Assembly (NCBI GenBank): GCA_002937655.1
Contig: PTKH01000001.1
Location: forward strand, 62,001 to 126,000
Reading direction: 5' to 3'
DNA length: 64,000 nt
DNA from: Alphaproteobacteria bacterium MarineAlpha9_Bin3
Lineage (GTDB): Bacteria; Pseudomonadota; Alphaproteobacteria; TMED109
In this document: positions 1 to 64,000 of the stretch, piece by piece
Layout of the letters: each line of letters opens with the position of its first letter
Numbering within the stretch: position 1 is the first letter of the stretch
The notes under the pieces: model-generated
What the model was told of the DNA's origin: nothing
The model's database searches: none
The model's input: only the letters and a program-made list of their open reading frames with translations
Made by a program: the position numbers and the translations under genes

Positions 1-249
1 AGTTGTAGTTGATTTGGCAAGAATGAGAGATTTTTTTTCATCTTTTTCACATTCTTGAATATTCTCAATTGTTAGCTCACCGCTAGCAATAGGATTTTTA
101 CCTTTTATTCCTGTTGCTACTTCTTCGTCCGCTATACCTTGAACCTCTAAGACATGAAGTCCACAAAAATCTCCAACTTGTTGGAAAGATAATGATGTAT
201 TTTCTACAAGCCAAACTGCAGTTGCTTGAGGCATTAAAGGAATTGTCAT
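1..249 (-). CDS. trcR: TrcR-like cell-cycle regulator (DUF1013), partial
   Basis: This is the first 83 codons of a minus-strand gene that runs off the left edge. The reading frame starts at the ATG complementing 247-249 and stays open to base 1. The translation begins MTIPLMPQATAVWLVENTSL and continues with a cytosine-poor stretch containing CGLHVLEVQGIADEEVA, which I recognise as the N-terminus of the DUF1013 family. Caulobacter TrcR, a regulator linked to the CtrA/GcrA cell-cycle circuit, belongs to this family. The region resembles a helix-turn-helix, so DNA or RNA polymerase contact is plausible but inferred. The gene lies 38 bases downstream of the quinone oxidoreductase in the same orientation, as is usual in alphaproteobacteria. 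The C-terminal part cannot be seen. Confidence 0.85.
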   Translation of the reverse strand, partial: MTIPLMPQATAVWLVENTSLSFQQVGDFCGLHVLEVQGIADEEVATGIKGKNPIASGELTIENIQECEKDEKKSLILAKSTTT

Positions 250-287
250 AATTTATCTCCTAATTTGAATTCATATTAGCGCATAAT

Positions 288-1283
288 TTAGATAGTTAGT
301 ATAATTTTTCCTATATGTTGACTAGATTCTACTAAAGTATGTGCTTTATTTGCATCTTTTAAGTTGTAACTACCATAAATTTGAGGTAATACCACTTTTT
401 TTTCTATTAATGGCCATACTTTTTCATATAATTTTTTTGCAATTAATCCCTTTTCTTCTATTGACCTTGGTCTTAGAGTAGAGCCAGTAACAGTTAACCA
501 TTTTGTTAAAATTGGTAATAAGTTTAATTTATTCTCATATCCACCTTGAAAAGCTATAATGAGTAATTTTCCATTTTTTGATAATATATTTAAATTTTTA
601 TCAAAATAATTTGCACCTATTATATCTAAAATAATATTTATACCTTCATTATTAGTATATTCGTTAATGACCTTCTCAAAGTCATGATTATTATAGTTAA
701 TAGCTAATTCTGCACCAAGTTTTTTCATTTTAATACATTTTTCATCAGAGCCAACTGTAGTAAAGACTTTAGCTCCAAAACTTCTAGCTAATTGTATGGC
801 TGTAGTTCCAATCCCACTTGCTCCTCCATGAATTAAAATTTTATCATTTTTTTTTAATTGTCCTCTATCAAATACATTCGCCCATACTGTAAAGAAAGTT
901 TCGGGAATTGCAGCTGCTTCAACATAAGATAACCCTTTAGGAATAGGCAATGTTTGTTTAATAGGAGCAACACAATAATTAGAATAACCTCCTCCAGATA
1001 CTAATGCACAGACCTTATCTCCAATTTTAAAATTATTATCACTTGGATTTATTGCAACTACCTCTCCTGCCACTTCTAGCCCAGGGATATCACTTGCACC
1101 AGGAGGAGGAGGATAAAGTCCTTGTCTTTGCATAATATCTGGACGATTTACGCCTGCTGCTTTAACTTTAATTAATAATTCATTTTTTTTTATTTTAGGA
1201 GTAACTCTTTTTGTTATTACTAAATTTTCTGGTCCTCCAAACTTTGTAATTTCTACACAATCAATTTCTTTAGGTATTATCAT
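288..1283 (-). CDS. NAD(P)H:quinone oxidoreductase (PIG3/zeta-crystallin type)
   Basis: A 331-residue zinc-independent medium-chain dehydrogenase/reductase that would reduce quinones or enones with NAD(P)H in the cytoplasm. It shows the family N-terminus (KFGGPENLVI), the substrate-domain segment AGVNRPDIMQRQGLYPPPPGASDIPGLEVAGEV (residues about 43-75, read in parts), and the nucleotide-binding glycine motif HGGASGIGTTAIQLA near residue 153. No structural zinc cysteine cluster is seen. The ATG is preceded by an AAAGGA ribosome site. The gene sits between divergent DUF1192 and co-oriented trcR, an arrangement common in alphaproteobacteria. A second, less similar copy lies at 42034-43008. Confidence 0.9.
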   Translation of the reverse strand: MIIPKEIDCVEITKFGGPENLVITKRVTPKIKKNELLIKVKAAGVNRPDIMQRQGLYPPPPGASDIPGLEVAGEVVAINPSDNNFKIGDKVCALVSGGGYSNYCVAPIKQTLPIPKGLSYVEAAAIPETFFTVWANVFDRGQLKKNDKILIHGGASGIGTTAIQLARSFGAKVFTTVGSDEKCIKMKKLGAELAINYNNHDFEKVINEYTNNEGINIILDIIGANYFDKNLNILSKNGKLLIIAFQGGYENKLNLLPILTKWLTVTGSTLRPRSIEEKGLIAKKLYEKVWPLIEKKVVLPQIYGSYNLKDANKAHTLVESSQHIGKIILTI

Positions 1284-1365
1284 AATGTTAAATCCTTTTT
1301 AATTTATAGATTTATAATAAACATTGTATAAAATATGAAGTAAATATATTGTAAAGGTGTAAATA

Positions 1366-1551
1366 ATGGACGAAGAAGATTATAAAAAACCCAAGAAAGC
1401 TATAGAAATAGGCGCTAACATAGATAATTTATCTTTAGATGAATTATCAAATTACATAAACCTTTTGAAGCAAGAAATAAATAGGGTTGAGAATATTAAA
1501 CATGAAAAATATAAAGCTTTAGAATTAGCAAAAGATTATTTTAAAAATTAA
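1366..1551 (+). CDS. DUF1192 family small protein
   Basis: A 61-residue protein matching the short DUF1192 family. It has an N-terminal acidic/lysine-rich tail, a central LSLDELSNYINLLKQEINRVE segment that predicts a coiled coil (about residues 23-43), and an aromatic end (KDYFKN). The biochemical role of this family is not established. It is divergent from the quinone oxidoreductase gene, which is the usual alphaproteobacterial context. It is followed 15 bases later by a thioesterase gene in the same direction, with which it may be co-transcribed. An AAAGGT ribosome site precedes the ATG. Confidence 0.85.
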   Translation: MDEEDYKKPKKAIEIGANIDNLSLDELSNYINLLKQEINRVENIKHEKYKALELAKDYFKN

Positions 1552-1566
1552 AAAGGTAAAATATAA

Positions 1567-2019
1567 ATGTCAGATTTATGGCCACCAGTTAATCCTATGA
1601 GAAAAGATTATATTTGGTGGTGTGATTATGCTACTAGGTGGAGTGATAATGACATATATGGGCATGTAAATAATAACGTTTATTATTCTATGTTTGATAC
1701 TGTTGTTAATTATTTTTTAATTAAACATGCTAATTTTGATCCATTAAAATCGGATTCTATTGGAGTTACTCCAGAAACAAGATGTAGATATTATAAATCA
1801 ATAAAATATCCTGAGACAGTTAATGTAGGAATAAACATAAAAAAACTAGGTACTTCAAGTATTAGATATGAAATAGGTGTATTTAAGCAAGGTGAGGAAG
1901 AACCGTGTGCAGTTGGATATTTTGTACATGTTTATGTGAATAGAGTTAATCAGCAGAAAATAGAACCTATACCATTAAATATATATAAAGCTTGTGAAAA
2001 ATTATTAAATAAGAGTTAA
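1567..2019 (+). CDS. Acyl-CoA thioesterase, hotdog fold (4HBT family)
   Basis: A 150-residue single-domain hotdog-fold thioesterase, expected to hydrolyse acyl-CoA esters in the cytoplasm. The signature is [23 protein letters not shown] (residues about 23-45), where the Asp of the R-x-x-D-x-D-x-x-G-H-V-N motif is the catalytic acid in the 4-hydroxybenzoyl-CoA thioesterase type. Length is normal for YbgC-like enzymes. An AAAGGT site precedes the ATG. The stop codon overlaps the convergent rpmE stop by four bases. The natural substrate cannot be told from sequence. Confidence 0.88.
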
Positions 2020-2237
2020 ATCTTTAAACCTGCAAACCTTTTATTAAATTTAGCAACTTGTCCCACGTCATCTCTAACTACAGCAGGACCGCCTGTCCAT
2101 GCAGGATGAGATTTTGAGTCTATATCAAGTTTTAATTTGTCACCAGGTTTACCGTATGTAGAACGCGTTTTAAATTCTGTACCATCAGTCATTTGAACTG
2201 TTATTTCATGGTAATCTGGGTGTGTATCTTTTTTCAT
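2016..2237 (-). CDS. rpmE: 50S ribosomal protein L31
   Basis: A 73-residue ribosomal protein L31, a surface protein of the large subunit that bridges to the 30S head. It begins [19 protein letters not shown] and carries the conserved [10 protein letters not shown] block (residues about 42-51) and a C-terminal FNKRFAGL. The zinc-binding CxxC pairs found in the C+ form are absent, so this is the zinc-independent form that alphaproteobacteria usually carry. An AGGATAA ribosome site lies upstream of the ATG. The gene stands alone between convergent thioesterase and divergent pip. Confidence 0.95.
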
Positions 2238-2350
2238 AATATAATTATCCTAATATAATATATGTATTACTTATTTATTATATAAATAAATCTTAAAACA
2301 GATTACTATTTACTAGAACTTTGATATTTATGCAAGTAAGGAAGTATAAA

Positions 2351-3322
2351 ATGTCTATGATACAAGATAAAAATTTTCCACAACCTTATGAAAAATGTTT
2401 TCTTGAGGTAGGTGATGGACATAAAGTATATGTTGAAAAAATAGGTAATCCTAAAGGCATACCATTTATTTTTCTTCATGGTGGGCCAGGCAGTGGCTGT
2501 CAAAATAATCAGCGATCGTTATTTAATCTTGAAAATTCAAATGTTATATTATTTGATCAAAGAGGTGCGGGTAAATCTGAACCTAAAAGGTCTTTATATA
2601 AAAATACTACACAAAACTTAATAGCTGATATGGAAGAAATAAGAAAAAAATTCAATATAAAAAAATGGTCTATAGTAGGAGGAAGTTGGGGTTCTACTCT
2701 AGGTTTAGCATATACAGAAAAATATAGAGACAGTGTGGAGGGCCTTGTTTTAAGATCAGTATTTTTAGGAACTGATAATAATGTTAATTGGGCATTTGAA
2801 AAAGCCGCAAAAACTTTCAGACCTGAATTATGGAATAAGTGGATAAGATTATTAGATATTGAAGAAAGAAAAAACCCTATTGAAGCATATGGTAAGCGTT
2901 TAGAGTCTTCAGATATAAAAATATCTAATTCAGCGGCGTTAGCTTGGTCTCTCTATGAATCTATTTTATCACAATTAAGTAGTGATATTTTATTTCCTAA
3001 ATCATTTATGGACGAAATTTTCATAAATTCATCCGCTGATCCTAATACACCTTTTTTTGAGTGGCATTACATAAAAAATAACTTTTTTTTAGAGGATAAT
3101 GAGTTAATTAAAAATGCATATAAATTAAATGGTATTCCCGGAAGTATAGTTCAAGGAAGGTATGATCTTTTATGCCCAGTTATCAATGCTTATGAAATAG
3201 CGATGAAATGGAAAACTTGTGATTTAATTATTGTAGATGAAGGAGCTCATTCTGCAAATTCTGATCCTATGAGAGAGAAGCTAGTAAAAGCCATAAATGA
3301 TCTTACAAATAAATTAATATAG
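2351..3322 (+). CDS. pip: Proline iminopeptidase
   Basis: An alpha/beta-hydrolase aminopeptidase of family S33, about 323 residues, that removes N-terminal proline from peptides in the cytoplasm. The frame is open from 2321, but I chose the ATG at 2351 because a GGAAG ribosome site lies just upstream and the protein then has normal family length. Visible motifs are HGGPGSG (oxyanion region), FDQRGAGKS, the nucleophile elbow GGSWGST, and a C-terminal acid/His region (GRYDLLCP, then EGAHSAN). It stands alone, divergent from rpmE. Confidence 0.93.
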   Translation: MSMIQDKNFPQPYEKCFLEVGDGHKVYVEKIGNPKGIPFIFLHGGPGSGCQNNQRSLFNLENSNVILFDQRGAGKSEPKRSLYKNTTQNLIADMEEIRKKFNIKKWSIVGGSWGSTLGLAYTEKYRDSVEGLVLRSVFLGTDNNVNWAFEKAAKTFRPELWNKWIRLLDIEERKNPIEAYGKRLESSDIKISNSAALAWSLYESILSQLSSDILFPKSFMDEIFINSSADPNTPFFEWHYIKNNFFLEDNELIKNAYKLNGIPGSIVQGRYDLLCPVINAYEIAMKWKTCDLIIVDEGAHSANSDPMREKLVKAINDLTNKLI

Positions 3323-3390
3323 GTTTAAATAGCTAAATAAATGATGTAGAAATTTACATATTAATTAAAAAGTTGGATTAGGAAATTTTA

Positions 3391-5955
3391 TTGTTCAAAC
3401 TTATAAATTTTGTTTTTTTTATATTATTTTATTTTTCTAGTATATCCTTTGCGGAAGATAGTTTGAATATCATAACTACTAAACTCAAAAAGGGCGATAC
3501 TTTTTATAAAGTGTTTTCAGAAATGAAAATAAATAAACTTGATGCAAATTTATTTATAGCTTCTTTGCAAAGAAAATTAGATCTTAAAAGAATGCCCACT
3601 GGACAAAAAATTAAGTTTTATTTTTTAAATAGCTCTAATGTATTAATAGCTGTAGCTGTACCATTAAAAAATAATGTTAACGTATTAACATGGAGAAAGG
3701 ATGATAATATAAGTTCCTCAAAAATTAGTGATAATTTATTAAATGATAGAGTTAAAGCAATAATTAATTCAGAAGATTTTATTCCTAAGCCTGGTTTACA
3801 TAGAATAATTGTAAGTAGAGGGGATAATTTAACAAAATTACTTTCAAATGCTTCAGTAAGTATTGGTGAAATTCAGAATATTATTCAGGTAGTATCCGAG
3901 GTATTGGATTTACGTAAATTAAGACCTAACGACGTAATTGAATTGTTATATATAGCTAAATCTGAAGGAGTGTTTTTAGATAAAGTAATTTTAACTATGA
4001 GCGGTAAAAATATAATTATTAAAAAAGATAGCTTTCAAGTTTTTAGAATAAAAGAGAATGAAAAAAGTAACAATGATGCAAATATTAAAGATCAAAAAAC
4101 AATAAAAAAGACAATTGTTAATCAAGATTTAATCCTAGGCCAATTGAGAGAGTTCGGTTGGAGTAGAAAAGAAGCTAGAGAGGCATTGGATGCATTTTCA
4201 ACTGTTTATGACCCTCAAAAAATTAATAAAAATACAGAAGTAATTTTTCCAAATGATAGGAGAGTTAAAGCTTTTTCTATAATGCTAGATAATAATTCTA
4301 TGATTTTAGTCCAAGAAATTAAAAATGGTGATTTTTTGGCTCAGAAGTTAACTTCAAAAAAAGCTAAAGCTATAATTTCAAATTTAAAAATCACTGAGAA
4401 AAGCGAGTTAAGTATTAATAAAGAAAATATAAAAAAAAATAAAAATAATGAAACTGCACAAGAAATAAAAGCTGATGATCTGTATTTTAAAACAAATTTA
4501 ATAGAAGGAAAAATCTCAAAAGGAGATACTTTAATATCTAGATTATTAGCTTTAGGAGAAAAACAATCAACTATAATGATGGCTCTTAAGTCTCTCTCAA
4601 AAAAAATGAATCCAGATCTAGTTAGAGCGGGGAGCACTCTTATAGTCGCATTAGATAGAACAGCAAAACCTATGCGAGGTTTCTTTATTACTAAAAAACA
4701 AAATGATGGTTATTTAGTTATACTTGATAAAAATATATATACTGTAACAAAATCTAATATTTTAAAGGCTAAAATTGAGTTAGCTAAATTGGTTAAGCCT
4801 AATCTTATTGAAAGAAAGAAAAATATAGAAATTATACCTGAGTGGAAAGATTCTAGCTTAGTTAAGCCATTTAAATATAATGTGAAAATATTTACTTTTA
4901 AAAGAGGAGATACTTTATCTCATGCATTTTCAAGTATTAATGTTTCAGAGAGAGATAATTTTGGATTTATAAATAAATTACAAAATGAGTTTGACCCAAG
5001 AAAGATAAAAATAGGTAATAAAATGAAACTCTATTTAAATAAAGAAGATCCTAAGCTAGTTGAGGGGATTGCTTTACACTTAGATAAGGTAAAGTCCATA
5101 GAAGTTTTTAAGATCAATAATAATTATATTTTAAATAAATATAAAGAACCAGTGATTATAACTTTTCATAAAGTTTCAGGTGAAATTAATAATAGTTTAT
5201 ATATATCAGCAAAAAAAGCAGGGCTTCCTATATCTGTTCTTATGGAGGTTGTAAAAATTTATTCTTTTGATGTTGATTTTCAAAGAGAAATTAAATCAGG
5301 TGATGCTTTTGAGGTTTTATATCAAATATATAACAATAAATCTGGAGAGGTTGTAAGAAATGGTCCTGTCTTAAGGTCCGTTTTAGTATTAGGTGGAGAA
5401 AGATTACCTCTGTATAGATATGAGTATGAAAAAGATTACTTTGATTATTTTGATTCTGAGGCGAATAGTGCAAGAAAAGCTCTTATGAGAACTCCTTTAG
5501 ATGGCGCCAGGATATCATCAGTATTTGGTAAACGTAAACATCCTATATTAGGTTACACCAAAATGCATAAGGGTGTAGATTTCGCTGCTCCTAGAAATAC
5601 GCCTGTATTTGCAGCAGGTGATGGAGTGATTGAGTATGCTAAGAGGAATGGTGGCTATGGTGAATATATTCGTATTAGACATAATTCAGAATATAAAACA
5701 GCATACGCCCATTTAGCACGTTTTGCAGAAAGTATAAGGCAAGGAAAAAGAGTTAAACAAGGAGATATAATAGGTTATGTTGGAACTACTGGAAGATCGA
5801 CAGGGCCTCATTTACATTATGAAATAATATTTAGAAATAAGCAGGTTAATCCATTAAAAGTTAGAATGCCTAAGGAACTAAAATTAAATAATGAGGATTA
5901 TGATTCTTTTATTATTGAAAGAAATAAATTGGACAATATATGGGATAGTCTATGA
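3391..5955 (+). CDS. Exported M23-family murein endopeptidase with repeated LysM/OapA-like units
   Basis: An 854-residue exported zinc metallopeptidase likely to cleave peptidoglycan cross-links in the periplasm. A hydrophobic signal segment covers residues 1-21, ending SISFAED. The catalytic M23 (lysostaphin/LytM) domain spans about 700-825, with zinc or catalytic residues H726, D730 (MHKGVDFAAP), H774 (AYAHL), and H807/H809 (GPHLHYE). Between them lie about six related units, four beginning K/R-G-D-T/N-L/F (at about 34, 143, 377, 505), one near 250-286 and one at 600-650. Start is TTG with a GGATTAGGAA site. At 854 residues it is about twice the size of MepM-type enzymes of around 440. It is convergent with the DUF4167 gene. 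Confidence 0.88.
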   Translation: MFKLINFVFFILFYFSSISFAEDSLNIITTKLKKGDTFYKVFSEMKINKLDANLFIASLQRKLDLKRMPTGQKIKFYFLNSSNVLIAVAVPLKNNVNVLTWRKDDNISSSKISDNLLNDRVKAIINSEDFIPKPGLHRIIVSRGDNLTKLLSNASVSIGEIQNIIQVVSEVLDLRKLRPNDVIELLYIAKSEGVFLDKVILTMSGKNIIIKKDSFQVFRIKENEKSNNDANIKDQKTIKKTIVNQDLILGQLREFGWSRKEAREALDAFSTVYDPQKINKNTEVIFPNDRRVKAFSIMLDNNSMILVQEIKNGDFLAQKLTSKKAKAIISNLKITEKSELSINKENIKKNKNNETAQEIKADDLYFKTNLIEGKISKGDTLISRLLALGEKQSTIMMALKSLSKKMNPDLVRAGSTLIVALDRTAKPMRGFFITKKQNDGYLVILDKNIYTVTKSNILKAKIELAKLVKPNLIERKKNIEIIPEWKDSSLVKPFKYNVKIFTFKRGDTLSHAFSSINVSERDNFGFINKLQNEFDPRKIKIGNKMKLYLNKEDPKLVEGIALHLDKVKSIEVFKINNNYILNKYKEPVIITFHKVSGEINNSLYISAKKAGLPISVLMEVVKIYSFDVDFQREIKSGDAFEVLYQIYNNKSGEVVRNGPVLRSVLVLGGERLPLYRYEYEKDYFDYFDSEANSARKALMRTPLDGARISSVFGKRKHPILGYTKMHKGVDFAAPRNTPVFAAGDGVIEYAKRNGGYGEYIRIRHNSEYKTAYAHLARFAESIRQGKRVKQGDIIGYVGTTGRSTGPHLHYEIIFRNKQVNPLKVRMPKELKLNNEDYDSFIIERNKLDNIWDSL

Positions 5956-5964
5956 TATGCAGCT

Positions 5965-6387
5965 TTATTTATCTTGAGTATCATCTTTAGAATTAGTTTT
6001 AGAGTTATTACTTTTAGATATTGCTTCTTCTTTATTTTTTACTTCATTTTTTTCATCTAGTTTAATTTTATCTTTTTCAGTATTAATCTTATCTTTATGA
6101 ATATTTACAACATTTTTTTGTTTTTTATCAATTTGATTATTTTGAGAAAGTTTATGAACTCTATGATAATGCTCTGCATGTTGGAAATAATATTCAGCTT
6201 TAATTATATCTCCAGATGTAATAGCATCTCTAGCTAGAGATTGATATTTTTCATGTACTTGTATTGCATTACCTTTAATTTTATTTTCTTTATTATTTTC
6301 ATAAGGGTTCATTTTTTGAGAACTATTATTTCTCCTAGAATTATTATTTCTACTTCTATGTCTTTTGGGAGTATTTGATACTCTCAT
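5965..6387 (-). CDS. DUF4167 domain protein, putative RNA-associated
   Basis: A 140-residue basic then charged protein. The N-terminus is Arg/Asn/Ser-rich (TPKRHRSRNNNSRRNN), and residues about 36-80 carry the family core KGNAIQVHEKYQSLARDAITSGD followed by AEYYFQHAEHYHRV. The C-terminal 55 residues are a lysine/glutamate-rich, low-complexity tail. DUF4167 proteins are common in alphaproteobacteria next to prmC and prfA, as here. The composition suggests nucleic-acid contact, but no function is established. It is shorter than many relatives because the tail is reduced. Confidence 0.85.
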   Translation of the reverse strand: MRVSNTPKRHRSRNNNSRRNNSSQKMNPYENNKENKIKGNAIQVHEKYQSLARDAITSGDIIKAEYYFQHAEHYHRVHKLSQNNQIDKKQKNVVNIHKDKINTEKDKIKLDEKNEVKNKEEAISKSNNSKTNSKDDTQDK

Positions 6388-6530
6388 ACTATTTTCCTTC
6401 TTTACAGATTAATTTACTAAAATTAATAAACAGCTTTTATAATTATTTCTGTTTAAAATTTAAGGGATTATTTCTAAAAAGATTTATTAAATTTAAATAT
6501 CAATTCTTAGAGCCTATATTCTATCTATAT

Positions 6531-6555
6531 AAGAAAATTTGCCAAGTATTTTCTT
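6531..6555. other. Small A/T-rich inverted repeat between prmC and DUF4167
   Basis: The arms AAGAAAA and TTTTCTT flank an 11-base loop in the 178-base gap between the minus-strand prmC end and the DUF4167 start. A T-rich stretch follows on the plus strand, but neither neighbouring gene is transcribed in that direction here, so I do not call it a terminator. The remainder of the gap is featureless A/T-rich sequence that presumably holds the DUF4167 promoter. Confidence 0.3.
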
Positions 6556-6565
6556 ATTTTTATTT

Positions 6566-7417
6566 TTAAAATGCTGTTGCAATCATAATTCTTTTATTTC
6601 CAGATATATCTTTAATTGTTTCTTCTAATGTAAACTTATTATTATATAAAATAAATTTTAATTTTTCTGATTGGTCGAATCCAATTTCTAAAGCTATCAT
6701 AGCATTCTTTTTCATTACTTTCCTTGCCAGAGGTAAAAAACTTCTAAATGAATCTAAGCCATCTATTCCCCCTTGCAATGCTATAAGAGGTTCATATTTC
6801 TTAATACTATGATTTAAGTTTTTAATATGTTCATTTGCAATATATGGAGGGTTACATGTAACAATATCAAACGTATTATTCTTTAATCCTTCTACCCAAT
6901 TAGAATTAAGTAATTGAGCTCTATGGATAATATTTAATTTAGTTAAATTTGTATAAGCTACCTTTAAAGCATCAATGCTTATATCTGTTCCTATACCTAA
7001 TGCATTTGGTAATTCCTGTAATAAACTAGCTAATATTATTCCTGAACCTACACCTATATCTAATATATTTAATGCCGTATTTTTATTAGAATTATATTTT
7101 AAAACTACTTCTATAAGTCCTTCTGTTTCAGGTCTTGGAATTAATACATTATTATTTACATAAAATTTATTTTTATAAAAATTTACAGCCCCTGTAAGAT
7201 ATGCGAAAGGTTCTCCTTTTGCTCTCCTCATCGCAAGCTTATAAATATTATTTTTTTGCCTTGGACTTACTTCTTTTTCAGTCTCTAGCAAGAATATTTC
7301 TAAATTAGAACATAAAACATGACAAATTAGTAATTTAGATTCTTTCAATGGTTCTTCAATGTTAGCTTTTTTTAAAATTTGTTGTATTTCTAATAAAATA
7401 TTAGATAGTTTCATCAT
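6566..7417 (-). CDS. prmC: Release-factor glutamine methyltransferase
   Basis: A 283-residue SAM-dependent methyltransferase that modifies the GGQ glutamine of peptide-chain release factors. The N-terminal helical domain covers about 1-80. The SAM motif ILDIGVGSGIILASLL is near residue 119 and the catalytic NPPY is in VTCNPPYIANEH near 188. It directly follows prfA, whose product is its substrate, with only three bases between the prfA stop and the prmC ATG, so the two are surely co-transcribed. Two adjacent ATG codons are possible starts; the upstream one is given. Confidence 0.95.
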   Translation of the reverse strand: MMKLSNILLEIQQILKKANIEEPLKESKLLICHVLCSNLEIFLLETEKEVSPRQKNNIYKLAMRRAKGEPFAYLTGAVNFYKNKFYVNNNVLIPRPETEGLIEVVLKYNSNKNTALNILDIGVGSGIILASLLQELPNALGIGTDISIDALKVAYTNLTKLNIIHRAQLLNSNWVEGLKNNTFDIVTCNPPYIANEHIKNLNHSIKKYEPLIALQGGIDGLDSFRSFLPLARKVMKKNAMIALEIGFDQSEKLKFILYNNKFTLEETIKDISGNKRIMIATAF

Positions 7418-7420
7418 TCT

Positions 7421-8509
7421 TTAATTATTATCAGAAAGCTGAGAAAGTCTGTCACTTTCTTCTTGTACTAATAATACATCAATAATTTCATTTAGACGAT
7501 TTCCAGAAAGAACTTCATCAATTCTATTTAATGATAATTGAACTCTATGATCAGTAATTCGATCTTGAGGATAATTATAGGTCCTTATTCTTTCGGACCT
7601 ATCACCTGACCCAACTAGCAATTTTCTTTTTTCACTTCTCTCAGAATCTCTCATTTCTTTTTCATTAGTATAAAGCTTCGCTCTAAGCATTTCTAAAGCT
7701 TTTGCTTTATTTTTATGTTGAGATTTACCATCTTGGCATTGTGTAACTGTTCCCGTAGGAATATGTGTTATTCTTACAGCACTTTCCGTTTTATTTACAT
7801 GCTGACCACCGGCTCCTTGCGCTCTGTATGTATCTATTCTTAAATCACTTATATTAATATCTATATCCACCTCTTCTGCTACAGGTAGTATAGCAACTGT
7901 AGCAGCAGAAGTATGAATTCTTCCTTGAGTTTCTGTTAAAGGAATTCTTTGTACTCTATGAACACCGCTCTCAAATTTTAACCTACCAAACACATTATTG
8001 CCTGATATTTTTATAGATGCTTCCTTACAACCACCTATATCATTTTCTGATAAAGATAATATTTCTATATTCCATTTTTGAATTTCAGAATATCTAGAAT
8101 ACATTTTTAATAAATTGCTTCCAAACAATGCTGCTTCATCTCCACCTGTTCCAGCTCTAATTTCAAGTATTGCATTTCTATTATCATCTGGATCTTTAGG
8201 AATAAGTAATTTTTGAGTTTTTTCATTTAGGTGCTCTAAATTTTTTTTTAAATTATTAATTTCAATTAAAGCTTCATCCCTTAATAATGGATCAGTTTCT
8301 TTATCATCTAGTATTTCTTGTGCTCCATCTATTTCTTTTTGGCAGTTTTTTAATTCGTTTATAGCTGACACAATTGGAGACAACTCTGCATGCTCTTTGG
8401 ATAAATCCATTCTTATATTTACATCTATTTCATTGTCAGATAATTGTGATTCTATCTCAGAAAATTTGTTTATAATTTCTTCAAGCCTATTTTTTAAAAC
8501 TGGTATCAT
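7421..8509 (-). CDS. prfA: Peptide chain release factor 1
   Basis: A 362-residue class I release factor that recognises UAA and UAG stop codons. The peptidyl-hydrolysis motif is visible in GAGGQHVNKTESAVRITHIPTG (read in parts, about residues 231-252), including the methylated GGQ. The acidic N-terminal domain, the anticodon-mimic region and the C-terminal helix are present and length is normal. The ATG begins immediately after the hisS stop, with no intergenic base, so translation is probably coupled. It lies in the lysC-rodZ-ispG-hisS-prfA-prmC run. Confidence 0.96.
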   Translation of the reverse strand: MIPVLKNRLEEIINKFSEIESQLSDNEIDVNIRMDLSKEHAELSPIVSAINELKNCQKEIDGAQEILDDKETDPLLRDEALIEINNLKKNLEHLNEKTQKLLIPKDPDDNRNAILEIRAGTGGDEAALFGSNLLKMYSRYSEIQKWNIEILSLSENDIGGCKEASIKISGNNVFGRLKFESGVHRVQRIPLTETQGRIHTSAATVAILPVAEEVDIDINISDLRIDTYRAQGAGGQHVNKTESAVRITHIPTGTVTQCQDGKSQHKNKAKALEMLRAKLYTNEKEMRDSERSEKRKLLVGSGDRSERIRTYNYPQDRITDHRVQLSLNRIDEVLSGNRLNEIIDVLLVQEESDRLSQLSDNN

Positions 8510-9760
8510 TTAAAGTAATTTTTTCTCTATATATTTTATAATTTCTGGTAGTTTTATTTTTTCTTGTTCTCCAGATTCAAGGTTACGAACTAATGCATAA
8601 TTATTATTTATTTCTTCTGTACCTATTATGATTGCATAGTTAGAGGTTAATTTATTAGCATTTTTTAATCTCTTCTTCAAATTACCTGAATAGCTCATTT
8701 CACAAGAAATGTTTTTATTTCTTAATTTATGAGCTAAATTTATACATATATTATTATTTTCTTCGCCAACTGGGATTATAGAAATGTGCTTTATTTTAAT
8801 CTCATTTATAGTAGATAATAAAATAAGCCTTTCAATTCCTCCAGCCCACCCAATTCCAGGAATATCTGTGCCTCCCATTTGCTTCATTAAGCCATCATAA
8901 CGCCCACCTGCAATTATAGCACTTTGTGATCCTAATTTATCTGTAATAAATTCGAATGTTGTATCATTATAATAGTCTAAACCTCGTACAAGTTTATCAT
9001 TAATTATATATTTAATATTTAAATTATCTAATCCTTCTAAAATATTTTTAAAACCTTCAAGTGAAGAATTATTTAGGTATTCACTGAGTTTAGGGGCATT
9101 CTTAATAATAGAAATATCATCTTGAGATTTAGAGTCTAAAATTCTTAATGGATTTTTATCTAATCTAGTCAAGCTATCTTTAGATAGTTTATTTTTATAA
9201 TCAGATAAGTAATTAGTTAGAGCTTTTATATATTCTTGGCGATCATCAATACTACCAAGGCTATTTATATTAAGCTCGCTATATTTTTCTATATTTAATT
9301 CATCTAGCACTTGTTTAGCACATGCGATAACTTCGATATCTGCTTGCTCTTTTTTTACTCCTAATAATTCAACCCCTACTTGGTGAAATTGTCTTAATCT
9401 TCCTTTTTGCGGCCTTTCATATCTAAACATAGGACCATGATAAAAAGCCTTAAAAGGCATTTCTTGTGTAAGGCCATTAGATATTATAGCTCTTATAATT
9501 CCTGCTGTTCCTTCCGGTCTAAGTGTGATTTCTTCGTCCCCCTTATCCTTGAAAGTATACATCTCTTTTGTAACTATGTCTGAGCTTTCACCTAAAGTTC
9601 TTTTAAATACATTTGAAAATTCAAAAATTGGAGTAGACATTTGCTTAAAACCGTAATTTGCAGAAATAGCACAGACCTTATTTACAATATAATTATAATT
9701 ATACATGTCTTTATGAAGATGGTCATGAGTGCCTCTTACTGATTGTAATTTATTATTCAT
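8510..9760 (-). CDS. hisS: Histidyl-tRNA synthetase
   Basis: A 416-residue class II aminoacyl-tRNA synthetase charging tRNA-His. Motif 2 is visible as FRYERPQKGRLRQFHQVGVE (about residues 112-131), the histidine-A motif as LVRGLDYYNDTTFEF (about 258-272), and motif 3 as GIGWAGGIERL near 303. The N-terminus SVRGTHDHLHKD is the usual start of the family. The ATG follows the ispG stop with no gap, and its own stop abuts prfA. No separate promoter is apparent, so expression probably depends on the upstream genes. Confidence 0.96.
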   Translation of the reverse strand: MNNKLQSVRGTHDHLHKDMYNYNYIVNKVCAISANYGFKQMSTPIFEFSNVFKRTLGESSDIVTKEMYTFKDKGDEEITLRPEGTAGIIRAIISNGLTQEMPFKAFYHGPMFRYERPQKGRLRQFHQVGVELLGVKKEQADIEVIACAKQVLDELNIEKYSELNINSLGSIDDRQEYIKALTNYLSDYKNKLSKDSLTRLDKNPLRILDSKSQDDISIIKNAPKLSEYLNNSSLEGFKNILEGLDNLNIKYIINDKLVRGLDYYNDTTFEFITDKLGSQSAIIAGGRYDGLMKQMGGTDIPGIGWAGGIERLILLSTINEIKIKHISIIPVGEENNNICINLAHKLRNKNISCEMSYSGNLKKRLKNANKLTSNYAIIIGTEEINNNYALVRNLESGEQEKIKLPEIIKYIEKKLL

Positions 9761-10855
9761 TTATTTTTTCAATCCTTCTGCATATTCTTCTACTAAATTA
9801 ATAACATGATTAATAAAATCTTTTTGTTCCATTCTATGACTACTGTTACCATCGACATATATTTGATGAAATTTTTTTCCTCCTCCTGTCACTCCTATAT
9901 TAGTTTCCTTTGCCTCTCCAGGTCCATTCACAACACAGCCTATGATAGATAATGAAATAGTCTCTTTTATATGTGAAAGCTTTTCTTCTATAATTTTTAC
10001 AGTTTCTATAACATCAAAATTTTGTCTAGCACAAGAAGGACAAGATATAATAGTTACTCCTTTATTCCTTATACCTAGAGATTTAAGGATTTGAAAAGCT
10101 GCTTTCACTTCCTCTACTGGATCTGCAGAAAGAGAGACTCTAATAGTATCTCCTATGCCTGACCACAATAGTCTTCCTAGTCCAATCGCCGATTGAATAG
10201 TTCCATAACGGAGGCTTCCTGCTTCAGTAATCCCAATATGAAGAGGATAATTAGTGATTTCAGATAATTTTTCATAAGCGCGCACTGCTAAAAATATATC
10301 GGAGGCTTTTACACTTATTTTAAAATTTGTAAAATTGCCATCTTCAAGTATTTTAATATTAGTTAAAGCACTTTCTACTAAAGCTTCTGGACATGGAGAT
10401 TTATATTTTTCTAAGATATTTTTTTCTAATGAACCTGCATTAACGCCTATTCTAATTGAACAGTTGTGATCTTTTGCAGCCTGAATTACTGATTTTATTC
10501 TCTCTCCTGATCCAATATTACCTGGGTTTATTCTAAGACACGCTGCACCTGCTTCGGCTGCTTCTATAGCTCTTTTATAATGAAAATGTATATCAGCAAT
10601 AATGGGAACATTTACATTTTTAACTATTTCTTGTAATGCTGATGTAGATTCTTGATCAGGGCAAGAAACTCTCACTAAATCTGCACCTGCTTCAGTTATC
10701 TCATTTATTTGATTGATGGTTTTTTTTATATCTGTTGTTAAAGTATTAGTCATTGATTGAACGCTAATAGGATTGCTGCCTCCTATAGCAACATCGCCTA
10801 CCATTATTGTTTTTGTCTTTTTTCTTTTTATTATTCTATATGGACGTGTATTCAA
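9761..10855 (-). CDS. ispG: 4-hydroxy-3-methylbut-2-enyl diphosphate synthase
   Basis: A 364-residue iron-sulfur enzyme of the MEP isoprenoid pathway, converting methylerythritol cyclodiphosphate to HMBPP. The TIM-barrel part starts [19 protein letters not shown]-like (here [13 protein letters not shown]) with the SVQSMTNT motif at about 33. The 4Fe-4S cluster cysteines are in ISCPSCAR (near 270) and [10 protein letters not shown] (near 305). The length fits the bacterial single-module form without the plant insert. It follows rodZ, a pairing seen widely in bacteria, and abuts hisS. Confidence 0.96.
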
Positions 10856-10865
10856 TATTATGCCC

Positions 10866-11729
10866 TTACTCTTCTATATATTTAATTAAATTTTCTAAAT
10901 TTAAAGAAATATTTCTTTTAACTTCCCCAGATTTTCCTAGTGCGTTAATGGTGTTATTATTTACTTTTATTATTATACCACCTGCGTTACCAGTTACTAG
11001 TATTAAATCCTTTTGATACGGTAATTTAATAATTTCATTTTTTTTTACAATTTTACTTACTAAAACTTTTAAATTTATATCTTGAATTTCTATCCAGCTA
11101 TCCTCTTTTGCTTCAATAAATATAAAATTTATTTCTTCAGGCTTTGTATGAATATCTTTATTAGTTGAAGTTGCAGTTGAAGCTTTATCAATAACATCAA
11201 TAGTTTCTTCTTTCTTTTCAATAATATCTATATCACTTAATTCTTTCTTTTTTGAAAGACTTTCTTCATTCACCTCTTTAATAATTTCTGTACTATTAAG
11301 AACATTATTATTAGTAATAATATTTTCTGTCTTGAGTTTATTAAGTTCTTTATAAACTATTAAGATAAAAAAAAATAAAATAATTGATATTAATAAAATA
11401 AATTTTTTAGATAATTTAAATTTATATGGTATTATTATATTCTGGTTTCCTTTATTTAAATTAACTTCTTTTAATTGATAATTATTAATTAATAATTTAG
11501 GGTCTATATCTATTAAATTTAGATATGTTCTGATGTGACCAATAATAAATATATCATCATTTATTTTATTAAAATTACCATTTTCTAATTTTATTATAAT
11601 TTCTTCTGATATATTTAGTATCTTAGATGCTTCTTTTATAGTTAAATTTTTATTATTTCTTGCATTTATTAAATTCAGCCTAAATTCTTCTGAATAATTA
11701 TTTTCTATTAATTTTATGTTGTTACTCAA
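10866..11729 (-). CDS. rodZ: RodZ-like cell-shape protein (HTH, one TM, DUF4115)
   Basis: A 287-residue bitopic membrane protein. A cytoplasmic helix-turn-helix of the HTH_25 type spans about 15-85 ([21 protein letters not shown], then [10 protein letters not shown]-like [13 protein letters not shown]). A single transmembrane segment follows at about 111-126 ([17 protein letters not shown]). Next comes a charged linker rich in Lys/Glu/Thr, and a periplasmic DUF4115 domain at about 200-270 ([25 protein letters not shown]). RodZ links MreB filaments to the envelope. Position immediately upstream of ispG supports the call. mreB is not in this window. Confidence 0.85.
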
Positions 11730-11751
11730 ATTATTACTCTAAATAAAATAT

Positions 11752-12972
11752 TTATTTTTTTTCAAGCTCAAAAGTCGAATGCAGAACATTGATTGCTTTT
11801 TCTATTGCTGTTTCATCAATTAAAACACTTATTTTTATTTCAGATGTTGAAATAACATGAATATTAATATTTTCTGATGCTAAAGCTGAAAACATTTTAT
11901 TTGCAACGCCAGTATGAGTTCTCATTCCTAATCCTATAATAGATACTTTAGCTAAAGAATTATTTCTAATAATTCTTTCAAACCCGATATCATTCTTATT
12001 TTCTTCCATAATTAATATAGTTTGCTCCAAGTCTTTTCGAGAAACTGTATAAGTAAAATTAATATTATTTCCATTTTCTGAACCCGTTTGAACAATCATA
12101 TCAACATTAATATTAGCTTCACCCAAAGGACTAAATATTTTGGTAGCAACACCCGGTTTATCTAAGATATTGATAAGGGTCAGATTGGCCTCATCTTTAC
12201 TATAAGCAATACCACTAACTAATTCATTTTCCATTTTTTCATCCTCTTTTATTAAAAATGTTCCTGTATTACCTGATATACTTGATAATACTTGTACAGT
12301 TACCTCATGTCTCATAGCCATTTCTACAGATCTAGTTTGTAATACTTTTGCTCCTAAAGATGCAAATTCTAGCATTTCTTCATAACTTATTTTGTTTAAC
12401 TTTCTAGCATTTTTTACTATTCTAGGATCTGTAGTATATACACCATCAACATCAGTATATATATCGCATCTGTCTGCAGCTATAGCTGCTGCTATAGCTA
12501 CTGCTGAAGTGTCTGATCCACCTCTTCCAAATGTAACAATATTTTTATCTTCATCAATACCTTGAAAGCCAGCAATAATGGGAATTTCTCCTCTATTCAT
12601 AATTTCTAGAATTATTTTATCATCTATTCTATTTATTTTAGCTTTTGTAAAATCTTTTGTGCCAATTATTGGAATTTGCCATCCCAATAAGGGTCTACCT
12701 TTTAACCCAATTTCTTTTAATGCCATAGAAATGAGAGAGATTGCTATTTGCTCTCCAGTTGAAACTATCATATCAGATTCTAGTTTGTTATTTTGAATAT
12801 CAAAATTTTCTGCTAGACTCAATAATTTATTTGTTTCTCCTGACATAGCAGAAGAGACTACGGCTACTTGATTTCCATTTTTTATTTCCTTATTAATGAT
12901 AGAACAAACATGTTTTATTTTTTCGATTGTTCCAACGGAAGTTCCACCAAATTTTTGGACTATTTTTTGCAT
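11752..12972 (-). CDS. lysC: Aspartate kinase
   Basis: A 406-residue aspartokinase catalysing the first step of the lysine, threonine and methionine pathway. The kinase domain starts with the KFGGTSVGT motif at residues 6-14 and contains FGRGGSDTSAVAIAAA near 148. Two ACT regulatory domains occupy about 260-400 (for example LINILDKPGVATKIF and SIIGLGMRTHTGVA), so feedback control by lysine and/or threonine is expected. It is the first gene of the minus-strand block and is divergent from ubiG, with 103 bases between them. Confidence 0.96.
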   Translation of the reverse strand: MQKIVQKFGGTSVGTIEKIKHVCSIINKEIKNGNQVAVVSSAMSGETNKLLSLAENFDIQNNKLESDMIVSTGEQIAISLISMALKEIGLKGRPLLGWQIPIIGTKDFTKAKINRIDDKIILEIMNRGEIPIIAGFQGIDEDKNIVTFGRGGSDTSAVAIAAAIAADRCDIYTDVDGVYTTDPRIVKNARKLNKISYEEMLEFASLGAKVLQTRSVEMAMRHEVTVQVLSSISGNTGTFLIKEDEKMENELVSGIAYSKDEANLTLINILDKPGVATKIFSPLGEANINVDMIVQTGSENGNNINFTYTVSRKDLEQTILIMEENKNDIGFERIIRNNSLAKVSIIGLGMRTHTGVANKMFSALASENINIHVISTSEIKISVLIDETAIEKAINVLHSTFELEKK

Positions 12973-13075
12973 AAAATTTAACCTTAAAGTATATATATAA
13001 ACGTATTCATACTTTGTCCTTAAAAAAGGTGCAAGATAGTTTTAACTTATAATAGTAAAAAAGATATTAAATAAT

Positions 13076-13807
13076 ATGTCATTAAGTACAGTTGATAAAG
13101 ACGAAATTATACAATTTTCCAAATTAGCTAATGATTGGTGGGATGAAGAAGGTAGCATGTCATTTTTGCATGCAATGTCACAAATCAGAACTAAATTTAT
13201 AAAGCTGGAATTAATAGAAAAGTATAACCTTATAGATAAAAAGAAAGTATTAAATGGACTAGAAATTTTAGATTTAGGTTGTGGAGGTGGAATAGCTAGT
13301 GAGCCTTTAAGTAGACTAGGAGGTAATGTAACTGGAATAGATGAGTCACAAAAATTAATAGATGTAGCTAATCAGCATGCAAAAAATATGAAACTTAAAA
13401 TAAATTATAAATGTTGTAATATTGAGAGCTTAAGTAAATTTAAAAAAAAGTATGACGTTATTTTGGCCTTAGAGCTTTTAGAGCATGTTAATAATTTGGA
13501 TTATTTTTGTGAACTGATCACACATCTATGTAAAAAAAATGGCATAATTATCCTATCCACAATTAATAAAACACTTTTATCGAGGATGTTTGTGATAGAT
13601 ATTGCAGAAAATATACTTAAAAAGATTCCTAAAGGTACTCACCATTATGAAAAATTTATAAAACCTAGAGAAATTAGTGAAATATTTAGTCAATATGGTT
13701 TTCAAATTAAGAATATTAAAGGCATGAATTTAAACCCTATTTTAAATTGCTGGAAATTAACGAATAATACTTCAATAAATTATATTTTATCATTGTCTAA
13801 GAAATAA
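13076..13807 (+). CDS. ubiG: Ubiquinone biosynthesis O-methyltransferase
   Basis: A 243-residue class I methyltransferase carrying out the O-methylation steps of ubiquinone synthesis. The family N-terminus is clear ([23 protein letters not shown], split here for length), the SAM motif is [18 protein letters not shown] near 69, and [10 protein letters not shown] near 137 and [10 protein letters not shown] near 195 are typical. It is divergent from lysC, a classical alphaproteobacterial arrangement. A TATAAT hexamer at 13048-13053 could be its -10 box, with no good -35 seen. The last 11 bases overlap the convergent secA end. Confidence 0.95.
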
Positions 13808-16415
13808 GCTTACAACTTTCTGTTCCAAAACAATGTTTATATTTTTTACCTGAGCCACATGGGCACATTTCATTTCTTCCAATTTTTTTTGATTTAATGG
13901 GTGTGTTAATTTTTTTGTTATTGTCACTATTATGAGCTGACTCTTTAATTAAAGTTATATCCTCTTCTTTTCGCTCTGGAATTTCTGAGGTAATCTCTAT
14001 ATTTAATAATATAGTGGTAGTTTGATTTCTTATATTTTCTAACATTACTTGAAATAAATTGAATGCCTCACTTTTGTATTCATTTAATGGGTCTCTCTGG
14101 GCGTATGCTCTTAAGCCTATTCCTTGTTTTAATTGATCTAACTGCAATAAATGCTCTTTCCAATTTTGATCTACTACTTGAAGCATTACCTGCTTCTCTA
14201 TATTTTGCATATTTTCAATACCAAAAATATTATTTTTTTGTTTAATTTTGCTGTCAGCTGCTTCTTTTATATAATGTTTAAATTCTTTTTCTGTCACTCC
14301 ATCTTTCTTTGCCCAGTCATTAAGTGGCAAATCTAACCCTAATTTTTTTAGAGAAATAGATAAGCTTTTTAAATTCCATTGTTCGGCATATGCTTTTTCT
14401 GGAATATTTATACTTACTAAGTCATCTATTATTTCGTTTCTCATATTTAATGTAGTATCTGTTATATTATTCACCTGCATTAGTTCTTTTCTTTGTTCAT
14501 AAATAGCTTTTCTTTGATCATTCATAACATCATCGAAACGAAGAAGGCTTTTTCTAATTTCAAAGTTTCTTCCTTCCACTTTTTCTTGTGCTTTTTGAAG
14601 AGCCCTATTTACCCAATTATGTATTATAGCTTCACCTTTTTTAAGACCTAATTTTTGTAAAACTGTATCTAATTTTTCTGAACCAAATATTCTCATTAGG
14701 TCATCTTCAAGTGAAAGAAAAAATTTAGATTCTCCTGGATCTCCCTGTCTTCCTGATCTTCCTCGTAATTGATTATCTGTTCTTCTGCTTTCATGCCTTT
14801 CGGTACCTATAACTAAAAGCCCTCCACTTTTTAAAGCTATATTTTTATTTTCTTCAATATTATTTATTTTATTTTTACTATTTTTGCTCATCATATCTTT
14901 ATTACCGCCTAATTGTATGTCTGTACCTCGCCCAGCCATATTTGTTGCAATAGTTACAGAATTAGGTACGCCCGCTGTTGCAATAATACTAGCTTCTTCT
15001 GCATGATTTCTTGCATTTAAAACATTATGCTTGATTTTTACTTTTTTAAGCATATCTGACAGCATTTCAGATTTTTCAATACTGGTTGTACCTACTAGAA
15101 CAGGTTGCTTTTTTTTATTTGCATTCCTAATATTATCTATAACGGCATTCCATTTTTCTTCCGCTGTTCTGTAAACCTCATCATTTTGGTCAATTCTAAT
15201 CATTTTTTTGTGAGTAGGCACAGTTATAACTTCAAGATTATATATTTCCATAAATTCATTAGCTTCAGTTGAAGCCGTGCCTGTCATTCCAGCTAATTTA
15301 GGATACATTCTAAAATAATTTTGAAATGTAACTGACGCTAAAGTCTGATTTTCATTTTTAATAGAAACATTTTCTTTTGCTTCCAAAGCTTGATGAAGAC
15401 CATCTGAAAACCTTCTTCCTTCCATCATTCTTCCTGTAAACTCGTCAATTATTACTACTTTATTATTATTAACAATATAATCTTTATCTTTTTCGAAAAG
15501 TCTGTTTGCTCTAATTGCTTGATTAATATGATGAACTATTCCTACATTTTCGGGGTCGTATAAGTTCTGACTTTTTAAGAGAGATTTTTCTTTTAAAATT
15601 TTTTCAACATTTTCATTACCTTGCTCAGTTAAAGCTACACTTTTTGTTTTTTCGTCTATTTCTAAATCTTCTTCATTTAAAATAGGTATTAATTTATTAA
15701 TTGTTTTATAAAGCTCTGAATTATCTTCTGTTGGACCAGAAATTATTAGTGGTGTTCTTGCTTCATCAATTAAAATTGAGTCTACTTCATCAACAATTGC
15801 AAAGTTAAATTCACGTTGAACCATTTGATCAAAAGAGAATTTCATATTATCTCTAAGAAAATCAAAACCTAATTCATTATTGGTAGCATAAGTAATATCA
15901 GCATTATAAGCTTCTTTTCTTTGTTCATCTTCTAAATTTGGAATAATACAACCTACAGTTAAACCTAAAAAATTATAAATTTGTCCCATCCATTCACTAT
16001 CTCTACTAGCTAAATAGTCATTTACTGTGACAATATGTACTCCTTTTCCTGTTAAAGCATTAAGATAAGCTGGTAAGGTGGCTACTAAAGTTTTACCTTC
16101 TCCTGTTTTCATTTCTGAAATTTTTCCTTGATGTAAAACAATACCTCCTATGATTTGAGCATCATAGTGTCTTTGACCTAAGACTCTCTTTGCCGCTTCT
16201 CTAACTGTAGCAAAGGCTTCAGGAAGAATTTTTTCTAAATCATTATTTTTTTTATATAACTCTTTAAGTTTTAAAGAAGTATTTTTTAATTCTTGGTCTG
16301 TAAGTTTAGATATGACTGTTTCAAGTTTATTTACTTCATCCAATAATAAATTAATTCTCTTTAAATACCTATCATTAGGAGTACCAAAAATTTTTTTTGC
16401 TAGGCTATTTAGCAT
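13797..16415 (-). CDS. secA: Preprotein translocase ATPase SecA
   Basis: The 872-residue motor ATPase of the Sec export pathway, at the inner membrane. Walker A is [17 protein letters not shown] near 103, the DEAD-type box is [15 protein letters not shown] near 208, and motif VI lies in the segment [13 protein letters not shown] near 560. The C-terminus carries the zinc-binding, SecB-binding tail [14 protein letters not shown] at about 852-865. Length is slightly below the 900 of larger homologues because the C-terminal linker is short. It is divergent from argJ and convergent with ubiG. Confidence 0.97.
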
Positions 16416-16540
16416 ACAAACTATCCTATATTTTTTATTTTAAAATAAATTTAAATTTTTACTGCATTTTTCTTTATCATTAGTCTATAAATTAATTACT
16501 TGTTTTATACTATTATTTAATAAAAAGAAAGATATTAGAT

Positions 16541-17779
16541 TTGTCACAAAAGTTTAGAAAATCTCCTTTAGCACCAAAATCATTCCCTGACTTGCCATAT
16601 ATAAAAGGGATTAAATTATCTGCTATTCATTCAGGTATAAGGTATAGGGATAAGCTTGATTTGAGTTTAATAACCATGACTGAAAAAACTAACGTTGCAT
16701 GTGTAGTAACAAAGTCTAGTACTCCATCAGCACCAGTCTTATGGTGCAAGAAAATCAGAAATATTGGTAAAGCTAGAGCATTAATAGTGAATTCAGGTAA
16801 TGCTAATGCACACACGGGCAAAAAAGGACTAAAAGCTGTTAAAGATACAGTTGCTCATATAGCAAAAAATTTAGACTGTAAAAGTAATGAGGTATACGTA
16901 TGTTCAACTGGAGTAATTGGAGAATTTTTAAATAGTGATAAAATTACTTCATCTATACCTAAATTAATAAAACAAAAAGAATCCTCTTGGAAAGAAGTGG
17001 CTGAATCAATTTGTACTACTGATACTTTTATTAAAGGTTCTAAAAAAAATTGTAGAATTGATGGTAAAAACTATAAAATAGTGGGGATTGCAAAAGGTTC
17101 TGGAATGATTTTTCCCAATATGGGCACAATGCTGGCTTTTATTTTTACTGACTTTCCAATACCTAAAAGGATTTTAAATCTTCTTCTAAAAGAGGCAGTT
17201 GAAAAATCTTTTAATTCTATAACAGTTGATGGAGATACGTCTACTTCAGATACTTGTCTTTTATTTTCTTTAAATTCTTCGCCACTTAATAAGTCTATAA
17301 AATCTATAAATGAAGATCGTATAGAATTATTTAGAAAATCACTAGATCAAGTTTTACAAGATTTAGCTAAACAGATTGTATGTGATGGTGAAGGAGCTAG
17401 TAAGTTTATTACAATAAATGTAAAATCTGCAAAAACATATAAAATTGCAAAAGAAATAGCATTATCTGTGGCAAATTCTTCATTAGTTAAAACAGCTATA
17501 GCTGGAGAGGACCCTAACTGGGGTAGAATAATTATGGCTATTGGAAAATTAGGTAGTTCAGTAATTCAAGATAAAATTTCAATATCAATAAATAAAGTAA
17601 AAATTACTTATAATGGAGCATTAGTAAATAATTATAAAGAAGAGGATGTAGTAAAAAAAATGAAATCTAAAAATATTGAAATAGATATAAGCGTCGCTAC
17701 AGGAAAAGAATGTGCTACGGTATGGACATGCGATTTAACTAAAGAATATATCAAAATTAATGCAGATTATAGGTCATAA
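16541..17779 (+). CDS. argJ: Bifunctional ornithine acetyltransferase / N-acetylglutamate synthase
   Basis: A 412-residue enzyme of the cyclic arginine pathway, transferring acetyl from N-acetylornithine to glutamate. The autocleavage region reads FPNMGTMLAFIFTD near 193, with the Thr nucleophile of GT-M-L retained. VDGDTSTSD, CDGEGASKF and AIAGEDPNWGRI are further family landmarks, and the C-terminal TCDLTKEYIKINADYRS is typical. The start is a TTG at 16541 with a weak AGAAAG site; no upstream ATG in frame extends the conserved start. It is divergent from secA, with 125 bases between. The window also holds argG. Confidence 0.94.
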   Translation: MSQKFRKSPLAPKSFPDLPYIKGIKLSAIHSGIRYRDKLDLSLITMTEKTNVACVVTKSSTPSAPVLWCKKIRNIGKARALIVNSGNANAHTGKKGLKAVKDTVAHIAKNLDCKSNEVYVCSTGVIGEFLNSDKITSSIPKLIKQKESSWKEVAESICTTDTFIKGSKKNCRIDGKNYKIVGIAKGSGMIFPNMGTMLAFIFTDFPIPKRILNLLLKEAVEKSFNSITVDGDTSTSDTCLLFSLNSSPLNKSIKSINEDRIELFRKSLDQVLQDLAKQIVCDGEGASKFITINVKSAKTYKIAKEIALSVANSSLVKTAIAGEDPNWGRIIMAIGKLGSSVIQDKISISINKVKITYNGALVNNYKEEDVVKKMKSKNIEIDISVATGKECATVWTCDLTKEYIKINADYRS

Positions 17780-18160
17780 ATAAATCTTACCTTTACATTT
17801 TCCTTCTATTTTTATATCGCTATACCTGCTTTTCATTTTAAATAATTTGTTAGTCAAAGAATAAGTAAAAGATAAAGAGCTTTTTTCCTCTGTTCTATTT
17901 TGCCATCCACCAATTCCTATAACTATTCCAGCATTCCCTTTTCTAAAAGAAACTTTTGCTATTTTTTTTAAATCATTAATTTTAAAATGTATTTTATGTA
18001 CAGAAACTCTTTTAATTACTTTCCACTCTGCATATTGCGCTTCTTTATTGGACCAGTAAATACCTTTGCAAAATAATTGCTCTTGATTAGCTGCTTTTGA
18101 GGCTGAAAATGGAAAAAGGTATAAAATTATTATTAAAAAAACAATATTTATCTTAATCAT
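17774..18160 (-). CDS. Small exported protein of unknown function
   Basis: A 128-residue protein I do not recognise. Residues 1-23 form a clear signal peptide (hydrophobic core INIVFLIIILYLF, cleavage likely after SASKAAN-type sequence). The mature part has two cysteines (in LFCKG near residue 31 and GKCKGK near 122) that could form a disulfide. It is basic and beta-rich in appearance (VIGIGGWQNRTEE, SLSFTYSL). It lies three bases after the methyltransferase-like gene and is presumably co-transcribed with it. It overlaps the convergent argJ end by six bases. The periplasm is the likely location. Confidence 0.7.
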   Translation of the reverse strand: MIKINIVFLIIILYLFPFSASKAANQEQLFCKGIYWSNKEAQYAEWKVIKRVSVHKIHFKINDLKKIAKVSFRKGNAGIVIGIGGWQNRTEEKSSLSFTYSLTNKLFKMKSRYSDIKIEGKCKGKIYL

Positions 18161-18163
18161 TAT

Positions 18164-18952
18164 TTAATTTTTCCATCCTGTTACAAATATAACATTATAC
18201 GGTATTAAAAATTCTTTATTATTACTATAATTTTCTTTTAAGTAAATTTCTGCTTCTTTAAATATTGATTTAGGTGTAAATGCCCTCGATCTTCCATTTA
18301 AGTTGTTATTTTCATTAAAAGATCTAATGTCAGTAAACAAATTACTTATGTTCGTGTAGCCTTTTACAATTTTCTCTTGATCAGCCATTGGCATTGCAAA
18401 GCCTGCTCTTTGTAATAAACTTCCTAATGTTTTTATATCACAAAAAGGAAAAATTCTTTGGTATAGTCCGCCTAATATTTTTTCATCTGCATATGCTAAA
18501 CTTTCAGCTAAAGGTGATAGTGTGCCTTCGCCCCAGAATGCTGCAATAAATAAACCATTACTTTTTAGGGTATTAAATATTTGTTTAAATGTTCCAGGAA
18601 TATCATTCACTGTATTCAATCCTAGTATGCTATAAACTAAATCTAAGGAATTATTTTTTAGTGGTAAGAATTCCTCATCGCTATTAAAATTAATTAACAT
18701 ACTTTCTGCACTTGTTTGCATTGCAGTTCTATATAATTTTTTTACTAGTTTAGTATTTTCAATTTTTTCCCCCACAATAAAAGTTTTTGAATTTAATTCT
18801 AAAGCGTGCTCAAAATTTATATTAGTTTCTTTTATTCTTTCAGCTAATTCATTTGCAATTTGTAAATATAATTTATTAAATTTAAAATAATTATATCTTA
18901 TAGCTTCTCTATTAAATATTTTGGGTATAGAATTTTGTGTATTTTTAATCAT
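18164..18952 (-). CDS. Methyltransferase-like protein (BioC/NDUFAF5 family), degenerate SAM motif
   Basis: A 262-residue protein with the layout of the alphaproteobacterial NDUFAF5/BioC-like methyltransferases: an N-terminal FNREAIRYNYFKFN start (residues 13-26), LPLKNNSLDLVYSILGLNTVND near 100, LKSNGLFIAAFWGEGTL near 133, and a C-terminal YNVIFVTGWKN. Motif I, normally LDLGxGxG, reads ALELNSKTFIVGE at about 50-62 with no G-x-G, so SAM binding is doubtful. Mitochondrial NDUFAF5 hydroxylates a complex I arginine rather than methylating; whether this protein acts similarly is inference. It is divergent from grxC, a familiar alphaproteobacterial neighbourhood. Confidence 0.75.
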   Translation of the reverse strand: MIKNTQNSIPKIFNREAIRYNYFKFNKLYLQIANELAERIKETNINFEHALELNSKTFIVGEKIENTKLVKKLYRTAMQTSAESMLINFNSDEEFLPLKNNSLDLVYSILGLNTVNDIPGTFKQIFNTLKSNGLFIAAFWGEGTLSPLAESLAYADEKILGGLYQRIFPFCDIKTLGSLLQRAGFAMPMADQEKIVKGYTNISNLFTDIRSFNENNNLNGRSRAFTPKSIFKEAEIYLKENYSNNKEFLIPYNVIFVTGWKN

Positions 18953-19035
18953 ATAAATCTAAATAATTTTGTTTTATTTTATTAATATATATATTATTTA
19001 TAGTTTTACACCTAGTAATATTATAAGAGGATAAA

Positions 19036-19302
19036 ATGAGGAAAATGCTTATATACACAGGTTATTTATGTGGATATTGCTCAAGAGCTAAAAGTTTATT
19101 AAAAGAAAATAATATAGATTTTGATGAAATAAATATTCACGATAATCCTGAAAAGATGGAAGAAATGCTTAAATTATCAGGGGGGAAGAGAAGTGTGCCA
19201 CAAATATTTTATGGGAATATACATATAGGCGGCTCTGATGATTTGTACGCTATGAGCGTTAAAGGAAAACTCGATAAACTAATTAATGAAGAAAATAAAT
19301 AA
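19036..19302 (+). CDS. grxC: Glutaredoxin 3
   Basis: An 88-residue dithiol glutaredoxin that reduces disulfides and glutathionylated proteins in the cytoplasm. The active site is CGYC (residues 13-16), differing from the common CPYC by a glycine in place of proline. The cis-proline segment is KRSVPQIFYGN and the glutathione-binding GGSDDLYAM follows. An AGAGGA ribosome site precedes the ATG. Its stop codon is immediately followed by the ATG of the nitrilase-family gene, so the two are translationally coupled, a pairing common in this class. Confidence 0.94.
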   Translation: MRKMLIYTGYLCGYCSRAKSLLKENNIDFDEINIHDNPEKMEEMLKLSGGKRSVPQIFYGNIHIGGSDDLYAMSVKGKLDKLINEENK

Positions 19303-20094
19303 ATGAGAGTAGCACTTGCTCAAATGACTTCTGTTCCTAATATTCTTTCAAATATTAATTTTATTGAAGATAAAATAAAAAAAGCAAAATATAATGGAGC
19401 TGATCTAATTTTGTTTCCAGAAAATTGTGGGTATATGGGAAACGGTAACGACATGCTTTCTAATGCTTATAAAGAAGCTGACCATCCTGTATTAATAAAT
19501 GCAAGAAAAGCTGCTAAAACTTACAATATTGATGTTCTTTTAGGTTCTATTGCCGTTTTTTCTAATAATTCATCAAAAAACAAATTAGCAAATAGGTCAT
19601 TATATATTGAAAAGACCGGAAATATTTTGGGTAGATATGATAAAATTAATATGTTTGATGCAAATATATCTAGTAAAGAAAAATATAATGAATCTAATAG
19701 ATATGATGCTGGATCTAAAATTGTAGTTATAGATAATGAATTAGGAAAAATTGGTTTAACTATTTGTTTTGATATAAGATTTCCTGATTTATATACAGAA
19801 TTGTCTAATAAAGGCTGTAACATAATAACAATTCCTTCTGCATTTACAGTTAATACAGGAAAATATCATTGGGAAATTCTACTAAGGGCTAGAGCAATAG
19901 AAACTAGTTGTTGGATACTTGCTCCTGCTCAAATAGGAGAGCATTATCTAAAAAGAAAAACTTGGGGACATTCAATGGTTATTGATCCATGGGGAAATAT
20001 AATAGTAGAAGCTAAAAATAATCAGAAACTTATTTATGCAGATATAGATATAAATAAGTCAAAAGATATAAAAAAAATATGGGGAAAATTTTAA
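19303..20094 (+). CDS. Carbon-nitrogen hydrolase (nitrilase superfamily, Nit1/Nit2-like)
   Basis: A 263-residue nitrilase-superfamily amidase. The Glu-Lys-Cys triad is visible: Glu in ILFPENCGYMG near residue 40, Lys in GRYDKINMFD near 112, and Cys in GLTICFDIRFPD near 151. Nit1 homologues remove deaminated glutathione and Nit2 homologues act on alpha-ketoglutaramate; the grxC linkage favours the glutathione-repair role, but this is inference. It is coupled to grxC with no gap and convergent with a methyltransferase gene three bases away. Confidence 0.88.
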   Translation: MRVALAQMTSVPNILSNINFIEDKIKKAKYNGADLILFPENCGYMGNGNDMLSNAYKEADHPVLINARKAAKTYNIDVLLGSIAVFSNNSSKNKLANRSLYIEKTGNILGRYDKINMFDANISSKEKYNESNRYDAGSKIVVIDNELGKIGLTICFDIRFPDLYTELSNKGCNIITIPSAFTVNTGKYHWEILLRARAIETSCWILAPAQIGEHYLKRKTWGHSMVIDPWGNIIVEAKNNQKLIYADIDINKSKDIKKIWGKF

Positions 20095-20096
20095 AT

Positions 20097-20642
20097 TTAT
20101 TTTTTTATAGCTAAAATTCTTTGAACCGCTTTTTTTATTGGTTGAGATAAAATAATTTCTTCATATTTTATTATTTTGAAATTATTATTATTGGCGTAAC
20201 TTAGTAATTCTTGAGGTTGAAGTAAAAAATTTTTGTTATTTGGTTTACCAAAGACTGAATTTTCTAAAGTAAATGTTTCATATAAAAGGTGACCATGAAT
20301 TTTAATACTTTCTTCTATATGTTTAAAGATAGGTCTGTATAAATAATTTGTGATTATTACGGTATCAAATATTCTTTTTTTAAATGGCCAAGTATTGTTT
20401 TTTTCTAAATCCAATTCAATAGGATTTATAAATTTTTTATTCTTCAATTTATGCAGCTTTTGTCTATTTATATCCACACTAATTACTTTATAACCAATTT
20501 TTGCTGCATAAATACTATGTCTTCCATTTCCACAAGCTAAATCAAGCAAATTTTCTTGAGAGCTATTTATAGATAAATTATTTTTGATCCACTGAGATGG
20601 AGCTAATGAAAAATTATTAGGCGTTTTTAATTTTTTATTCAT
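20097..20642 (-). CDS. Class I SAM-dependent methyltransferase
   Basis: A 181-residue small methyltransferase with an intact SAM motif LLDLACGNGRHSIYAAK near residue 33, an acidic ribose-binding end of strand 2 (VISVDINRQKL), and FDTVIITNYLYRP near 92. The C-terminus is basic. The size and motifs resemble TehB/UbiE-like generic methyltransferases. The substrate cannot be inferred. It is divergent from the DUF1178 gene, with 79 bases between, and convergent with the nitrilase-family gene. Confidence 0.85.
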   Translation of the reverse strand: MNKKLKTPNNFSLAPSQWIKNNLSINSSQENLLDLACGNGRHSIYAAKIGYKVISVDINRQKLHKLKNKKFINPIELDLEKNNTWPFKKRIFDTVIITNYLYRPIFKHIEESIKIHGHLLYETFTLENSVFGKPNNKNFLLQPQELLSYANNNNFKIIKYEEIILSQPIKKAVQRILAIKK

Positions 20643-20721
20643 ATTAAATGTATTATATATTGTTTTAAAAGTAAGATAATAATTAATATTTTAATTTTAT
20701 ATAGTTTATTTAGGTATTTGT

Positions 20722-21147
20722 ATGATTAAATATGACCTTAAATGCGGAATTTCTCACTCCTTTGAGGGTTGGTTCTCAAATTCGTCAGATTTTGAAGACC
20801 AAGTTAAAGAAGGCTTAGTGTCTTGTCCTATATGTGGAGATTTAAATATTGAAAGAGCTATAGTTGCTCCTGCTATAAAAAAATCTGCACTAAAAAAAGA
20901 TTTAAAAAAAAGAAATGTTCCAAATTTAAATGAGCTAGAATTAAAAACTAAAATTAGAAGTTTAACTAGAGAGATAGAAAAACAAACTGTAGATGTAGGA
21001 GATAATTTTGCTGAAGAAGCAACTATGATTTATAATGGCAAAAAGAAAAGTAAACCGATAAGAGGTACAGCAACTAAACAAGAAGAAAAAAAACTAAAGA
21101 AAGAAGGGGTTCCTTTTATAAAATTACCATTGATTAAAGATAATTAA
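20722..21147 (+). CDS. DUF1178 family protein
   Basis: A 141-residue protein of the DUF1178 family. The N-terminus MIKYDLKCGISHSFEGWF and the following VSCPICGD (about residues 33-40) give a cysteine pair plus an upstream cysteine, suggesting a small zinc ribbon like those of FmdB-type proteins. The second half is lysine-rich and helical and ends with KEGVPFIKLPLIKDN, which is typical. Function is unknown. It is encoded 25 bases before the methylmalonyl-CoA mutase gene in the same direction, but no functional link is known. Confidence 0.88.
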   Translation: MIKYDLKCGISHSFEGWFSNSSDFEDQVKEGLVSCPICGDLNIERAIVAPAIKKSALKKDLKKRNVPNLNELELKTKIRSLTREIEKQTVDVGDNFAEEATMIYNGKKKSKPIRGTATKQEEKKLKKEGVPFIKLPLIKDN

Positions 21148-21172
21148 TTTATTGAAAGGTTAGAATAAATTT

Positions 21173-23326
21173 ATGAGCAATAATTTTTCTAGAAGTATTA
21201 AAGATTGGGCTGATTTAGCAAAGAAAGAACTAAAAGGAAAAGATTCTGACACACTTATTTGGAAAACACCTGAAGGAATTGATATCCAGCCTTTATATAG
21301 TGAAAAAGATATTGAGGGATTGAAGCATTTAGGCGGACTTCCTGGTTTCGAGCCTTTTTTAAGAGGGCCTAAAGCAACTATGTATGCTGGTCGTCCATGG
21401 ACAATAAGACAATATGCTGGTTTTTCTACAGCTAAAGAGTCAAATGAATTCTATAAAAAAAATTTAGCTGCCGGGCAAATGGGTTTATCAGTAGCTTTTG
21501 ATTTAGCTACACATAGAGGTTATGACAGTGATCATCCAAGAGTTGCTGGAGATGTTGGTATGTCCGGAGTAGCTATAGACTCAGTAGAAGATATGAAATT
21601 ATTATTTGATCAAATACCATTAAATAAAATGTCTGTTTCTATGACTATGAACGGAGCAGTTCTTCCTATATTAGCTAATTTTGTAGTTGCAGCTGAAGAA
21701 CAGGGAGTAAAAGAAGAAGAACTAAGAGGTACTATTCAGAATGATATTCTAAAAGAATTTATGGTGAGGAATACTTATATATATCCTCCTGCCCATTCTA
21801 TGCGAATTGTCTCTGATATAATTAGTTATACTGCAAAAAGAATGCCATTATTTAATTCTATTTCCATAAGTGGTTATCATATGCAAGAAGCAGGAGCTAA
21901 TCAGGTACAAGAATTAGCTTTTACTATAGCTGATGGCTTAGAATATGTTAGGGCTGCTATAGACAAAGGCTTAAAAGTTGATGATTTTGCTCCAAGGTTA
22001 TCATTCTTTTTTGCAATAGGAATGAATTTTTTTATGGAGATAGCAAAATTAAGAGCTGCTAGATGGCTTTGGGCTAGTTTAATGAAAAAGCATTTTAGTC
22101 CCAAAAATTCTAAATCTTTAATGTTAAGGACCCATTGTCAAACATCAGGAGTTTCTCTAACTGAGCAAGATCCTTATAATAATGTAGTTAGAACTGCTGT
22201 GGAAGCAATGGCTGCAATTTTAGGAGGCACTCAATCACTTCATACTAATGCGTTTGATGAAGCAGTTGCTTTACCTACTGAGTTTTCAGCTAGAATTGCA
22301 AGAAACACTCAATTAATTCTACAAGAAGAAACTGGCATTACTAAAACTGTAGATCCATTAGCAGGTTCATATTATATTGAAGCTCTTACTGGAAGATTAA
22401 TTGCTGCAGCTGAAAAAATTATTAACGATATAGAAAAAATAGGAGGTATGACTAAAGCAGTAGAGCAAGGTATTCCTAAACAAATGATAGAGGAGTCTGC
22501 TGCAAAAAGGCAAGCTGCTGTGGATTCATCAGAGGCAATAGTAGTTGGTGTTAATAAGTATAAACCAAAAGAAGATTCAAAATTTGATGTTTTAAAAGTA
22601 AATAATGAAGAAGTAAAAGAACAACAAATTAAAAATTTAAAAATTTTAAGAAATAATAGAGACGAAATTGCTTTAGATAAATCTTTAGCAGCTCTATCTA
22701 ATGGGGCTAAAAATAACAAGTCTAATTTATTAGAGTTAAGTATAGAGGCCTCAAGAAGAAGAGCCACGGTAGGTGAAATTTCTTATGCTCTGGAAAAGGT
22801 TTTTGATCGTCATAAAGCAGAATATAAGGGTGTAGCAGGTATATATGGAACAGAATTAAATAAGAATGAAAATTTTATATATGTTAAAGAAGCTATCAAT
22901 GATTTTATAAATAAAAGAAGCAGAAAACCTAAGATACTGATAGTAAAATTAGGTCAAGATGGACATGATAGAGGAGCAAATGTAGTTGCGAGTGCTTATG
23001 AGGATCTTGGTTTTGAAGTAAAAGTAGGGCCTTTATTTCAAACACCTAAGGAATCATCAGAAATGGTGAATACATTTAAACCAGATGTAGTAGGTGCATC
23101 TAGTTTAGCTGGAGGCCATCTTACTCTTATTCCTAACATGATTAAAGAAATTAAAAATAATGGAAATGATAATGTAGTAATTATTGCAGGAGGCGTAATA
23201 CCTCAAGAAGATTACTTAGAATTAGAAAAAGCAGGTGTTGATGCCATATTTGGACCTGGAACAAACATAACTGATGCAGCAAGAAGAGTTTTAGGATTAA
23301 TTGAACAAAGACCGGATATGAAATAA
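21173..23326 (+). CDS. scpA: Methylmalonyl-CoA mutase, single-chain
   Basis: A 717-residue adenosylcobalamin-dependent mutase interconverting methylmalonyl-CoA and succinyl-CoA. The catalytic TIM barrel covers about 1-560 ([12 protein letters not shown] near 84; [13 protein letters not shown] near 202). The B12-binding domain spans about 585-717 with D596-x-H598-x-x-G601, where H598 is the lower cobalt ligand. Both domains are on one chain, as in ScpA or the large MCM subunit. An AAAGGTTAG site precedes the ATG. No meaB chaperone or epimerase gene lies beside it. Together with propionyl-CoA synthetase (37464-39335) and CobS/CobT it points to propionate assimilation. Confidence 0.96.
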
Positions 23327-23346
23327 AACATATTTTAAAAGATTTC

Positions 23347-23375
23347 TTGACTGATTTCATTTTCGGTTTTATTAA
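23347..23375 (+). promoter_or_regulatory. Probable housekeeping promoter of rpmB
   Basis: A TTGACT hexamer (23347-23352) and a TATTAA hexamer (23370-23375) are separated by exactly 17 bases, a near-consensus sigma-70 type arrangement, and the preceding C gives the CTTGAC form favoured in alphaproteobacteria. It lies between scpA and rpmB, about 30 bases before the rpmB start. An AAAGGA ribosome site (23393-23398) follows. It is the best promoter match I found in the window. Confidence 0.65.
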
Positions 23376-23406
23376 ATCATTGAATATTATTTAAAGGATT
23401 GTATTA

Positions 23407-23697
23407 ATGTCTAGAGTATGTGAATTGACTGGTAAGAAAGTTATGTATGGCAATAATGTTAGTCATGCTAAAAATAGAACCAGGAGAAGATTTTTACCTA
23501 ATCTTCAAAATATTTCTCTTTTCAGCGAAATATTAAATAAACCTGTTAAATTCAGAGTGTGTTCGGGCGCTATTAGAACTGTTGAAAAAAAAGGTGGAAT
23601 TGATAAATTTTTAACTGCAGCTTTTGAAAAAAATCTATCAGAAAACGCAATCCATTATAAAAAGCTTATTAAAAGTAAAGAAAATTCAAAAAATTAA
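23407..23697 (+). CDS. rpmB: 50S ribosomal protein L28
   Basis: A 96-residue large-subunit ribosomal protein L28. The start [23 protein letters not shown] and the [11 protein letters not shown] block (residues about 23-33) are diagnostic. The basic C-terminal extension [11 protein letters not shown] is seen in alphaproteobacterial members. It has its own promoter and ribosome site and is convergent with cobT, four bases apart. Placement beside cobT/cobS is typical for alphaproteobacteria. Confidence 0.96.
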
Positions 23698-23701
23698 AAT
23701 A

Positions 23702-25513
23702 TTAATTTTTTAGTTTTACCTTTTTTTTATTTTTATCAAATAAAATAGCTAGTTGGTTTGTTATAGCACTGCCTAGTTGATCTACTTCAACAATAGTTAG
23801 AGCTTGTTTGTAATATCTGGTTACATCATGACCAATCCCAATAGCTAATAACTCTATATTAGAATTAGCTTCTGTTTTTTTTATAATTTGCCTTAAATGC
23901 TTATCAAGGTAACTCCCAGAATTTGTACTTAAAGTTGAATCATCCACCGGAGCTCCATCTGAAATAACCATTAAAATTTTTCTTTTTTCTATTCTTCTAC
24001 TTAGTCTATCTGTTGCCCATGCAATTGCTTCTCCATCTATATTCTCTTTAAGTATCCCCTCTCTCAACATTAATCCTAAATTAGTCTTAGATCTTCGCCA
24101 TGGATTAGAAGCACTTTTATATATTATATGCCTTATTTCATTTAATCTTCCGGGATTGGAAGGTCTTCCATTCTTAATCCATTCATCTCTAGCTTTACCT
24201 CCTTTCCATGAGCGTGTAGTAAACCCTAAAATTTCTACTTTGACCCCGCATCTCTCCAGTGTTCTTGTTAAGATATCTGCACTTAAAGCCGCTACAGTTA
24301 TAGGTCTTCCTCTCATAGATCCAGAATTATCAATTAGTAGTGTTACAATAGTATCTTTAAATTCCGATTCTATTTCTTCTTTATATGATAAAGATTGAAG
24401 AGGATTAATGATTATTCTCGTAAGTCTGGAGGCATCTAATACTCCTTCTTCTAAATTAAATTCCCACCATCTATTTTGCTGAGCCATAAGTTTTCTCTGA
24501 AGCCTGTTTGCTAATTGAGAAATTATATTATCCATATTATCTATTTGTTTATCTAAATTGCTTCTTAATCTTGTAAGTTCATCCTGATCACATAAGTCTT
24601 GAGCTGAAATGGTTTCATCAAATTTTTTAGTATATGCATTATAAATGAAATTATCTTTTTCTTCTTTAGGAGGTGAATAAAAAGGATTAGCATCTTTGCT
24701 ATTTTCTGATTCTGAATTTTCATCTTCTATAATATCTATTTCTGTTTCTTCTTGTTCTATAGATAAGTTTTCTTCGGCTTCAGAGTCTTCTTCATTTAAA
24801 TTTTTTTCGTCGTCATTTTGATCTTGGTTTTCTTCCTCATCTTCATTATTTGAATCTTCATCATTATCATCTTGATTATCCTCCTCAGTATCAACTTCAG
24901 CTTGAATAGATTGTAGTTGCTCTGCTAATTTCAACGATATATTTGAAAAATCTTTTTGTTTTAACATGTTTAATTGTAATTCTTCTATACTTTCATTAAT
25001 AGCAGACTCAACATCCTTTCTCCAAATATCTGCAACTTTATATAAGTCCTTGGATAATTTTTTATTAGTTAATTTTTCCTGTATTATTAATTTTGTCGCG
25101 TCCTCAATTGCAACATCATTTTTGTTAATTTGAATATTTTTGTACTTACTTTCCATATTTATTTCTAAATTATTTTTTATACCAGAGTACTCATTTATTC
25201 CAATTGATTCATAACGAGCATCTTCAATAGAATCAAAAATTTTATTTGCTACTTTAGATTTTGGCTTTAATTTGGTATGTAAGTTTTTATTATGATATTT
25301 AAATTTTAGAGCAATACTATCAGCTATACCTCTAATCTCTTTTTTTTCAATATCTTCAAGCTTAATACTCGGTATTGGAAGAGTTACTGTTTCACTGCTA
25401 ATTTCTTTTTCTGAACCAAAATTTACAAGGAGATCTTTTTTTTTTGATATTGCTTTTAGAGTTGAAGATATAGACTTTTTAAAAACTTCAATTTTATTAT
25501 TATTGTTGGTCAT
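23702..25513 (-). CDS. cobT: Aerobic cobaltochelatase subunit CobT
   Basis: A 603-residue chelatase subunit which, with CobS and CobN, inserts cobalt into hydrogenobyrinic acid diamide in the aerobic B12 pathway. Residues about 205-272 form a strongly acidic linker of Asp/Glu/Asn. A C-terminal VWA-type domain (about 385-600) has the MIDAS motif D395-N-S397-G-S399 in [13 protein letters not shown] and a matching [11 protein letters not shown] segment. It overlaps the upstream cobS by 14 bases. CobN, the catalytic subunit, is not in the window. The acidic linker and VWA domain resemble magnesium-chelatase BchD organisation. Confidence 0.95.
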
Positions 25514-26528
25514 TATTAGTATCTATATTTTGTTTTTCAATTATTGCTGATAACCAATCTTCTGGTAGTAATTCTCCAAAACATCTTTGGAAATATTCAC
25601 TTAAAGTAGTTCTTTCAGTTTCATCACATTTATTCAAAAAAGATACTTTAAATGCGTATGGTATATTTTTAAAAATTATACTGTTCTCTGCCCAAGATAT
25701 TACGGTTCTAGGTGACATGACAGTAGACAAATCTCCATTTTTAAAACCGTTCCTTGTTAAGTTTGCTAATTTCACCATATTAAATATATTTTCTTTATTT
25801 AAGAAGCTATCATCTAAATTAGAAATTTTAGAATTTACAATTTTAGACTCAGTTTCTTCTGACAAATAATTTAGTGCTGTCACTACATTCCACCGGTCCA
25901 TCTGTCCTTGATTAATTTGTTGGGTTCCATGATATAAGCCAGTTGTATCCCCTAAACCAACTGTATTTGCTGTTCCAAATAACCTAAAATATTTATGAGG
26001 ACTAATAACTTTACTCTGGTCTAAAAGAGTAAGTTTGCCATCAGCTTCTAATATCCTTTGTATAACAAACATTACATCAGGTCTGCCTGCATCATATTCA
26101 TCAAATACTAAAGCAGTAGAAGATTGAATAGCCCATGGCAAAATTCCTTCATTAAAGGTAGTTATTTGTTTCCCTTCTTTCAAAATAATGGCATCTTTTC
26201 CTATTAAGTCTATTCGACTTATATGGCTATCTAAATTTATTCTTACGCATCTCCAATTTAGACGAGCTGCTATCTGCTCAATATGAGTTGATTTTCCAGT
26301 TCCATGTAAGCCTTGAATTAAAACTCTTCTATTGAATTTAAATCCAGCTAATATTGCAAGGGTGGTTTCCTCATCAAAATGATAGTTAGGATCTACCTCA
26401 GGAACATATTGGTCAGGTTCCGAATAGCCTGGTACATCAAAATCTTTACTAATATTAAAGGCCTTTTTTGCATTTATTATAGTATCTGGCTCATTACGTA
26501 TGATATTTTTATCTAAAATTTTATTCAT
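25500..26528 (-). CDS. cobS: Aerobic cobaltochelatase subunit CobS (AAA+ ATPase)
   Basis: A 342-residue MoxR/BchI-type AAA+ ATPase that powers cobalt insertion together with CobT and CobN. Walker A is [16 protein letters not shown] near residue 74 and Walker B is [14 protein letters not shown] near 137. The typical N-terminal [22 protein letters not shown] (read in parts, about 31-52) is diagnostic for CobS. Transcription continues into cobT with a 14-base overlap. A DnaJ-like gene lies just upstream. Family members need ATP and Mg. Confidence 0.96.
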
Positions 26529-26549
26529 TTCATAAATTCCTGGTTTTAT

Positions 26550-27098
26550 TTAGTAATTATCTATAATAGTTTTATATGCTTCATTTATTTCAATTAATTT
26601 ATTATTAGATTTATTATTATTATTATTAGCATCTGGATGGTACTTCTTGACCAAAACTTTATATTGTCTTTTTATATCTTGCAAGGAAGAATCTAATGTT
26701 AAATTTAATTTTTTAAAGGCATTATCTAGTTTATTATTTTTAACTTTAGTCTTTTTAATTTTTTTATTACTATTTTTTTTTAATAAATCTAATTCATCAT
26801 TAATATTATATTTAATATTGCCATTCATTGGCCAAGTAGGTAAATGCCAAGTGAAATCTGCTTTGAGCTCTTTTTCTATTTCTATTTGAGATAGTCCTGA
26901 AAAATAATTCCATTTATTATTATATTCTCTTATGTGTTCTAAACAGAACCATCTAAATTCTCTTAAATTTTCTCTATTTTTAGGAGCTCTATGTATGCCT
27001 TTATTATTACAATCTTTCCATTCACAATATTTAGTCAATCTTAGTTTTTCTGATTTATTATTCATATTTCTATTATTTATATTTACCGTGCTTTTCAT
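26550..27098 (-). CDS. DnaJ-domain protein upstream of cobS
   Basis: A 182-residue protein with a C-terminal J domain (about 123-182) containing the HPD tripeptide in KYHPDANNNNN. The N-terminal half has paired Cys/His residues (YCEWKDCNNKGIHRAPK, then FCLEHIREYN), suggesting a small zinc site. Such J proteins are routinely found between bolA and cobS in alphaproteobacteria. A role as co-chaperone for the chelatase is suggested by location only. The asparagine run before the J-domain end reflects ATT/AAT-rich codon use in this genome. Confidence 0.88.
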   Translation of the reverse strand: MKSTVNINNRNMNNKSEKLRLTKYCEWKDCNNKGIHRAPKNRENLREFRWFCLEHIREYNNKWNYFSGLSQIEIEKELKADFTWHLPTWPMNGNIKYNINDELDLLKKNSNKKIKKTKVKNNKLDNAFKKLNLTLDSSLQDIKRQYKVLVKKYHPDANNNNNKSNNKLIEINEAYKTIIDNY

Positions 27099-27146
27099 TT
27101 CGTAGTATTTATATTATAATTATTACTTTCTTGAAAGGTATTATTT

Positions 27147-27416
27147 ATGATAACTGGTAATAGAAAAAAAAGAATAGAAAAAATAATTAACGATAATTTA
27201 GATCCAATTTATTTAGATGTAATAGATGATAGTAAAAGTCACCAAGGTCACTATCAAGCTCCAGATTCAGGAGAAAGTCATTATAATGTTACTATTATTA
27301 GTAAAGTTTTCATAGGAAAAAATAGGTTAGAAAGAGAGAGAATAGTACATAGTCTTCTTAAGAAAGAATTTAATAATGGTTTGCATGCTTTGTCTCTGAA
27401 GCTTAGTCATAATTAA
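27147..27416 (+). CDS. bolA: BolA family protein
   Basis: An 89-residue BolA/IbaG-type protein, which works with monothiol glutaredoxins in iron-sulfur cluster handling. The conserved histidine-containing segments are GESHYNVTIISKVFIG (about 42-57) and the LHALSLKLSHN end. An AAAGGT site precedes the ATG, and a TATAAT hexamer at 27115-27120 may serve as the -10 box. It is divergent from the DnaJ-like/cobST operon, the usual alphaproteobacterial order. The glutaredoxin in this window (19036-19302) has a dithiol CGYC site, not the monothiol type usually paired with BolA. Confidence 0.93.
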   Translation: MITGNRKKRIEKIINDNLDPIYLDVIDDSKSHQGHYQAPDSGESHYNVTIISKVFIGKNRLERERIVHSLLKKEFNNGLHALSLKLSHN

Positions 27417-27419
27417 TTT

Positions 27420-27968
27420 TTACATTTCAACATAGAAATCAGGAAAATATTTTTTTATCACCTCATTATTTTCACTCCAACTATGACATGAATTTATCAG
27501 GCTCGGAGTATTAGAATTTTTATGGGTTTTATTTTTATTTATTTTATAAGAATATATAGTCTGGAATGCTGTTGTAGCTATTGGAAATAGAAGTTCAACT
27601 AAATGTGTGCATCCCTTTATACCTCCTACTTTTTCATAAACATTTTTTCTGAAGCCTTTACCTATAGTTAAGCCAATTAAATTTTTGAAATTGGGAGTGA
27701 TTTCAGGACAAATATTGTATGGATGACTTTCCATAATAGTAATCACATCTTTAATATTAAAATTATCATCTAAAGTTATCCTGATAGTCATATCATGTAT
27801 TGCAGTACCTGCTTTAACTTCTCCTCTATGATCACTTTTAAAGCTGTATGTTTTAGTATCTCTTAAATGACCCTCTATATCCCAAAGACCATCTTCTCTT
27901 AGATAGCCCTCACAATGTACACTTCTGTTATGAATTTTTTTTCTTCTTTTTATTTTGTATTTTTGCAT
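27420..27968 (-). CDS. DUF2889 family protein
   Basis: A protein of about 182 residues in the DUF2889 family. Recognisable parts are HNRSVHCEGYLREDGLWDIEGHLRDTK (about 13-39), the AGTAIHDMTIRITLDDNF segment, and the C-terminal GCTHLVELLFPIATTAFQT, in which Cys and His are conserved. Function is not established. The frame opens with a TTG at 27980, four bases after the preceding stop, but I chose the ATG at 27968. It follows the AEC carrier gene closely and is probably co-transcribed. It is convergent with bolA. Confidence 0.85.
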   Translation of the reverse strand: MQKYKIKRRKKIHNRSVHCEGYLREDGLWDIEGHLRDTKTYSFKSDHRGEVKAGTAIHDMTIRITLDDNFNIKDVITIMESHPYNICPEITPNFKNLIGLTIGKGFRKNVYEKVGGIKGCTHLVELLFPIATTAFQTIYSYKINKNKTHKNSNTPSLINSCHSWSENNEVIKKYFPDFYVEM

Positions 27969-27984
27969 AGATAAACTCAATTTT

Positions 27985-28869
27985 TTATAAAATTAATGTT
28001 AAGAATATAGTTATTGTAAATAATGATATCAAAGTAGATGTCATTAAATAATTTGCCACTTTTCCTGGTTGCACATCATATTGTGAAGCAAACAAGTAGG
28101 TGAATATTGGGGCGGGTAAAACAGCCTGCAATAATATTATATTTTTTGCTATACCTTCCATATCTAATAAGGACGTAATTGAATAAGCTACTATAATAGC
28201 AATAAAAATTCTTATAATAACTAAAAAAATAATCTTAGCATCTAGTTTATAAGTTATTTTATTAAGAGAAATTCCCATTGTAAAAAGCAGTAAAGGGATA
28301 GCAATACCTGCCAATACAGAAGTAGTATTAGTAATTGTTCTTGGTAACTCAATATTAAAAAAGTTAACACTCAATCCTATAAATACGGCATAAATTACAG
28401 GAGTTTTTGCTAGAAATTTAAAGGACCATTTTCCAGACCAAATAGAAACCCCAAGTGTAAAATGTAACATTGATGTAACCATAAAAACGATAACTGCTAA
28501 TTCTAATCCGATAGAACCATAAGCAAATAACGCTATAGTCATTCCTAAATTACCACTATTAGAAAAACTCATAGGATTAATAAATGTTCTCACAGGAAAA
28601 TTTATTATTTTAAGTATAAAATATGATAGGAAAAACATTGTGAAAATAATTAAAATAGCACTAATTATCATGTCTTGTAATAAAATAATAGAGGACTCTA
28701 ATTGAATAAGAGTATTAAAAATTAAACAAGGAGCACCAATCCAAGTAATTATATTTGTTATTTCTTTTTGGTTTAGATTATTACCTATTATATTCCATAT
28801 ATACCCAATAATTATTATAATAATAATTGGTATCATAATAGGGAATAATTGAAAAAAAATATCAATCAC
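27985..28869 (-). CDS. AEC-family carboxylate/auxin efflux-type carrier
   Basis: A 294-residue inner-membrane carrier with about ten transmembrane segments, of the auxin efflux carrier (AEC) family that includes malonate and malate transporters. The second half has the typical GIAIPLLLFTMGISL and LLQAVLPAPIFTYLFASQY segments and ends in a hydrophobic helix. The start is a GTG at 28869, 11 bases after the stop of the CNNM gene; no better ATG is available near it. Substrate and direction are unknown. It probably forms an operon with the CNNM and DUF2889 genes. Confidence 0.87.
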   Translation of the reverse strand: MIDIFFQLFPIMIPIIIIIIIGYIWNIIGNNLNQKEITNIITWIGAPCLIFNTLIQLESSIILLQDMIISAILIIFTMFFLSYFILKIINFPVRTFINPMSFSNSGNLGMTIALFAYGSIGLELAVIVFMVTSMLHFTLGVSIWSGKWSFKFLAKTPVIYAVFIGLSVNFFNIELPRTITNTTSVLAGIAIPLLLFTMGISLNKITYKLDAKIIFLVIIRIFIAIIVAYSITSLLDMEGIAKNIILLQAVLPAPIFTYLFASQYDVQPGKVANYLMTSTLISLFTITIFLTLIL

Positions 28870-28879
28870 TTTACTTAAA

Positions 28880-30115
28880 TCAATCTATTATTAAAGGTTT
28901 TATATTTATTTTTGTTATTCTAGTTCTCTGTCTTTCAAGAATAGTAAAATGAAAATTGTCTATTTTAATTGTCTCATTTATAGAAGGTAATTTTTGGGCT
29001 ACATCTATAACAAGTCCCGCAATAGTTGAAGCTTCTTCATCTCTTAGCTTCCAATCCATTAACTTATTTAAATCTCTAATGGTCATAGCTCCATCAACTA
29101 CAACACTTTTATCCTGTAGTACTTTAGGTCCTATTATCTGTTTATCAAATTCATCAAATATTTCCCCTACTATTTCCTCTAATATATCTTCTAAAGTAAT
29201 TAAACCTTGTAGATCCCCATATTCATCTATTACGAATGCCATTTGAATAGTTTCTTTTTTAAAATTATTTAATTGCTCTGACAGAGAAGTGTTTTCAGAA
29301 ATAAATTGTGGTATTTGCATAATTTTATTTATTTCTATTGATTCGTTATTATTTTTGGCTCTAAGTAAATCTTTAATATGGATAGTTCCTATAATATTAT
29401 CAGCATTTTCTTTCCATAAAGGAAGCCGAGTAAATCTACTTTTTAATGCCAAGTTTATAATAATATCTATATTTTCATTAATATTAATTCCTTCAATATT
29501 TTTTCTATGAGTCATTATTTCACTTACTTTTACTTCATGTAAATCCAATATACTTTCTAACATAATTCTATCTCGTTTTCTTACATCCCCTTTATTGTTA
29601 GCAAGTAAAATTGCTCCTCTTAAATTCTGCCTCCAATCATTATTTTTAGTCTCTTTATTAGCAATATTTAGAATGGAACTTACTAGATTTTGTACAAGGA
29701 AATTAATAGGTGATAAAATTACAGTAAAAATTTTTATAATTGGTGAAGCGTATAGTACTAGTTTTTCTGGTTCTCTTATGGCGTATGTTTTTGGAAGAAC
29801 TTCGGAAAATATAAAAATTAGGGCAGTCATAATTAAAGTGGCATAAATTATACCTTTGTCTCCAAATATACCTATTAAAATACTTGTAGCTAAAGCTGAT
29901 GCGAGAATATTAACTATATTATTGCCTAAAAGAAGTATCCCTATAATTCTTTCTCTAGATTTCATCAAATCTTTTGTTCTTTTATATTTTTTACCTTTTT
30001 TTTCACCCCATTGATAGATTTTAACGTCTGATATTCGGGTAATTGCTGTTTCGGAAGAAGAAAAAAAAGCTGAGAGTAAGAGCAGAAAAAATATTCCTAT
30101 AATTTCTATTATCAT
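28880..30115 (-). CDS. CNNM/CorC (HlyC-type) membrane CBS-domain protein
   Basis: A 411-residue membrane protein. The N-terminal CNNM (DUF21) domain (about 1-170) has the SAFFSSSETAITRI motif and several transmembrane helices. Two CBS domains follow (about 195-315; SEIMTHRKNIEGI and AFVIDEYGDLQGLITLEDILEE, read in parts), and a C-terminal CorC_HlyC domain ends the protein. Family members act in magnesium or cobalt efflux and are often misnamed hemolysins. It lies downstream of aroK-aroB, as in many alphaproteobacteria, with 47 bases separating it from aroB. Confidence 0.92.
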   Translation of the reverse strand: MIIEIIGIFFLLLLSAFFSSSETAITRISDVKIYQWGEKKGKKYKRTKDLMKSRERIIGILLLGNNIVNILASALATSILIGIFGDKGIIYATLIMTALIFIFSEVLPKTYAIREPEKLVLYASPIIKIFTVILSPINFLVQNLVSSILNIANKETKNNDWRQNLRGAILLANNKGDVRKRDRIMLESILDLHEVKVSEIMTHRKNIEGININENIDIIINLALKSRFTRLPLWKENADNIIGTIHIKDLLRAKNNNESIEINKIMQIPQFISENTSLSEQLNNFKKETIQMAFVIDEYGDLQGLITLEDILEEIVGEIFDEFDKQIIGPKVLQDKSVVVDGAMTIRDLNKLMDWKLRDEEASTIAGLVIDVAQKLPSINETIKIDNFHFTILERQRTRITKINIKPLIID

Positions 30116-30162
30116 TTATTATCTAGACCATTCTTTTATTTATACAATTAAATATCATTCCG

Positions 30163-31263
30163 CTAAAAAAAACCATTATTTTTTAAGAATAAACTAAGTT
30201 TTTTTTCATTAATTTTGTCGGCAATAAATGCCTTACCTATTCCTTTTACTAAAATAAGCTTTATTGCACTATTAATAGTTTTTTTGTCTAATTTCATAGA
30301 ACTTATAATATCTACTGCCTTTATATTTTTTTTGAACAAATGACCAATTTCACACGGTAATTTAATTTCATTAAAGTGATTATATACTCTGCTCAAATCA
30401 TCTTTTTTACATAATTTTGATTCACATGAGAATTTAAAAGCTAAAATAATACCTACTGATATTGCTTCTCCATGAGAAAATTTTTTAAAATTTGCTAATC
30501 TTTCAAACGCATGTCCAAAAGTATGTCCAAGATTTAATAATGCTCTTTGTCCATTTTCTTTTTCATCTTTTTTAACTATATCAGCTTTTGATTTACAACA
30601 TATATATATAGCTTTCTCAAGGGATTTTTTGTTTTTACTTATAACATTTTTTCCATTTATTTCTAACCATTCAAAAAATTTTTTATTATTTATTAATCCA
30701 TATTTAATCATTTCAGCATAACCTACTATCATTTGACTTTTAGGAAGGCTATCTAAAGTATTAAGATCTATTAAAACCAATTTAGGTTGATAAAATGCAC
30801 CTATTAAATTTTTACCGAATGAACTATTGATTGCCGTTTTTCCACCAACTGAAGAGTCTATCTGTGATAAAAGAGTAGTCGGAACTTGAACATAATCTAT
30901 ACCTCTCATATAAGTGGCTGCCGCAAATCCGGATAAATCTCCAATTACTCCTCCACCAAAAGCATAGATAACTGAACTTCTATCAACATTATTAGAAAAA
31001 AGATTATTATAAAGATCATATAAACTTTTTTTAGATTTACTTTTTTCACCAGAATTAATAGGAATAAGATTTGTATTTTTTCCAAGTTTTTTTATTATTT
31101 GTTTAAGATAAACTGAATTATTAAGTATTTTATCGTAGATCACTATTTTCGATCTATCATTAAAATATTCCCTATGAAATTTATCTATATTATTTAAAAT
31201 TTCTGTTCCTATGAATATTTTATATGGATTATTTTTTATATTTACTTTAATTACTTTTGACAT
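30163..31263 (-). CDS. aroB: 3-dehydroquinate synthase
   Basis: A 366-residue NAD- and metal-dependent enzyme making dehydroquinate from DAHP in the shikimate pathway. The NAD-binding region is FGGGVIGDLSGFAAATYMRG near residue 103 and VPTTLLSQIDSSVGGKTAIN (about 127-146) follows. Zinc ligands lie in GYAEMIKYGLI, NLGHTFGHAFE and HGEAISVG. The start overlaps the end of aroK by 17 bases, so the two shikimate genes are translationally coupled. Confidence 0.96.
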   Translation of the reverse strand: MSKVIKVNIKNNPYKIFIGTEILNNIDKFHREYFNDRSKIVIYDKILNNSVYLKQIIKKLGKNTNLIPINSGEKSKSKKSLYDLYNNLFSNNVDRSSVIYAFGGGVIGDLSGFAAATYMRGIDYVQVPTTLLSQIDSSVGGKTAINSSFGKNLIGAFYQPKLVLIDLNTLDSLPKSQMIVGYAEMIKYGLINNKKFFEWLEINGKNVISKNKKSLEKAIYICCKSKADIVKKDEKENGQRALLNLGHTFGHAFERLANFKKFSHGEAISVGIILAFKFSCESKLCKKDDLSRVYNHFNEIKLPCEIGHLFKKNIKAVDIISSMKLDKKTINSAIKLILVKGIGKAFIADKINEKKLSLFLKNNGFF

Positions 31264-31849
31264 TCTTATTTTCTACCAAATATTTTTTTATTTTTAATAA
31301 TATTTTATTTCTCATTTCAGTTTTTGAATTATTTTTTGAAATAATATTTAATTTTGCTTTAGAATATAAAGGGTTTCTTTTTAATAATAAATCATCAACA
31401 TGTTTTTCAATATCTACATTTTTTAATAATGGCCTATTATTTATATTTTTTTTTAACCTTTCAATTATAGTATCTTTGTTTGTATTTAACCATACAGTTA
31501 ATCCTAAATTATTTAAAATATTAAGATTTCTCTGAAAGGTGAAAGCTCCGCCTCCCGTAGCAATAACATTATTTGATCTGCTATTAATTCTTTTTATTTC
31601 TTCATGCTCAATATCTCTAAATTTTTCTTCTCCATATATCTCAAATATTTCATAGATTTTCATATTATAATGATTTTCAATGTTTTGGTCTATGTCACAG
31701 AACACTCTGTCTAGACTTTTGGCAAGTATTCTTCCTATTGCACTTTTCCCAGCCCCCATCATTCCTACAAAAATTATTGGCTTATTGTGATGGTGAAAAT
31801 TAATAAAATGAATTACCTCACTTAAATTTTTATTGACTATATTGTTCAT
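31247..31849 (-). CDS. aroK: Shikimate kinase
   Basis: A 200-residue kinase phosphorylating shikimate with ATP. Walker A is FVGMMGAGKSAIGRILAK near residue 28; the shikimate-binding DIDQNIE and EEKFRDIEHEEI, and the ATGGGAF motif near 97, are all present. The ATP lid Arg lies in NNRPLLKN near 138. An N-terminal extension of about 20 residues precedes the core. It is the first gene of the aroK-aroB operon and is divergent from the small membrane protein at 31989. Confidence 0.96.
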   Translation of the reverse strand: MNNIVNKNLSEVIHFINFHHHNKPIIFVGMMGAGKSAIGRILAKSLDRVFCDIDQNIENHYNMKIYEIFEIYGEEKFRDIEHEEIKRINSRSNNVIATGGGAFTFQRNLNILNNLGLTVWLNTNKDTIIERLKKNINNRPLLKNVDIEKHVDDLLLKRNPLYSKAKLNIISKNNSKTEMRNKILLKIKKYLVENKNVKSN

Positions 31850-31988
31850 AGTACTTATGTCATCCTTGCATTCATCATCTATAAGGCTAGACTAATAAAT
31901 ATATTGTAGAAATTAGACAGTTTTTAATTTAATCTTAACAATATGATATAAATGTATATTAGAATTAATATAAAGGAAAATAATTTAT

Positions 31989-32123
31989 ATGGGTAAGTTC
32001 GTAAGAGTTTTTTTGCTAATATTATTTTTAGCAATTTTAACAAGTGTTTTTATAATTATGTATAAAGGAGTACCTGTTTCCTCTTATACTATCGAAAAGG
32101 AAGTAAAAAATGAAAAGCTTTAA
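31989..32123 (+). CDS. 44-residue single-pass membrane peptide
   Basis: A short open frame with an ATG at 31989 and TAA at 32121-32123, encoding MGKFVRVFLLILFLAILTSV and then FIIMYKGVPVSSYTIEKEVK and four more residues. It has a short basic N-terminus, one strongly hydrophobic segment (about residues 5-24) and a charged tail. An AAAGGAAAA site lies 12 bases upstream. Its 3' end overlaps the start of the 608-residue exported protein by 14 bases, which suggests translational coupling. I do not recognise the family. It could be a small membrane protein or a leader that controls the downstream gene. Confidence 0.6.
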   Translation: MGKFVRVFLLILFLAILTSVFIIMYKGVPVSSYTIEKEVKNEKL

Positions 32124-33936
32124 ATATATATATAAATTCAAATATATTTTATTTTTTTTTTATTTTTTTTCATTTAACATCTCTGCTCAAGAATATGAAG
32201 GAAATGTTGAAGTAACTCCACAAAATATCGTCCCAGAGATAAATGAAGCTGAAATTATAGAAGAAGTTATAATAAATGAAAATATTACTAATGAAATTAT
32301 AATAGATGATCTACCTAATAATAATCCTAGCTGGATAGGAAACCTTTCTAGTGAAGATGGTGGATTAGGTTGGAAAATGTGGGAAGGTACAGATTCTTTA
32401 TTTGCTAAATTTTTATTAGAAGAACTTCCTGTAGGTGCTCCATCTCCTGCTATGAGAAATTTAGCAAAAAGATTACTTATTAGCGAGGCATACCAACCGA
32501 GTGAAAAAAAAGAAGAAGGTCTAGCTGCTTTAAACCCTAACGGACAGCCTCTAGACATTATGGAGTATGATGCAAAATTTTTATCTCTAAGATTTACGAA
32601 ATTAGCTAGTTTAGGAGCAAAAAATGAATTATTACAATTAAGTAAATCTGTAGCTATGGAAGACATGGTTGGAGAATTGGCAAAAGATTCAATTTACGCT
32701 CGTTTATTATCTGGTGAGACGGATCAGGTATGCAATGAGGTAATAGATTTCTCTAAAAGAACGAATGAAACTTATTGGAGGAAAGCACTTATCGTGTGTC
32801 AGCTAATCTTAGGTGAGAGAGATGCGGCTTTACTAAGTTTAGAGCTATTATTAGCAGAATTAAATAGTGAAGATAATTTTTCAGAATTAATTTATGCTTT
32901 GGCTGATGAAAGTAACAAAATCGAATTTGATGAGAACAGCATATATTTTAAGATACTTATAGCAGTATTACCTGGTAAACAGTTAGATAAACATAGATTA
33001 GGTCTAGAACCTTCTGGCTTAAGTGTAGTTGCTCAAAATATTAATCTCCCATGGGATATCAGAATGTTAGCAGCAGAAAAAGCTGTTTTAGCTGGGTCTT
33101 TATCTAGTAATTATCTCGGAGATTTAGCTTCGCAATACAAATTTGAAGAAGAAATATTTTCCCGGGCTGCATCTGAAAGTAATTCTATGGAGGGATATAA
33201 AGCTCGAACTTTACTTCTTCAGGCGGCAGCTAGAAATACTTCTTTTATAGAACGAGCAAGATTTCTTAGGCTGCTATTAGATAGTGCGGATAAAGATTTA
33301 ATATTTCAGGTATATGCGGGAGTATCTATGCCTATTCTATTGACGGTAAAACCAAGGCCAGATCTAATTTGGTTTGCTTCTTCTGCAGCTAGAGCAGGTA
33401 TAGCGGGAGGAAATTATGAATTAGCATCGGACTGGTTGTCTGTATTAGGAAAAACAATTGACCTAGATTATGAAGCCTCAGGAAGTTTATTGAGATTACT
33501 GCCATTAATAGCTATAGCGGGTGAACCTTTGCCTATTCCATTTAATAAAGACCAGGCTACAGATGTTTGGTCTGGATTGTCTGATAATTTTACTAGAGTT
33601 GATAAAGAAAAACGAGCAAGTAGATTATTAGTTTTATTAAGTGCAATGGGTATTGAGCCAAAAATAGGAGCATGGAAAGATATAATTAGCAATAATAATT
33701 TATCTGTTAATGAAAAAATTCCTTCTACTGCTCTTCGATATCAATTACATGATGCAGCTAAAAATAATAGGATTGCAGAAGTTGTATGTATCAGCTTAAT
33801 AATGTTGGGTTCAAAGGGGCCTTCGGAAGCTGGGTTAGTTACTCTAAATGCTGTGATTAGAGCTTTAAGACAAATCAATCTTGAAGCGGACGCTAGAAAA
33901 ATAGCAATTGAAGCAGCAGTTTTATATGTAAATTAA
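32110..33936 (+). CDS. Large exported helical protein of unknown function
   Basis: A 608-residue protein with a signal peptide (residues about 1-27, FYFFSFNISAQEYEG). It continues with an Asn/Glu/Ile-rich spacer to about 72 and then a long region of mostly helical, leucine/alanine-rich segments (for example LLLEELPVGAPSPAMRNLAK-like and LISEAYQPSE), somewhat like tandem alpha-helical repeats. It has only a few cysteines (two, near residues 200 and 222). I do not recognise a domain. It is translated just after the 44-residue peptide and lies four bases before xerD, an operon position that is often occupied by an uncharacterised exported protein in this class. Confidence 0.75.
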   Translation: MKSFKYIYKFKYILFFFYFFSFNISAQEYEGNVEVTPQNIVPEINEAEIIEEVIINENITNEIIIDDLPNNNPSWIGNLSSEDGGLGWKMWEGTDSLFAKFLLEELPVGAPSPAMRNLAKRLLISEAYQPSEKKEEGLAALNPNGQPLDIMEYDAKFLSLRFTKLASLGAKNELLQLSKSVAMEDMVGELAKDSIYARLLSGETDQVCNEVIDFSKRTNETYWRKALIVCQLILGERDAALLSLELLLAELNSEDNFSELIYALADESNKIEFDENSIYFKILIAVLPGKQLDKHRLGLEPSGLSVVAQNINLPWDIRMLAAEKAVLAGSLSSNYLGDLASQYKFEEEIFSRAASESNSMEGYKARTLLLQAAARNTSFIERARFLRLLLDSADKDLIFQVYAGVSMPILLTVKPRPDLIWFASSAARAGIAGGNYELASDWLSVLGKTIDLDYEASGSLLRLLPLIAIAGEPLPIPFNKDQATDVWSGLSDNFTRVDKEKRASRLLVLLSAMGIEPKIGAWKDIISNNNLSVNEKIPSTALRYQLHDAAKNNRIAEVVCISLIMLGSKGPSEAGLVTLNAVIRALRQINLEADARKIAIEAAVLYVN

Positions 33937-33940
33937 TTCT

Positions 33941-34849
33941 ATGGTAAATGATTTTGATTTATTGCTTTTATTTGAAGAGATGCTTTTATCTGAAAAACTT
34001 TCTTCAGGTAATACTTTAAGAGCTTATAAGTCGGATATAAAATCATTTATTAAATTTATTAATATCAATTATAAGGTTTCTATATCAAAAGTTGAAACAA
34101 AGCATATTTCAGATTGGTTAGTATCTCTTTCAGACAATAATATAAACAGAAATAGTTATTTAAGAAAATTATCTTCTATAAAAGAATTTTATAAATTTCT
34201 GCATATTGAAGGTATTATCGATTTGGATCCGTCAAAAAGTATAGAAGCACCTAAGAAAATAAATAATATTCCAAGAGTTCTAAGCATTAAACAGATAGAG
34301 GAAATTATTGAAAATATAAAAGAAGAGCCAAGTCCAAATAATGTTAGGCTTTTAGCTTTAGTAGAAATTATGTACTCAACTGGATTGAGAGTAGAGGAAT
34401 TAGTTAGTATGCCAATGAATGCTATAAATTTTAATAATAGATCTATATTTGTAGTAGGTAAGGGGGGTAGAGAAAGGATAGTTCCATTTGGAGAAAATGC
34501 TTTTAGTGCGATAACAAGTTACCTTGAAGTTCGTTCATTATTTTTATCTAAAGGAAAAAGTTCTAAATATCTGTTCCCTTCATCTGGAACTAAGGGGTAC
34601 TTAACTTCGAGAAGGTTTGCACAACTATTAAAGAATCTCGTTGCTAAGACAAGCGTATCTCATTTAAATATTTCACCTCATATTTTAAGACATACATTTG
34701 CTACTCATATGTTATCGGGCGGAGCTGATCTTAGGGTATTGCAAGAAATATTAGGTCATGCTGATATTTCTACAGTTCAAATATATACTCATATTGTAGA
34801 TGATAGAAAAAAAATAGCCCTAAGCTCTCATCCTATGGAAAATAATTGA
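33941..34849 (+). CDS. xerD: Tyrosine recombinase XerD-type
   Basis: A 302-residue site-specific recombinase. The N-terminal SAM-like core-binding domain (about 1-95; LSSGNTLRAYKSDIKSFIKF) is followed by the catalytic domain with Arg in YSTGLRVEELVSM (near 150), HxxR in ISPHILRHTFATHMLSGG (near 250), and the tyrosine nucleophile in STVQIYTHI (near 285). Length and position before accA fit XerD, which with XerC resolves chromosome dimers at dif. No dif-like site was seen here. XerC is not in the window, so XerC versus XerD rests on neighbourhood. Confidence 0.92.
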   Translation: MVNDFDLLLLFEEMLLSEKLSSGNTLRAYKSDIKSFIKFININYKVSISKVETKHISDWLVSLSDNNINRNSYLRKLSSIKEFYKFLHIEGIIDLDPSKSIEAPKKINNIPRVLSIKQIEEIIENIKEEPSPNNVRLLALVEIMYSTGLRVEELVSMPMNAINFNNRSIFVVGKGGRERIVPFGENAFSAITSYLEVRSLFLSKGKSSKYLFPSSGTKGYLTSRRFAQLLKNLVAKTSVSHLNISPHILRHTFATHMLSGGADLRVLQEILGHADISTVQIYTHIVDDRKKIALSSHPMENN

Positions 34850-34864
34850 AATATATTATTTCAA
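34846..34864 (+). other. Short A/T-rich hairpin overlapping the xerD stop
   Basis: A perfect eight-base inverted repeat (TTGAAATA / TATTTCAA) with a three-base loop spans the xerD stop codon. No T-run follows, so it is not a standard intrinsic terminator. It could mark the 3' end of the transcript or be chance in A/T-rich sequence. Confidence 0.3.
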
Positions 34865-34934
34865 ACTTATATATTAAAATTACTTTTACAAAATTCTATT
34901 TAATTAGTATTAGTAAACCATTAGAGGAGTTAAT

Positions 34935-35870
34935 ATGCAATTTTTGGATTTTGAGCAACCTATTATAGAACTTGAAGCTAAAATTAGAGATTTGTCTCTA
35001 TTGGATGATAAAAATAAAGAAATTTTTTCATTAAAAAAAGATGTAAATAGCTTTCTTGAAAAAACATATGAAAAATTAACGCCTTGGCAAATAACTCAAG
35101 TAGCTAGACACCCTAATAGACCTCATGCAAGCGATTATATCAACTATATGATTAAAGATTTTCAAGTTTTATCTGGTGATAGAAGCTTTTCTGAAGATAA
35201 GGCAATTATCAGTGGATTAGGTTCATTTCATAATGAAACTGTATTGGTAATTGGACAAGAGAAGGGTTTTGATACTGAATCACGCTTAAAACATAATTTC
35301 GGAATGGCTAGGCCGGAGGGGTATAGAAAAGCAAATCGTTTAATGAAGTTAGCTGATAAATTTAATATTCCTATAATTACTTTTATAGACACTGCTGGAG
35401 CATATCCAGGAGTTGGAGCGGAGGAAAGAGGACAAGCTGAAGCAATAGCGTCTTGTATCCAAACATCTTTAGAAATAAAAGTTCCAATCATAAGTATTAT
35501 TATTGGAGAAGGAGGGTCGGGCGGAGCTATTGCGTTAGCAGCAGCAAATAAAGTATTGATGCTTCAGAATGCTATTTACTCTGTAATTTCTCCTGAGGGA
35601 TGTGCTTCTATATTATGGAGAGATAACAATAAAGCTGAACAAGCTGCAGATTCATTAGGTATTACTGCTAAAATTCTTAAGGAGAATAAAATCATTGAAG
35701 AAGTTATTTCGGAGCCAATAGGTGGTGCTCATAGAGATCATAGCCTAAGTATAAAAAATGTGGAAGATGCTATTAAAAAAGCTTTATATGAAATAAAAAA
35801 TTATTCAAAAGATAAATTATTATTGGATAGAAAAGAAAAATTTATTCAGTATGGTAGGTTTTTTAAATGA
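34935..35870 (+). CDS. accA: Acetyl-CoA carboxylase carboxyltransferase subunit alpha
   Basis: A 311-residue carboxyltransferase alpha subunit for malonyl-CoA synthesis in fatty-acid biosynthesis; it pairs with AccD. The N-terminus MQFLDFEQPIIELEAKI is typical, as are RHPNRPHASDYI, the FIDTAGAYPGVGAEERGQ segment near 155, and IIGEGGSGGAIALAAAN near 190. A GAGGAG ribosome site precedes the ATG. accD is not in the window. It follows xerD as in many alphaproteobacteria. Confidence 0.96.
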   Translation: MQFLDFEQPIIELEAKIRDLSLLDDKNKEIFSLKKDVNSFLEKTYEKLTPWQITQVARHPNRPHASDYINYMIKDFQVLSGDRSFSEDKAIISGLGSFHNETVLVIGQEKGFDTESRLKHNFGMARPEGYRKANRLMKLADKFNIPIITFIDTAGAYPGVGAEERGQAEAIASCIQTSLEIKVPIISIIIGEGGSGGAIALAAANKVLMLQNAIYSVISPEGCASILWRDNNKAEQAADSLGITAKILKENKIIEEVISEPIGGAHRDHSLSIKNVEDAIKKALYEIKNYSKDKLLLDRKEKFIQYGRFFK

Positions 35871-35896
35871 CCTTAATTATTAATTGAGATAATTAA

Positions 35897-37051
35897 TTGT
35901 TACCTTTATTACTTGTAGTTGTTATAGACTTGATAGGTTTTGGAATAATTATTCCATTCCTACCTTTTTATGCAGAAACCTATGGGGCGTCGCCTCAAAA
36001 AGTAACTATGTTAATGGTAACTTTTTCATTTTTTCAGTTTATGGCAGCACCTATTTGGGGGTCTTTAAGTGATAGATTTGGCAGAAGAATAATCATATGG
36101 ATTACCTTAGCAGGGTCAATAATTGCTTATATATTATTAGCTTATTCACATACATTATACGGACTATTTTTTGCTAGAGCTCTGGCAGGCTTTATGGCGG
36201 GAAATATTTCAACTGCACAAGCCTATATAGCTGATATTACAGATAAAAATAATAGAGCTAAGGCAATGGGGCTATTTGGCGCAGCATTTGGAATTGGTTT
36301 TATTCTTGGGCCCGCTATAGGAGGAATATTAGCAGGATCAGATCCTAAAAACCCTAATGTCATTTTACCACCCCTTGTTGCAGCATCACTATCCTTTATA
36401 GCTTTAACTTTATCTTTACTTGTTCTAAAAGATACTAGGTCATATATGAAAAATAAAAAAAATAGACGAATATTGAGTTTAATAGAAGCAATTAAAATAC
36501 CTAATTTAGGACAATTAATTTTAGTATCTTTTGCAGTTACTGTCGTTTTTGCTTCTATGGAGTCTACATTTTCTCTGTGGTCAGAAAGAACCTTTAACTG
36601 GGGAGCAGAACAAAATGGATATGTTTTTGCATTTTCTGGAATATGTGGAGTTTTAGTTCAAGGTTTTTTAATAGCGCCATTAGTTAAACGCTTTGGAGAA
36701 TCATTTTTATGTATTATTGGAATAATATTAGTCTCTGCTGGAATGTTAAGTATAGCCATTTCTTATTTAAATTATCATGCTTATTTATCTATGGCATTGA
36801 TTGCATTTGGTTTAGGTCTTTTTATGCCTACAATTTCTACATTAATAGTAAATATTGTTTCTGAAGATAGAAGAGGTTGGGTTTTAGGAGTAAATCAGTC
36901 TGTTTCATCTCTAGCTAGAATAATTGGGCCAGCTATGGCAGGAGTCTTATTTGAATTGTATGGAAAGAATAGTCCATATATATTTGGAGGTTTAATTTTA
37001 CTGTTATTCCTCATATTTTTTAAAAACTTTATTAAGAAAGCTTCTGATTAA
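35897..37051 (+). CDS. MFS efflux transporter, TCR/Tet-like
   Basis: A 384-residue inner-membrane carrier with about 12 predicted segments. The N-terminal VVVIDLIGFGIIIPFLPFYAE and the loop motif GSLSDRFGRRIIIW (motif A) are typical of the DHA1 drug:proton antiporter (TCR/Tet) group, and GFGIGFILGPAIGG-like sequence (here FGAAFGIGFILGPAIGG, about 129-146) is motif C of exporters. The start is a TTG 26 bases after accA; an in-frame stop just upstream excludes a longer protein. Substrate is unknown. Confidence 0.88.
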   Translation: MLPLLLVVVIDLIGFGIIIPFLPFYAETYGASPQKVTMLMVTFSFFQFMAAPIWGSLSDRFGRRIIIWITLAGSIIAYILLAYSHTLYGLFFARALAGFMAGNISTAQAYIADITDKNNRAKAMGLFGAAFGIGFILGPAIGGILAGSDPKNPNVILPPLVAASLSFIALTLSLLVLKDTRSYMKNKKNRRILSLIEAIKIPNLGQLILVSFAVTVVFASMESTFSLWSERTFNWGAEQNGYVFAFSGICGVLVQGFLIAPLVKRFGESFLCIIGIILVSAGMLSIAISYLNYHAYLSMALIAFGLGLFMPTISTLIVNIVSEDRRGWVLGVNQSVSSLARIIGPAMAGVLFELYGKNSPYIFGGLILLLFLIFFKNFIKKASD

Positions 37052-37054
37052 TCT

Positions 37055-37459
37055 TTATAAATTAACTAAATTTATTAAATTTTCTAAAGCTTTTTTTTCA
37101 GGTTGAGCAACATTATTTTTGTTAAGTATTTCTTGGGGAGTTAAGAAATCTATAGTAATATTTTCATTTTTTGGAATAAGTATATTTCCTTTTGTTTTTA
37201 TATAAAAATAAATAGGAGTATATAGCTTATTATTCCATGGAGATAATAGAGTGCCTGGTGAATGAAGTAGTAATTTTATAGTACATTCTAGACTTAGTTC
37301 TTCTTTAATTTCTCTTATTAATGCATCTTCAGGACTTTCATTTTTTTCAACTCCTCCTCCAGGAAATTTAGTTGCATTAAAGTTATTTATTTTTTCATTA
37401 CAGACTAATATTTTTTTATTTTTAATAATTAGCCCATAAGCCCTAATATTTTTTTGCAT
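37055..37459 (-). CDS. Nudix hydrolase
   Basis: A 134-residue Nudix-domain protein hydrolysing nucleoside-diphosphate-linked substrates. The Nudix box is visible as GGGVEKNESPEDALIREIKEELSLE (read in parts, about residues 34-58), with the catalytic REIKEE intact but the final glycine of the consensus replaced by serine. The substrate is unknown. It lies four bases after propionyl-CoA synthetase in the same direction, so co-transcription is likely, and is convergent with the MFS gene. Confidence 0.88.
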   Translation of the reverse strand: MQKNIRAYGLIIKNKKILVCNEKINNFNATKFPGGGVEKNESPEDALIREIKEELSLECTIKLLLHSPGTLLSPWNNKLYTPIYFYIKTKGNILIPKNENITIDFLTPQEILNKNNVAQPEKKALENLINLVNL

Positions 37460-37463
37460 ATTA

Positions 37464-39335
37464 CTATTTTATTATTTTTTTAATTTCATCAAGAATAGAT
37501 TCATCATCAATAGTTGCAGGTATTTTATAAGGCTTTTTATCTACAATTGAAGCTATTGTACTTCTTAATATTTTTCCAGACCTGGTTTTTGGTAGTCTTT
37601 TTACCACTATAACTTTTCTAAAAGAGGCAACAGGTCCAATCTCATTTCTAACCATACTTATTGTATCTTCAATTATTTTCTCATTAGGTTCTATAGTACC
37701 AGCATTAATAACAATAAACCCCATAGGAATTTGCCCTTTTAATTCATCCTCTACTCCTACTACAGCGCATTCTGCAATATTTTGGTGTTTAGATAATACT
37801 TCTTCCATTGCACCGGTTGATAATCTGTGCCCTGCGCAATTAATAATATCATCTGTTCGTGACATTACCCATATATATCCTTCATTATCTATATAACCAG
37901 CATCTGCACTACTATACCAACCAGGATAATCTTCCAAATATGCTTTTTTGTACCTATCTTTATCTTGCCAGAGCGTAGAGCTACAACTAGGTGGTAAAGG
38001 TAATTTTATAGCTAGTGCTCCTATTTCTCCTCTTGGCTTGATATTTCCATTATCGTCCAAGCACTGTACTTCAAAACCTGGTGAAGCTTTACCTGTGGAA
38101 CCAGGTTTGATTTTAAATAAATCTAGTCCAGAAAAATTTCCCGCAATAGCCCATCCAGTTTCTGTTTGCCACCAATGATCTATAACTGGAACATTTAGGT
38201 GCTCTGAAGTCCACTTTATGGTTGTAGGATCAGCTCTTTCTCCAGCTAAAAATTGCATTCTAAAATTTTGTAGATTATATTTTTTTATCTCTTCACCATT
38301 TGGATCATCTCTTTTTATGGCCCTCAAAGCTGTTGGAGCTGTAAACATAACTGAAACATTATAATCGCTTATAACTCTCCAAAATGATCCAGCATCTGGA
38401 GTTCCAGTCGGCTTACCTTCATACAATATTGAAGTGCAGCCACTTAGTAAAGGCGCATAAACTATATACGAATGACCTACTACCCATCCGATATCAGATG
38501 CTGCCCAAAAAACTTCTCCTGGCTTCAAACCATAGACCATTCTCATACTATTTTTTAAAGCAACAGCATGTCCTCCGTTATCTCTAACCATGCCTTTTGG
38601 ATCTCCTGTAGTACCTGAAGTATACAATATGTATAAAGGATCAGTTGATTTGACTGAAACAGGTTTGGTACTATTAGAATTATTTATTAACTCTTGTAAA
38701 TTAAAATCTCTTCCATCAATTAGCTTAGCTTCACAAATTTTTCTTTGAAAAATAAAACATGTTTTAACTTTATAATCGGCTATTTCAATTGCTTTATCTA
38801 ACATAGGCTTATATTCAATTATTTTTCCTGGTTCAATTCCACATGAACCTGCAATAATGATCTTAGGCTTGGAATCATTAATTCTAGTAGCTAGTTCGTT
38901 CGGTGCAAAGCCTCCAAAAACGACAACATGAATTGCGCCTAGTCTTGCGCAGGCAAGCATTGATGCTACTGCTTCTGGTATCATTGGCATATAAATTAAT
39001 ACTCTATCACCTTTTGACACACCATAATTTTGAAGAGCGCCAGCTATTCTTTCAGTTTTTATTAAAAGCTCTTTATAGGTATAAGTAATTTTAGTTTGTG
39101 TAACCGGACTATCATATATTAAAGCTTTTCTATCAGCATTACCGTTTTCAACATGAATATCTAAACAATTATAACAAGTATTTAGTTCTCCATCTGGGAA
39201 CCAATTCCAAAAAGGAGGATTTGATGAGTCTAATATTTTTTCTGGTTTTTTATACCAATGAATATCCTCAGATTTATTTTGCCAATACTTAATGGGATTA
39301 TTTTTCCAATTTTCATAATTTTCATTATACGACAT
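37464..39335 (-). CDS. prpE: Propionyl-CoA synthetase
   Basis: A 623-residue AMP-forming acyl-CoA synthetase activating propionate. The N-terminus (YENWKNNPIKYWQNKSEDIHWYKKP, split for length) and the ITYTYKELL segment fit the PrpE branch rather than Acs. ATP motifs are LYTSGTTGDPKGMVRDNGG (about 240-258) and the lysine of the C-terminal PKTRSGKILRSTIASI near 595, which is the acetylation site in this family. With methylmalonyl-CoA mutase at 21173-23326 it gives both ends of a propionate route. A strong terminator lies between the upstream Bax-inhibitor gene and this one. Confidence 0.92.
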   Translation of the reverse strand: MSYNENYENWKNNPIKYWQNKSEDIHWYKKPEKILDSSNPPFWNWFPDGELNTCYNCLDIHVENGNADRKALIYDSPVTQTKITYTYKELLIKTERIAGALQNYGVSKGDRVLIYMPMIPEAVASMLACARLGAIHVVVFGGFAPNELATRINDSKPKIIIAGSCGIEPGKIIEYKPMLDKAIEIADYKVKTCFIFQRKICEAKLIDGRDFNLQELINNSNSTKPVSVKSTDPLYILYTSGTTGDPKGMVRDNGGHAVALKNSMRMVYGLKPGEVFWAASDIGWVVGHSYIVYAPLLSGCTSILYEGKPTGTPDAGSFWRVISDYNVSVMFTAPTALRAIKRDDPNGEEIKKYNLQNFRMQFLAGERADPTTIKWTSEHLNVPVIDHWWQTETGWAIAGNFSGLDLFKIKPGSTGKASPGFEVQCLDDNGNIKPRGEIGALAIKLPLPPSCSSTLWQDKDRYKKAYLEDYPGWYSSADAGYIDNEGYIWVMSRTDDIINCAGHRLSTGAMEEVLSKHQNIAECAVVGVEDELKGQIPMGFIVINAGTIEPNEKIIEDTISMVRNEIGPVASFRKVIVVKRLPKTRSGKILRSTIASIVDKKPYKIPATIDDESILDEIKKIIK

Positions 39336-39361
39336 AGTAATCTTTCTGATTTTTTACTTAT

Positions 39362-39396
39362 AAAAAAAGGCGTTAATTAATTTAATTAACGCCTTT
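39362..39396 (-). terminator. Rho-independent terminator of the Bax-inhibitor-1 gene
   Basis: Bases 39366-39380 and 39382-39396 are a perfect 15-base inverted repeat (arm AAAGGCGTTAATTAA) around a single base. The effective hairpin has an 11-base or longer stem including a GC core. On the minus strand it is followed by a run of seven U residues (complement of 39362-39368). It begins 21 bases after the stop of the upstream gene. This is the clearest intrinsic terminator in the window and separates that gene from prpE. Confidence 0.85.
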
Positions 39397-39417
39397 AAAG
39401 TTTATAAAAATTTATTT

Positions 39418-40164
39418 TTAACGTCTATTACCTAAAAGCATTAGAAGCATAATAAATAAATTTAGGAAATCAAGATATAACTTTAAAGCGCCCATAATAG
39501 CTTTTTTTACTTGCGTTTCTCCGTTTTCTCCTTCTACATACATTTCCTTTAAAGTTTGTGTATCGTATGCTGTTAAACCAGTAAATATTAAAACTCCTAG
39601 CACACTAATCATAAATTGCATCATTGTGGATTGTAGAAAAATATTTACTACCATTGCTATAATAATACCAATTAAGCCCATCATTAAAAAAGATCCAAAA
39701 TTAGCGAGAGACTTTTTTGTAGTATATCCATAAATACTTGCAGCTAAAAAAGTAGAGGAGGAAATAAAAAATACACGAGCAACAGATTCACCTGTATAAG
39801 CTAAAAATATTGATGCTAATGATATTCCATAGCACCCAGATAAAACCCAAAACATCGTTTGAGCAGTAGAAGCCTTCATTTTTTGAATTCTCATAGATAG
39901 CATCATAACTAAACCCAATGGTGCAAGCATAAATATAAAGCCTAAAGGAGAGGCGAATAAAGCTTGTCCAAGAGCAGTATATTGTCCGTTTTGATCTATT
40001 GATGCTCCTGAAACTAGCCAAGCAATTAAACCTGTAATAGCCAGACCAACTGTCATATAGCCATAAATTTTTTGCATATAAGCTCTTAAACCTGCATCTT
40101 CAGAACTTAAAGATGCAGCTCTAGCTTGTGTTTGAGGGTTAGAACTAAAATGACCAATTTTCAT
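39418..40164 (-). CDS. Bax inhibitor-1 (YccA/YbhL) family membrane protein
   Basis: A 248-residue inner-membrane protein with about seven transmembrane segments. The family features are visible: ARAASLSSEDAGLRAYMQKIYGYM at the N-terminus, FSSTFLAASIYGYTTKKSL-type (here FFISSSTFLAASIYGYTTK) mid-protein, and TAYDTQTLKEMY followed by ALKLYLDFLNLFIMLL at the end. YccA in E. coli inhibits FtsH; others act as calcium leak channels. A GGAG site lies before the ATG. Ends in a strong terminator. Confidence 0.93.
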   Translation of the reverse strand: MKIGHFSSNPQTQARAASLSSEDAGLRAYMQKIYGYMTVGLAITGLIAWLVSGASIDQNGQYTALGQALFASPLGFIFMLAPLGLVMMLSMRIQKMKASTAQTMFWVLSGCYGISLASIFLAYTGESVARVFFISSSTFLAASIYGYTTKKSLANFGSFLMMGLIGIIIAMVVNIFLQSTMMQFMISVLGVLIFTGLTAYDTQTLKEMYVEGENGETQVKKAIMGALKLYLDFLNLFIMLLMLLGNRR

Positions 40165-40188
40165 ATTTTAAAACTCCAATTTATAAAA

Positions 40189-40206
40189 CAAAAAAATATT
40201 TTTTTG
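40189..40206. repeat. Perfect 18-base palindrome in the Bax-inhibitor leader
   Basis: The sequence CAAAAAAATATTTTTTTG reads the same on both strands. It lies 25 bases upstream of the Bax-inhibitor-1 start, between a possible TATAAT box (on the minus strand) and the GGAG ribosome site. It may fold in the mRNA leader, although with only A-U pairs it would be weak. The rest of the 183-base gap to the pterin dehydratase gene is very A/T-rich with no other clear feature. Confidence 0.4.
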
Positions 40207-40347
40207 TCTAAGATTATATTTTTTAATATATATTATATATTGTGAAAAATCTATATTTTACAAGCTAATTAATATAACTTTTTTGTATAATTACTTTTAT
40301 TTTTTAGTATAAAGAAAAATATAATATTAATGTAAGAGTTAAAATAA

Positions 40348-40641
40348 ATGAAGTTAGAGCAAAAAGATGTTGAAAATAAACTTTTGAGTTTAGAGGACTG
40401 GAAATTTAATGGAGAAACTCAGACTATTTTTAAAAAATATACATTTAATAATTTTAAAAGTGCTTTTCTTTGGATGACACATATATCAGAAGAAGCTGAA
40501 AGATTAAATCATCACCCTGAATGGAAAAATATTTATAATACGGTTGAGGTAGTTCTTACTACACATGACATATTAGGTTTATCTAATAAAGACTTTATTT
40601 TAGCTTTATTTATGGATAAAGAATTTAAAAAATTCCTGTAG
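40348..40641 (+). CDS. phhB: Pterin-4a-carbinolamine dehydratase
   Basis: A 97-residue dehydratase of the PCD/DCoH family that recycles the pterin cofactor after aromatic hydroxylation. The signature TLNHHPEW pattern is present as RLNHHPEWKNIYNTVEVVLTTHD (about 62-84), containing the catalytic His-His-Pro. A phenylalanine hydroxylase gene is not in the window, although FAH- and MaiA-like genes at 59912-61278 would fit tyrosine catabolism. It is followed 10 bases later by a DUF3429 gene. Confidence 0.93.
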   Translation: MKLEQKDVENKLLSLEDWKFNGETQTIFKKYTFNNFKSAFLWMTHISEEAERLNHHPEWKNIYNTVEVVLTTHDILGLSNKDFILALFMDKEFKKFL

Positions 40642-40651
40642 AAAATGTAAA

Positions 40652-41131
40652 ATGTTTAAATATATTTCGTTCTTAAATTTATATAAAATTCCAATAGCCC
40701 CCTTAATATTAGGTTTAGGGGGTACTTTACCATTTATAATTTTATCTTTAGCTATTTGGTTAGGTTCATATGAATTAAAGTTAATGGCCTTATTTAATTT
40801 GATAAATTATTCAATTATAATTTTATCTTTTGTGGGAGCAGTTCACTGGGGTGCTGCTATGTTAAGAAAAGATATATTTTTTAAGTATTATTTAATATCA
40901 ATAATACCAGCGCTGTTAGGTTGGTTCTTAATAATGGGATTTCTAGCAAATTATTTAATAATATTTATTATTTTGATGATATTATTTTTAGTTATATTTT
41001 TTATAGACGTCAAAGCAGTCAGGAATAATTTACTTCCTGAATGGTATTTACCCCTTAGAAAGATTATTACTATTATAGTTTTTTTATGTCTAGGTTCAGT
41101 TTGCTTAGCCCTTAACATAAAGGTTTTGTAA
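40652..41131 (+). CDS. DUF3429 family membrane protein
   Basis: A 159-residue protein with about five transmembrane segments of the DUF3429 family (YggT-unrelated). Recognisable parts are the N-terminal PLILGLGGTLPFIILSLA and the YSIIILSFVGAVHWGAAML segment (about 53-72), with the conserved HWG. It ends in a hydrophobic helix. The function is unknown. It is likely co-transcribed with phhB and is convergent with the DMT carrier gene two bases away. Confidence 0.87.
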   Translation: MFKYISFLNLYKIPIAPLILGLGGTLPFIILSLAIWLGSYELKLMALFNLINYSIIILSFVGAVHWGAAMLRKDIFFKYYLISIIPALLGWFLIMGFLANYLIIFIILMILFLVIFFIDVKAVRNNLLPEWYLPLRKIITIIVFLCLGSVCLALNIKVL

Positions 41132-41133
41132 AA

Positions 41134-42027
41134 CTATTTTTTTTTAATTTGATCTAAAAAAAGAATTATCATAGTTGAAACTATAATAACTATTGAACCA
41201 ATTATTTCATTTAAATATGGTATTTCGTTAAATAATATAAAACCATATATACCGGCAAAAATCAGTCTGCTATAATCAGCAGGCATTACTACTGTGGCAG
41301 AACTATTTTTTAAACCCCAAATTGTTAGCATTTGTGCAATAGTTCCGCATGTAGCAGCTATAAATATAAGTAATAAATTAAAAAGACTTATTGAACTCCA
41401 AAAAATAATACAAGGTATCAATAATGCAATTGAAGATATTATTCCATAATAAAGCTGTATAGTTAATGTGGATTCAGTTGAAGTTAATGATTTGACTGTT
41501 AACTTAACACAGCTTACAAAAAATGCTCCAATTAAAGCAATCATTGCTGAATAATAAGTAATACCAGAGTCATTTTCAGGGTTGATTATTATTATTACTC
41601 CTATGAACCCCAATATTATTAGACTAATTCTTATAAAATCAGTTTTTTCACCCATGAAGATTATTGCAAGAGGAACCAGAAATAATATTCTTGTATAGCC
41701 TAAAGTTACTGCAGTTGCTAAAGGCATCATAGATAAAGCTGTGAAGCCAGCCATGATTGCTCCTACACCTAATAATCCCCTAAAAACATGTAATTTTAAT
41801 CTATTAGTATTTAATACTTTATATAAATTGTCTTTTAAAATAATTGGAAAAAGAATTAATAAACCAAAAAAACAGCGAAAAAAAGCGAGTTGGAAAGGGT
41901 GGAGTTCAGCTGTTAAATATTTTATAATTGTTCCCATAATAGGAAAAGTAGCTGAAGCAAGCAGAATAAATATAAAACCTTTAGTATTTGGGTTAAATGA
42001 ACTCCAAATTTTTTTTAATTTATGCAT
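41134..42027 (-). CDS. DMT-superfamily permease (EamA)
   Basis: A 297-residue inner-membrane protein with about ten transmembrane helices from two EamA repeats (about 16-146 and 157-292). Landmarks are HPFQLAFFRCFFGLLILFPI and AVTLGYTRILFLVPLAIIFMGEK in the first half and PADYSRLIFAGIYGFILFNEIP in the second. It is related to S-adenosylmethionine/RhaT-type drug/metabolite carriers; substrate unknown. It follows the quinone oxidoreductase gene by six bases and is probably co-transcribed. Confidence 0.9.
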   Translation of the reverse strand: MHKLKKIWSSFNPNTKGFIFILLASATFPIMGTIIKYLTAELHPFQLAFFRCFFGLLILFPIILKDNLYKVLNTNRLKLHVFRGLLGVGAIMAGFTALSMMPLATAVTLGYTRILFLVPLAIIFMGEKTDFIRISLIILGFIGVIIIINPENDSGITYYSAMIALIGAFFVSCVKLTVKSLTSTESTLTIQLYYGIISSIALLIPCIIFWSSISLFNLLLIFIAATCGTIAQMLTIWGLKNSSATVVMPADYSRLIFAGIYGFILFNEIPYLNEIIGSIVIIVSTMIILFLDQIKKK

Positions 42028-42033
42028 TTATAG

Positions 42034-43008
42034 TTAATGACTGCTAAGAATAATTTTACCAGTATTAGACCTGCTTAGTAAATAATTTAAAGCCTCAGTT
42101 GCATCTTCTAATTTAAATATTTTACCAATTTTTGGCTTTAATCGCTTTTCTTCATACATTTGCATTAATTTATTAAAAGAATCACCGATAAGCTTAGGAT
42201 TAATAAAAGCATATTGTCCCCAATAAAGTCCAATCGCCGAAGCGCTTTGTAAAAGTAGGCGATTTGCCGGAATTTTAGGTATTTTACCTCCTGCAAACCC
42301 AATTATTACAAATTTACCCTCCCAACTGAGGCTTTTTATTGCATCATCGGCAGATTCTCCTCCTATCATATCAATTACTAAGTTTACTCCATTTGGTGCT
42401 AATTTTTTTAAACTATGCCTAAAAATTTCATTATTATAATTTATAGTGCTATTTGCTCCATGTATTTTGCATGTTTCACATTTCTCATCACTACCTGCGG
42501 CAGCTATTATATTAGCCCCAAATGCTCTGGCAATTTCAACGCAAGCTAAACCAACACCACCAGCTGCTCCAAGTATTAAACATGTTTGATTATTTGTAAG
42601 TTTACCTTTCCATTCTATTGCTCCAAATGCTGTTCCATAAGCAACTGGAAAAGATGCAGCAGTAATAAAATCCATACAATCAGGAATTTTATAAACATTT
42701 TCAGCTGGCATAACTATCTCATTACAATAACTTCCATATTTTGCTATACCAATAACCCTATCATTAATATTTACATTTTTAACATCTGAGCCTATTTCAA
42801 TGATTGTTCCTGATAATTCCAAACCTGGCGAAAATGGAGGTCTAGGTCTCTCTTGATATCTGCCCTTTATGACTAAAGTATCAGCAAAATTCACTCCGAT
42901 ATTTTCTACTTTAATTCTAACTGATAAATCTTTTATATCTGGAGAAGAACATTCTTCGAGTAATAAATTTTCTGGTCCGCCATATTTATTTACAATCATT
43001 CTTTTCAT
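42034..43008 (-). CDS. NADPH:quinone oxidoreductase-like (second copy)
   Basis: A 324-residue medium-chain dehydrogenase/reductase family protein. The start chosen is the ATG at 43008, because a GAAGGA ribosome site sits eight bases upstream; the TTG at 43023 overlaps that site. Motifs include VNKYGGPENLLLEE at the N-terminus, GVNFADTLVIKGRYQERP (substrate domain), and the cofactor loop LGAAGGVGLACVEIARAFGA near 140. No zinc ligands seen. Distinct from the copy at 288-1283. It lies upstream of the DMT carrier. Confidence 0.9.
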   Translation of the reverse strand: MKRMIVNKYGGPENLLLEECSSPDIKDLSVRIKVENIGVNFADTLVIKGRYQERPRPPFSPGLELSGTIIEIGSDVKNVNINDRVIGIAKYGSYCNEIVMPAENVYKIPDCMDFITAASFPVAYGTAFGAIEWKGKLTNNQTCLILGAAGGVGLACVEIARAFGANIIAAAGSDEKCETCKIHGANSTINYNNEIFRHSLKKLAPNGVNLVIDMIGGESADDAIKSLSWEGKFVIIGFAGGKIPKIPANRLLLQSASAIGLYWGQYAFINPKLIGDSFNKLMQMYEEKRLKPKIGKIFKLEDATEALNYLLSRSNTGKIILSSH

Positions 43009-43169
43009 AGATATATCCTTCAAATTTATTTAAAATCTTTATAAGTAAATATATATATTAATCTTTTTAATTTCTAAAATATTAATTTCTTAAACGATTT
43101 GTCTTTTTGCTTCATAATATTATATATTCTTAATTTATAATTAATTTTTATTTTAATAGAAAAAACTAT

Positions 43170-43676
43170 ATGTGTAATTTATTAATAACTATATTTATTT
43201 TTCTCTTTTTTTTACAATCACCCTTATGGGCTCAACAAAATAATGATTTAGGATCATATAGTGATTGGCAAGCTACATATTGGGATGAAGGTGCAGGGGT
43301 GTGTACAATGATGACTATACCTAAAAAGGAAGAGGGTAAATATTCTAAAAGAGGTGAGGTATTTGCACAAGTAGTAAAAAATAAGGGTGCTAAAGATTCA
43401 GGAGTTGTAAATTTTGTAGCAGGGTATACATTTAAAGAAAATTCTGAGGTAAATGTTATAATAGATAATAAACATTCATTTGTTTTATTTACAAATAAAT
43501 CTACTGCTTGGGCGCAAACTGAAAAAGACGACGCTTCTCTAATAAAATATATGAAATTAGGAAATAAAATGATAGTAAAAGGTATTTCATCTCGAGGAAC
43601 CAATACAAAAGATACTTATTCATTAAAAGGATTTGTTGCTGCATACAAGGCTATGAATAAAAAATGTCAACAATGA
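43170..43676 (+). CDS. IalB-type exported protein
   Basis: A 168-residue exported protein of the invasion-associated locus B family. A signal peptide spans residues 1-21 (LFFLQSPLWAQQ). Family hallmarks follow: DWQATYWDEGAGVC, VNFVAGYTFKENSEVNV near 91, AWAQTEKDDASLIKYMKLG, and the SSRGTNTKDTYSLKGFVAAY end. Two cysteines could form a disulfide. In Bartonella the founding member affects erythrocyte invasion, but the family is widespread in free-living alphaproteobacteria, where it is thought to be an envelope protein. Neighbour rlmN is the usual context. Confidence 0.88.
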   Translation: MCNLLITIFIFLFFLQSPLWAQQNNDLGSYSDWQATYWDEGAGVCTMMTIPKKEEGKYSKRGEVFAQVVKNKGAKDSGVVNFVAGYTFKENSEVNVIIDNKHSFVLFTNKSTAWAQTEKDDASLIKYMKLGNKMIVKGISSRGTNTKDTYSLKGFVAAYKAMNKKCQQ

Positions 43677-44761
43677 TGAAAAATGTTCCTATAAATTCAT
43701 TTACAAAAGATGAGCTTAATAAATATATTTTGGATTTAGGTGAAAAAAATTATAGAGCTAAACAAGTATGGAAATGGTTATATGTTAACGGTGTGAAATC
43801 GTTTAGCGAAATGTCCGATATAGGAATAAAATTAAGAGAAAAATTACATTCTAACCTAGATCATAATAGGTTAGATATTGACCAACATCAGATATCTAAA
43901 GATGGTACACAAAAGTGGTTATTTAAATTAAGTGACGATAGGAAAATAGAAACGGTATTTATCCCTGAAACTGATAGAGGTACATTATGTATTTCATCGC
44001 AAGTAGGGTGCACCTTATCTTGTTCCTTTTGTCATACCGGGACAATGCCCTTAGTAAGAAATTTATCTACTAATGAAATAATAGGTCAAATTCTTGCTGC
44101 TAAAGATGGCTTAGAAGATTGGGATATAAAAAATAGAAAAATTACTAATATAGTATTTATGGGTATGGGCGAGCCTTTATATAATTATCAGGAGGTAACA
44201 AGAGCAATAAAAATATTATTAGATAACGAAGGCCTTTGCTATTCTAGACGCAAAATCACTTTATCTACTTCAGGTGTTGTTCCTATAATCCAAAAACTTA
44301 AATATGAATTAGACGTTAGTTTGGCAATAAGTCTTCATGCAGTAAATGATGATATAAGAAATATATTAGTACCTATCAATAAAAAATGGCCAATAAAAGA
44401 ATTATTATCTGCATTAGAGATTTATCCAGGTGTAAATAATTCAAGAAGAATTACATTTGAATATGTTATGTTAGATGGAGTGAACGATTCTATTAACGAT
44501 GCCAAAAAGTTAGTAAAACTTCTGAAACCAATTCATGCGAAAGTAAATTTAATTCCATTTAACCCTTGGCCGGGAAGTATTTATAAATGTTCCTCTGAGA
44601 AAACTATTAAAGATTTTGCTGATGAAGTTTGTTATAATGGAGGTATTACTGCTACTGTTCGTCATGCAAGAGGCCAAGATATATTGGCAGCTTGTGGTCA
44701 GTTAAAAAGTAATAGTGTGAGACTAAGTAGAGAAAAAGTTGCAAATATTAATTTTGTATAA
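43664..44761 (+). CDS. rlmN: Dual-specificity 23S rRNA/tRNA m2A methyltransferase
   Basis: A 365-residue radical-SAM methyltransferase that modifies A2503 in 23S rRNA and A37 in tRNAs. The Fe-S cluster cysteines are C-x3-C-x2-C in GCTLSCSFCHTG (about 121-132), and the mechanistic cysteine is in the C-terminal AACGQL near residue 347. KITLSTSGVVPI and SLHAVNDDIRNILVPIN are typical. The start given overlaps the ialB-like end by 13 bases; ATG codons at 43673 or 43676 are also possible. Confidence 0.95.
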   Translation: MSTMMKNVPINSFTKDELNKYILDLGEKNYRAKQVWKWLYVNGVKSFSEMSDIGIKLREKLHSNLDHNRLDIDQHQISKDGTQKWLFKLSDDRKIETVFIPETDRGTLCISSQVGCTLSCSFCHTGTMPLVRNLSTNEIIGQILAAKDGLEDWDIKNRKITNIVFMGMGEPLYNYQEVTRAIKILLDNEGLCYSRRKITLSTSGVVPIIQKLKYELDVSLAISLHAVNDDIRNILVPINKKWPIKELLSALEIYPGVNNSRRITFEYVMLDGVNDSINDAKKLVKLLKPIHAKVNLIPFNPWPGSIYKCSSEKTIKDFADEVCYNGGITATVRHARGQDILAACGQLKSNSVRLSREKVANINFV

Positions 44762-44788
44762 ATAAAAAATTATTTTATTGGAAAAAAA

Positions 44789-45991
44789 ATGTCAAAAGTT
44801 AAAAAAGTAGTTTTAGCATATTCTGGTGGCTTAGATACCTCAGTTATTTTGAAGTGGTTACAAGAGGAATATGATTGCGAAGTCGTTACATTTACTGCAG
44901 ATATAGGCCAAGGAGAGGAAATTGAACCTGCAAGAGTAAGAGCTCAAGAAATGGGTATTAAAGAAATATTTATAGAAGATTTAAAAGAAGAGTTTGTTAG
45001 AGATTATGTATTTCCTATGTTTAAGGCAAGTACCATATATGAAGGAACTTATCTGTTAGGTACTGCAATAGCTCGCCCACTAATCGCAAAAAGACAAATA
45101 GAAATTGCTAAAGAAACAGGTTCAGATTCTGTTTCGCATGGAGCTACGGGAAAAGGTAACGATCAAGTTCGTTTTGAGTTAGGTTATCTTGGCTTAAACC
45201 CTGACATAAATATTATTGCTCCTTGGAGAGAATGGGATTTAGATTCTAGAACTAAATTGATAGAATGGGCAGAAAAAAGAAATATATCAGTGCCAAAAGA
45301 TAAAAGAGGAGAACCTCCATATTCAACTGATGCAAATTTATTACATATTTCTTATGAAGGTAAAGCCCTTGAAGACCCTTGGGTTTCTGCAAGTGAAGAT
45401 ATGTTTACAAGAACTGTATCACCATTAAATGCTCCAGATGAAGAAGAAGAAATAATTATAGAATTTAAGGAAGGCACGCCTATAGCAGTTAATGGAAAAG
45501 TATTAAGCCCTTCAGATTTACTTGAAGATTTAAATATTAAAGCAGGTAGGCACGGAGTAGGAAGAGTTGATATAGTAGAAAATAGGTTCGTTGGGATGAA
45601 ATCAAGAGGAGTTTACGAAACTCCTGGTGGTACAATATTGTATATAGCCCATAGGGGAATAGAGCAATTAATATTAGATGGACCTTCTATGTTATTGAGA
45701 GATGAGCTTATGCCAAAATATGCATCTTTAATTTATAATGGGTTATGGTTTTCTCCTGAAAGAGAAATGTTGCAATCCTTAATAGATGAGAGCCAAAAAA
45801 ATGTTTCCGGAGAAGTTAAGGTGAAACTTTATAAAGGAAATTGCAGTTTAGTAGGAAGGCGTTCCCCTAAAAGTATTTATAATGAGGGTATAGTTACTTT
45901 TGAAGCAGGAAATAATTACGATCAAAGAGATGCTGGCGGTTTTATAAAATTAAATGCTTTAAGATTGCAACAGAGAAAAAAAATTAAATAG
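44789..45991 (+). CDS. argG: Argininosuccinate synthase
   Basis: A 400-residue enzyme of arginine synthesis joining citrulline and aspartate with ATP. The P-loop-like ATP motif is [19 protein letters not shown] (about 10-28), and [16 protein letters not shown] near 118 binds substrate. Length is normal for type I ArgG. A GGAAA site precedes the ATG. It follows rlmN by 27 bases. Together with argJ in the window it shows de novo arginine synthesis. Confidence 0.97.
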
Positions 45992-45996
45992 ATTAT

Positions 45997-46287
45997 TTAA
46001 TATGGGCTTCCTAAAAAAAATTCAAATAAAATATTTCTAGCAAAGTGTAAAACTATTATGAGTATTATTGGTGAAATATCTATTCCCCCTAAATTAGGAA
46101 GTATTTGTTGTATTGGTGAAAGTAAAGGGCTCGTTAATTTATGCAAAGCATAATTAATCTGCCATATAAATCTATTATGCGTATTCACAATATTAAAAGC
46201 AATTAACCAACTCATTATTACTTGTAATATTAAAGTCCAAACGATTAATGTTACTACACTATCAATTAATATTAAAAGAGATTGCAT
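45997..46287 (-). CDS. YggT family membrane protein
   Basis: A 96-residue inner-membrane protein of the YggT family (homologous to the plastid CCB3/YLMG group). It has two hydrophobic regions: about 10-30 (VVTLIVWTLILQVIMSWLIAF) and about 70-90, separated by the conserved LTSPLLSPIQQILPNLGGIDISPI loop. The role is unclear, with links to division or membrane stress suggested in other bacteria. Single gene, convergent with argG. Confidence 0.9.
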   Translation of the reverse strand: MQSLLILIDSVVTLIVWTLILQVIMSWLIAFNIVNTHNRFIWQINYALHKLTSPLLSPIQQILPNLGGIDISPIILIIVLHFARNILFEFFLGSPY

Positions 46288-46335
46288 TTAATTCCTACTA
46301 ATTTGATATATTTATAATAAGCAATGTATAACTTA

Positions 46336-47196
46336 TTATATTATTTTTGCCATATTAATAATTTTTTTTACAAATTTATTTTCAGGATTTGCAAATGAAA
46401 TCATCATTGAAAAATGATTTTCATCTTCTAAAATTTCAAAGTCTAAGTAATCGCATTTATTTATAACATTTTTAGTGTATAATTTGGTTTGTTCTATCCA
46501 ACCTTCAGGCTCCTGTTTGCCAACACAAGTTAAAATTTTAGGAATAGTTTCTTTGGGATATTTTGGTGAATTATTAATAGCTTCTTGTTTAGATAAATTA
46601 ATTTCTTTATTAACTGAAAGATTTAAGACTAACTCTGGTTCATATATTCCGCTTAATAAGGCTGCTCCTTTAATAATATTCTTAGGTATATTAAATTTTT
46701 CCCATCTATTTTCTAATAACATTGCACATAAATGAGCGCCTGCGGAATGACCAGAAATAGTTATTTTATTTCTATTTCCTCCATAGTTAGAACAATTATT
46801 ATAAATCCAGACTATTGCAGACGTAACTTGTTTAACAATTTCAGTGAGGGTAACTCTTGGGCATAAATCGTGGTTAATTGAAAAATATAATATATCATTT
46901 TTTACAAAAGGTTTTGCTAACTGACTGTGATCTGATTTATCTAGTGCTCTCCAATATCCTCCGTGAATAAAAATATGTACATTCGCATTTTTAAGTTTAC
47001 TCTTCCCAAATATATCTAGTTTCTGAAGTGGAGTTTTTCCATAGCTTATATCAATCATACAAGGAAGCTCTTCTCTATATTTTTTAGCTAGAATTTTATA
47101 TTCTTCTATATAATCTGAAAAATTAGGAACTGCCTCTCTAGGGTTAAAGTTTTTTTCTAGATCATTTATTGATAATTTTTTCCAGTCAAAATTCAT
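46336..47196 (-). CDS. Alpha/beta hydrolase, arylformamidase (kynurenine formamidase)-like
   Basis: A 286-residue alpha/beta-hydrolase. The HGGYWRALDKSDH motif (about residues 76-88) is typical of the KFA/arylformamidase branch, which hydrolyses N-formylkynurenine. The nucleophile elbow is ISGHSAGAHLCAML near 148, and the terminal His is in DENHFSMM near 264. A role in tryptophan degradation is possible but no other kynurenine-pathway gene is present in the window. It stands alone, divergent from the symporter genes. Confidence 0.8.
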   Translation of the reverse strand: MNFDWKKLSINDLEKNFNPREAVPNFSDYIEEYKILAKKYREELPCMIDISYGKTPLQKLDIFGKSKLKNANVHIFIHGGYWRALDKSDHSQLAKPFVKNDILYFSINHDLCPRVTLTEIVKQVTSAIVWIYNNCSNYGGNRNKITISGHSAGAHLCAMLLENRWEKFNIPKNIIKGAALLSGIYEPELVLNLSVNKEINLSKQEAINNSPKYPKETIPKILTCVGKQEPEGWIEQTKLYTKNVINKCDYLDFEILEDENHFSMMISFANPENKFVKKIINMAKII

Positions 47197-47319
47197 ATGA
47201 AAAACTCTTATAAAATAATAATATAATAAATTATTTTTTAAATTTTTAAAGACAAAAATATAACATTACAAAATATTACTTTTATGGTATTTTAAAAATT
47301 ATATGTGGGGAAGATAATA

Positions 47320-47538
47320 TTGAATTTAATTTCAAAGATTAATATCAAAGTTTTGTATGTAATATTTACGCTATTTATTTTGAGTATGCTGATATTCCCT
47401 GTATTTGCTCTTGCTAATTACGCTGAGCCACTAATATTTGGTATGCCATTTATAATGGTATGGGTTCTATTTTGGATAATTATTGAATTCTTAGGTTTAA
47501 TAGTTTTTGTTAAAATAGATAAAGATATAGAGGATTAA
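47320..47538 (+). CDS. DUF3311-like small subunit beside sodium:solute symporter
   Basis: A protein of about 72 residues with two hydrophobic segments (about 10-35 and 42-64), resembling the small DUF3311/YhdT-type proteins encoded with sodium:solute symporters. I chose the TTG start at 47320 because a GGGGAAG site precedes it; the GTG at 47305 would overlap that site. The ATG of the symporter begins two bases after this stop codon, so the two are almost certainly a functional pair in the inner membrane. Confidence 0.78.
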   Translation: MNLISKINIKVLYVIFTLFILSMLIFPVFALANYAEPLIFGMPFIMVWVLFWIIIEFLGLIVFVKIDKDIED

Positions 47539-47539
47539 C

Positions 47540-49009
47540 ATGATAGCTTGGCAAATTGCACTCATAGCGATGTCTTTATACTTAATAATTGCTTTTGCCA
47601 TAGGCCTTTCTGCAGGAAGAGGTAGATCATTCTTCTCAATTTCTGAATATGCTGTTGGTGATAGGGGCTTTGGCCTATTTGTAATGTGGTTTCTTATGGG
47701 AGGGACTATATTTTCTGCATTTGCTTTTTTAGGTGGTCCTGGTTGGGCATATTCTAAAGGTGCTGCATCCCTATATATATTGGCTTATTGTACTTTAGGT
47801 TTACTACCATGGTATATTATAGGACCAAAAATGGCTCGCTTAGGTAAAAAATCTAATTATATTACTATGGGTGATTTTTTAGGTGATCGTTTTAAATCAA
47901 AATTTTTAATAATTATAATCGGTGTAGTTTCACTTTTAGCTTTTATTCCTTATTTAACTCTGCAAATAAAGGGAATGGGATATATATTTAATGTATTAAC
48001 ATTTGATAATATATCTTATAATTTTGGAGCTTTGCTAGCATTAGGAATAGTAGTAATTTATGTGGCAACGAGTGGAGTGAGAGGTGCTGCTTGGAGTGAT
48101 GTTTTTCAAGCAATATTAATGCTAATAGTAGCTTGGTTATTAGGTATATATTTTGTAGAAACGTTACATGGCTCACTAGGAAATATGTTTGGTAAAATTA
48201 TTGAAAATGACCCAGACTTTCTTACTATTGGAAATGAAGGTTCAAAAATTAGTGCTGCTCGTTATAGTAGTAATATAGTGGTTTCCATGCTTGGTTTCGT
48301 TATGTGGCCTCATTTATTTACTAAATCCTATACTACCACTTCTCGCAGGATAAAGCTTACTGTTTTAGTTTATCCAATATTTGCAATATTTTTATTACCA
48401 GTATTATTCATAGGTTTCTCAGCTATAGGAGTAGTTCCTAATGAAGCATTAGGTCGTCCAGGAGAAGTATTACCTTATTTAATCACGCATCATTTAACAG
48501 AATCTGGAATATTATATGGTATAGTGGGAGCCGGAGCACTCGCTGCAGCAATGTCTTCGTCAGATGCCATAACTCATGGAGCCTCTGTATCTTTTGGACG
48601 AGATATTTGTAAAGTTATTTTTCCTTCCCTAAAAGAAAATCAAGAGCTTTGGATCATGCGTCTTGCTGTAATTGGCGTTGGTGCTATCGCTTATTGTATA
48701 GCAATTTATGGAAGTGATGGTTTAATAGCATTACTTTTAGGTGCATACGGAGCGATTGTTCAACTAGCACCAGGAGTATATTCAGGATTATTTTGGAAAA
48801 AGGCTTCTACTTTAGGAGTAATAATTGGTTTAATATCAGGAGTAATAGTTACTATATATTTCCAGTATATAGCTGCTTCAAGTCCATATGATTTGCACCC
48901 TGGTCTAATTGGTGTAATAGTGAATATAGTAATTGTATTTTTTGTGAGTATTGTCCAACAGCAAAATGAAGAAAGCTTTATTCATGCCTCAAAGTTTGTA
49001 GATGAATAG
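47540..49009 (+). CDS. Sodium:solute symporter (SSS family)
   Basis: A 489-residue transporter with about 13 transmembrane segments. SSS hallmarks include SEYAVGDRGFGLFVMWFLMGG (sodium-site region of TM1-2), TSGVRGAAWSDVFQAILML near 175 and GAGALAAAMSSSDAITHGASV near 330. The closest groups by motif are pantothenate/monocarboxylate symporters, but the substrate is not fixed by sequence. A GAGGAT site precedes the ATG. Paired with the small upstream protein and convergent with an orphan TRAP binding protein. Confidence 0.92.
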   Translation: MIAWQIALIAMSLYLIIAFAIGLSAGRGRSFFSISEYAVGDRGFGLFVMWFLMGGTIFSAFAFLGGPGWAYSKGAASLYILAYCTLGLLPWYIIGPKMARLGKKSNYITMGDFLGDRFKSKFLIIIIGVVSLLAFIPYLTLQIKGMGYIFNVLTFDNISYNFGALLALGIVVIYVATSGVRGAAWSDVFQAILMLIVAWLLGIYFVETLHGSLGNMFGKIIENDPDFLTIGNEGSKISAARYSSNIVVSMLGFVMWPHLFTKSYTTTSRRIKLTVLVYPIFAIFLLPVLFIGFSAIGVVPNEALGRPGEVLPYLITHHLTESGILYGIVGAGALAAAMSSSDAITHGASVSFGRDICKVIFPSLKENQELWIMRLAVIGVGAIAYCIAIYGSDGLIALLLGAYGAIVQLAPGVYSGLFWKKASTLGVIIGLISGVIVTIYFQYIAASSPYDLHPGLIGVIVNIVIVFFVSIVQQQNEESFIHASKFVDE

Positions 49010-49022
49010 GGTTAATATTGGC

Positions 49023-50171
49023 TTATACATTATTAGCCATTTCTCTTGCATTTAAATATCCTAATTCTTGATATTTTGTAATATCTATGGCCTTTTTTAA
49101 GAAATCTTGATAATTCAAATGTATTTTCATTGCTGCAGGATCTTTCTCAGCATTATCTTGAACTACTTCTTTAGCAACTTTTAAAAATTCTTTCATAATA
49201 TCAAGTGGAAGTATTTTAAATTTAACATTATGTTCTTTAACTATGATTTGATAGCTAATAGCATTGCGGTTTATATATTCATTGTAAGAGTCATTATTAA
49301 CATTATTAGCTGAAATTCTGACAATTTCCTTTAAATCATTTGGTAAATTGTTAAAAAGTTTCTTATTAATTAGCATTTCATTCATAGAGCCAGGACTATG
49401 TATTCCAGGTCCATAGCAAATCTTTGCAATTTTTGGAAAACCAAAAGCTAAATCCATCCATGGTCCTCCCCATTCAACAGCGTCTACCACTCCTGACTGA
49501 AATGAACTCATGACCTCTCCACCTGGAATATTAACTGCAGTAGCTCCCATTCTATTAAGAATTTCATTAGGTAGACCAGCCATTCTAATTTTTAGACCTT
49601 GAAGGTCTTCTAACGAATTTAGAGTTTTCTTATACCAACCAAACATTTCTGATTGTACAATGCCTGCTTGAAAAGGCTGAATACCATATGGATCTAACAA
49701 GTCTTCCCAGAGTTTTTGTCCACCTCCGTGCATTATCCAGGCACTTTGTTCAGACGGGCTTAAACCTCCAGGAATTCCTCCAAAATAAGCTAAGCCAGGG
49801 TTTTTAGATATCCAATATCCAGGCCAACCATGCCCCATTTCAACGGTTCCTTGTCTCACAGCATCAAATACTTCATATGCCGGAACCATTTCTCCTGATC
49901 CATAAACTTTAATTTCTAATCTTCCATCAGATGCTTTTGTTATAGCTTCTGCAACTTTTTCAGCAGTTGTACCAACACCAGGAAAATTTTTAGGCCATGT
50001 CGTTGCCATCCTTAATTGTATTATATTTTTAGAAATAGAAGATGAACTTTCAGGTTTTGAAGGGGTTCCTCCTTTTATATTTTCTTTACATGAAATTAGT
50101 AAACTTGTAGTGCCTAAAGCTGATGCTCCTAATATAATCTTTCTTCTATTGAATTTATTATTTTCCTTCAT
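49023..50171 (-). CDS. Orphan TRAP-type solute-binding lipoprotein (TakP-like)
   Basis: A 382-residue TRAP (DctP-like) binding protein. The N-terminus has a twin-arginine FNRRKIILG and lipobox LISC28, so it is likely Tat-exported and anchored as a lipoprotein. The mature part has LRMATTWPKNFPGVGTTAE and the VDAVEWGGPWMDLAFGF segment (about 229-245), matching the keto-acid/lactate-binding TakP branch. No DctQ or DctM gene is adjacent. The nearest permease genes (51379-53184) have their own binding protein, so a remote or shared permease is expected. Confidence 0.87.
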   Translation of the reverse strand: MKENNKFNRRKIILGASALGTTSLLISCKENIKGGTPSKPESSSSISKNIIQLRMATTWPKNFPGVGTTAEKVAEAITKASDGRLEIKVYGSGEMVPAYEVFDAVRQGTVEMGHGWPGYWISKNPGLAYFGGIPGGLSPSEQSAWIMHGGGQKLWEDLLDPYGIQPFQAGIVQSEMFGWYKKTLNSLEDLQGLKIRMAGLPNEILNRMGATAVNIPGGEVMSSFQSGVVDAVEWGGPWMDLAFGFPKIAKICYGPGIHSPGSMNEMLINKKLFNNLPNDLKEIVRISANNVNNDSYNEYINRNAISYQIIVKEHNVKFKILPLDIMKEFLKVAKEVVQDNAEKDPAAMKIHLNYQDFLKKAIDITKYQELGYLNAREMANNV

Positions 50172-50188
50172 AAAAAATAGCCCCCAAA

Positions 50189-50572
50189 TTATTTAATTTT
50201 ATTTATATTTTTTTCCCAATTTTTTCCATCAAACTCAATTACCTTTATTGATTTTACGGTTTTAGAATTTATACAATTAAGGTTTACACTTATTGATTCT
50301 GGATGAGATCTTGGAATATAAAATGATTTAATGCCGCATATTTTACAAAATATATGTTTCGCTACTTTAGTATTAAACGTATAAGTCGAAAGAAATTTTT
50401 TACCTTTAATTAATTTAAACTTAGAGTTGCTAACAATATAATGTTTATAATTAACTATAGAACAAATGGAACAAGAACAATTTAAAACTTGAATATTTTC
50501 TTCGCCTAATACTTCAAACTGTATTTGTTTACAGTGACAACTTCCCAAATGTGTTACCATATTTTTATTCAT
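50189..50572 (-). CDS. GFA/CENP-V family zinc protein
   Basis: A 127-residue protein of the GFA (glutathione-dependent formaldehyde-activating)/CENP-V family. Zinc ligands are seen in SCHCKQI (near 12), CSCSICSIV (near 33) and FCKICGIKSFYIPRS (near 76), giving the usual two-site cysteine set. Family members are poorly characterised and most are not Gfa itself. It lies between the TRAP binding lipoprotein and a divergent TauE gene; 17 bases separate it from the binding-protein gene. Confidence 0.88.
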   Translation of the reverse strand: MNKNMVTHLGSCHCKQIQFEVLGEENIQVLNCSCSICSIVNYKHYIVSNSKFKLIKGKKFLSTYTFNTKVAKHIFCKICGIKSFYIPRSHPESISVNLNCINSKTVKSIKVIEFDGKNWEKNINKIK

Positions 50573-50633
50573 ACGAATATGTTAAATGGTAAAAGATAAA
50601 ATGTGTAATATTTTTTTAGAAAAATAAAAAATA

Positions 50634-51377
50634 ATGTTTGATATAAACTATATAATATTAATTTCAGCAATTTTTTTTCTTGCTGGTTTTGTAAAAGGGG
50701 TTTCTGGCATTGGTTTACCTGCAATATCTCTAGCATTTTTAACTATGTTTATGGGTATCAAATTAGCAATTGCTTTAGTTGTAATGCCTGGTTTATTAAC
50801 AAATTTTTGGCAAGTTTTTGGAAAATATAAAGTAAAAAAAATTACTTTAAGAATTTGGCCATTATTAATTTTTTTATTTATATTTTCTTTATTAGGAGCA
50901 AAAGTACTAGTAAATAATAGTGAGCTTTTTACATTATTTTTAGGTATTATATTGTCTTTCTATGCTTTGATAAGCCTTATAAAGAAAAATGAAATAATTA
51001 TTCCTATAAAATATGAGAAATTAATAGGTGCATTTGCAGGTGCTGTGGGAGGATTTTTTGGAGGGTCTACAGGAACTTTTATTTTTCCATTAGCTTTATA
51101 TGTATATTCATTGAAAATGAACAAAGATGAGTTTCTTCAAACTATAGCATTAGTTTTGATATCAGCTAGTTTATTTTTAGGTATTGCTTTAATAGGAAAT
51201 AAATTATGGACAGTAGAACTATTTTTATACTCCAGTTATGCTGTTTTACCTTCATTTATAGGAATGTATATAGGAAGAAATTTACAATATATTATTAATG
51301 AAGTCTTTTTTAGAAAGATATTTTTATTTATTTTAATGATAATAGGTTTATTGATTATAAATAAAGCTATTATTTAA
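50634..51377 (+). CDS. TauE/SafE (TSUP) family exporter
   Basis: A 247-residue inner-membrane protein with about eight segments. The N-terminal FLAGFVKGVSGIGLPAISL and the mid-protein GAFAGAVGGFFGGSTGTFIFP are duplicated signatures of the TSUP family, which exports sulfite, sulfoacetate or related organosulfur anions. A link to organosulfur catabolism is possible but unsupported by neighbours. It is divergent from the GFA gene and convergent with dctM, one base apart. Confidence 0.9.
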   Translation: MFDINYIILISAIFFLAGFVKGVSGIGLPAISLAFLTMFMGIKLAIALVVMPGLLTNFWQVFGKYKVKKITLRIWPLLIFLFIFSLLGAKVLVNNSELFTLFLGIILSFYALISLIKKNEIIIPIKYEKLIGAFAGAVGGFFGGSTGTFIFPLALYVYSLKMNKDEFLQTIALVLISASLFLGIALIGNKLWTVELFLYSSYAVLPSFIGMYIGRNLQYIINEVFFRKIFLFILMIIGLLIINKAII

Positions 51378-51378
51378 A

Positions 51379-52677
51379 TTATGGTATTATGCTATTAGGT
51401 AGAAATAATGTAATTGCTGGTATAAACAATAAAATAATTATTCTAACAATATCCATTGTGACAAAAGGCATTACACCTTTAAATATAGTTTTTAAATTTA
51501 TATTATCTTTAACTATTGTTTTTAATACGTGCACATTAAGTCCAATTGGCGGAGTAATTAGGCTAATTTCAACTGCTACTACTACTAATATTCCAAACCA
51601 GATTAAATCACCGCCCATATCTTGAACAATAGGATAAAAAATAGGAACAGTTAATAACATCATAGATAAGCTTTCTAAAACCATTCCAAGAATTAAATAA
51701 ATAATAAAAATACCTATTAGAAGGGTATAAATGTTTAAATTAAATAAAGATAAAAAGTTTCTTAGATCGTTAGGCAGGCCTGCTAAATTTATAAAATTAG
51801 AGAATAATATTGCACCAAATAATAAAAAAAATAGCATGGAAGTAACTTTTACCGTTTCTATAAGGGTTTCATAAAAGGAATTTAAAGTAATTTTTTTCTT
51901 TATTAAAACAATAATTAAGGAACCAAACGCTCCTACACCTGCAGCTTCAGTTGCTGTAAAAACTCCAGAATAAATTCCTCCCATTACTAAAATGAATAGT
52001 GATATAATTCCTAAAACTCCTTTTAATGATTTTATTTTTTCTAACAAGGGTAGAGCAGATTGAGTTTTGAAAGATTTTTTATTTATTGATACTGAAATTT
52101 TGACGGCAATAATATACCCTAATATACCTAGTAGTCCTGGAATAATTCCTGCTAAAAATAGTTGCCCGATATCCTGGCTAGTTATAATACCATATAAAAC
52201 AAGTATCATGGAGGGTGGAATTAAAATACCTAAAGTTCCACCTGCAGCAATTGCTCCTGTTGCTAAAGAATCAGGATAGTTATATTTTTTCATAGAAGGT
52301 AATGCTATCTTAGCCATTGTTGCTGCTGTCGCTAGGGATGATCCACAAACAGAACTAAAACCTCCGCAGGCAATTATAGTAGCCATTGCTAAACCACCTT
52401 TTTTATGTCTCAACCAAGCGTTGGCAGTATTATATAGTTCATCAGCTAAGCCAGCTTTTACAACAAAGTTACCCATCAATAAAAATAAAGGTAAGATTGA
52501 TAAAGTATAGTTCATTCCATTATCAAAAAATATTTGCCCTATCATAGCTAGTGCTGGATCAAGTCCTAATAAAGTAATTAATCCCAAAAACCCAACTATT
52601 AACATAGAAAATGCTATAGGAAGTCCTAATGCTATCAATAAAACTACTAATACTAAGCCTATGATCCAAATAAACAT
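51379..52677 (-). CDS. dctM: TRAP transporter large permease
   Basis: A 432-residue DctM-type permease with 12 or 13 hydrophobic segments. Typical regions are IALGLPIAFSMLIVGFLGL, the Gly-rich CGGFSSVCGSSLATAATMAK (about 106-125), GGTLGILIPPSMILVLYGI and TPPIGLNVHVLKTIV near 370. It is last in a six-gene minus-strand operon, four bases after dctQ. With DctP and DctQ it should import a carboxylate using a sodium gradient. A GC-skewed run of gene overlap was not seen. Confidence 0.94.
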   Translation of the reverse strand: MFIWIIGLVLVVLLIALGLPIAFSMLIVGFLGLITLLGLDPALAMIGQIFFDNGMNYTLSILPLFLLMGNFVVKAGLADELYNTANAWLRHKKGGLAMATIIACGGFSSVCGSSLATAATMAKIALPSMKKYNYPDSLATGAIAAGGTLGILIPPSMILVLYGIITSQDIGQLFLAGIIPGLLGILGYIIAVKISVSINKKSFKTQSALPLLEKIKSLKGVLGIISLFILVMGGIYSGVFTATEAAGVGAFGSLIIVLIKKKITLNSFYETLIETVKVTSMLFFLLFGAILFSNFINLAGLPNDLRNFLSLFNLNIYTLLIGIFIIYLILGMVLESLSMMLLTVPIFYPIVQDMGGDLIWFGILVVVAVEISLITPPIGLNVHVLKTIVKDNINLKTIFKGVMPFVTMDIVRIIILLFIPAITLFLPNSIIP

Positions 52678-52680
52678 TTA

Positions 52681-53184
52681 TTATATACTTTGTTTATCTG
52701 CAGTTATGCCTCTTTTGTCAAAAATATAACTAAACATATTCATAGAGGTATTCAAAGAGGCTAATACTGTTAATAATGCCATAGTAAAAGCTATAGGGGC
52801 TTTAGGAATTTCCAGAAATATAGTTACTTCTTGATAAGATTTTAGATCTATACCATGAAGATATAGTTGTCTTGCAATTACTAATAATAATAGAGTTACA
52901 ATAAAGTTTACTAATATTTTGTGAATAATCTTAAAATTATTTGGAAGATAATTTGATAATAAAGAAACAGAAATATGTTCTTCTTTCCTTGATATATAAG
53001 GTAGACCAATATATATCAACATACCTAAAATAATTTCTGTAATTTCACTTGTGCCAGATAACGGAATACCAATTAAGTACCTTCCAAAAACATCAATTAC
53101 TGTTATCAAAACTAATACCGTTAAAGATATAACACAGAAACTTAAAAGTAGTTTATTTGAGGTATTTAAAAGAAGTTTTATCAT
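52681..53184 (-). CDS. dctQ: TRAP transporter small permease
   Basis: A 167-residue DctQ-type subunit with four transmembrane helices. IDVFGRYLIGIPLSGTSEITE near residue 29 and YISRKEEHISVSLL near 60 are the family landmarks. It links the binding protein to the DctM permease. Encoded between dctP and dctM with gaps of nine and three bases, which is the standard order. Confidence 0.93.
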   Translation of the reverse strand: MIKLLLNTSNKLLLSFCVISLTVLVLITVIDVFGRYLIGIPLSGTSEITEIILGMLIYIGLPYISRKEEHISVSLLSNYLPNNFKIIHKILVNFIVTLLLLVIARQLYLHGIDLKSYQEVTIFLEIPKAPIAFTMALLTVLASLNTSMNMFSYIFDKRGITADKQSI

Positions 53185-53193
53185 AATTTATGG

Positions 53194-54204
53194 TTATTCG
53201 TTTTTTATTAATTTAATTTCTGCAATAAGTTTTGAATAAATATTTTTTGCATTTATTTTTTTTTGTTTAGAAATTTTTTTAAGAGTATTTTCGATTATAG
53301 GAGCAAGTAATTTTTTTACTTTTGCTTCATCATCTGATGATAAAGTTTTTAACAAAACGCCATTTTTAACAGAAGTATCAATACCTATTGCGTCTGCTTG
53401 ATCCCAAGCTTTTCCTGCCATTTTAGCTAGAAACTCTCCAGATACTGAGTTTATGGCTACTTTATCTTTTTGAGATAATTTATTCCATTTCTTTTTGTTC
53501 ATTACTAGGAACATACTTACATTATATAAACCCCCATCAAATATAAATCCTTGCTTGATTATTCTATCTAACTTAAAAAATGAGATACTTTCTCCAGGTA
53601 ATTGTATACCGTCTGCTACGCCTCCAGATAAAAGTTCATAAGCTTTTGTAACAGGTGCTTGTATAGGAACTAAACCAAGAGCCTTAGCGGAGCTTTGAGC
53701 TATTCCTCCACCAATTCTAACTTTTAATCCTTTGATACCTTCCAAGTTTTCATATTTTTTATTAAACCATAACTGCCCTGGACCATGAGTAAAAACTCCT
53801 AGTAAGTGTGTACCTTTATGTTCTTCTAAATGAAGTAGCTCTTGTTCATAAATTCTTTGCCATGCTATAGACAAAATTTCCGAACTGTTACTTAAAAATG
53901 GTAGTTCGGCTATTTGAGTACTAGAGAACCTTCCTGTAGTATAATTATGGACTCCATAGGTAATATCTGCAATACCATTTACTGCAAAACCAAAATGAGC
54001 AGGTGGGGGTCCAATAGGAGCACTTAATAATTGAATATTTACCCTACCGTTAGTAGCAGTTTTAACATTCTCAATCCACGGTATCATTATATCTAATACC
54101 CATGGGTGTTTGGGCGGAAGCCAACTGGCCATTCGTAACGTTGTTTCAGCGTAACTTCTGATAGGTATTATGAATAATAACACTATTATTAATAACTTAA
54201 TCAT
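53194..54204 (-). CDS. dctP: TRAP transporter solute-binding protein
   Basis: A 336-residue exported binding protein with a Sec signal peptide (about 1-19, ending RSYAET). The mature protein carries LRMASWLPPKHPW, LKVRIGGGIAQSSAKALG (about 165-182, including the Arg that contacts the ligand carboxylate in this family) and the FFKLDRIIKQGF segment. It starts the dctPQM part of the operon, 18 bases after the CoA ligase gene. The ligand is likely an organic acid, but which one is not shown. Confidence 0.92.
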   Translation of the reverse strand: MIKLLIIVLLFIIPIRSYAETTLRMASWLPPKHPWVLDIMIPWIENVKTATNGRVNIQLLSAPIGPPPAHFGFAVNGIADITYGVHNYTTGRFSSTQIAELPFLSNSSEILSIAWQRIYEQELLHLEEHKGTHLLGVFTHGPGQLWFNKKYENLEGIKGLKVRIGGGIAQSSAKALGLVPIQAPVTKAYELLSGGVADGIQLPGESISFFKLDRIIKQGFIFDGGLYNVSMFLVMNKKKWNKLSQKDKVAINSVSGEFLAKMAGKAWDQADAIGIDTSVKNGVLLKTLSSDDEAKVKKLLAPIIENTLKKISKQKKINAKNIYSKLIAEIKLIKNE

Positions 54205-54222
54205 TATTATTACACTTTCATT

Positions 54223-55725
54223 TTATTTAATATTTAGAGTACTATGATACTCTCTTAATAATTTATAATCAATTTTTCCAAGAGCATTTCTAGGAATCTC
54301 TTCAATTAATAATATTTTTTTTGGTATTTTATAACTAGCTAATTTTTTTTCTAAATTACTCTTACATTGAGATAGGTTAAATTTTGACTTGCTATCAATT
54401 TTTACAAAAGCAATAGGGATTTCTTGCCATTTTTTGTCAGGAATTCCAAAAACAGCTGATTCTAAAATTTTATTTTCCTTGTTAAGTATTTTTTCTATTT
54501 CTGCAGGATATATATTTTCTCCTCCTGATATAATAATATTTTCTTTTCTTCCTACAATATAAAACTGATTATTCTTATCTTTTTTTCCATAATCACCTGT
54601 CATAAACCAACCATCTTTAAATGCACATTTTGATTTATATTTATCTTTCCAATAGTAAGAGAATAAATTTAGACCTTTAATACCAATTTCTCCAATAGTC
54701 CCCATAGGAGTAGGTTTGAAATTTTTATCGAAGATTTTAGCTTTATTATATTTTGCTACTTTTCCGACGTTACCAAAAGGTAACCTATTATTAGTAATTT
54801 TTTGACAAATTGCTATAGGAGCTGTTTCTGTAGAACCGTATACTTGTATGATGGGAATTTTTTTCTTTTCATAAGCCTTAATTAAGTCTGAAGAAACTAT
54901 AGTAGATCCAGTTGTAATAGCTTTTAAAGAGGAAAAAATATTTGTATCCCATTTTCTACTTTTTATTAATAATTCTAAAATAGTTGGTACAAATACTGTA
55001 TGAGTAATACGACTTTTTTTAAGTTCTTGAAAAGTTTCATTAATTTCAAACTTTTTATGAATAGTCACCTTTGCTCCTAAATGTAACGCAGGTATTGTTT
55101 GTATATTTAAACCGCCTACATGAAATAATGGAATAACTGTGAGGATATGACTTTTACTATTAAATTTATGCATATTAATACTATTGAGTATATTAAAATA
55201 TAATGCACTTTGAGATAATACCGCACCTTTAGGACTACCGGTTGTGCCGGATGTATACACGATCAATAAAGGTAAGGTATAATTTTTAATACATTTTCTT
55301 TTATATTTTATAGCTGTATTAAATTTAATTTCATCTAAATCAATTATCTTAAATTTATGTATTTTATTTTTTATTATTTTTAGTGTTTTTATAAAATCCT
55401 TATCTGAAAATAAATATTTAGTGCCTACATCTTTAATTATATGAGTTATTTCAGAGCTTGTAAGGCGCCAATTTATTGGAACTAATATTATTCCAAGCTT
55501 TGCACATGCATAAAATAGTGATATAAATTCTATTCTATTGTAAACGAGTATGGCAATTCTATCACCTTTACGAAGATGAAGGGTATAAAATAAATAATCT
55601 ACAAACTGATCTATATTCTGTAAAAAAGAGTGGTAAGAAATTTCATTATTTTTAGAGCTTATTGCTATACTACTAGGAGATTTTAATGCATTTTTTTCAA
55701 TATATAGGTATAGATTATAGTCCAT
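54223..55725 (-). CDS. AMP-forming acyl-CoA ligase (class I adenylate-forming)
   Basis: A 500-residue CoA ligase. ATP motifs are LLIVYTSGTTGSPKGAVLSQ (about 151-170) and QVYGSTETAPIAICQ near 295. The C-terminal domain has DGWFMTGDYGKKD, GRKENIIISGGENIYPAEIE near 402, and the catalytic lysine in NALGKIDYKLLRE near 485. It resembles long-chain or aryl-acid ligases of the 4-coumarate/fatty-acid group. Position between the acyl-CoA dehydrogenase-like gene and the TRAP genes suggests it activates the imported acid. Substrate specificity is unknown. Confidence 0.9.
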   Translation of the reverse strand: MDYNLYLYIEKNALKSPSSIAISSKNNEISYHSFLQNIDQFVDYLFYTLHLRKGDRIAILVYNRIEFISLFYACAKLGIILVPINWRLTSSEITHIIKDVGTKYLFSDKDFIKTLKIIKNKIHKFKIIDLDEIKFNTAIKYKRKCIKNYTLPLLIVYTSGTTGSPKGAVLSQSALYFNILNSINMHKFNSKSHILTVIPLFHVGGLNIQTIPALHLGAKVTIHKKFEINETFQELKKSRITHTVFVPTILELLIKSRKWDTNIFSSLKAITTGSTIVSSDLIKAYEKKKIPIIQVYGSTETAPIAICQKITNNRLPFGNVGKVAKYNKAKIFDKNFKPTPMGTIGEIGIKGLNLFSYYWKDKYKSKCAFKDGWFMTGDYGKKDKNNQFYIVGRKENIIISGGENIYPAEIEKILNKENKILESAVFGIPDKKWQEIPIAFVKIDSKSKFNLSQCKSNLEKKLASYKIPKKILLIEEIPRNALGKIDYKLLREYHSTLNIK

Positions 55726-55733
55726 TAGAGGGA

Positions 55734-56981
55734 TTAATCTTTCTCTCCAACATTATAAAGTGAAGTTTTTCCTATTCTGTCTAGACAAATTTCCGCAGTC
55801 CAAGGAAGCATCAAGGATCCACACCTTGAGTCTCTAAATATTCTTTCTAAAGATAATGATTTTAACATGGCTTGTCCTCCGCAAGTTCTTATGGCTAATT
55901 GTGCAATTTTGTGAGCACCTTCCATTACGGTATATTGTGTTGCGTAGGCTCTTTTAATTTGCTGAGGGCTTGGGTCGACTCCTGCTTCAGATATACTTTG
56001 AAACCAAATTGTTTTTATATTTTCCATTTGAATTTGCATTTCAGCTACTGATAACTGTTTTGTTGCATACATTCTTCTTTTTATTGGAGGAGTATTAGGA
56101 AGTTCTCCTCTTAAATACTTAATAGTAAAATCAAGGGCAGCTTGAGCTAACCCTACATATGTTGGAGAAAGAGTTAGAAACATATGAGGCCATCTTTTAG
56201 CAGCTTCATAATATTTTCCTTTCGGCATTAAGGCGGAATCTTTAGGCACAAATACATCCTTGAAAATTAAAGTCCTTGAAATGGTGCCTCGCATTCCAAG
56301 TGGATTCCAATCTCCTTGGACACTTACCCCTTTTGCGTTAGCAGGAACAGCAAGATATAGAGTATCTTTTTGTGAAGCTAATTCGTTGGTTTTCTTTTCC
56401 GTACACAATATTCCATAATATGAGGCATGTCCTGATAGAGAGGCAAATATTTTTTTTCCATTTATTATCCAGCCATTTTTTGTAGGTTGTGCATTGGTTA
56501 AGAATGGAGTAGCTCCTGCTGCTCCTCCACCACCTTCAGAGAAGGGTTGAGAATAAATAGCACCTTCTTTGATAATTCTTTTATAATGCATAGTTCTTTT
56601 TTTATCATGAGATTCTTGCATATTTTTTGGCATTTTTAGATCATCAGCTAAAATTCCTGTCCATAAAGTTGAACATACATGCATATTCCATGTAAGTGCA
56701 GTTGCTCCACAATATCTGCCTATTTCTGCAGCTGCTATAGCATAACCTCTAAAACCTGCTCCAAGCCCTCCTTTATTTTTAGGTATGCATATACCCAAAA
56801 ACCCTTCCTTATATAGATCCTTATAGTTTTCTATAGGAAATACGGCATTATCATCATATTTAAAGGCTCTATTAGCAAATTTTTTCATTCCTAATTCTCT
56901 AGCTTTATTAGATAAATTTTCTTCTTTTTTACTTAGTTTAAAAGCTTTTGTTTCAAAAATAGGACCGTCTATATTTTGCAT
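55734..56981 (-). CDS. Acyl-CoA dehydrogenase-fold flavoprotein
   Basis: A 415-residue protein with the full acyl-CoA dehydrogenase architecture: N-terminal helical domain (1-130), beta domain with GAIYSQPFSEGGGGAAGAT and NGWIINGKKIFASLSG (about 137-185), and C-terminal helical domain with RTCGGQAMLKSLSLERIFRDSR near 370. The usual catalytic glutamate of the Y-E-G-T motif is replaced, because the equivalent region reads LPWTAEICLDRIG (Pro393-Trp394). The alternative glutamate used by isovaleryl-type enzymes also appears missing. It may be a divergent dehydrogenase or a monooxygenase-like member. It is in the TRAP/ligase operon. Confidence 0.85.
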   Translation of the reverse strand: MQNIDGPIFETKAFKLSKKEENLSNKARELGMKKFANRAFKYDDNAVFPIENYKDLYKEGFLGICIPKNKGGLGAGFRGYAIAAAEIGRYCGATALTWNMHVCSTLWTGILADDLKMPKNMQESHDKKRTMHYKRIIKEGAIYSQPFSEGGGGAAGATPFLTNAQPTKNGWIINGKKIFASLSGHASYYGILCTEKKTNELASQKDTLYLAVPANAKGVSVQGDWNPLGMRGTISRTLIFKDVFVPKDSALMPKGKYYEAAKRWPHMFLTLSPTYVGLAQAALDFTIKYLRGELPNTPPIKRRMYATKQLSVAEMQIQMENIKTIWFQSISEAGVDPSPQQIKRAYATQYTVMEGAHKIAQLAIRTCGGQAMLKSLSLERIFRDSRCGSLMLPWTAEICLDRIGKTSLYNVGEKD

Positions 56982-57004
56982 TAAAAATTTTCCTCAAAAA
57001 AATA

Positions 57005-57772
57005 TTATAAATTTAATATAAAATCTTTGATACTCTTATTAAATATTTCAGGTTTTTCTAAATGTATCAAGTGACCACAATTTTTTATTTCTAAATATTG
57101 GGAATATTTAATTTTTTTGGACATGCTTTTCATAGTCTTAGAGGGTGCTTGTTTATCATTTTCTCCAGCAATTAATAATGTTGGTATTATAATATCTTGT
57201 AATTTATGCCTAAGATCAAAGCCAACTAATGAATATATTGCTGACTTATAAGTGTTTTTTGGAATAGATCCCATAATTTTGCTAGCAAAATTTATAACTT
57301 TTTTATTTGGGTTTGATGACATTATATTTGTAATTGCATTTGTTGATATATCTTTCATTGACTTGCCTTTATTTAAGGGGTCAATACGTGACTTAATAAA
57401 ATTGTTCTGCCAAGATTCGTCACTACTTCCAAATTTTGCACTAGTAGCTATTAAAACTGCTGCTTTAGCAAAATTTACATTTTTAGTTATTATCTCTTGA
57501 ACTATCATACCACCAAGTGAATGGCCAATAAGAACTGGTTTGTTAATATTTTTAGATAATAAAAATTTGCAAATTGTGTCAGCATATTTGTTAATACTTA
57601 TATTTTTAATTTGTCTGGATTTTCCATAGCCTGGAAGGTCTATGGAAATTATAGAAAATGTTTTTTCAAATAGTTTTATCTGGTTAATAAAAGTTTCTGA
57701 TGTGCTTGCTATTCCATGAATAAAAACTATAGACCTTTTATTTTTAACTTTATTACCTATGAAGTTTAACAT
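57005..57772 (-). CDS. Alpha/beta hydrolase
   Basis: A 255-residue alpha/beta-hydrolase and first gene of the six-gene minus-strand operon. The triad is seen as Ser in VLIGHSLGGMIVQE (near 97), Asp in LIAGENDKQAPSKT (near 201) and His in NCGHLIHLEKPE (near 230). Motifs resemble ring-fission-product hydrolases and enol-lactonases such as PcaD. It may release the acid that is then handled by the ligase, but this is inferred from context. 23 bases separate it from the dehydrogenase-like gene. Confidence 0.85.
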   Translation of the reverse strand: MLNFIGNKVKNKRSIVFIHGIASTSETFINQIKLFEKTFSIISIDLPGYGKSRQIKNISINKYADTICKFLLSKNINKPVLIGHSLGGMIVQEIITKNVNFAKAAVLIATSAKFGSSDESWQNNFIKSRIDPLNKGKSMKDISTNAITNIMSSNPNKKVINFASKIMGSIPKNTYKSAIYSLVGFDLRHKLQDIIIPTLLIAGENDKQAPSKTMKSMSKKIKYSQYLEIKNCGHLIHLEKPEIFNKSIKDFILNL

Positions 57773-57903
57773 CTGAATTCTTTCGATTTTATAGTCGTTC
57801 CATTATAACGCTGTAATTATTTTTATTACTAATATATTATATTATTAGTAAGTAATTTTAATTTTAAATAGAATTTAATTCTATGGATCAGTTTAGGTAA
57901 ATT

Positions 57904-58137
57904 ATGAAAAAAAAATCTACAAAAATTTTATCTAATAAGTCGGCAGCTGCAATTAAAGCAGAATTAAAAAAATATTCTGAGACTTTCAATGTAAAAGAGA
58001 CTCAAAAAATAGTAGAAGAAGCTGTTGCAAAAGTTACAGAAGACTTATTAAAAGAATGGATGAATAATAACATAGACAAAGTTGTTAAAAAAGCAATTAA
58101 AGAAGAGTTGAAAAGTATCGCAAAGAAAAAGTTATAA
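57904..58137 (+). CDS. PopZ-like minimal polar-organising protein (DUF2497 C-terminal domain)
   Basis: A 77-residue protein. Its C-terminal part, residues about 44-77 (VTEDLLKEWMNNNIDKVVKK and on to AKKKL), matches the helical oligomerisation domain at the end of PopZ/DUF2497 proteins, whose signature reads LxxWLDxNLPxLVExLVxxEIExI. The N-terminal 40 residues include a basic SNKSAAAIKAELKKYSE segment. Caulobacter PopZ has 177 residues with a Pro/Glu-rich disordered middle, which is missing here. If functional it could assemble at a cell pole. It is encoded convergent to gcrA. Family assignment is by eye. Confidence 0.65.
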   Translation: MKKKSTKILSNKSAAAIKAELKKYSETFNVKETQKIVEEAVAKVTEDLLKEWMNNNIDKVVKKAIKEELKSIAKKKL

Positions 58138-58144
58138 AATATTT

Positions 58145-58492
58145 TTAATTTTTTATATCTTTTTTTCTATATGCTAGCATACAGTGGTCTATGCAATATG
58201 GTTTACCTATTTCTTGTCTTTTTCCACAAAAATGGAATTCATCAGTCCCAGGATCTCCATATGGCCATCTACATCCTTTGATTTTTAGATGAAACATTTT
58301 ATCAGTATTATCAATTTCAACTGGTTTTTTTTCTTTCTTCGTTTCATTAAGACCTAAGCGATTAGCTTTACCTATTACAGCGTTTCTAGTTATTCCTTCA
58401 CCAAGTTTTTCTGCAATATCTCTAGCAGGTATATTTTTACCCCAAAGCTTAGCTAATTTTTTTACTTTTGCTTCTGTCCATTTGAATGCCAT
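58145..58492 (-). CDS. gcrA: GcrA cell-cycle regulator
   Basis: A 115-residue GcrA protein, an alphaproteobacterial sigma-70 cofactor that activates genes with CcrM-methylated GANTC promoters. The N-terminal helix-turn-helix (about 1-48) includes FKWTEAKVKKLAKLWG and GITRNAVIGKANRLGL. The C-terminal cysteine/histidine-rich sigma-binding part shows CRWPYGDPGTDEFHFCGKR and KPYCIDHCMLAY (about 82-107). It is short compared with the about 170 residues of the Caulobacter protein. Convergent with the PopZ-like gene. Confidence 0.93.
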   Translation of the reverse strand: MAFKWTEAKVKKLAKLWGKNIPARDIAEKLGEGITRNAVIGKANRLGLNETKKEKKPVEIDNTDKMFHLKIKGCRWPYGDPGTDEFHFCGKRQEIGKPYCIDHCMLAYRKKDIKN

Positions 58493-58513
58493 TTGTTATA
58501 TCCAATACTTTAA

Positions 58514-59770
58514 TCAGTTATTAATAATTTTTGATGAGTTATTTGCTAACTCTATTATACTGTGAAGTAATACCTCTGTACCTCTAATTGCATCTTCCTT
58601 ATAAATATTCTCAATTTCGTTATGACTTATTCCATCAATACATGGAACAAAGATCATCGCAGTTGGTGCTATCGAGTTAATATTAACTGCATCATGACCT
58701 GCCCCAGAAATAATCTCTTTACTGGTATAATTAAGATTATTTGATACATCCTTGATTGTATTAATTATAGACTTATTAAATGAATTTGATTTTAATTCAA
58801 GTATCTGTTTGATTTCAATTTCAACTTTTTTATCTTTTTCTATCAATTTTATATTTTTTCTAAGCTCCTTATCCATTTTTTGGAGAGATTTATCAATTGG
58901 GTGTCTAAAATCAATAGTTAAAAAACAATTTCCTGGAATTACATTTCTTGATGGATTCGCAATTTCTAACACACCACACGTAGCGCATCCTCCAGGTTGA
59001 AAGTTATTACCAATTGAATTTACTAATAAAACAATTTCAGCAGAAGCTACTAGTGCATCCTTCCTTATAGTCATAGGTGTTGGTCCAGCATGAGCTTCCA
59101 TTCCAGTAATATTAATTTCATACCATTTTTGAGCTTGAGCTCCTGTAACTATTCCAATATTTTTATTCTCTATTTCTAGAATAGGACCTTGCTCTATATG
59201 CACTTCTATAAATCCTCCAATTGGTCGATGGGAGCATATTGTAGATCCATTATAATTAATTCTTGCTAGTTCTGATCCAAGAGTTGTTCCTGATTGATCT
59301 TTTATTAATAAAGCATCGTTTAAATCATGTAACCCAGAAAAAACTGCTGAGCCAGTCATCGCTGGCGGAAAACGACAACCCTCTTCATTAGTCCACATTA
59401 CTATTTCAATTGGTGCTTCTGTGATGTAATTAAATTCATTCAGAGTTCTGATAGCTTCCAAAGCACATAGTACTCCCAGAGCACCATCATATTTTCCTCC
59501 TGTAGGTTGAGTATCTAGATGACTGCCACTCATTATAGGAGCTAAAGCATTGTTTTTTCCCTCTCTTCTTGCAAAAATATTTCCCATTTGGTCTATACTG
59601 ATAGATAGGTTTTCTTTTTTACACCAACTTATAAATAAATCTCTAGATTGTTTATCTAAGTCAGTAAGTGCCTGTCTATTAACACCACCTTTGTCAGTGG
59701 CTCCTATTAAAGCCATTTCATTTAGGCTATCCCATAATCTTTCTTCATTTATTTTAATATTTGTTAGCAT
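58514..59770 (-). CDS. M20-family amidohydrolase (allantoate/N-carbamoyl amino acid hydrolase type)
   Basis: A 418-residue zinc hydrolase of the M20 HyuC/AllC branch. The ATG at 59770 is chosen: the frame is open to 59935, but the extra 55 residues are lysine/isoleucine-rich and atypical, and they run into the divergent promoter area. Metal-site regions are MSGSHLDTQPTGGKYDGALG (near 81), TNEEGCRFPPAMTGSAVF near 125, and the C-terminal GAGHDAVNI. Substrates in the family include allantoate, ureidoglycolate and N-carbamoyl amino acids; which applies here is unclear. Divergent from the FAH gene. Confidence 0.87.
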   Translation of the reverse strand: MLTNIKINEERLWDSLNEMALIGATDKGGVNRQALTDLDKQSRDLFISWCKKENLSISIDQMGNIFARREGKNNALAPIMSGSHLDTQPTGGKYDGALGVLCALEAIRTLNEFNYITEAPIEIVMWTNEEGCRFPPAMTGSAVFSGLHDLNDALLIKDQSGTTLGSELARINYNGSTICSHRPIGGFIEVHIEQGPILEIENKNIGIVTGAQAQKWYEINITGMEAHAGPTPMTIRKDALVASAEIVLLVNSIGNNFQPGGCATCGVLEIANPSRNVIPGNCFLTIDFRHPIDKSLQKMDKELRKNIKLIEKDKKVEIEIKQILELKSNSFNKSIINTIKDVSNNLNYTSKEIISGAGHDAVNINSIAPTAMIFVPCIDGISHNEIENIYKEDAIRGTEVLLHSIIELANNSSKIINN

Positions 59771-59911
59771 TATGTATCCGCAGTATTTATTTAAATATTT
59801 TATTAAAATAGTATAACATAAAATATGACTTTTTTTAATTTTTTGAATATAAATATTTTTTATATTTATTTTTTTTAAATTTCTAGAACCTATAAATAGA
59901 GAGGAATAATA

Positions 59912-60613
59912 ATGGCAACTAGTTTTGTTTTTCAACCATCTACTACTATTTGTAACATATTAAATAGTAATGATAAATTTCCTGTTAGAAGGATTCTTTG
60001 TGTAGGAGCTAACTATGTTGCACATGCTATAGAAATGGGCCGAGATCCATCTAGAGAACCACCTTTTTTCTTTGCCAAACCTTCAGATGCGATTGTAAAT
60101 GCAGATAGAGGATTAAATATTGTAGTTCCTTATCCTCCTCAAACAAATAATTTTCATTATGAAATGGAAATGGTAGTTGCTATAGGAAAAAATGCTACAA
60201 ATATAAATGTAGAAGAGGCTTTAAATACTATTTGGGGTTATGGAGCGGGAATAGATCTAACCAGAAGAGATTTACAAAAGGCTGCAAAGGATAAAGGTCG
60301 CCCATGGGAATTAGGAAAAGGATTTGATAATTCTGCAATAATTAGTTCTTTATGTCCAGCATCTAAAATAGGACACCCTGATAATGCTAGAATTTGGTTA
60401 AGTGTAAATGATATAATTAAACAAGATTCAAATATTAAAAAATTAATATGGTCTGTTCCAGAAATGATTTCATTTTTATCAAAGACTATGACACTTAAGG
60501 CTGGAGATTTAATATATACAGGAACGCCAGAGGGAGTAGGTCCAATTAATAAAGGTGATAAAATCGTAGGAGGTGTTGAGGGTATAGGTGAAATAAGTAT
60601 TAATATATCGTGA
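59912..60613 (+). CDS. FAH-family hydrolase (fumarylpyruvate/fumarylacetoacetate hydrolase-like)
   Basis: A 233-residue member of the fumarylacetoacetate hydrolase superfamily. The start segment FPVRRILCVGANYVAHAIEMG (about 25-45) and PPFFFAKPSDAIV are typical of NagK/YcgM-type enzymes, with metal ligands in EMEMVVAIGKNA (near 75-86) and DLTRRDLQ. The C-terminal GDLIYTGTPEGVGP is the catalytic loop. The next gene encodes a MaiA/NagL-like isomerase, so a maleylpyruvate or maleylacetoacetate pathway is likely. A GAGAGGA site precedes the ATG. Confidence 0.88.
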   Translation: MATSFVFQPSTTICNILNSNDKFPVRRILCVGANYVAHAIEMGRDPSREPPFFFAKPSDAIVNADRGLNIVVPYPPQTNNFHYEMEMVVAIGKNATNINVEEALNTIWGYGAGIDLTRRDLQKAAKDKGRPWELGKGFDNSAIISSLCPASKIGHPDNARIWLSVNDIIKQDSNIKKLIWSVPEMISFLSKTMTLKAGDLIYTGTPEGVGPINKGDKIVGGVEGIGEISINIS

Positions 60614-60624
60614 TGGAGTCAGCT

Positions 60625-61278
60625 ATGATCGAAAAACCTATACTATATAATTATTTTCGAAGCTCTACTTCGGTAAGAGTTAGAATTGCCTTGAATCTGA
60701 AAGATATTGATTATAATTATGTGCCGTTGCACTTAAGAAAAGAAGAACATAAAAAAAATGAATACTTACAAATAAATCCATACGGGTTATTGCCAACTTT
60801 AAAATTTCCTTCAGGAATTATTTTAAATCAATCTTTAGCTATTTTAGAATATTTAGATGAAGTATATCCAACACCGTCAATTTTACCATTAAACCCCATT
60901 GAAAAAGCAAAAGTTAGGTCTATGGCTTATGCAATAGCATTAGAGATTCACCCATTAAATAATCTTCATGTTTTAAATTATTTAAAAGATGACTTTATGG
61001 CAAATGAAGAAAAAATAAAATCTTGGTTTTCTAGATGGGTTCATAAAGCATTTGAACCATTTGAAAAGGTGTTAGAAAGTGATACGGAATCAGGTTCATA
61101 TTGTTTTGGAGACACACCGACTATAGCTGATATTTGTCTTTTTTCACAAGTAGTTAATAATACTAGGTTTGGTATAGATTTGTCAAAATACCCTAGGATA
61201 AATAACATATATGAAAATTGTTTAAAAAATAATTCTTTTATAAAAGCTCTACCAAAGTATCAACCAGATGCTGAATAG
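60625..61278 (+). CDS. maiA: Maleylacetoacetate/maleylpyruvate isomerase-like (zeta-class GST)
   Basis: A 217-residue glutathione-dependent isomerase of the zeta GST class. The ATG at 60625 is preferred because GGAG sits seven bases before it; the upstream GTG/ATG at 60610/60613 would overlap the FAH stop. The active-site motif is YNYFRSSTSVRVRIALNLK (about 8-26), and the thioredoxin cis-proline is in YGLLPTLKFPSG. NQSLAILEYLDE and the C-terminal GDTPTIADICL are normal. It is coupled to the FAH-family gene, and the pair forms a lower-pathway module. Confidence 0.9.
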   Translation: MIEKPILYNYFRSSTSVRVRIALNLKDIDYNYVPLHLRKEEHKKNEYLQINPYGLLPTLKFPSGIILNQSLAILEYLDEVYPTPSILPLNPIEKAKVRSMAYAIALEIHPLNNLHVLNYLKDDFMANEEKIKSWFSRWVHKAFEPFEKVLESDTESGSYCFGDTPTIADICLFSQVVNNTRFGIDLSKYPRINNIYENCLKNNSFIKALPKYQPDAE

Positions 61279-61285
61279 TATGACC

Positions 61286-62032
61286 TTATTTAAACGATTC
61301 TTTAAATAAGTTATGTATTCTTAACCAATGAGTTTCAGCACCTTTTTTATGATAAGTATGTCTATCAGGAAATGCAAAGCCATGCTCTGTTCCTTCATAA
61401 ATTTCCATTTTAAAATTTTGAGTATTTTTTTCAAAATGTTCTCGTATATTTTTTAAGGCTTCATCATCCACCCAGTTATCTTTTTCAGCAAAAGCCAAGT
61501 AAAGATTAGCTTTTATTCTTTCTGCCCCTAAGTGAGGAGAATCTTTTTTGTCGGTCATTATTTTTACTCCATAAAATGAAGCAGCAGCTGAGAATTTAGA
61601 GTTATATTTAGATGCAATGGAAACTATATACTGTCCGCTCATACAATATCCAATAGCACCATAGCCCTGATGAGATATACCTTCTTTATTATCTAAGAAA
61701 TCTAAAATATATTTAGTATCAGCTACTATTAATTCATTTGTAGTATCATCCATAGTCTTTATCATAGCTGTAAAATGACTTTTATCTTCTCTAATTTTTG
61801 CAAAGGTAAAAGGATAATTTCCTTCTTTTCCTACTCTATAAAATAAATTTGGAAGTAATACATAATATCCCATGGTAGCTAATCTTCTAGCCATATCTCT
61901 CAATTCTTCTCTTATTGCAGGAGCATCCATATATATAATAATTGCTGGAAATGGACCTCCTTCATCTGGAAAAACTTCAAACGTATCAATCTGACCATCC
62001 TTAGTATCTATATTAATAAAATTTTCAATCAT
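61286..62032 (-). CDS. Dienelactone hydrolase family protein
   Basis: A 248-residue DLH-family hydrolase. The Cys-Asp-His triad is visible: Cys in YGAIGYCMSGQYIVS near 126, Asp in LAFAEKDNWVDDE near 180, and His in YEGTEHGFAFPDR near 216. DLH hydrolyses dienelactone in chlorocatechol degradation, but many members are general esterases. It is close to the FAH/MaiA pair, in opposite orientation. A GGAAA site precedes the ATG. Part of a loose group of aromatic-like catabolic enzymes here. Confidence 0.87.
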   Translation of the reverse strand: MIENFINIDTKDGQIDTFEVFPDEGGPFPAIIIYMDAPAIREELRDMARRLATMGYYVLLPNLFYRVGKEGNYPFTFAKIREDKSHFTAMIKTMDDTTNELIVADTKYILDFLDNKEGISHQGYGAIGYCMSGQYIVSIASKYNSKFSAAASFYGVKIMTDKKDSPHLGAERIKANLYLAFAEKDNWVDDEALKNIREHFEKNTQNFKMEIYEGTEHGFAFPDRHTYHKKGAETHWLRIHNLFKESFK

Positions 62033-62061
62033 AATATTTCCTTTAGTTGTTATTATTATAT

Positions 62062-63045
62062 TTAACTATGTCCTGATATGTTTTTGGGTTGATAATGTTT
62101 TTCTAGAGATAAAATTTGTTTTTCAGATAATTTTAAACTCATACTATTTAGTAGAGTCTTTAATTGTGTTAATTTTCCAGGTCCAATTATTGGCGCAGTA
62201 ATTCCTTTTTTTTGTAATAGCCATGCAAGTGCAACTTCAACAGGCTGTCTATTTTCTTGTTCTGCCACTTTTTTAACAGAGTCTAAAATTTTAAAATCAG
62301 CTTTACTATAATAGTAATCTTCTGCAAGCACATCATTTTTTGCTCTATCAGTTTTTCCTCCTCCACTTTTAGTTCGGTTTCCTGCTAGAAAACCTCTTGC
62401 AAGCGGACTCCAAGGAGTAATAGCTAAACTATCATTTAAACAGAGTGGAATCATTTCTCTCTCTTCTTCTCTATAAATTAAATTTAAATGATTTTGCATA
62501 GAAATAAATTTTGTCCATCCATTTTTTTCTGCCGTTTCTTGAGCTTTAGCTAATTGCCAAGCAAACATACTTGAAGCGCCTATATACCTTGCTTTTCCTG
62601 ATTTAACTACATCGTGCAGAGCTTCCATAGTTTCTTCTATAGGGGTCTCATAATCCCATCTATGAATAATATATAAATCAACATAATCCATTTTAAGCCT
62701 TGATAAAGATGCATCTATTGCATTAAATATATATTTTCTAGATAAACCTTTTTGATTGGGGTTTTTACCCATAGGATTATAAACTTTTGTTGCTAATACT
62801 ATTTCATCTCTATTTGACATTTCTCTAAGGAGTTGACCTGTTACTTTTTCACAAGAACCATTAGAATATATGTCCGCAGTATCAAAAAAATTTATTCCAG
62901 ACTCTAGAGCATGTTTAAAAACTGGAGTTGCCTCTTTTTTTCCTAAAGCATAATTTCTCCAACCTTTTTGCATTGCAAACATCATTGTCCCAAAACAGAT
63001 TTTAGATACTTTAAGACCTGATTTACCTAAACGAACATATTGCAT
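62062..63045 (-). CDS. Aldo/keto reductase
   Basis: A 327-residue NADPH-dependent aldo-keto reductase of the YajO/Kv-beta-like group. The N-terminal RLGKSGLKVSKICFGTMMF is characteristic. The catalytic tetrad is visible as Asp/Tyr in FFDTADIYSNG near 55, Lys in LATKVYNPMGK near 84, and His in YIIHRWDYE near 124. The C-terminal cofactor site includes TAPIIGPGKLTQLKTLL. A strong AAGGAGA site precedes the ATG. Substrate is unknown; it is probably co-transcribed with the DLH gene 29 bases downstream. Confidence 0.9.
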   Translation of the reverse strand: MQYVRLGKSGLKVSKICFGTMMFAMQKGWRNYALGKKEATPVFKHALESGINFFDTADIYSNGSCEKVTGQLLREMSNRDEIVLATKVYNPMGKNPNQKGLSRKYIFNAIDASLSRLKMDYVDLYIIHRWDYETPIEETMEALHDVVKSGKARYIGASSMFAWQLAKAQETAEKNGWTKFISMQNHLNLIYREEEREMIPLCLNDSLAITPWSPLARGFLAGNRTKSGGGKTDRAKNDVLAEDYYYSKADFKILDSVKKVAEQENRQPVEVALAWLLQKKGITAPIIGPGKLTQLKTLLNSMSLKLSEKQILSLEKHYQPKNISGHS

Positions 63046-63214
63046 TATATCTCCTTAAATAATTGTAAGAGTAATATTCTACTTTTATTTTATTGTATGC
63101 GTCAATTTCATATAATAACTATTAGCAAAATTATATTTATAAAATCATATAAAATGATGCATTTGTTACCTAATAATTATATTCTATACTTAAATAAAAT
63201 TAGAAGGATGGATT

Positions 63215-63781
63215 ATGTTTTTTTATAGAATTGCTTTTATTCTTTTTTTGTTGATTAATTTTTCATATGCAAATGATTTATTAAAATATGAACAAAAAAG
63301 TAAAAGTGCTATTAAAGAATTATCTATTAGTTTACAAAAGTCTCTAAAATCAGTTCTTAAAGAATCAGGTCCAATTGTAGCAATAGAATATTGTAATATT
63401 GCTGCTTTAGCAATTACAAGTGATACATCAAATTTCAATAAAATCTCGATAAAGCGTACTAGTTTAAAATTAAGAAATAAAAGTAATAAACCAGATAAAT
63501 GGGAAATAGATGTTTTAAATAGTTTTGAAAAAAGAAAAAATAGTGGAGAAGAAATTTCAACTCTTAATTATCAGAATATTTATACAGAAAATAATGAAAT
63601 TTTTTATAGATATATGAAAGCTATACCAACGGTTAAAGCCTGCTTAACTTGCCATGGTTCAAATAGAAATCCAAAAGTAGTTATTAAACTTTCCGAATTA
63701 TATCCAGATGATAGTGCTTATAATTATGTAATAGGTGAAATTAGAGGAGCTTTTTCTGTTAAAATACCTATATCTAACTAA
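63215..63781 (+). CDS. Exported DUF3365 (Tll0287-like) haem-domain protein
   Basis: A 188-residue exported protein. The signal peptide covers about 1-20 (FILFLLINFSYAND). The DUF3365/Tll0287-like domain has SKSAIKELSISLQKSLKS, GPIVAIEYCNIAALAI near 57, and a single CxxCH motif in ACLTCHGSNRNP (about 141-152), so covalent c-type haem is likely in the periplasm. Such domains are thought to sense or transfer electrons. An AAGGATGGA site precedes the ATG. It lies 12 bases before the rhomboid gene and may be co-transcribed with it. Confidence 0.87.
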   Translation: MFFYRIAFILFLLINFSYANDLLKYEQKSKSAIKELSISLQKSLKSVLKESGPIVAIEYCNIAALAITSDTSNFNKISIKRTSLKLRNKSNKPDKWEIDVLNSFEKRKNSGEEISTLNYQNIYTENNEIFYRYMKAIPTVKACLTCHGSNRNPKVVIKLSELYPDDSAYNYVIGEIRGAFSVKIPISN

Positions 63782-63793
63782 AGTGATTGAATT

Positions 63794-64000
63794 ATGATAC
63801 CTATTTATGATGATAATCCCGCATTAGGAAAACCTCTAATAGTAGTTACCACAATAGTTATGTGCGTGATGATTTGGTTTTGGCAGACTGGTTTAGGTTA
63901 TCAAGAAAGTAATGAAATAATATTAAGTTTTGGATTAACTCCAGCAGCATTTCTTGGAAATATGGAGCAAGTTGGTCCATTAATTTCTTTTTTTACATTA
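63794..64000 (+). CDS. Rhomboid-family membrane protease, N-terminal part
   Basis: The first 69 codons of a gene cut by the right edge of the window. The frame starts at the ATG at 63794. The protein begins MIPIYDDNPALGKPLIVVTT and continues with a hydrophobic segment (about 17-34), then a loop with LSFGLTPAAFLG. The start resembles alphaproteobacterial rhomboid intramembrane serine proteases. The catalytic Ser-His region lies beyond the edge, so catalytic identity is not confirmed. Confidence 0.75.
   Translation, partial: MIPIYDDNPALGKPLIVVTTIVMCVMIWFWQTGLGYQESNEIILSFGLTPAAFLGNMEQVGPLISFFTL

Follow-up and report, generated by a model that had tools for sequence, protein, structure and literature searches.

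The function of PopZ has so far been probed part by part with engineered deletions. The window analysed here, a stretch of 64,000 nucleotides from Alphaproteobacteria bacterium MarineAlpha9_Bin3, contains a short gene in which evolution appears to have made a version of the protein reduced to its oligomerisation domain. A first-pass annotation of the window had described the gene product as a minimal or reduced PopZ. Is this protein related to PopZ at all, and if so, is it the PopZ of its genome? The features that bear on these questions are as follows, "B" being the lineage to which the protein belongs.

57773 to 57903, + strand: AT-rich intergenic region upstream of B (remnant scan, GANTC and promoter scans).
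57904 to 58137, + strand: popZ-like paralogue B, short form, 77 aa, DUF2497/PopZ oligomerisation domain only (Pfam, hhalign, dN/dS).
57925 to 57987, + strand: helix-2 region ILSNKSAAAIKAELKKYSETF, residues 8-28 (alignments A1 and A2; AlphaFold2 helix 14-27, low confidence).
58045 to 58104, + strand: helix 3-4 core motif of DUF2497 LLKEWMNNNIDKVVKKAIKE, residues 48-67 (alignments, hhalign).
58145 to 58492, - strand: gcrA, GcrA cell-cycle regulator, 115 aa (Pfam PF07750, E 1.3e-29; synteny).

The reading frame lies exactly where the first-pass annotation had placed it, and runs over 77 codons from ATG to TAA. Pfam PF10691 (DUF2497, the PopZ C-terminal domain) matches the protein with 35 bits against a gathering score of 27 (E = 2e-8), pairing residues 7-73 with profile positions 2-74 of 75. 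The family match that had been proposed from the oligomerisation signature at residues 48-67 is thereby upheld above the cut-off, and the position of the signature is as it had been given. With the NCBIfam model PopZ_fam (NF052660), the score is 36.5 bits and the match is restricted to the last 72 positions (95-166 of 167); that it falls under the full-length cut-off of 125 is as expected for a domain-only protein. We also built an oligomerisation-domain HMM from 17 canonical PopZ proteins of other families. The 77-aa protein scores 32.9 bits with this HMM, while 1000 composition-preserving shuffles reach 8.7 at most and, of 380 segments in the six-frame translation of the window, the runner-up has 4.2. 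With 0/1000 shuffles attaining the score, a merely compositional or chance match to DUF2497 is ruled out. Finally, hhalign aligns the profile of the short B proteins with canonical PopZ over 78 columns covering helices 2-4 (97.1% probability, E 6e-11). HMM, shuffles and hhalign all indicate that the protein has the three-helix C-terminal oligomerisation domain of PopZ.

The part ahead of the signature is indeed short (47 residues, previously put at about 40). It is not a bare stub, however: the domain HMM and the match between the short-B and canonical PopZ profiles identify it as the helix-2 part of the domain rather than a linker. Residues 8-28 contain the signature of the B lineage, A-[KR]-A-E-x3-[YF]-x3-F, and in the core motif W52, N56 and E67 are invariant within alignment A1. 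The AlphaFold2 monomer, computed from five very similar sequences, has helices at 14-27 and 30-76, at low confidence (pLDDT 62.5, pTM 0.30). A search of solved structures returned no relative, the best match (E 0.13) being an endonuclease and likely due to chance. Short-form B is lysine-rich, and the B proteins of the window's family (f1) have VTEDLLKEW in place of the canonical LLRPxLKEW motif, without its proline.

Neither of the other two parts of PopZ is found in the 77-aa protein. Both the N-terminal client-binding helix (EEILASIRRII) and the disordered acidic proline-rich spacer are absent; there is no proline among the 77 residues and no stretch ahead of the domain, in agreement with the first reading of the sequence. 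An in-frame stop lies one codon ahead of the start, so that there is no hidden in-frame N-terminus. We also looked upstream for any trace of the N-terminal helix and spacer that long relatives of the protein carry (see below), and found none within 900 bp in all forward frames of eight genomes, the best score being 1.2 bits against 56-60 bits for the long-B N-termini, which are themselves part of the model. A mis-called start concealing an N-terminus is therefore ruled out. The upstream region contains no GANTC site and a single weak sigma-70-like match (57766-57795), and such matches are fewer than in shuffled sequence. It had also been claimed that PopZ function normally needs the spacer; for assembly this is not strictly so, as Caulobacter PopZ deleted for residues 24-101 continues to form condensates, which are dense and less fluid (PMC9512792).

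The 77-aa reading frame is a real gene under strong purifying selection. Its dN/dS between species of the window's genus is 0.05-0.16, and five species of that genus retain it, their proteins being 83-90% identical to that of the window. The named database records that match it come from marine MAGs, among them Alphaproteobacteria bacterium TMED109; the order TMED109 branches deeply, close to Rickettsiales, and has a low GC content (PMC8879329, PMC12542740).

Is it, then, the popZ of this genome? In Caulobacter and Magnetospirillum, popZ is located between the outer-membrane efflux gene tolC and valS (PMC6414705). The 77-aa gene is not in that slot but adjoins gcrA. A search of the same genome for a second popZ near valS, as had been suggested, revealed a 104-aa reading frame, A, with a weak DUF2497 match (17.3 bits) and the gene order pcm-tolC-A-valS-ilvD, so that the slot holds another short protein. 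A second, long popZ was to mark the 77-aa protein as an unrelated coiled coil. That argument fails, since with the domain HMM the 77-aa protein scores 32.9 bits and the positional popZ 15.7. Across the window's genus, the ranges are 28.9-37 bits for B and 15.7-17.4 for A. All five members of the genus with B have A as well; two genus genomes have neither, but they are 61-72% complete, and as the genomes compared are mostly MAGs, the lack of A or B from a partial one means little. Throughout the window's family A retains its place between tolC and valS, also in genus g7, where B was not found.

A and short B have the helix 3-4 region of DUF2497 in common (hhalign 94.9%, 41 columns) and differ in the remainder. 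A carries an N-terminal segment and a short spacer rich in lysine, together with an ILTDII motif; neither alignment nor profile comparison reveals a recognisable helix 2 in A of the window's family, which aligns with canonical PopZ over helix 3-4 only (41-49 columns). Short B has helix 2 and nothing ahead of it. The 77-aa protein is thus almost certainly homologous to the PopZ domain and paralogous to the popZ of its genome. Of the description "minimal or reduced PopZ", the first half stands in that the protein is a PopZ oligomerisation domain alone, but it is a separate paralogous lineage and not the reduced popZ of this genome. Given that client helix, spacer and locus were each tested and none was found, the protein should be filed under DUF2497 and not under PopZ in the strict sense.

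The tolC-valS copies of related genomes vary in their own right. In genus g7 (L046, L060-L064), which comprises large-genome relatives in the window's family, this PopZ has 88 aa and a GTG start, with its N-terminal helix about 20 residues away from helix 3-4. In family f19 (L152, L153, L155-L160, L168), it has 108-150 aa, and in several of these proteins an EEILASIRRII-like helix lies just some 15-20 residues from the oligomerisation domain. A PopZ almost without spacer in f19 constitutes an independent natural test of the need for one.

The B lineage exists in two forms. Short B (77-86 aa) occurs in genera g1, g2, g4 and g6. Genera g3, g5 and g8 have long B (144-148 aa), in which an N-terminal segment (MDKRSPEDIRKSIKSLVEEAE...) is accompanied by a charged spacer. 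As called for in the first-pass annotation, homologues from related genomes were aligned; long and short B could be matched over the full length of the domain. A class-wide search also located B in family f19 (about 129-147 aa), which likewise retains PopZ in the tolC-valS slot. Among 385 genomes of the class, the B profile exceeds 100 bits solely in the window's family and in f19; the next best score is 42 bits, and the weaker matches are mostly each genome's canonical PopZ. One weak match (20.6 bits), in family f9, is a 66-aa protein not near tolC or valS (L083:5902-6102, + strand), possibly another very short DUF2497-like protein. We found no description of the B lineage in the literature searched.

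In a tree of 83 columns, all B proteins are monophyletic (UFBoot 96/SH-aLRT 78), which, with so few columns, is support and not proof. Between the window's family and f19, the N-terminal parts of long B are homologous (19.5-25.4 bits, 0/1000 shuffles). The simplest history is therefore a long ancestral B, and most simply the window's clade would have lost its N-terminal helix and spacer. In the tree, short B branches outside long B with weak support, so that formally the short form may be the ancestral one. The N-terminal helix of long B was also considered as the canonical client helix; the likeness is plausible by eye (SPEDIRKSIKSLVEE against PTMEEILASIRRIISE) but unsupported against shuffles.

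The surroundings of B differ between the two families. In the window, B and gcrA are convergent with stop codons 7 bp apart, and this convergent linkage is found in 17/17 B-bearing genomes of the family, with spacings that range between an overlap of 4 bases and a gap of 11 bp. In f19, pilD and/or a secretin gene adjoins B in 18 of 20 loci (pilD-B-secretin, in a type IV pilus cluster), which suggests that the ancestral role of B may be pilus-related. The neighbouring GcrA is itself shortened in the window (115 aa, against frames of 166-175 aa in f19), and its match to PF07750 is split in two, the central part of the model being absent.

What might such a protein do? On balance, we favour reading the 77-aa gene as a second PopZ-like gene for a scaffold protein, paralogous to A and reduced to the oligomerisation domain. 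Taken by itself ("PopTag"), this domain of PopZ forms condensates in human cells, deletions within the C-terminal helices of PopZ reduce condensates (PMC9512792), and the assembly model for PopZ has trimers and hexamers formed through these helices (PMC9926476). By analogy with the PopTag, spacer-deletion and trimer/hexamer work, short B most likely self-associates, a step we hold with fair confidence: its domain would form trimers and hexamers and then larger assemblies, as does that of PopZ. Lacking a repulsive disordered region, it would give a dense scaffold, and lacking a client-binding helix, it would act as a structural or nucleating subunit. Clients would be brought by A, with its N-terminal segment and helix 3-4, or by other partners. 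We lean slightly towards a polar location for this scaffold, and are more hesitant about direct co-assembly with A, which we put forward tentatively. Because the motif proline is replaced and the short form is lysine-rich, assembly of B may also differ from that of PopZ.

Placement could possibly depend on a membrane-anchored zinc-ribbon protein. ZitP binds and moves PopZ even without the N-terminal 26 residues of the latter; ZitP is characterised by zinc ligands C5, C8, C28 and C31, W35, a TM segment and the basic patch K18/R24/R27/R34, and Q at position 27 is a natural change that weakens or abolishes binding of Rhodobacter ZitP to Caulobacter PopZ (PMC5182065). The genome of the window encodes a 105-aa ZitP-like zinc ribbon with a hydrophobic segment and no DUF3426 (L135:888-1205, - strand). 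Read by eye, it has C5, C8, C28, C31, W35 and basic residues at 24 and 34, but L18 and Q27. PF13717 zinc-ribbon matches occur in 6/6 B-bearing family genomes tested and 0/2 g7 genomes without B; ribbons of this kind are widespread. The ZitP-like protein possibly positions short B at the membrane by analogy with ZitP, and with Q at position 27 it is a lead only. As for the client MipZ, the same genome has no clear example: its best PF09140 match reaches 44.6 bits, against 340 bits in f19, and the matches are probably other ParA-like ATPases.

The same observations can be read in other ways. A and B might be the two parts of a split PopZ, A contributing an N-terminal segment and helix 3-4 and B helix 2 and helix 3-4, the two being interdependent and jointly forming one polar scaffold; if true, a scaffold that other alphaproteobacteria build from one protein would here have two components, and we give this a low probability. 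The idea that B is now the main polar scaffold and A a decaying relic we likewise consider unlikely. The difference in domain scores within the window's genus and the missing helix 2 of A would fit such decay, but a relic would hardly be expected in all five B-bearing members of the genus or in a tolC-valS slot kept across the family, g7 retains A where B was not found, and short B has no client helix. Quite unlikely, in our view, is a dominant-negative modulator that, by oligomerising together with A, would cap or dilute the assemblies of the latter, perhaps timed via gcrA. Modulators of this kind would usually be laid out as here, with a second copy alongside an oligomerisation domain that has neither client helix nor spacer, and gcrA is a constant neighbour; yet mixing may be poor with an A that has no recognisable helix 2 in this clade, the convergent arrangement leaves B and gcrA no shared promoter, and no GANTC site precedes B.

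The pilus genes beside B in f19 raise a further reading, that B still serves, as of old, to position surface machinery and does not have the cell-cycle role of PopZ. We judge this improbable: none of the six low-GC family genomes tested, where B lies by gcrA, has the T4P/T2SS ATPase (PF00437), which f19 possesses and the window's own genome lacks. That the gene encodes an unrelated short lysine/glutamate-rich helical protein matching DUF2497 by composition, or is a truncated pseudogene, is suggested by a short, charged product of a low-GC genome. It is refuted for practical purposes by the shuffles and the low scores of all other window segments, by the alignment of long and short B across the whole domain, and by the dN/dS values and the same place of the gene in all sampled genera with short B.

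These findings have a wider meaning. They reveal that PopZ-like proteins form a second lineage, linked with gcrA in one order and, in a further family, with genes of a type IV pilus cluster. Related genera retain long B at the same locus, and cells with short B also keep a second short copy. The series of long B, short B, and A with or without helix 2 thus amounts to a natural experiment on the need for client helix and spacer.

Among the systems closest to the window protein, long B of g3, g5, g8 and f19 has 25-31% identity to it in the shared part, and the lineage signature occurs in both. Long B of g3, g5 and g8 also shares the gcrA linkage, whereas that of f19 lies between pilD and the secretin gene; all long B differ from the window protein in length (129-148 aa) and in their conserved N-terminal helix and spacer. 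Canonical PopZ of Caulobacter and other alphaproteobacteria has an oligomerisation domain homologous to the 77-aa protein over nearly the full Pfam profile, but is much longer (171-322 aa in the 17 class relatives aligned), carries the client helix and the acidic proline-rich spacer, and is encoded in the slot that here holds A. The engineered PopTag is, like the 77-aa protein, the oligomerisation domain alone. Compared by sequence only, the 77-aa protein differs from it in being a natural, selected gene, in its diverged sequence, which lacks the motif proline, and in sharing its genome with a second DUF2497 protein; at this level, short B is the apparent natural counterpart of PopTag.
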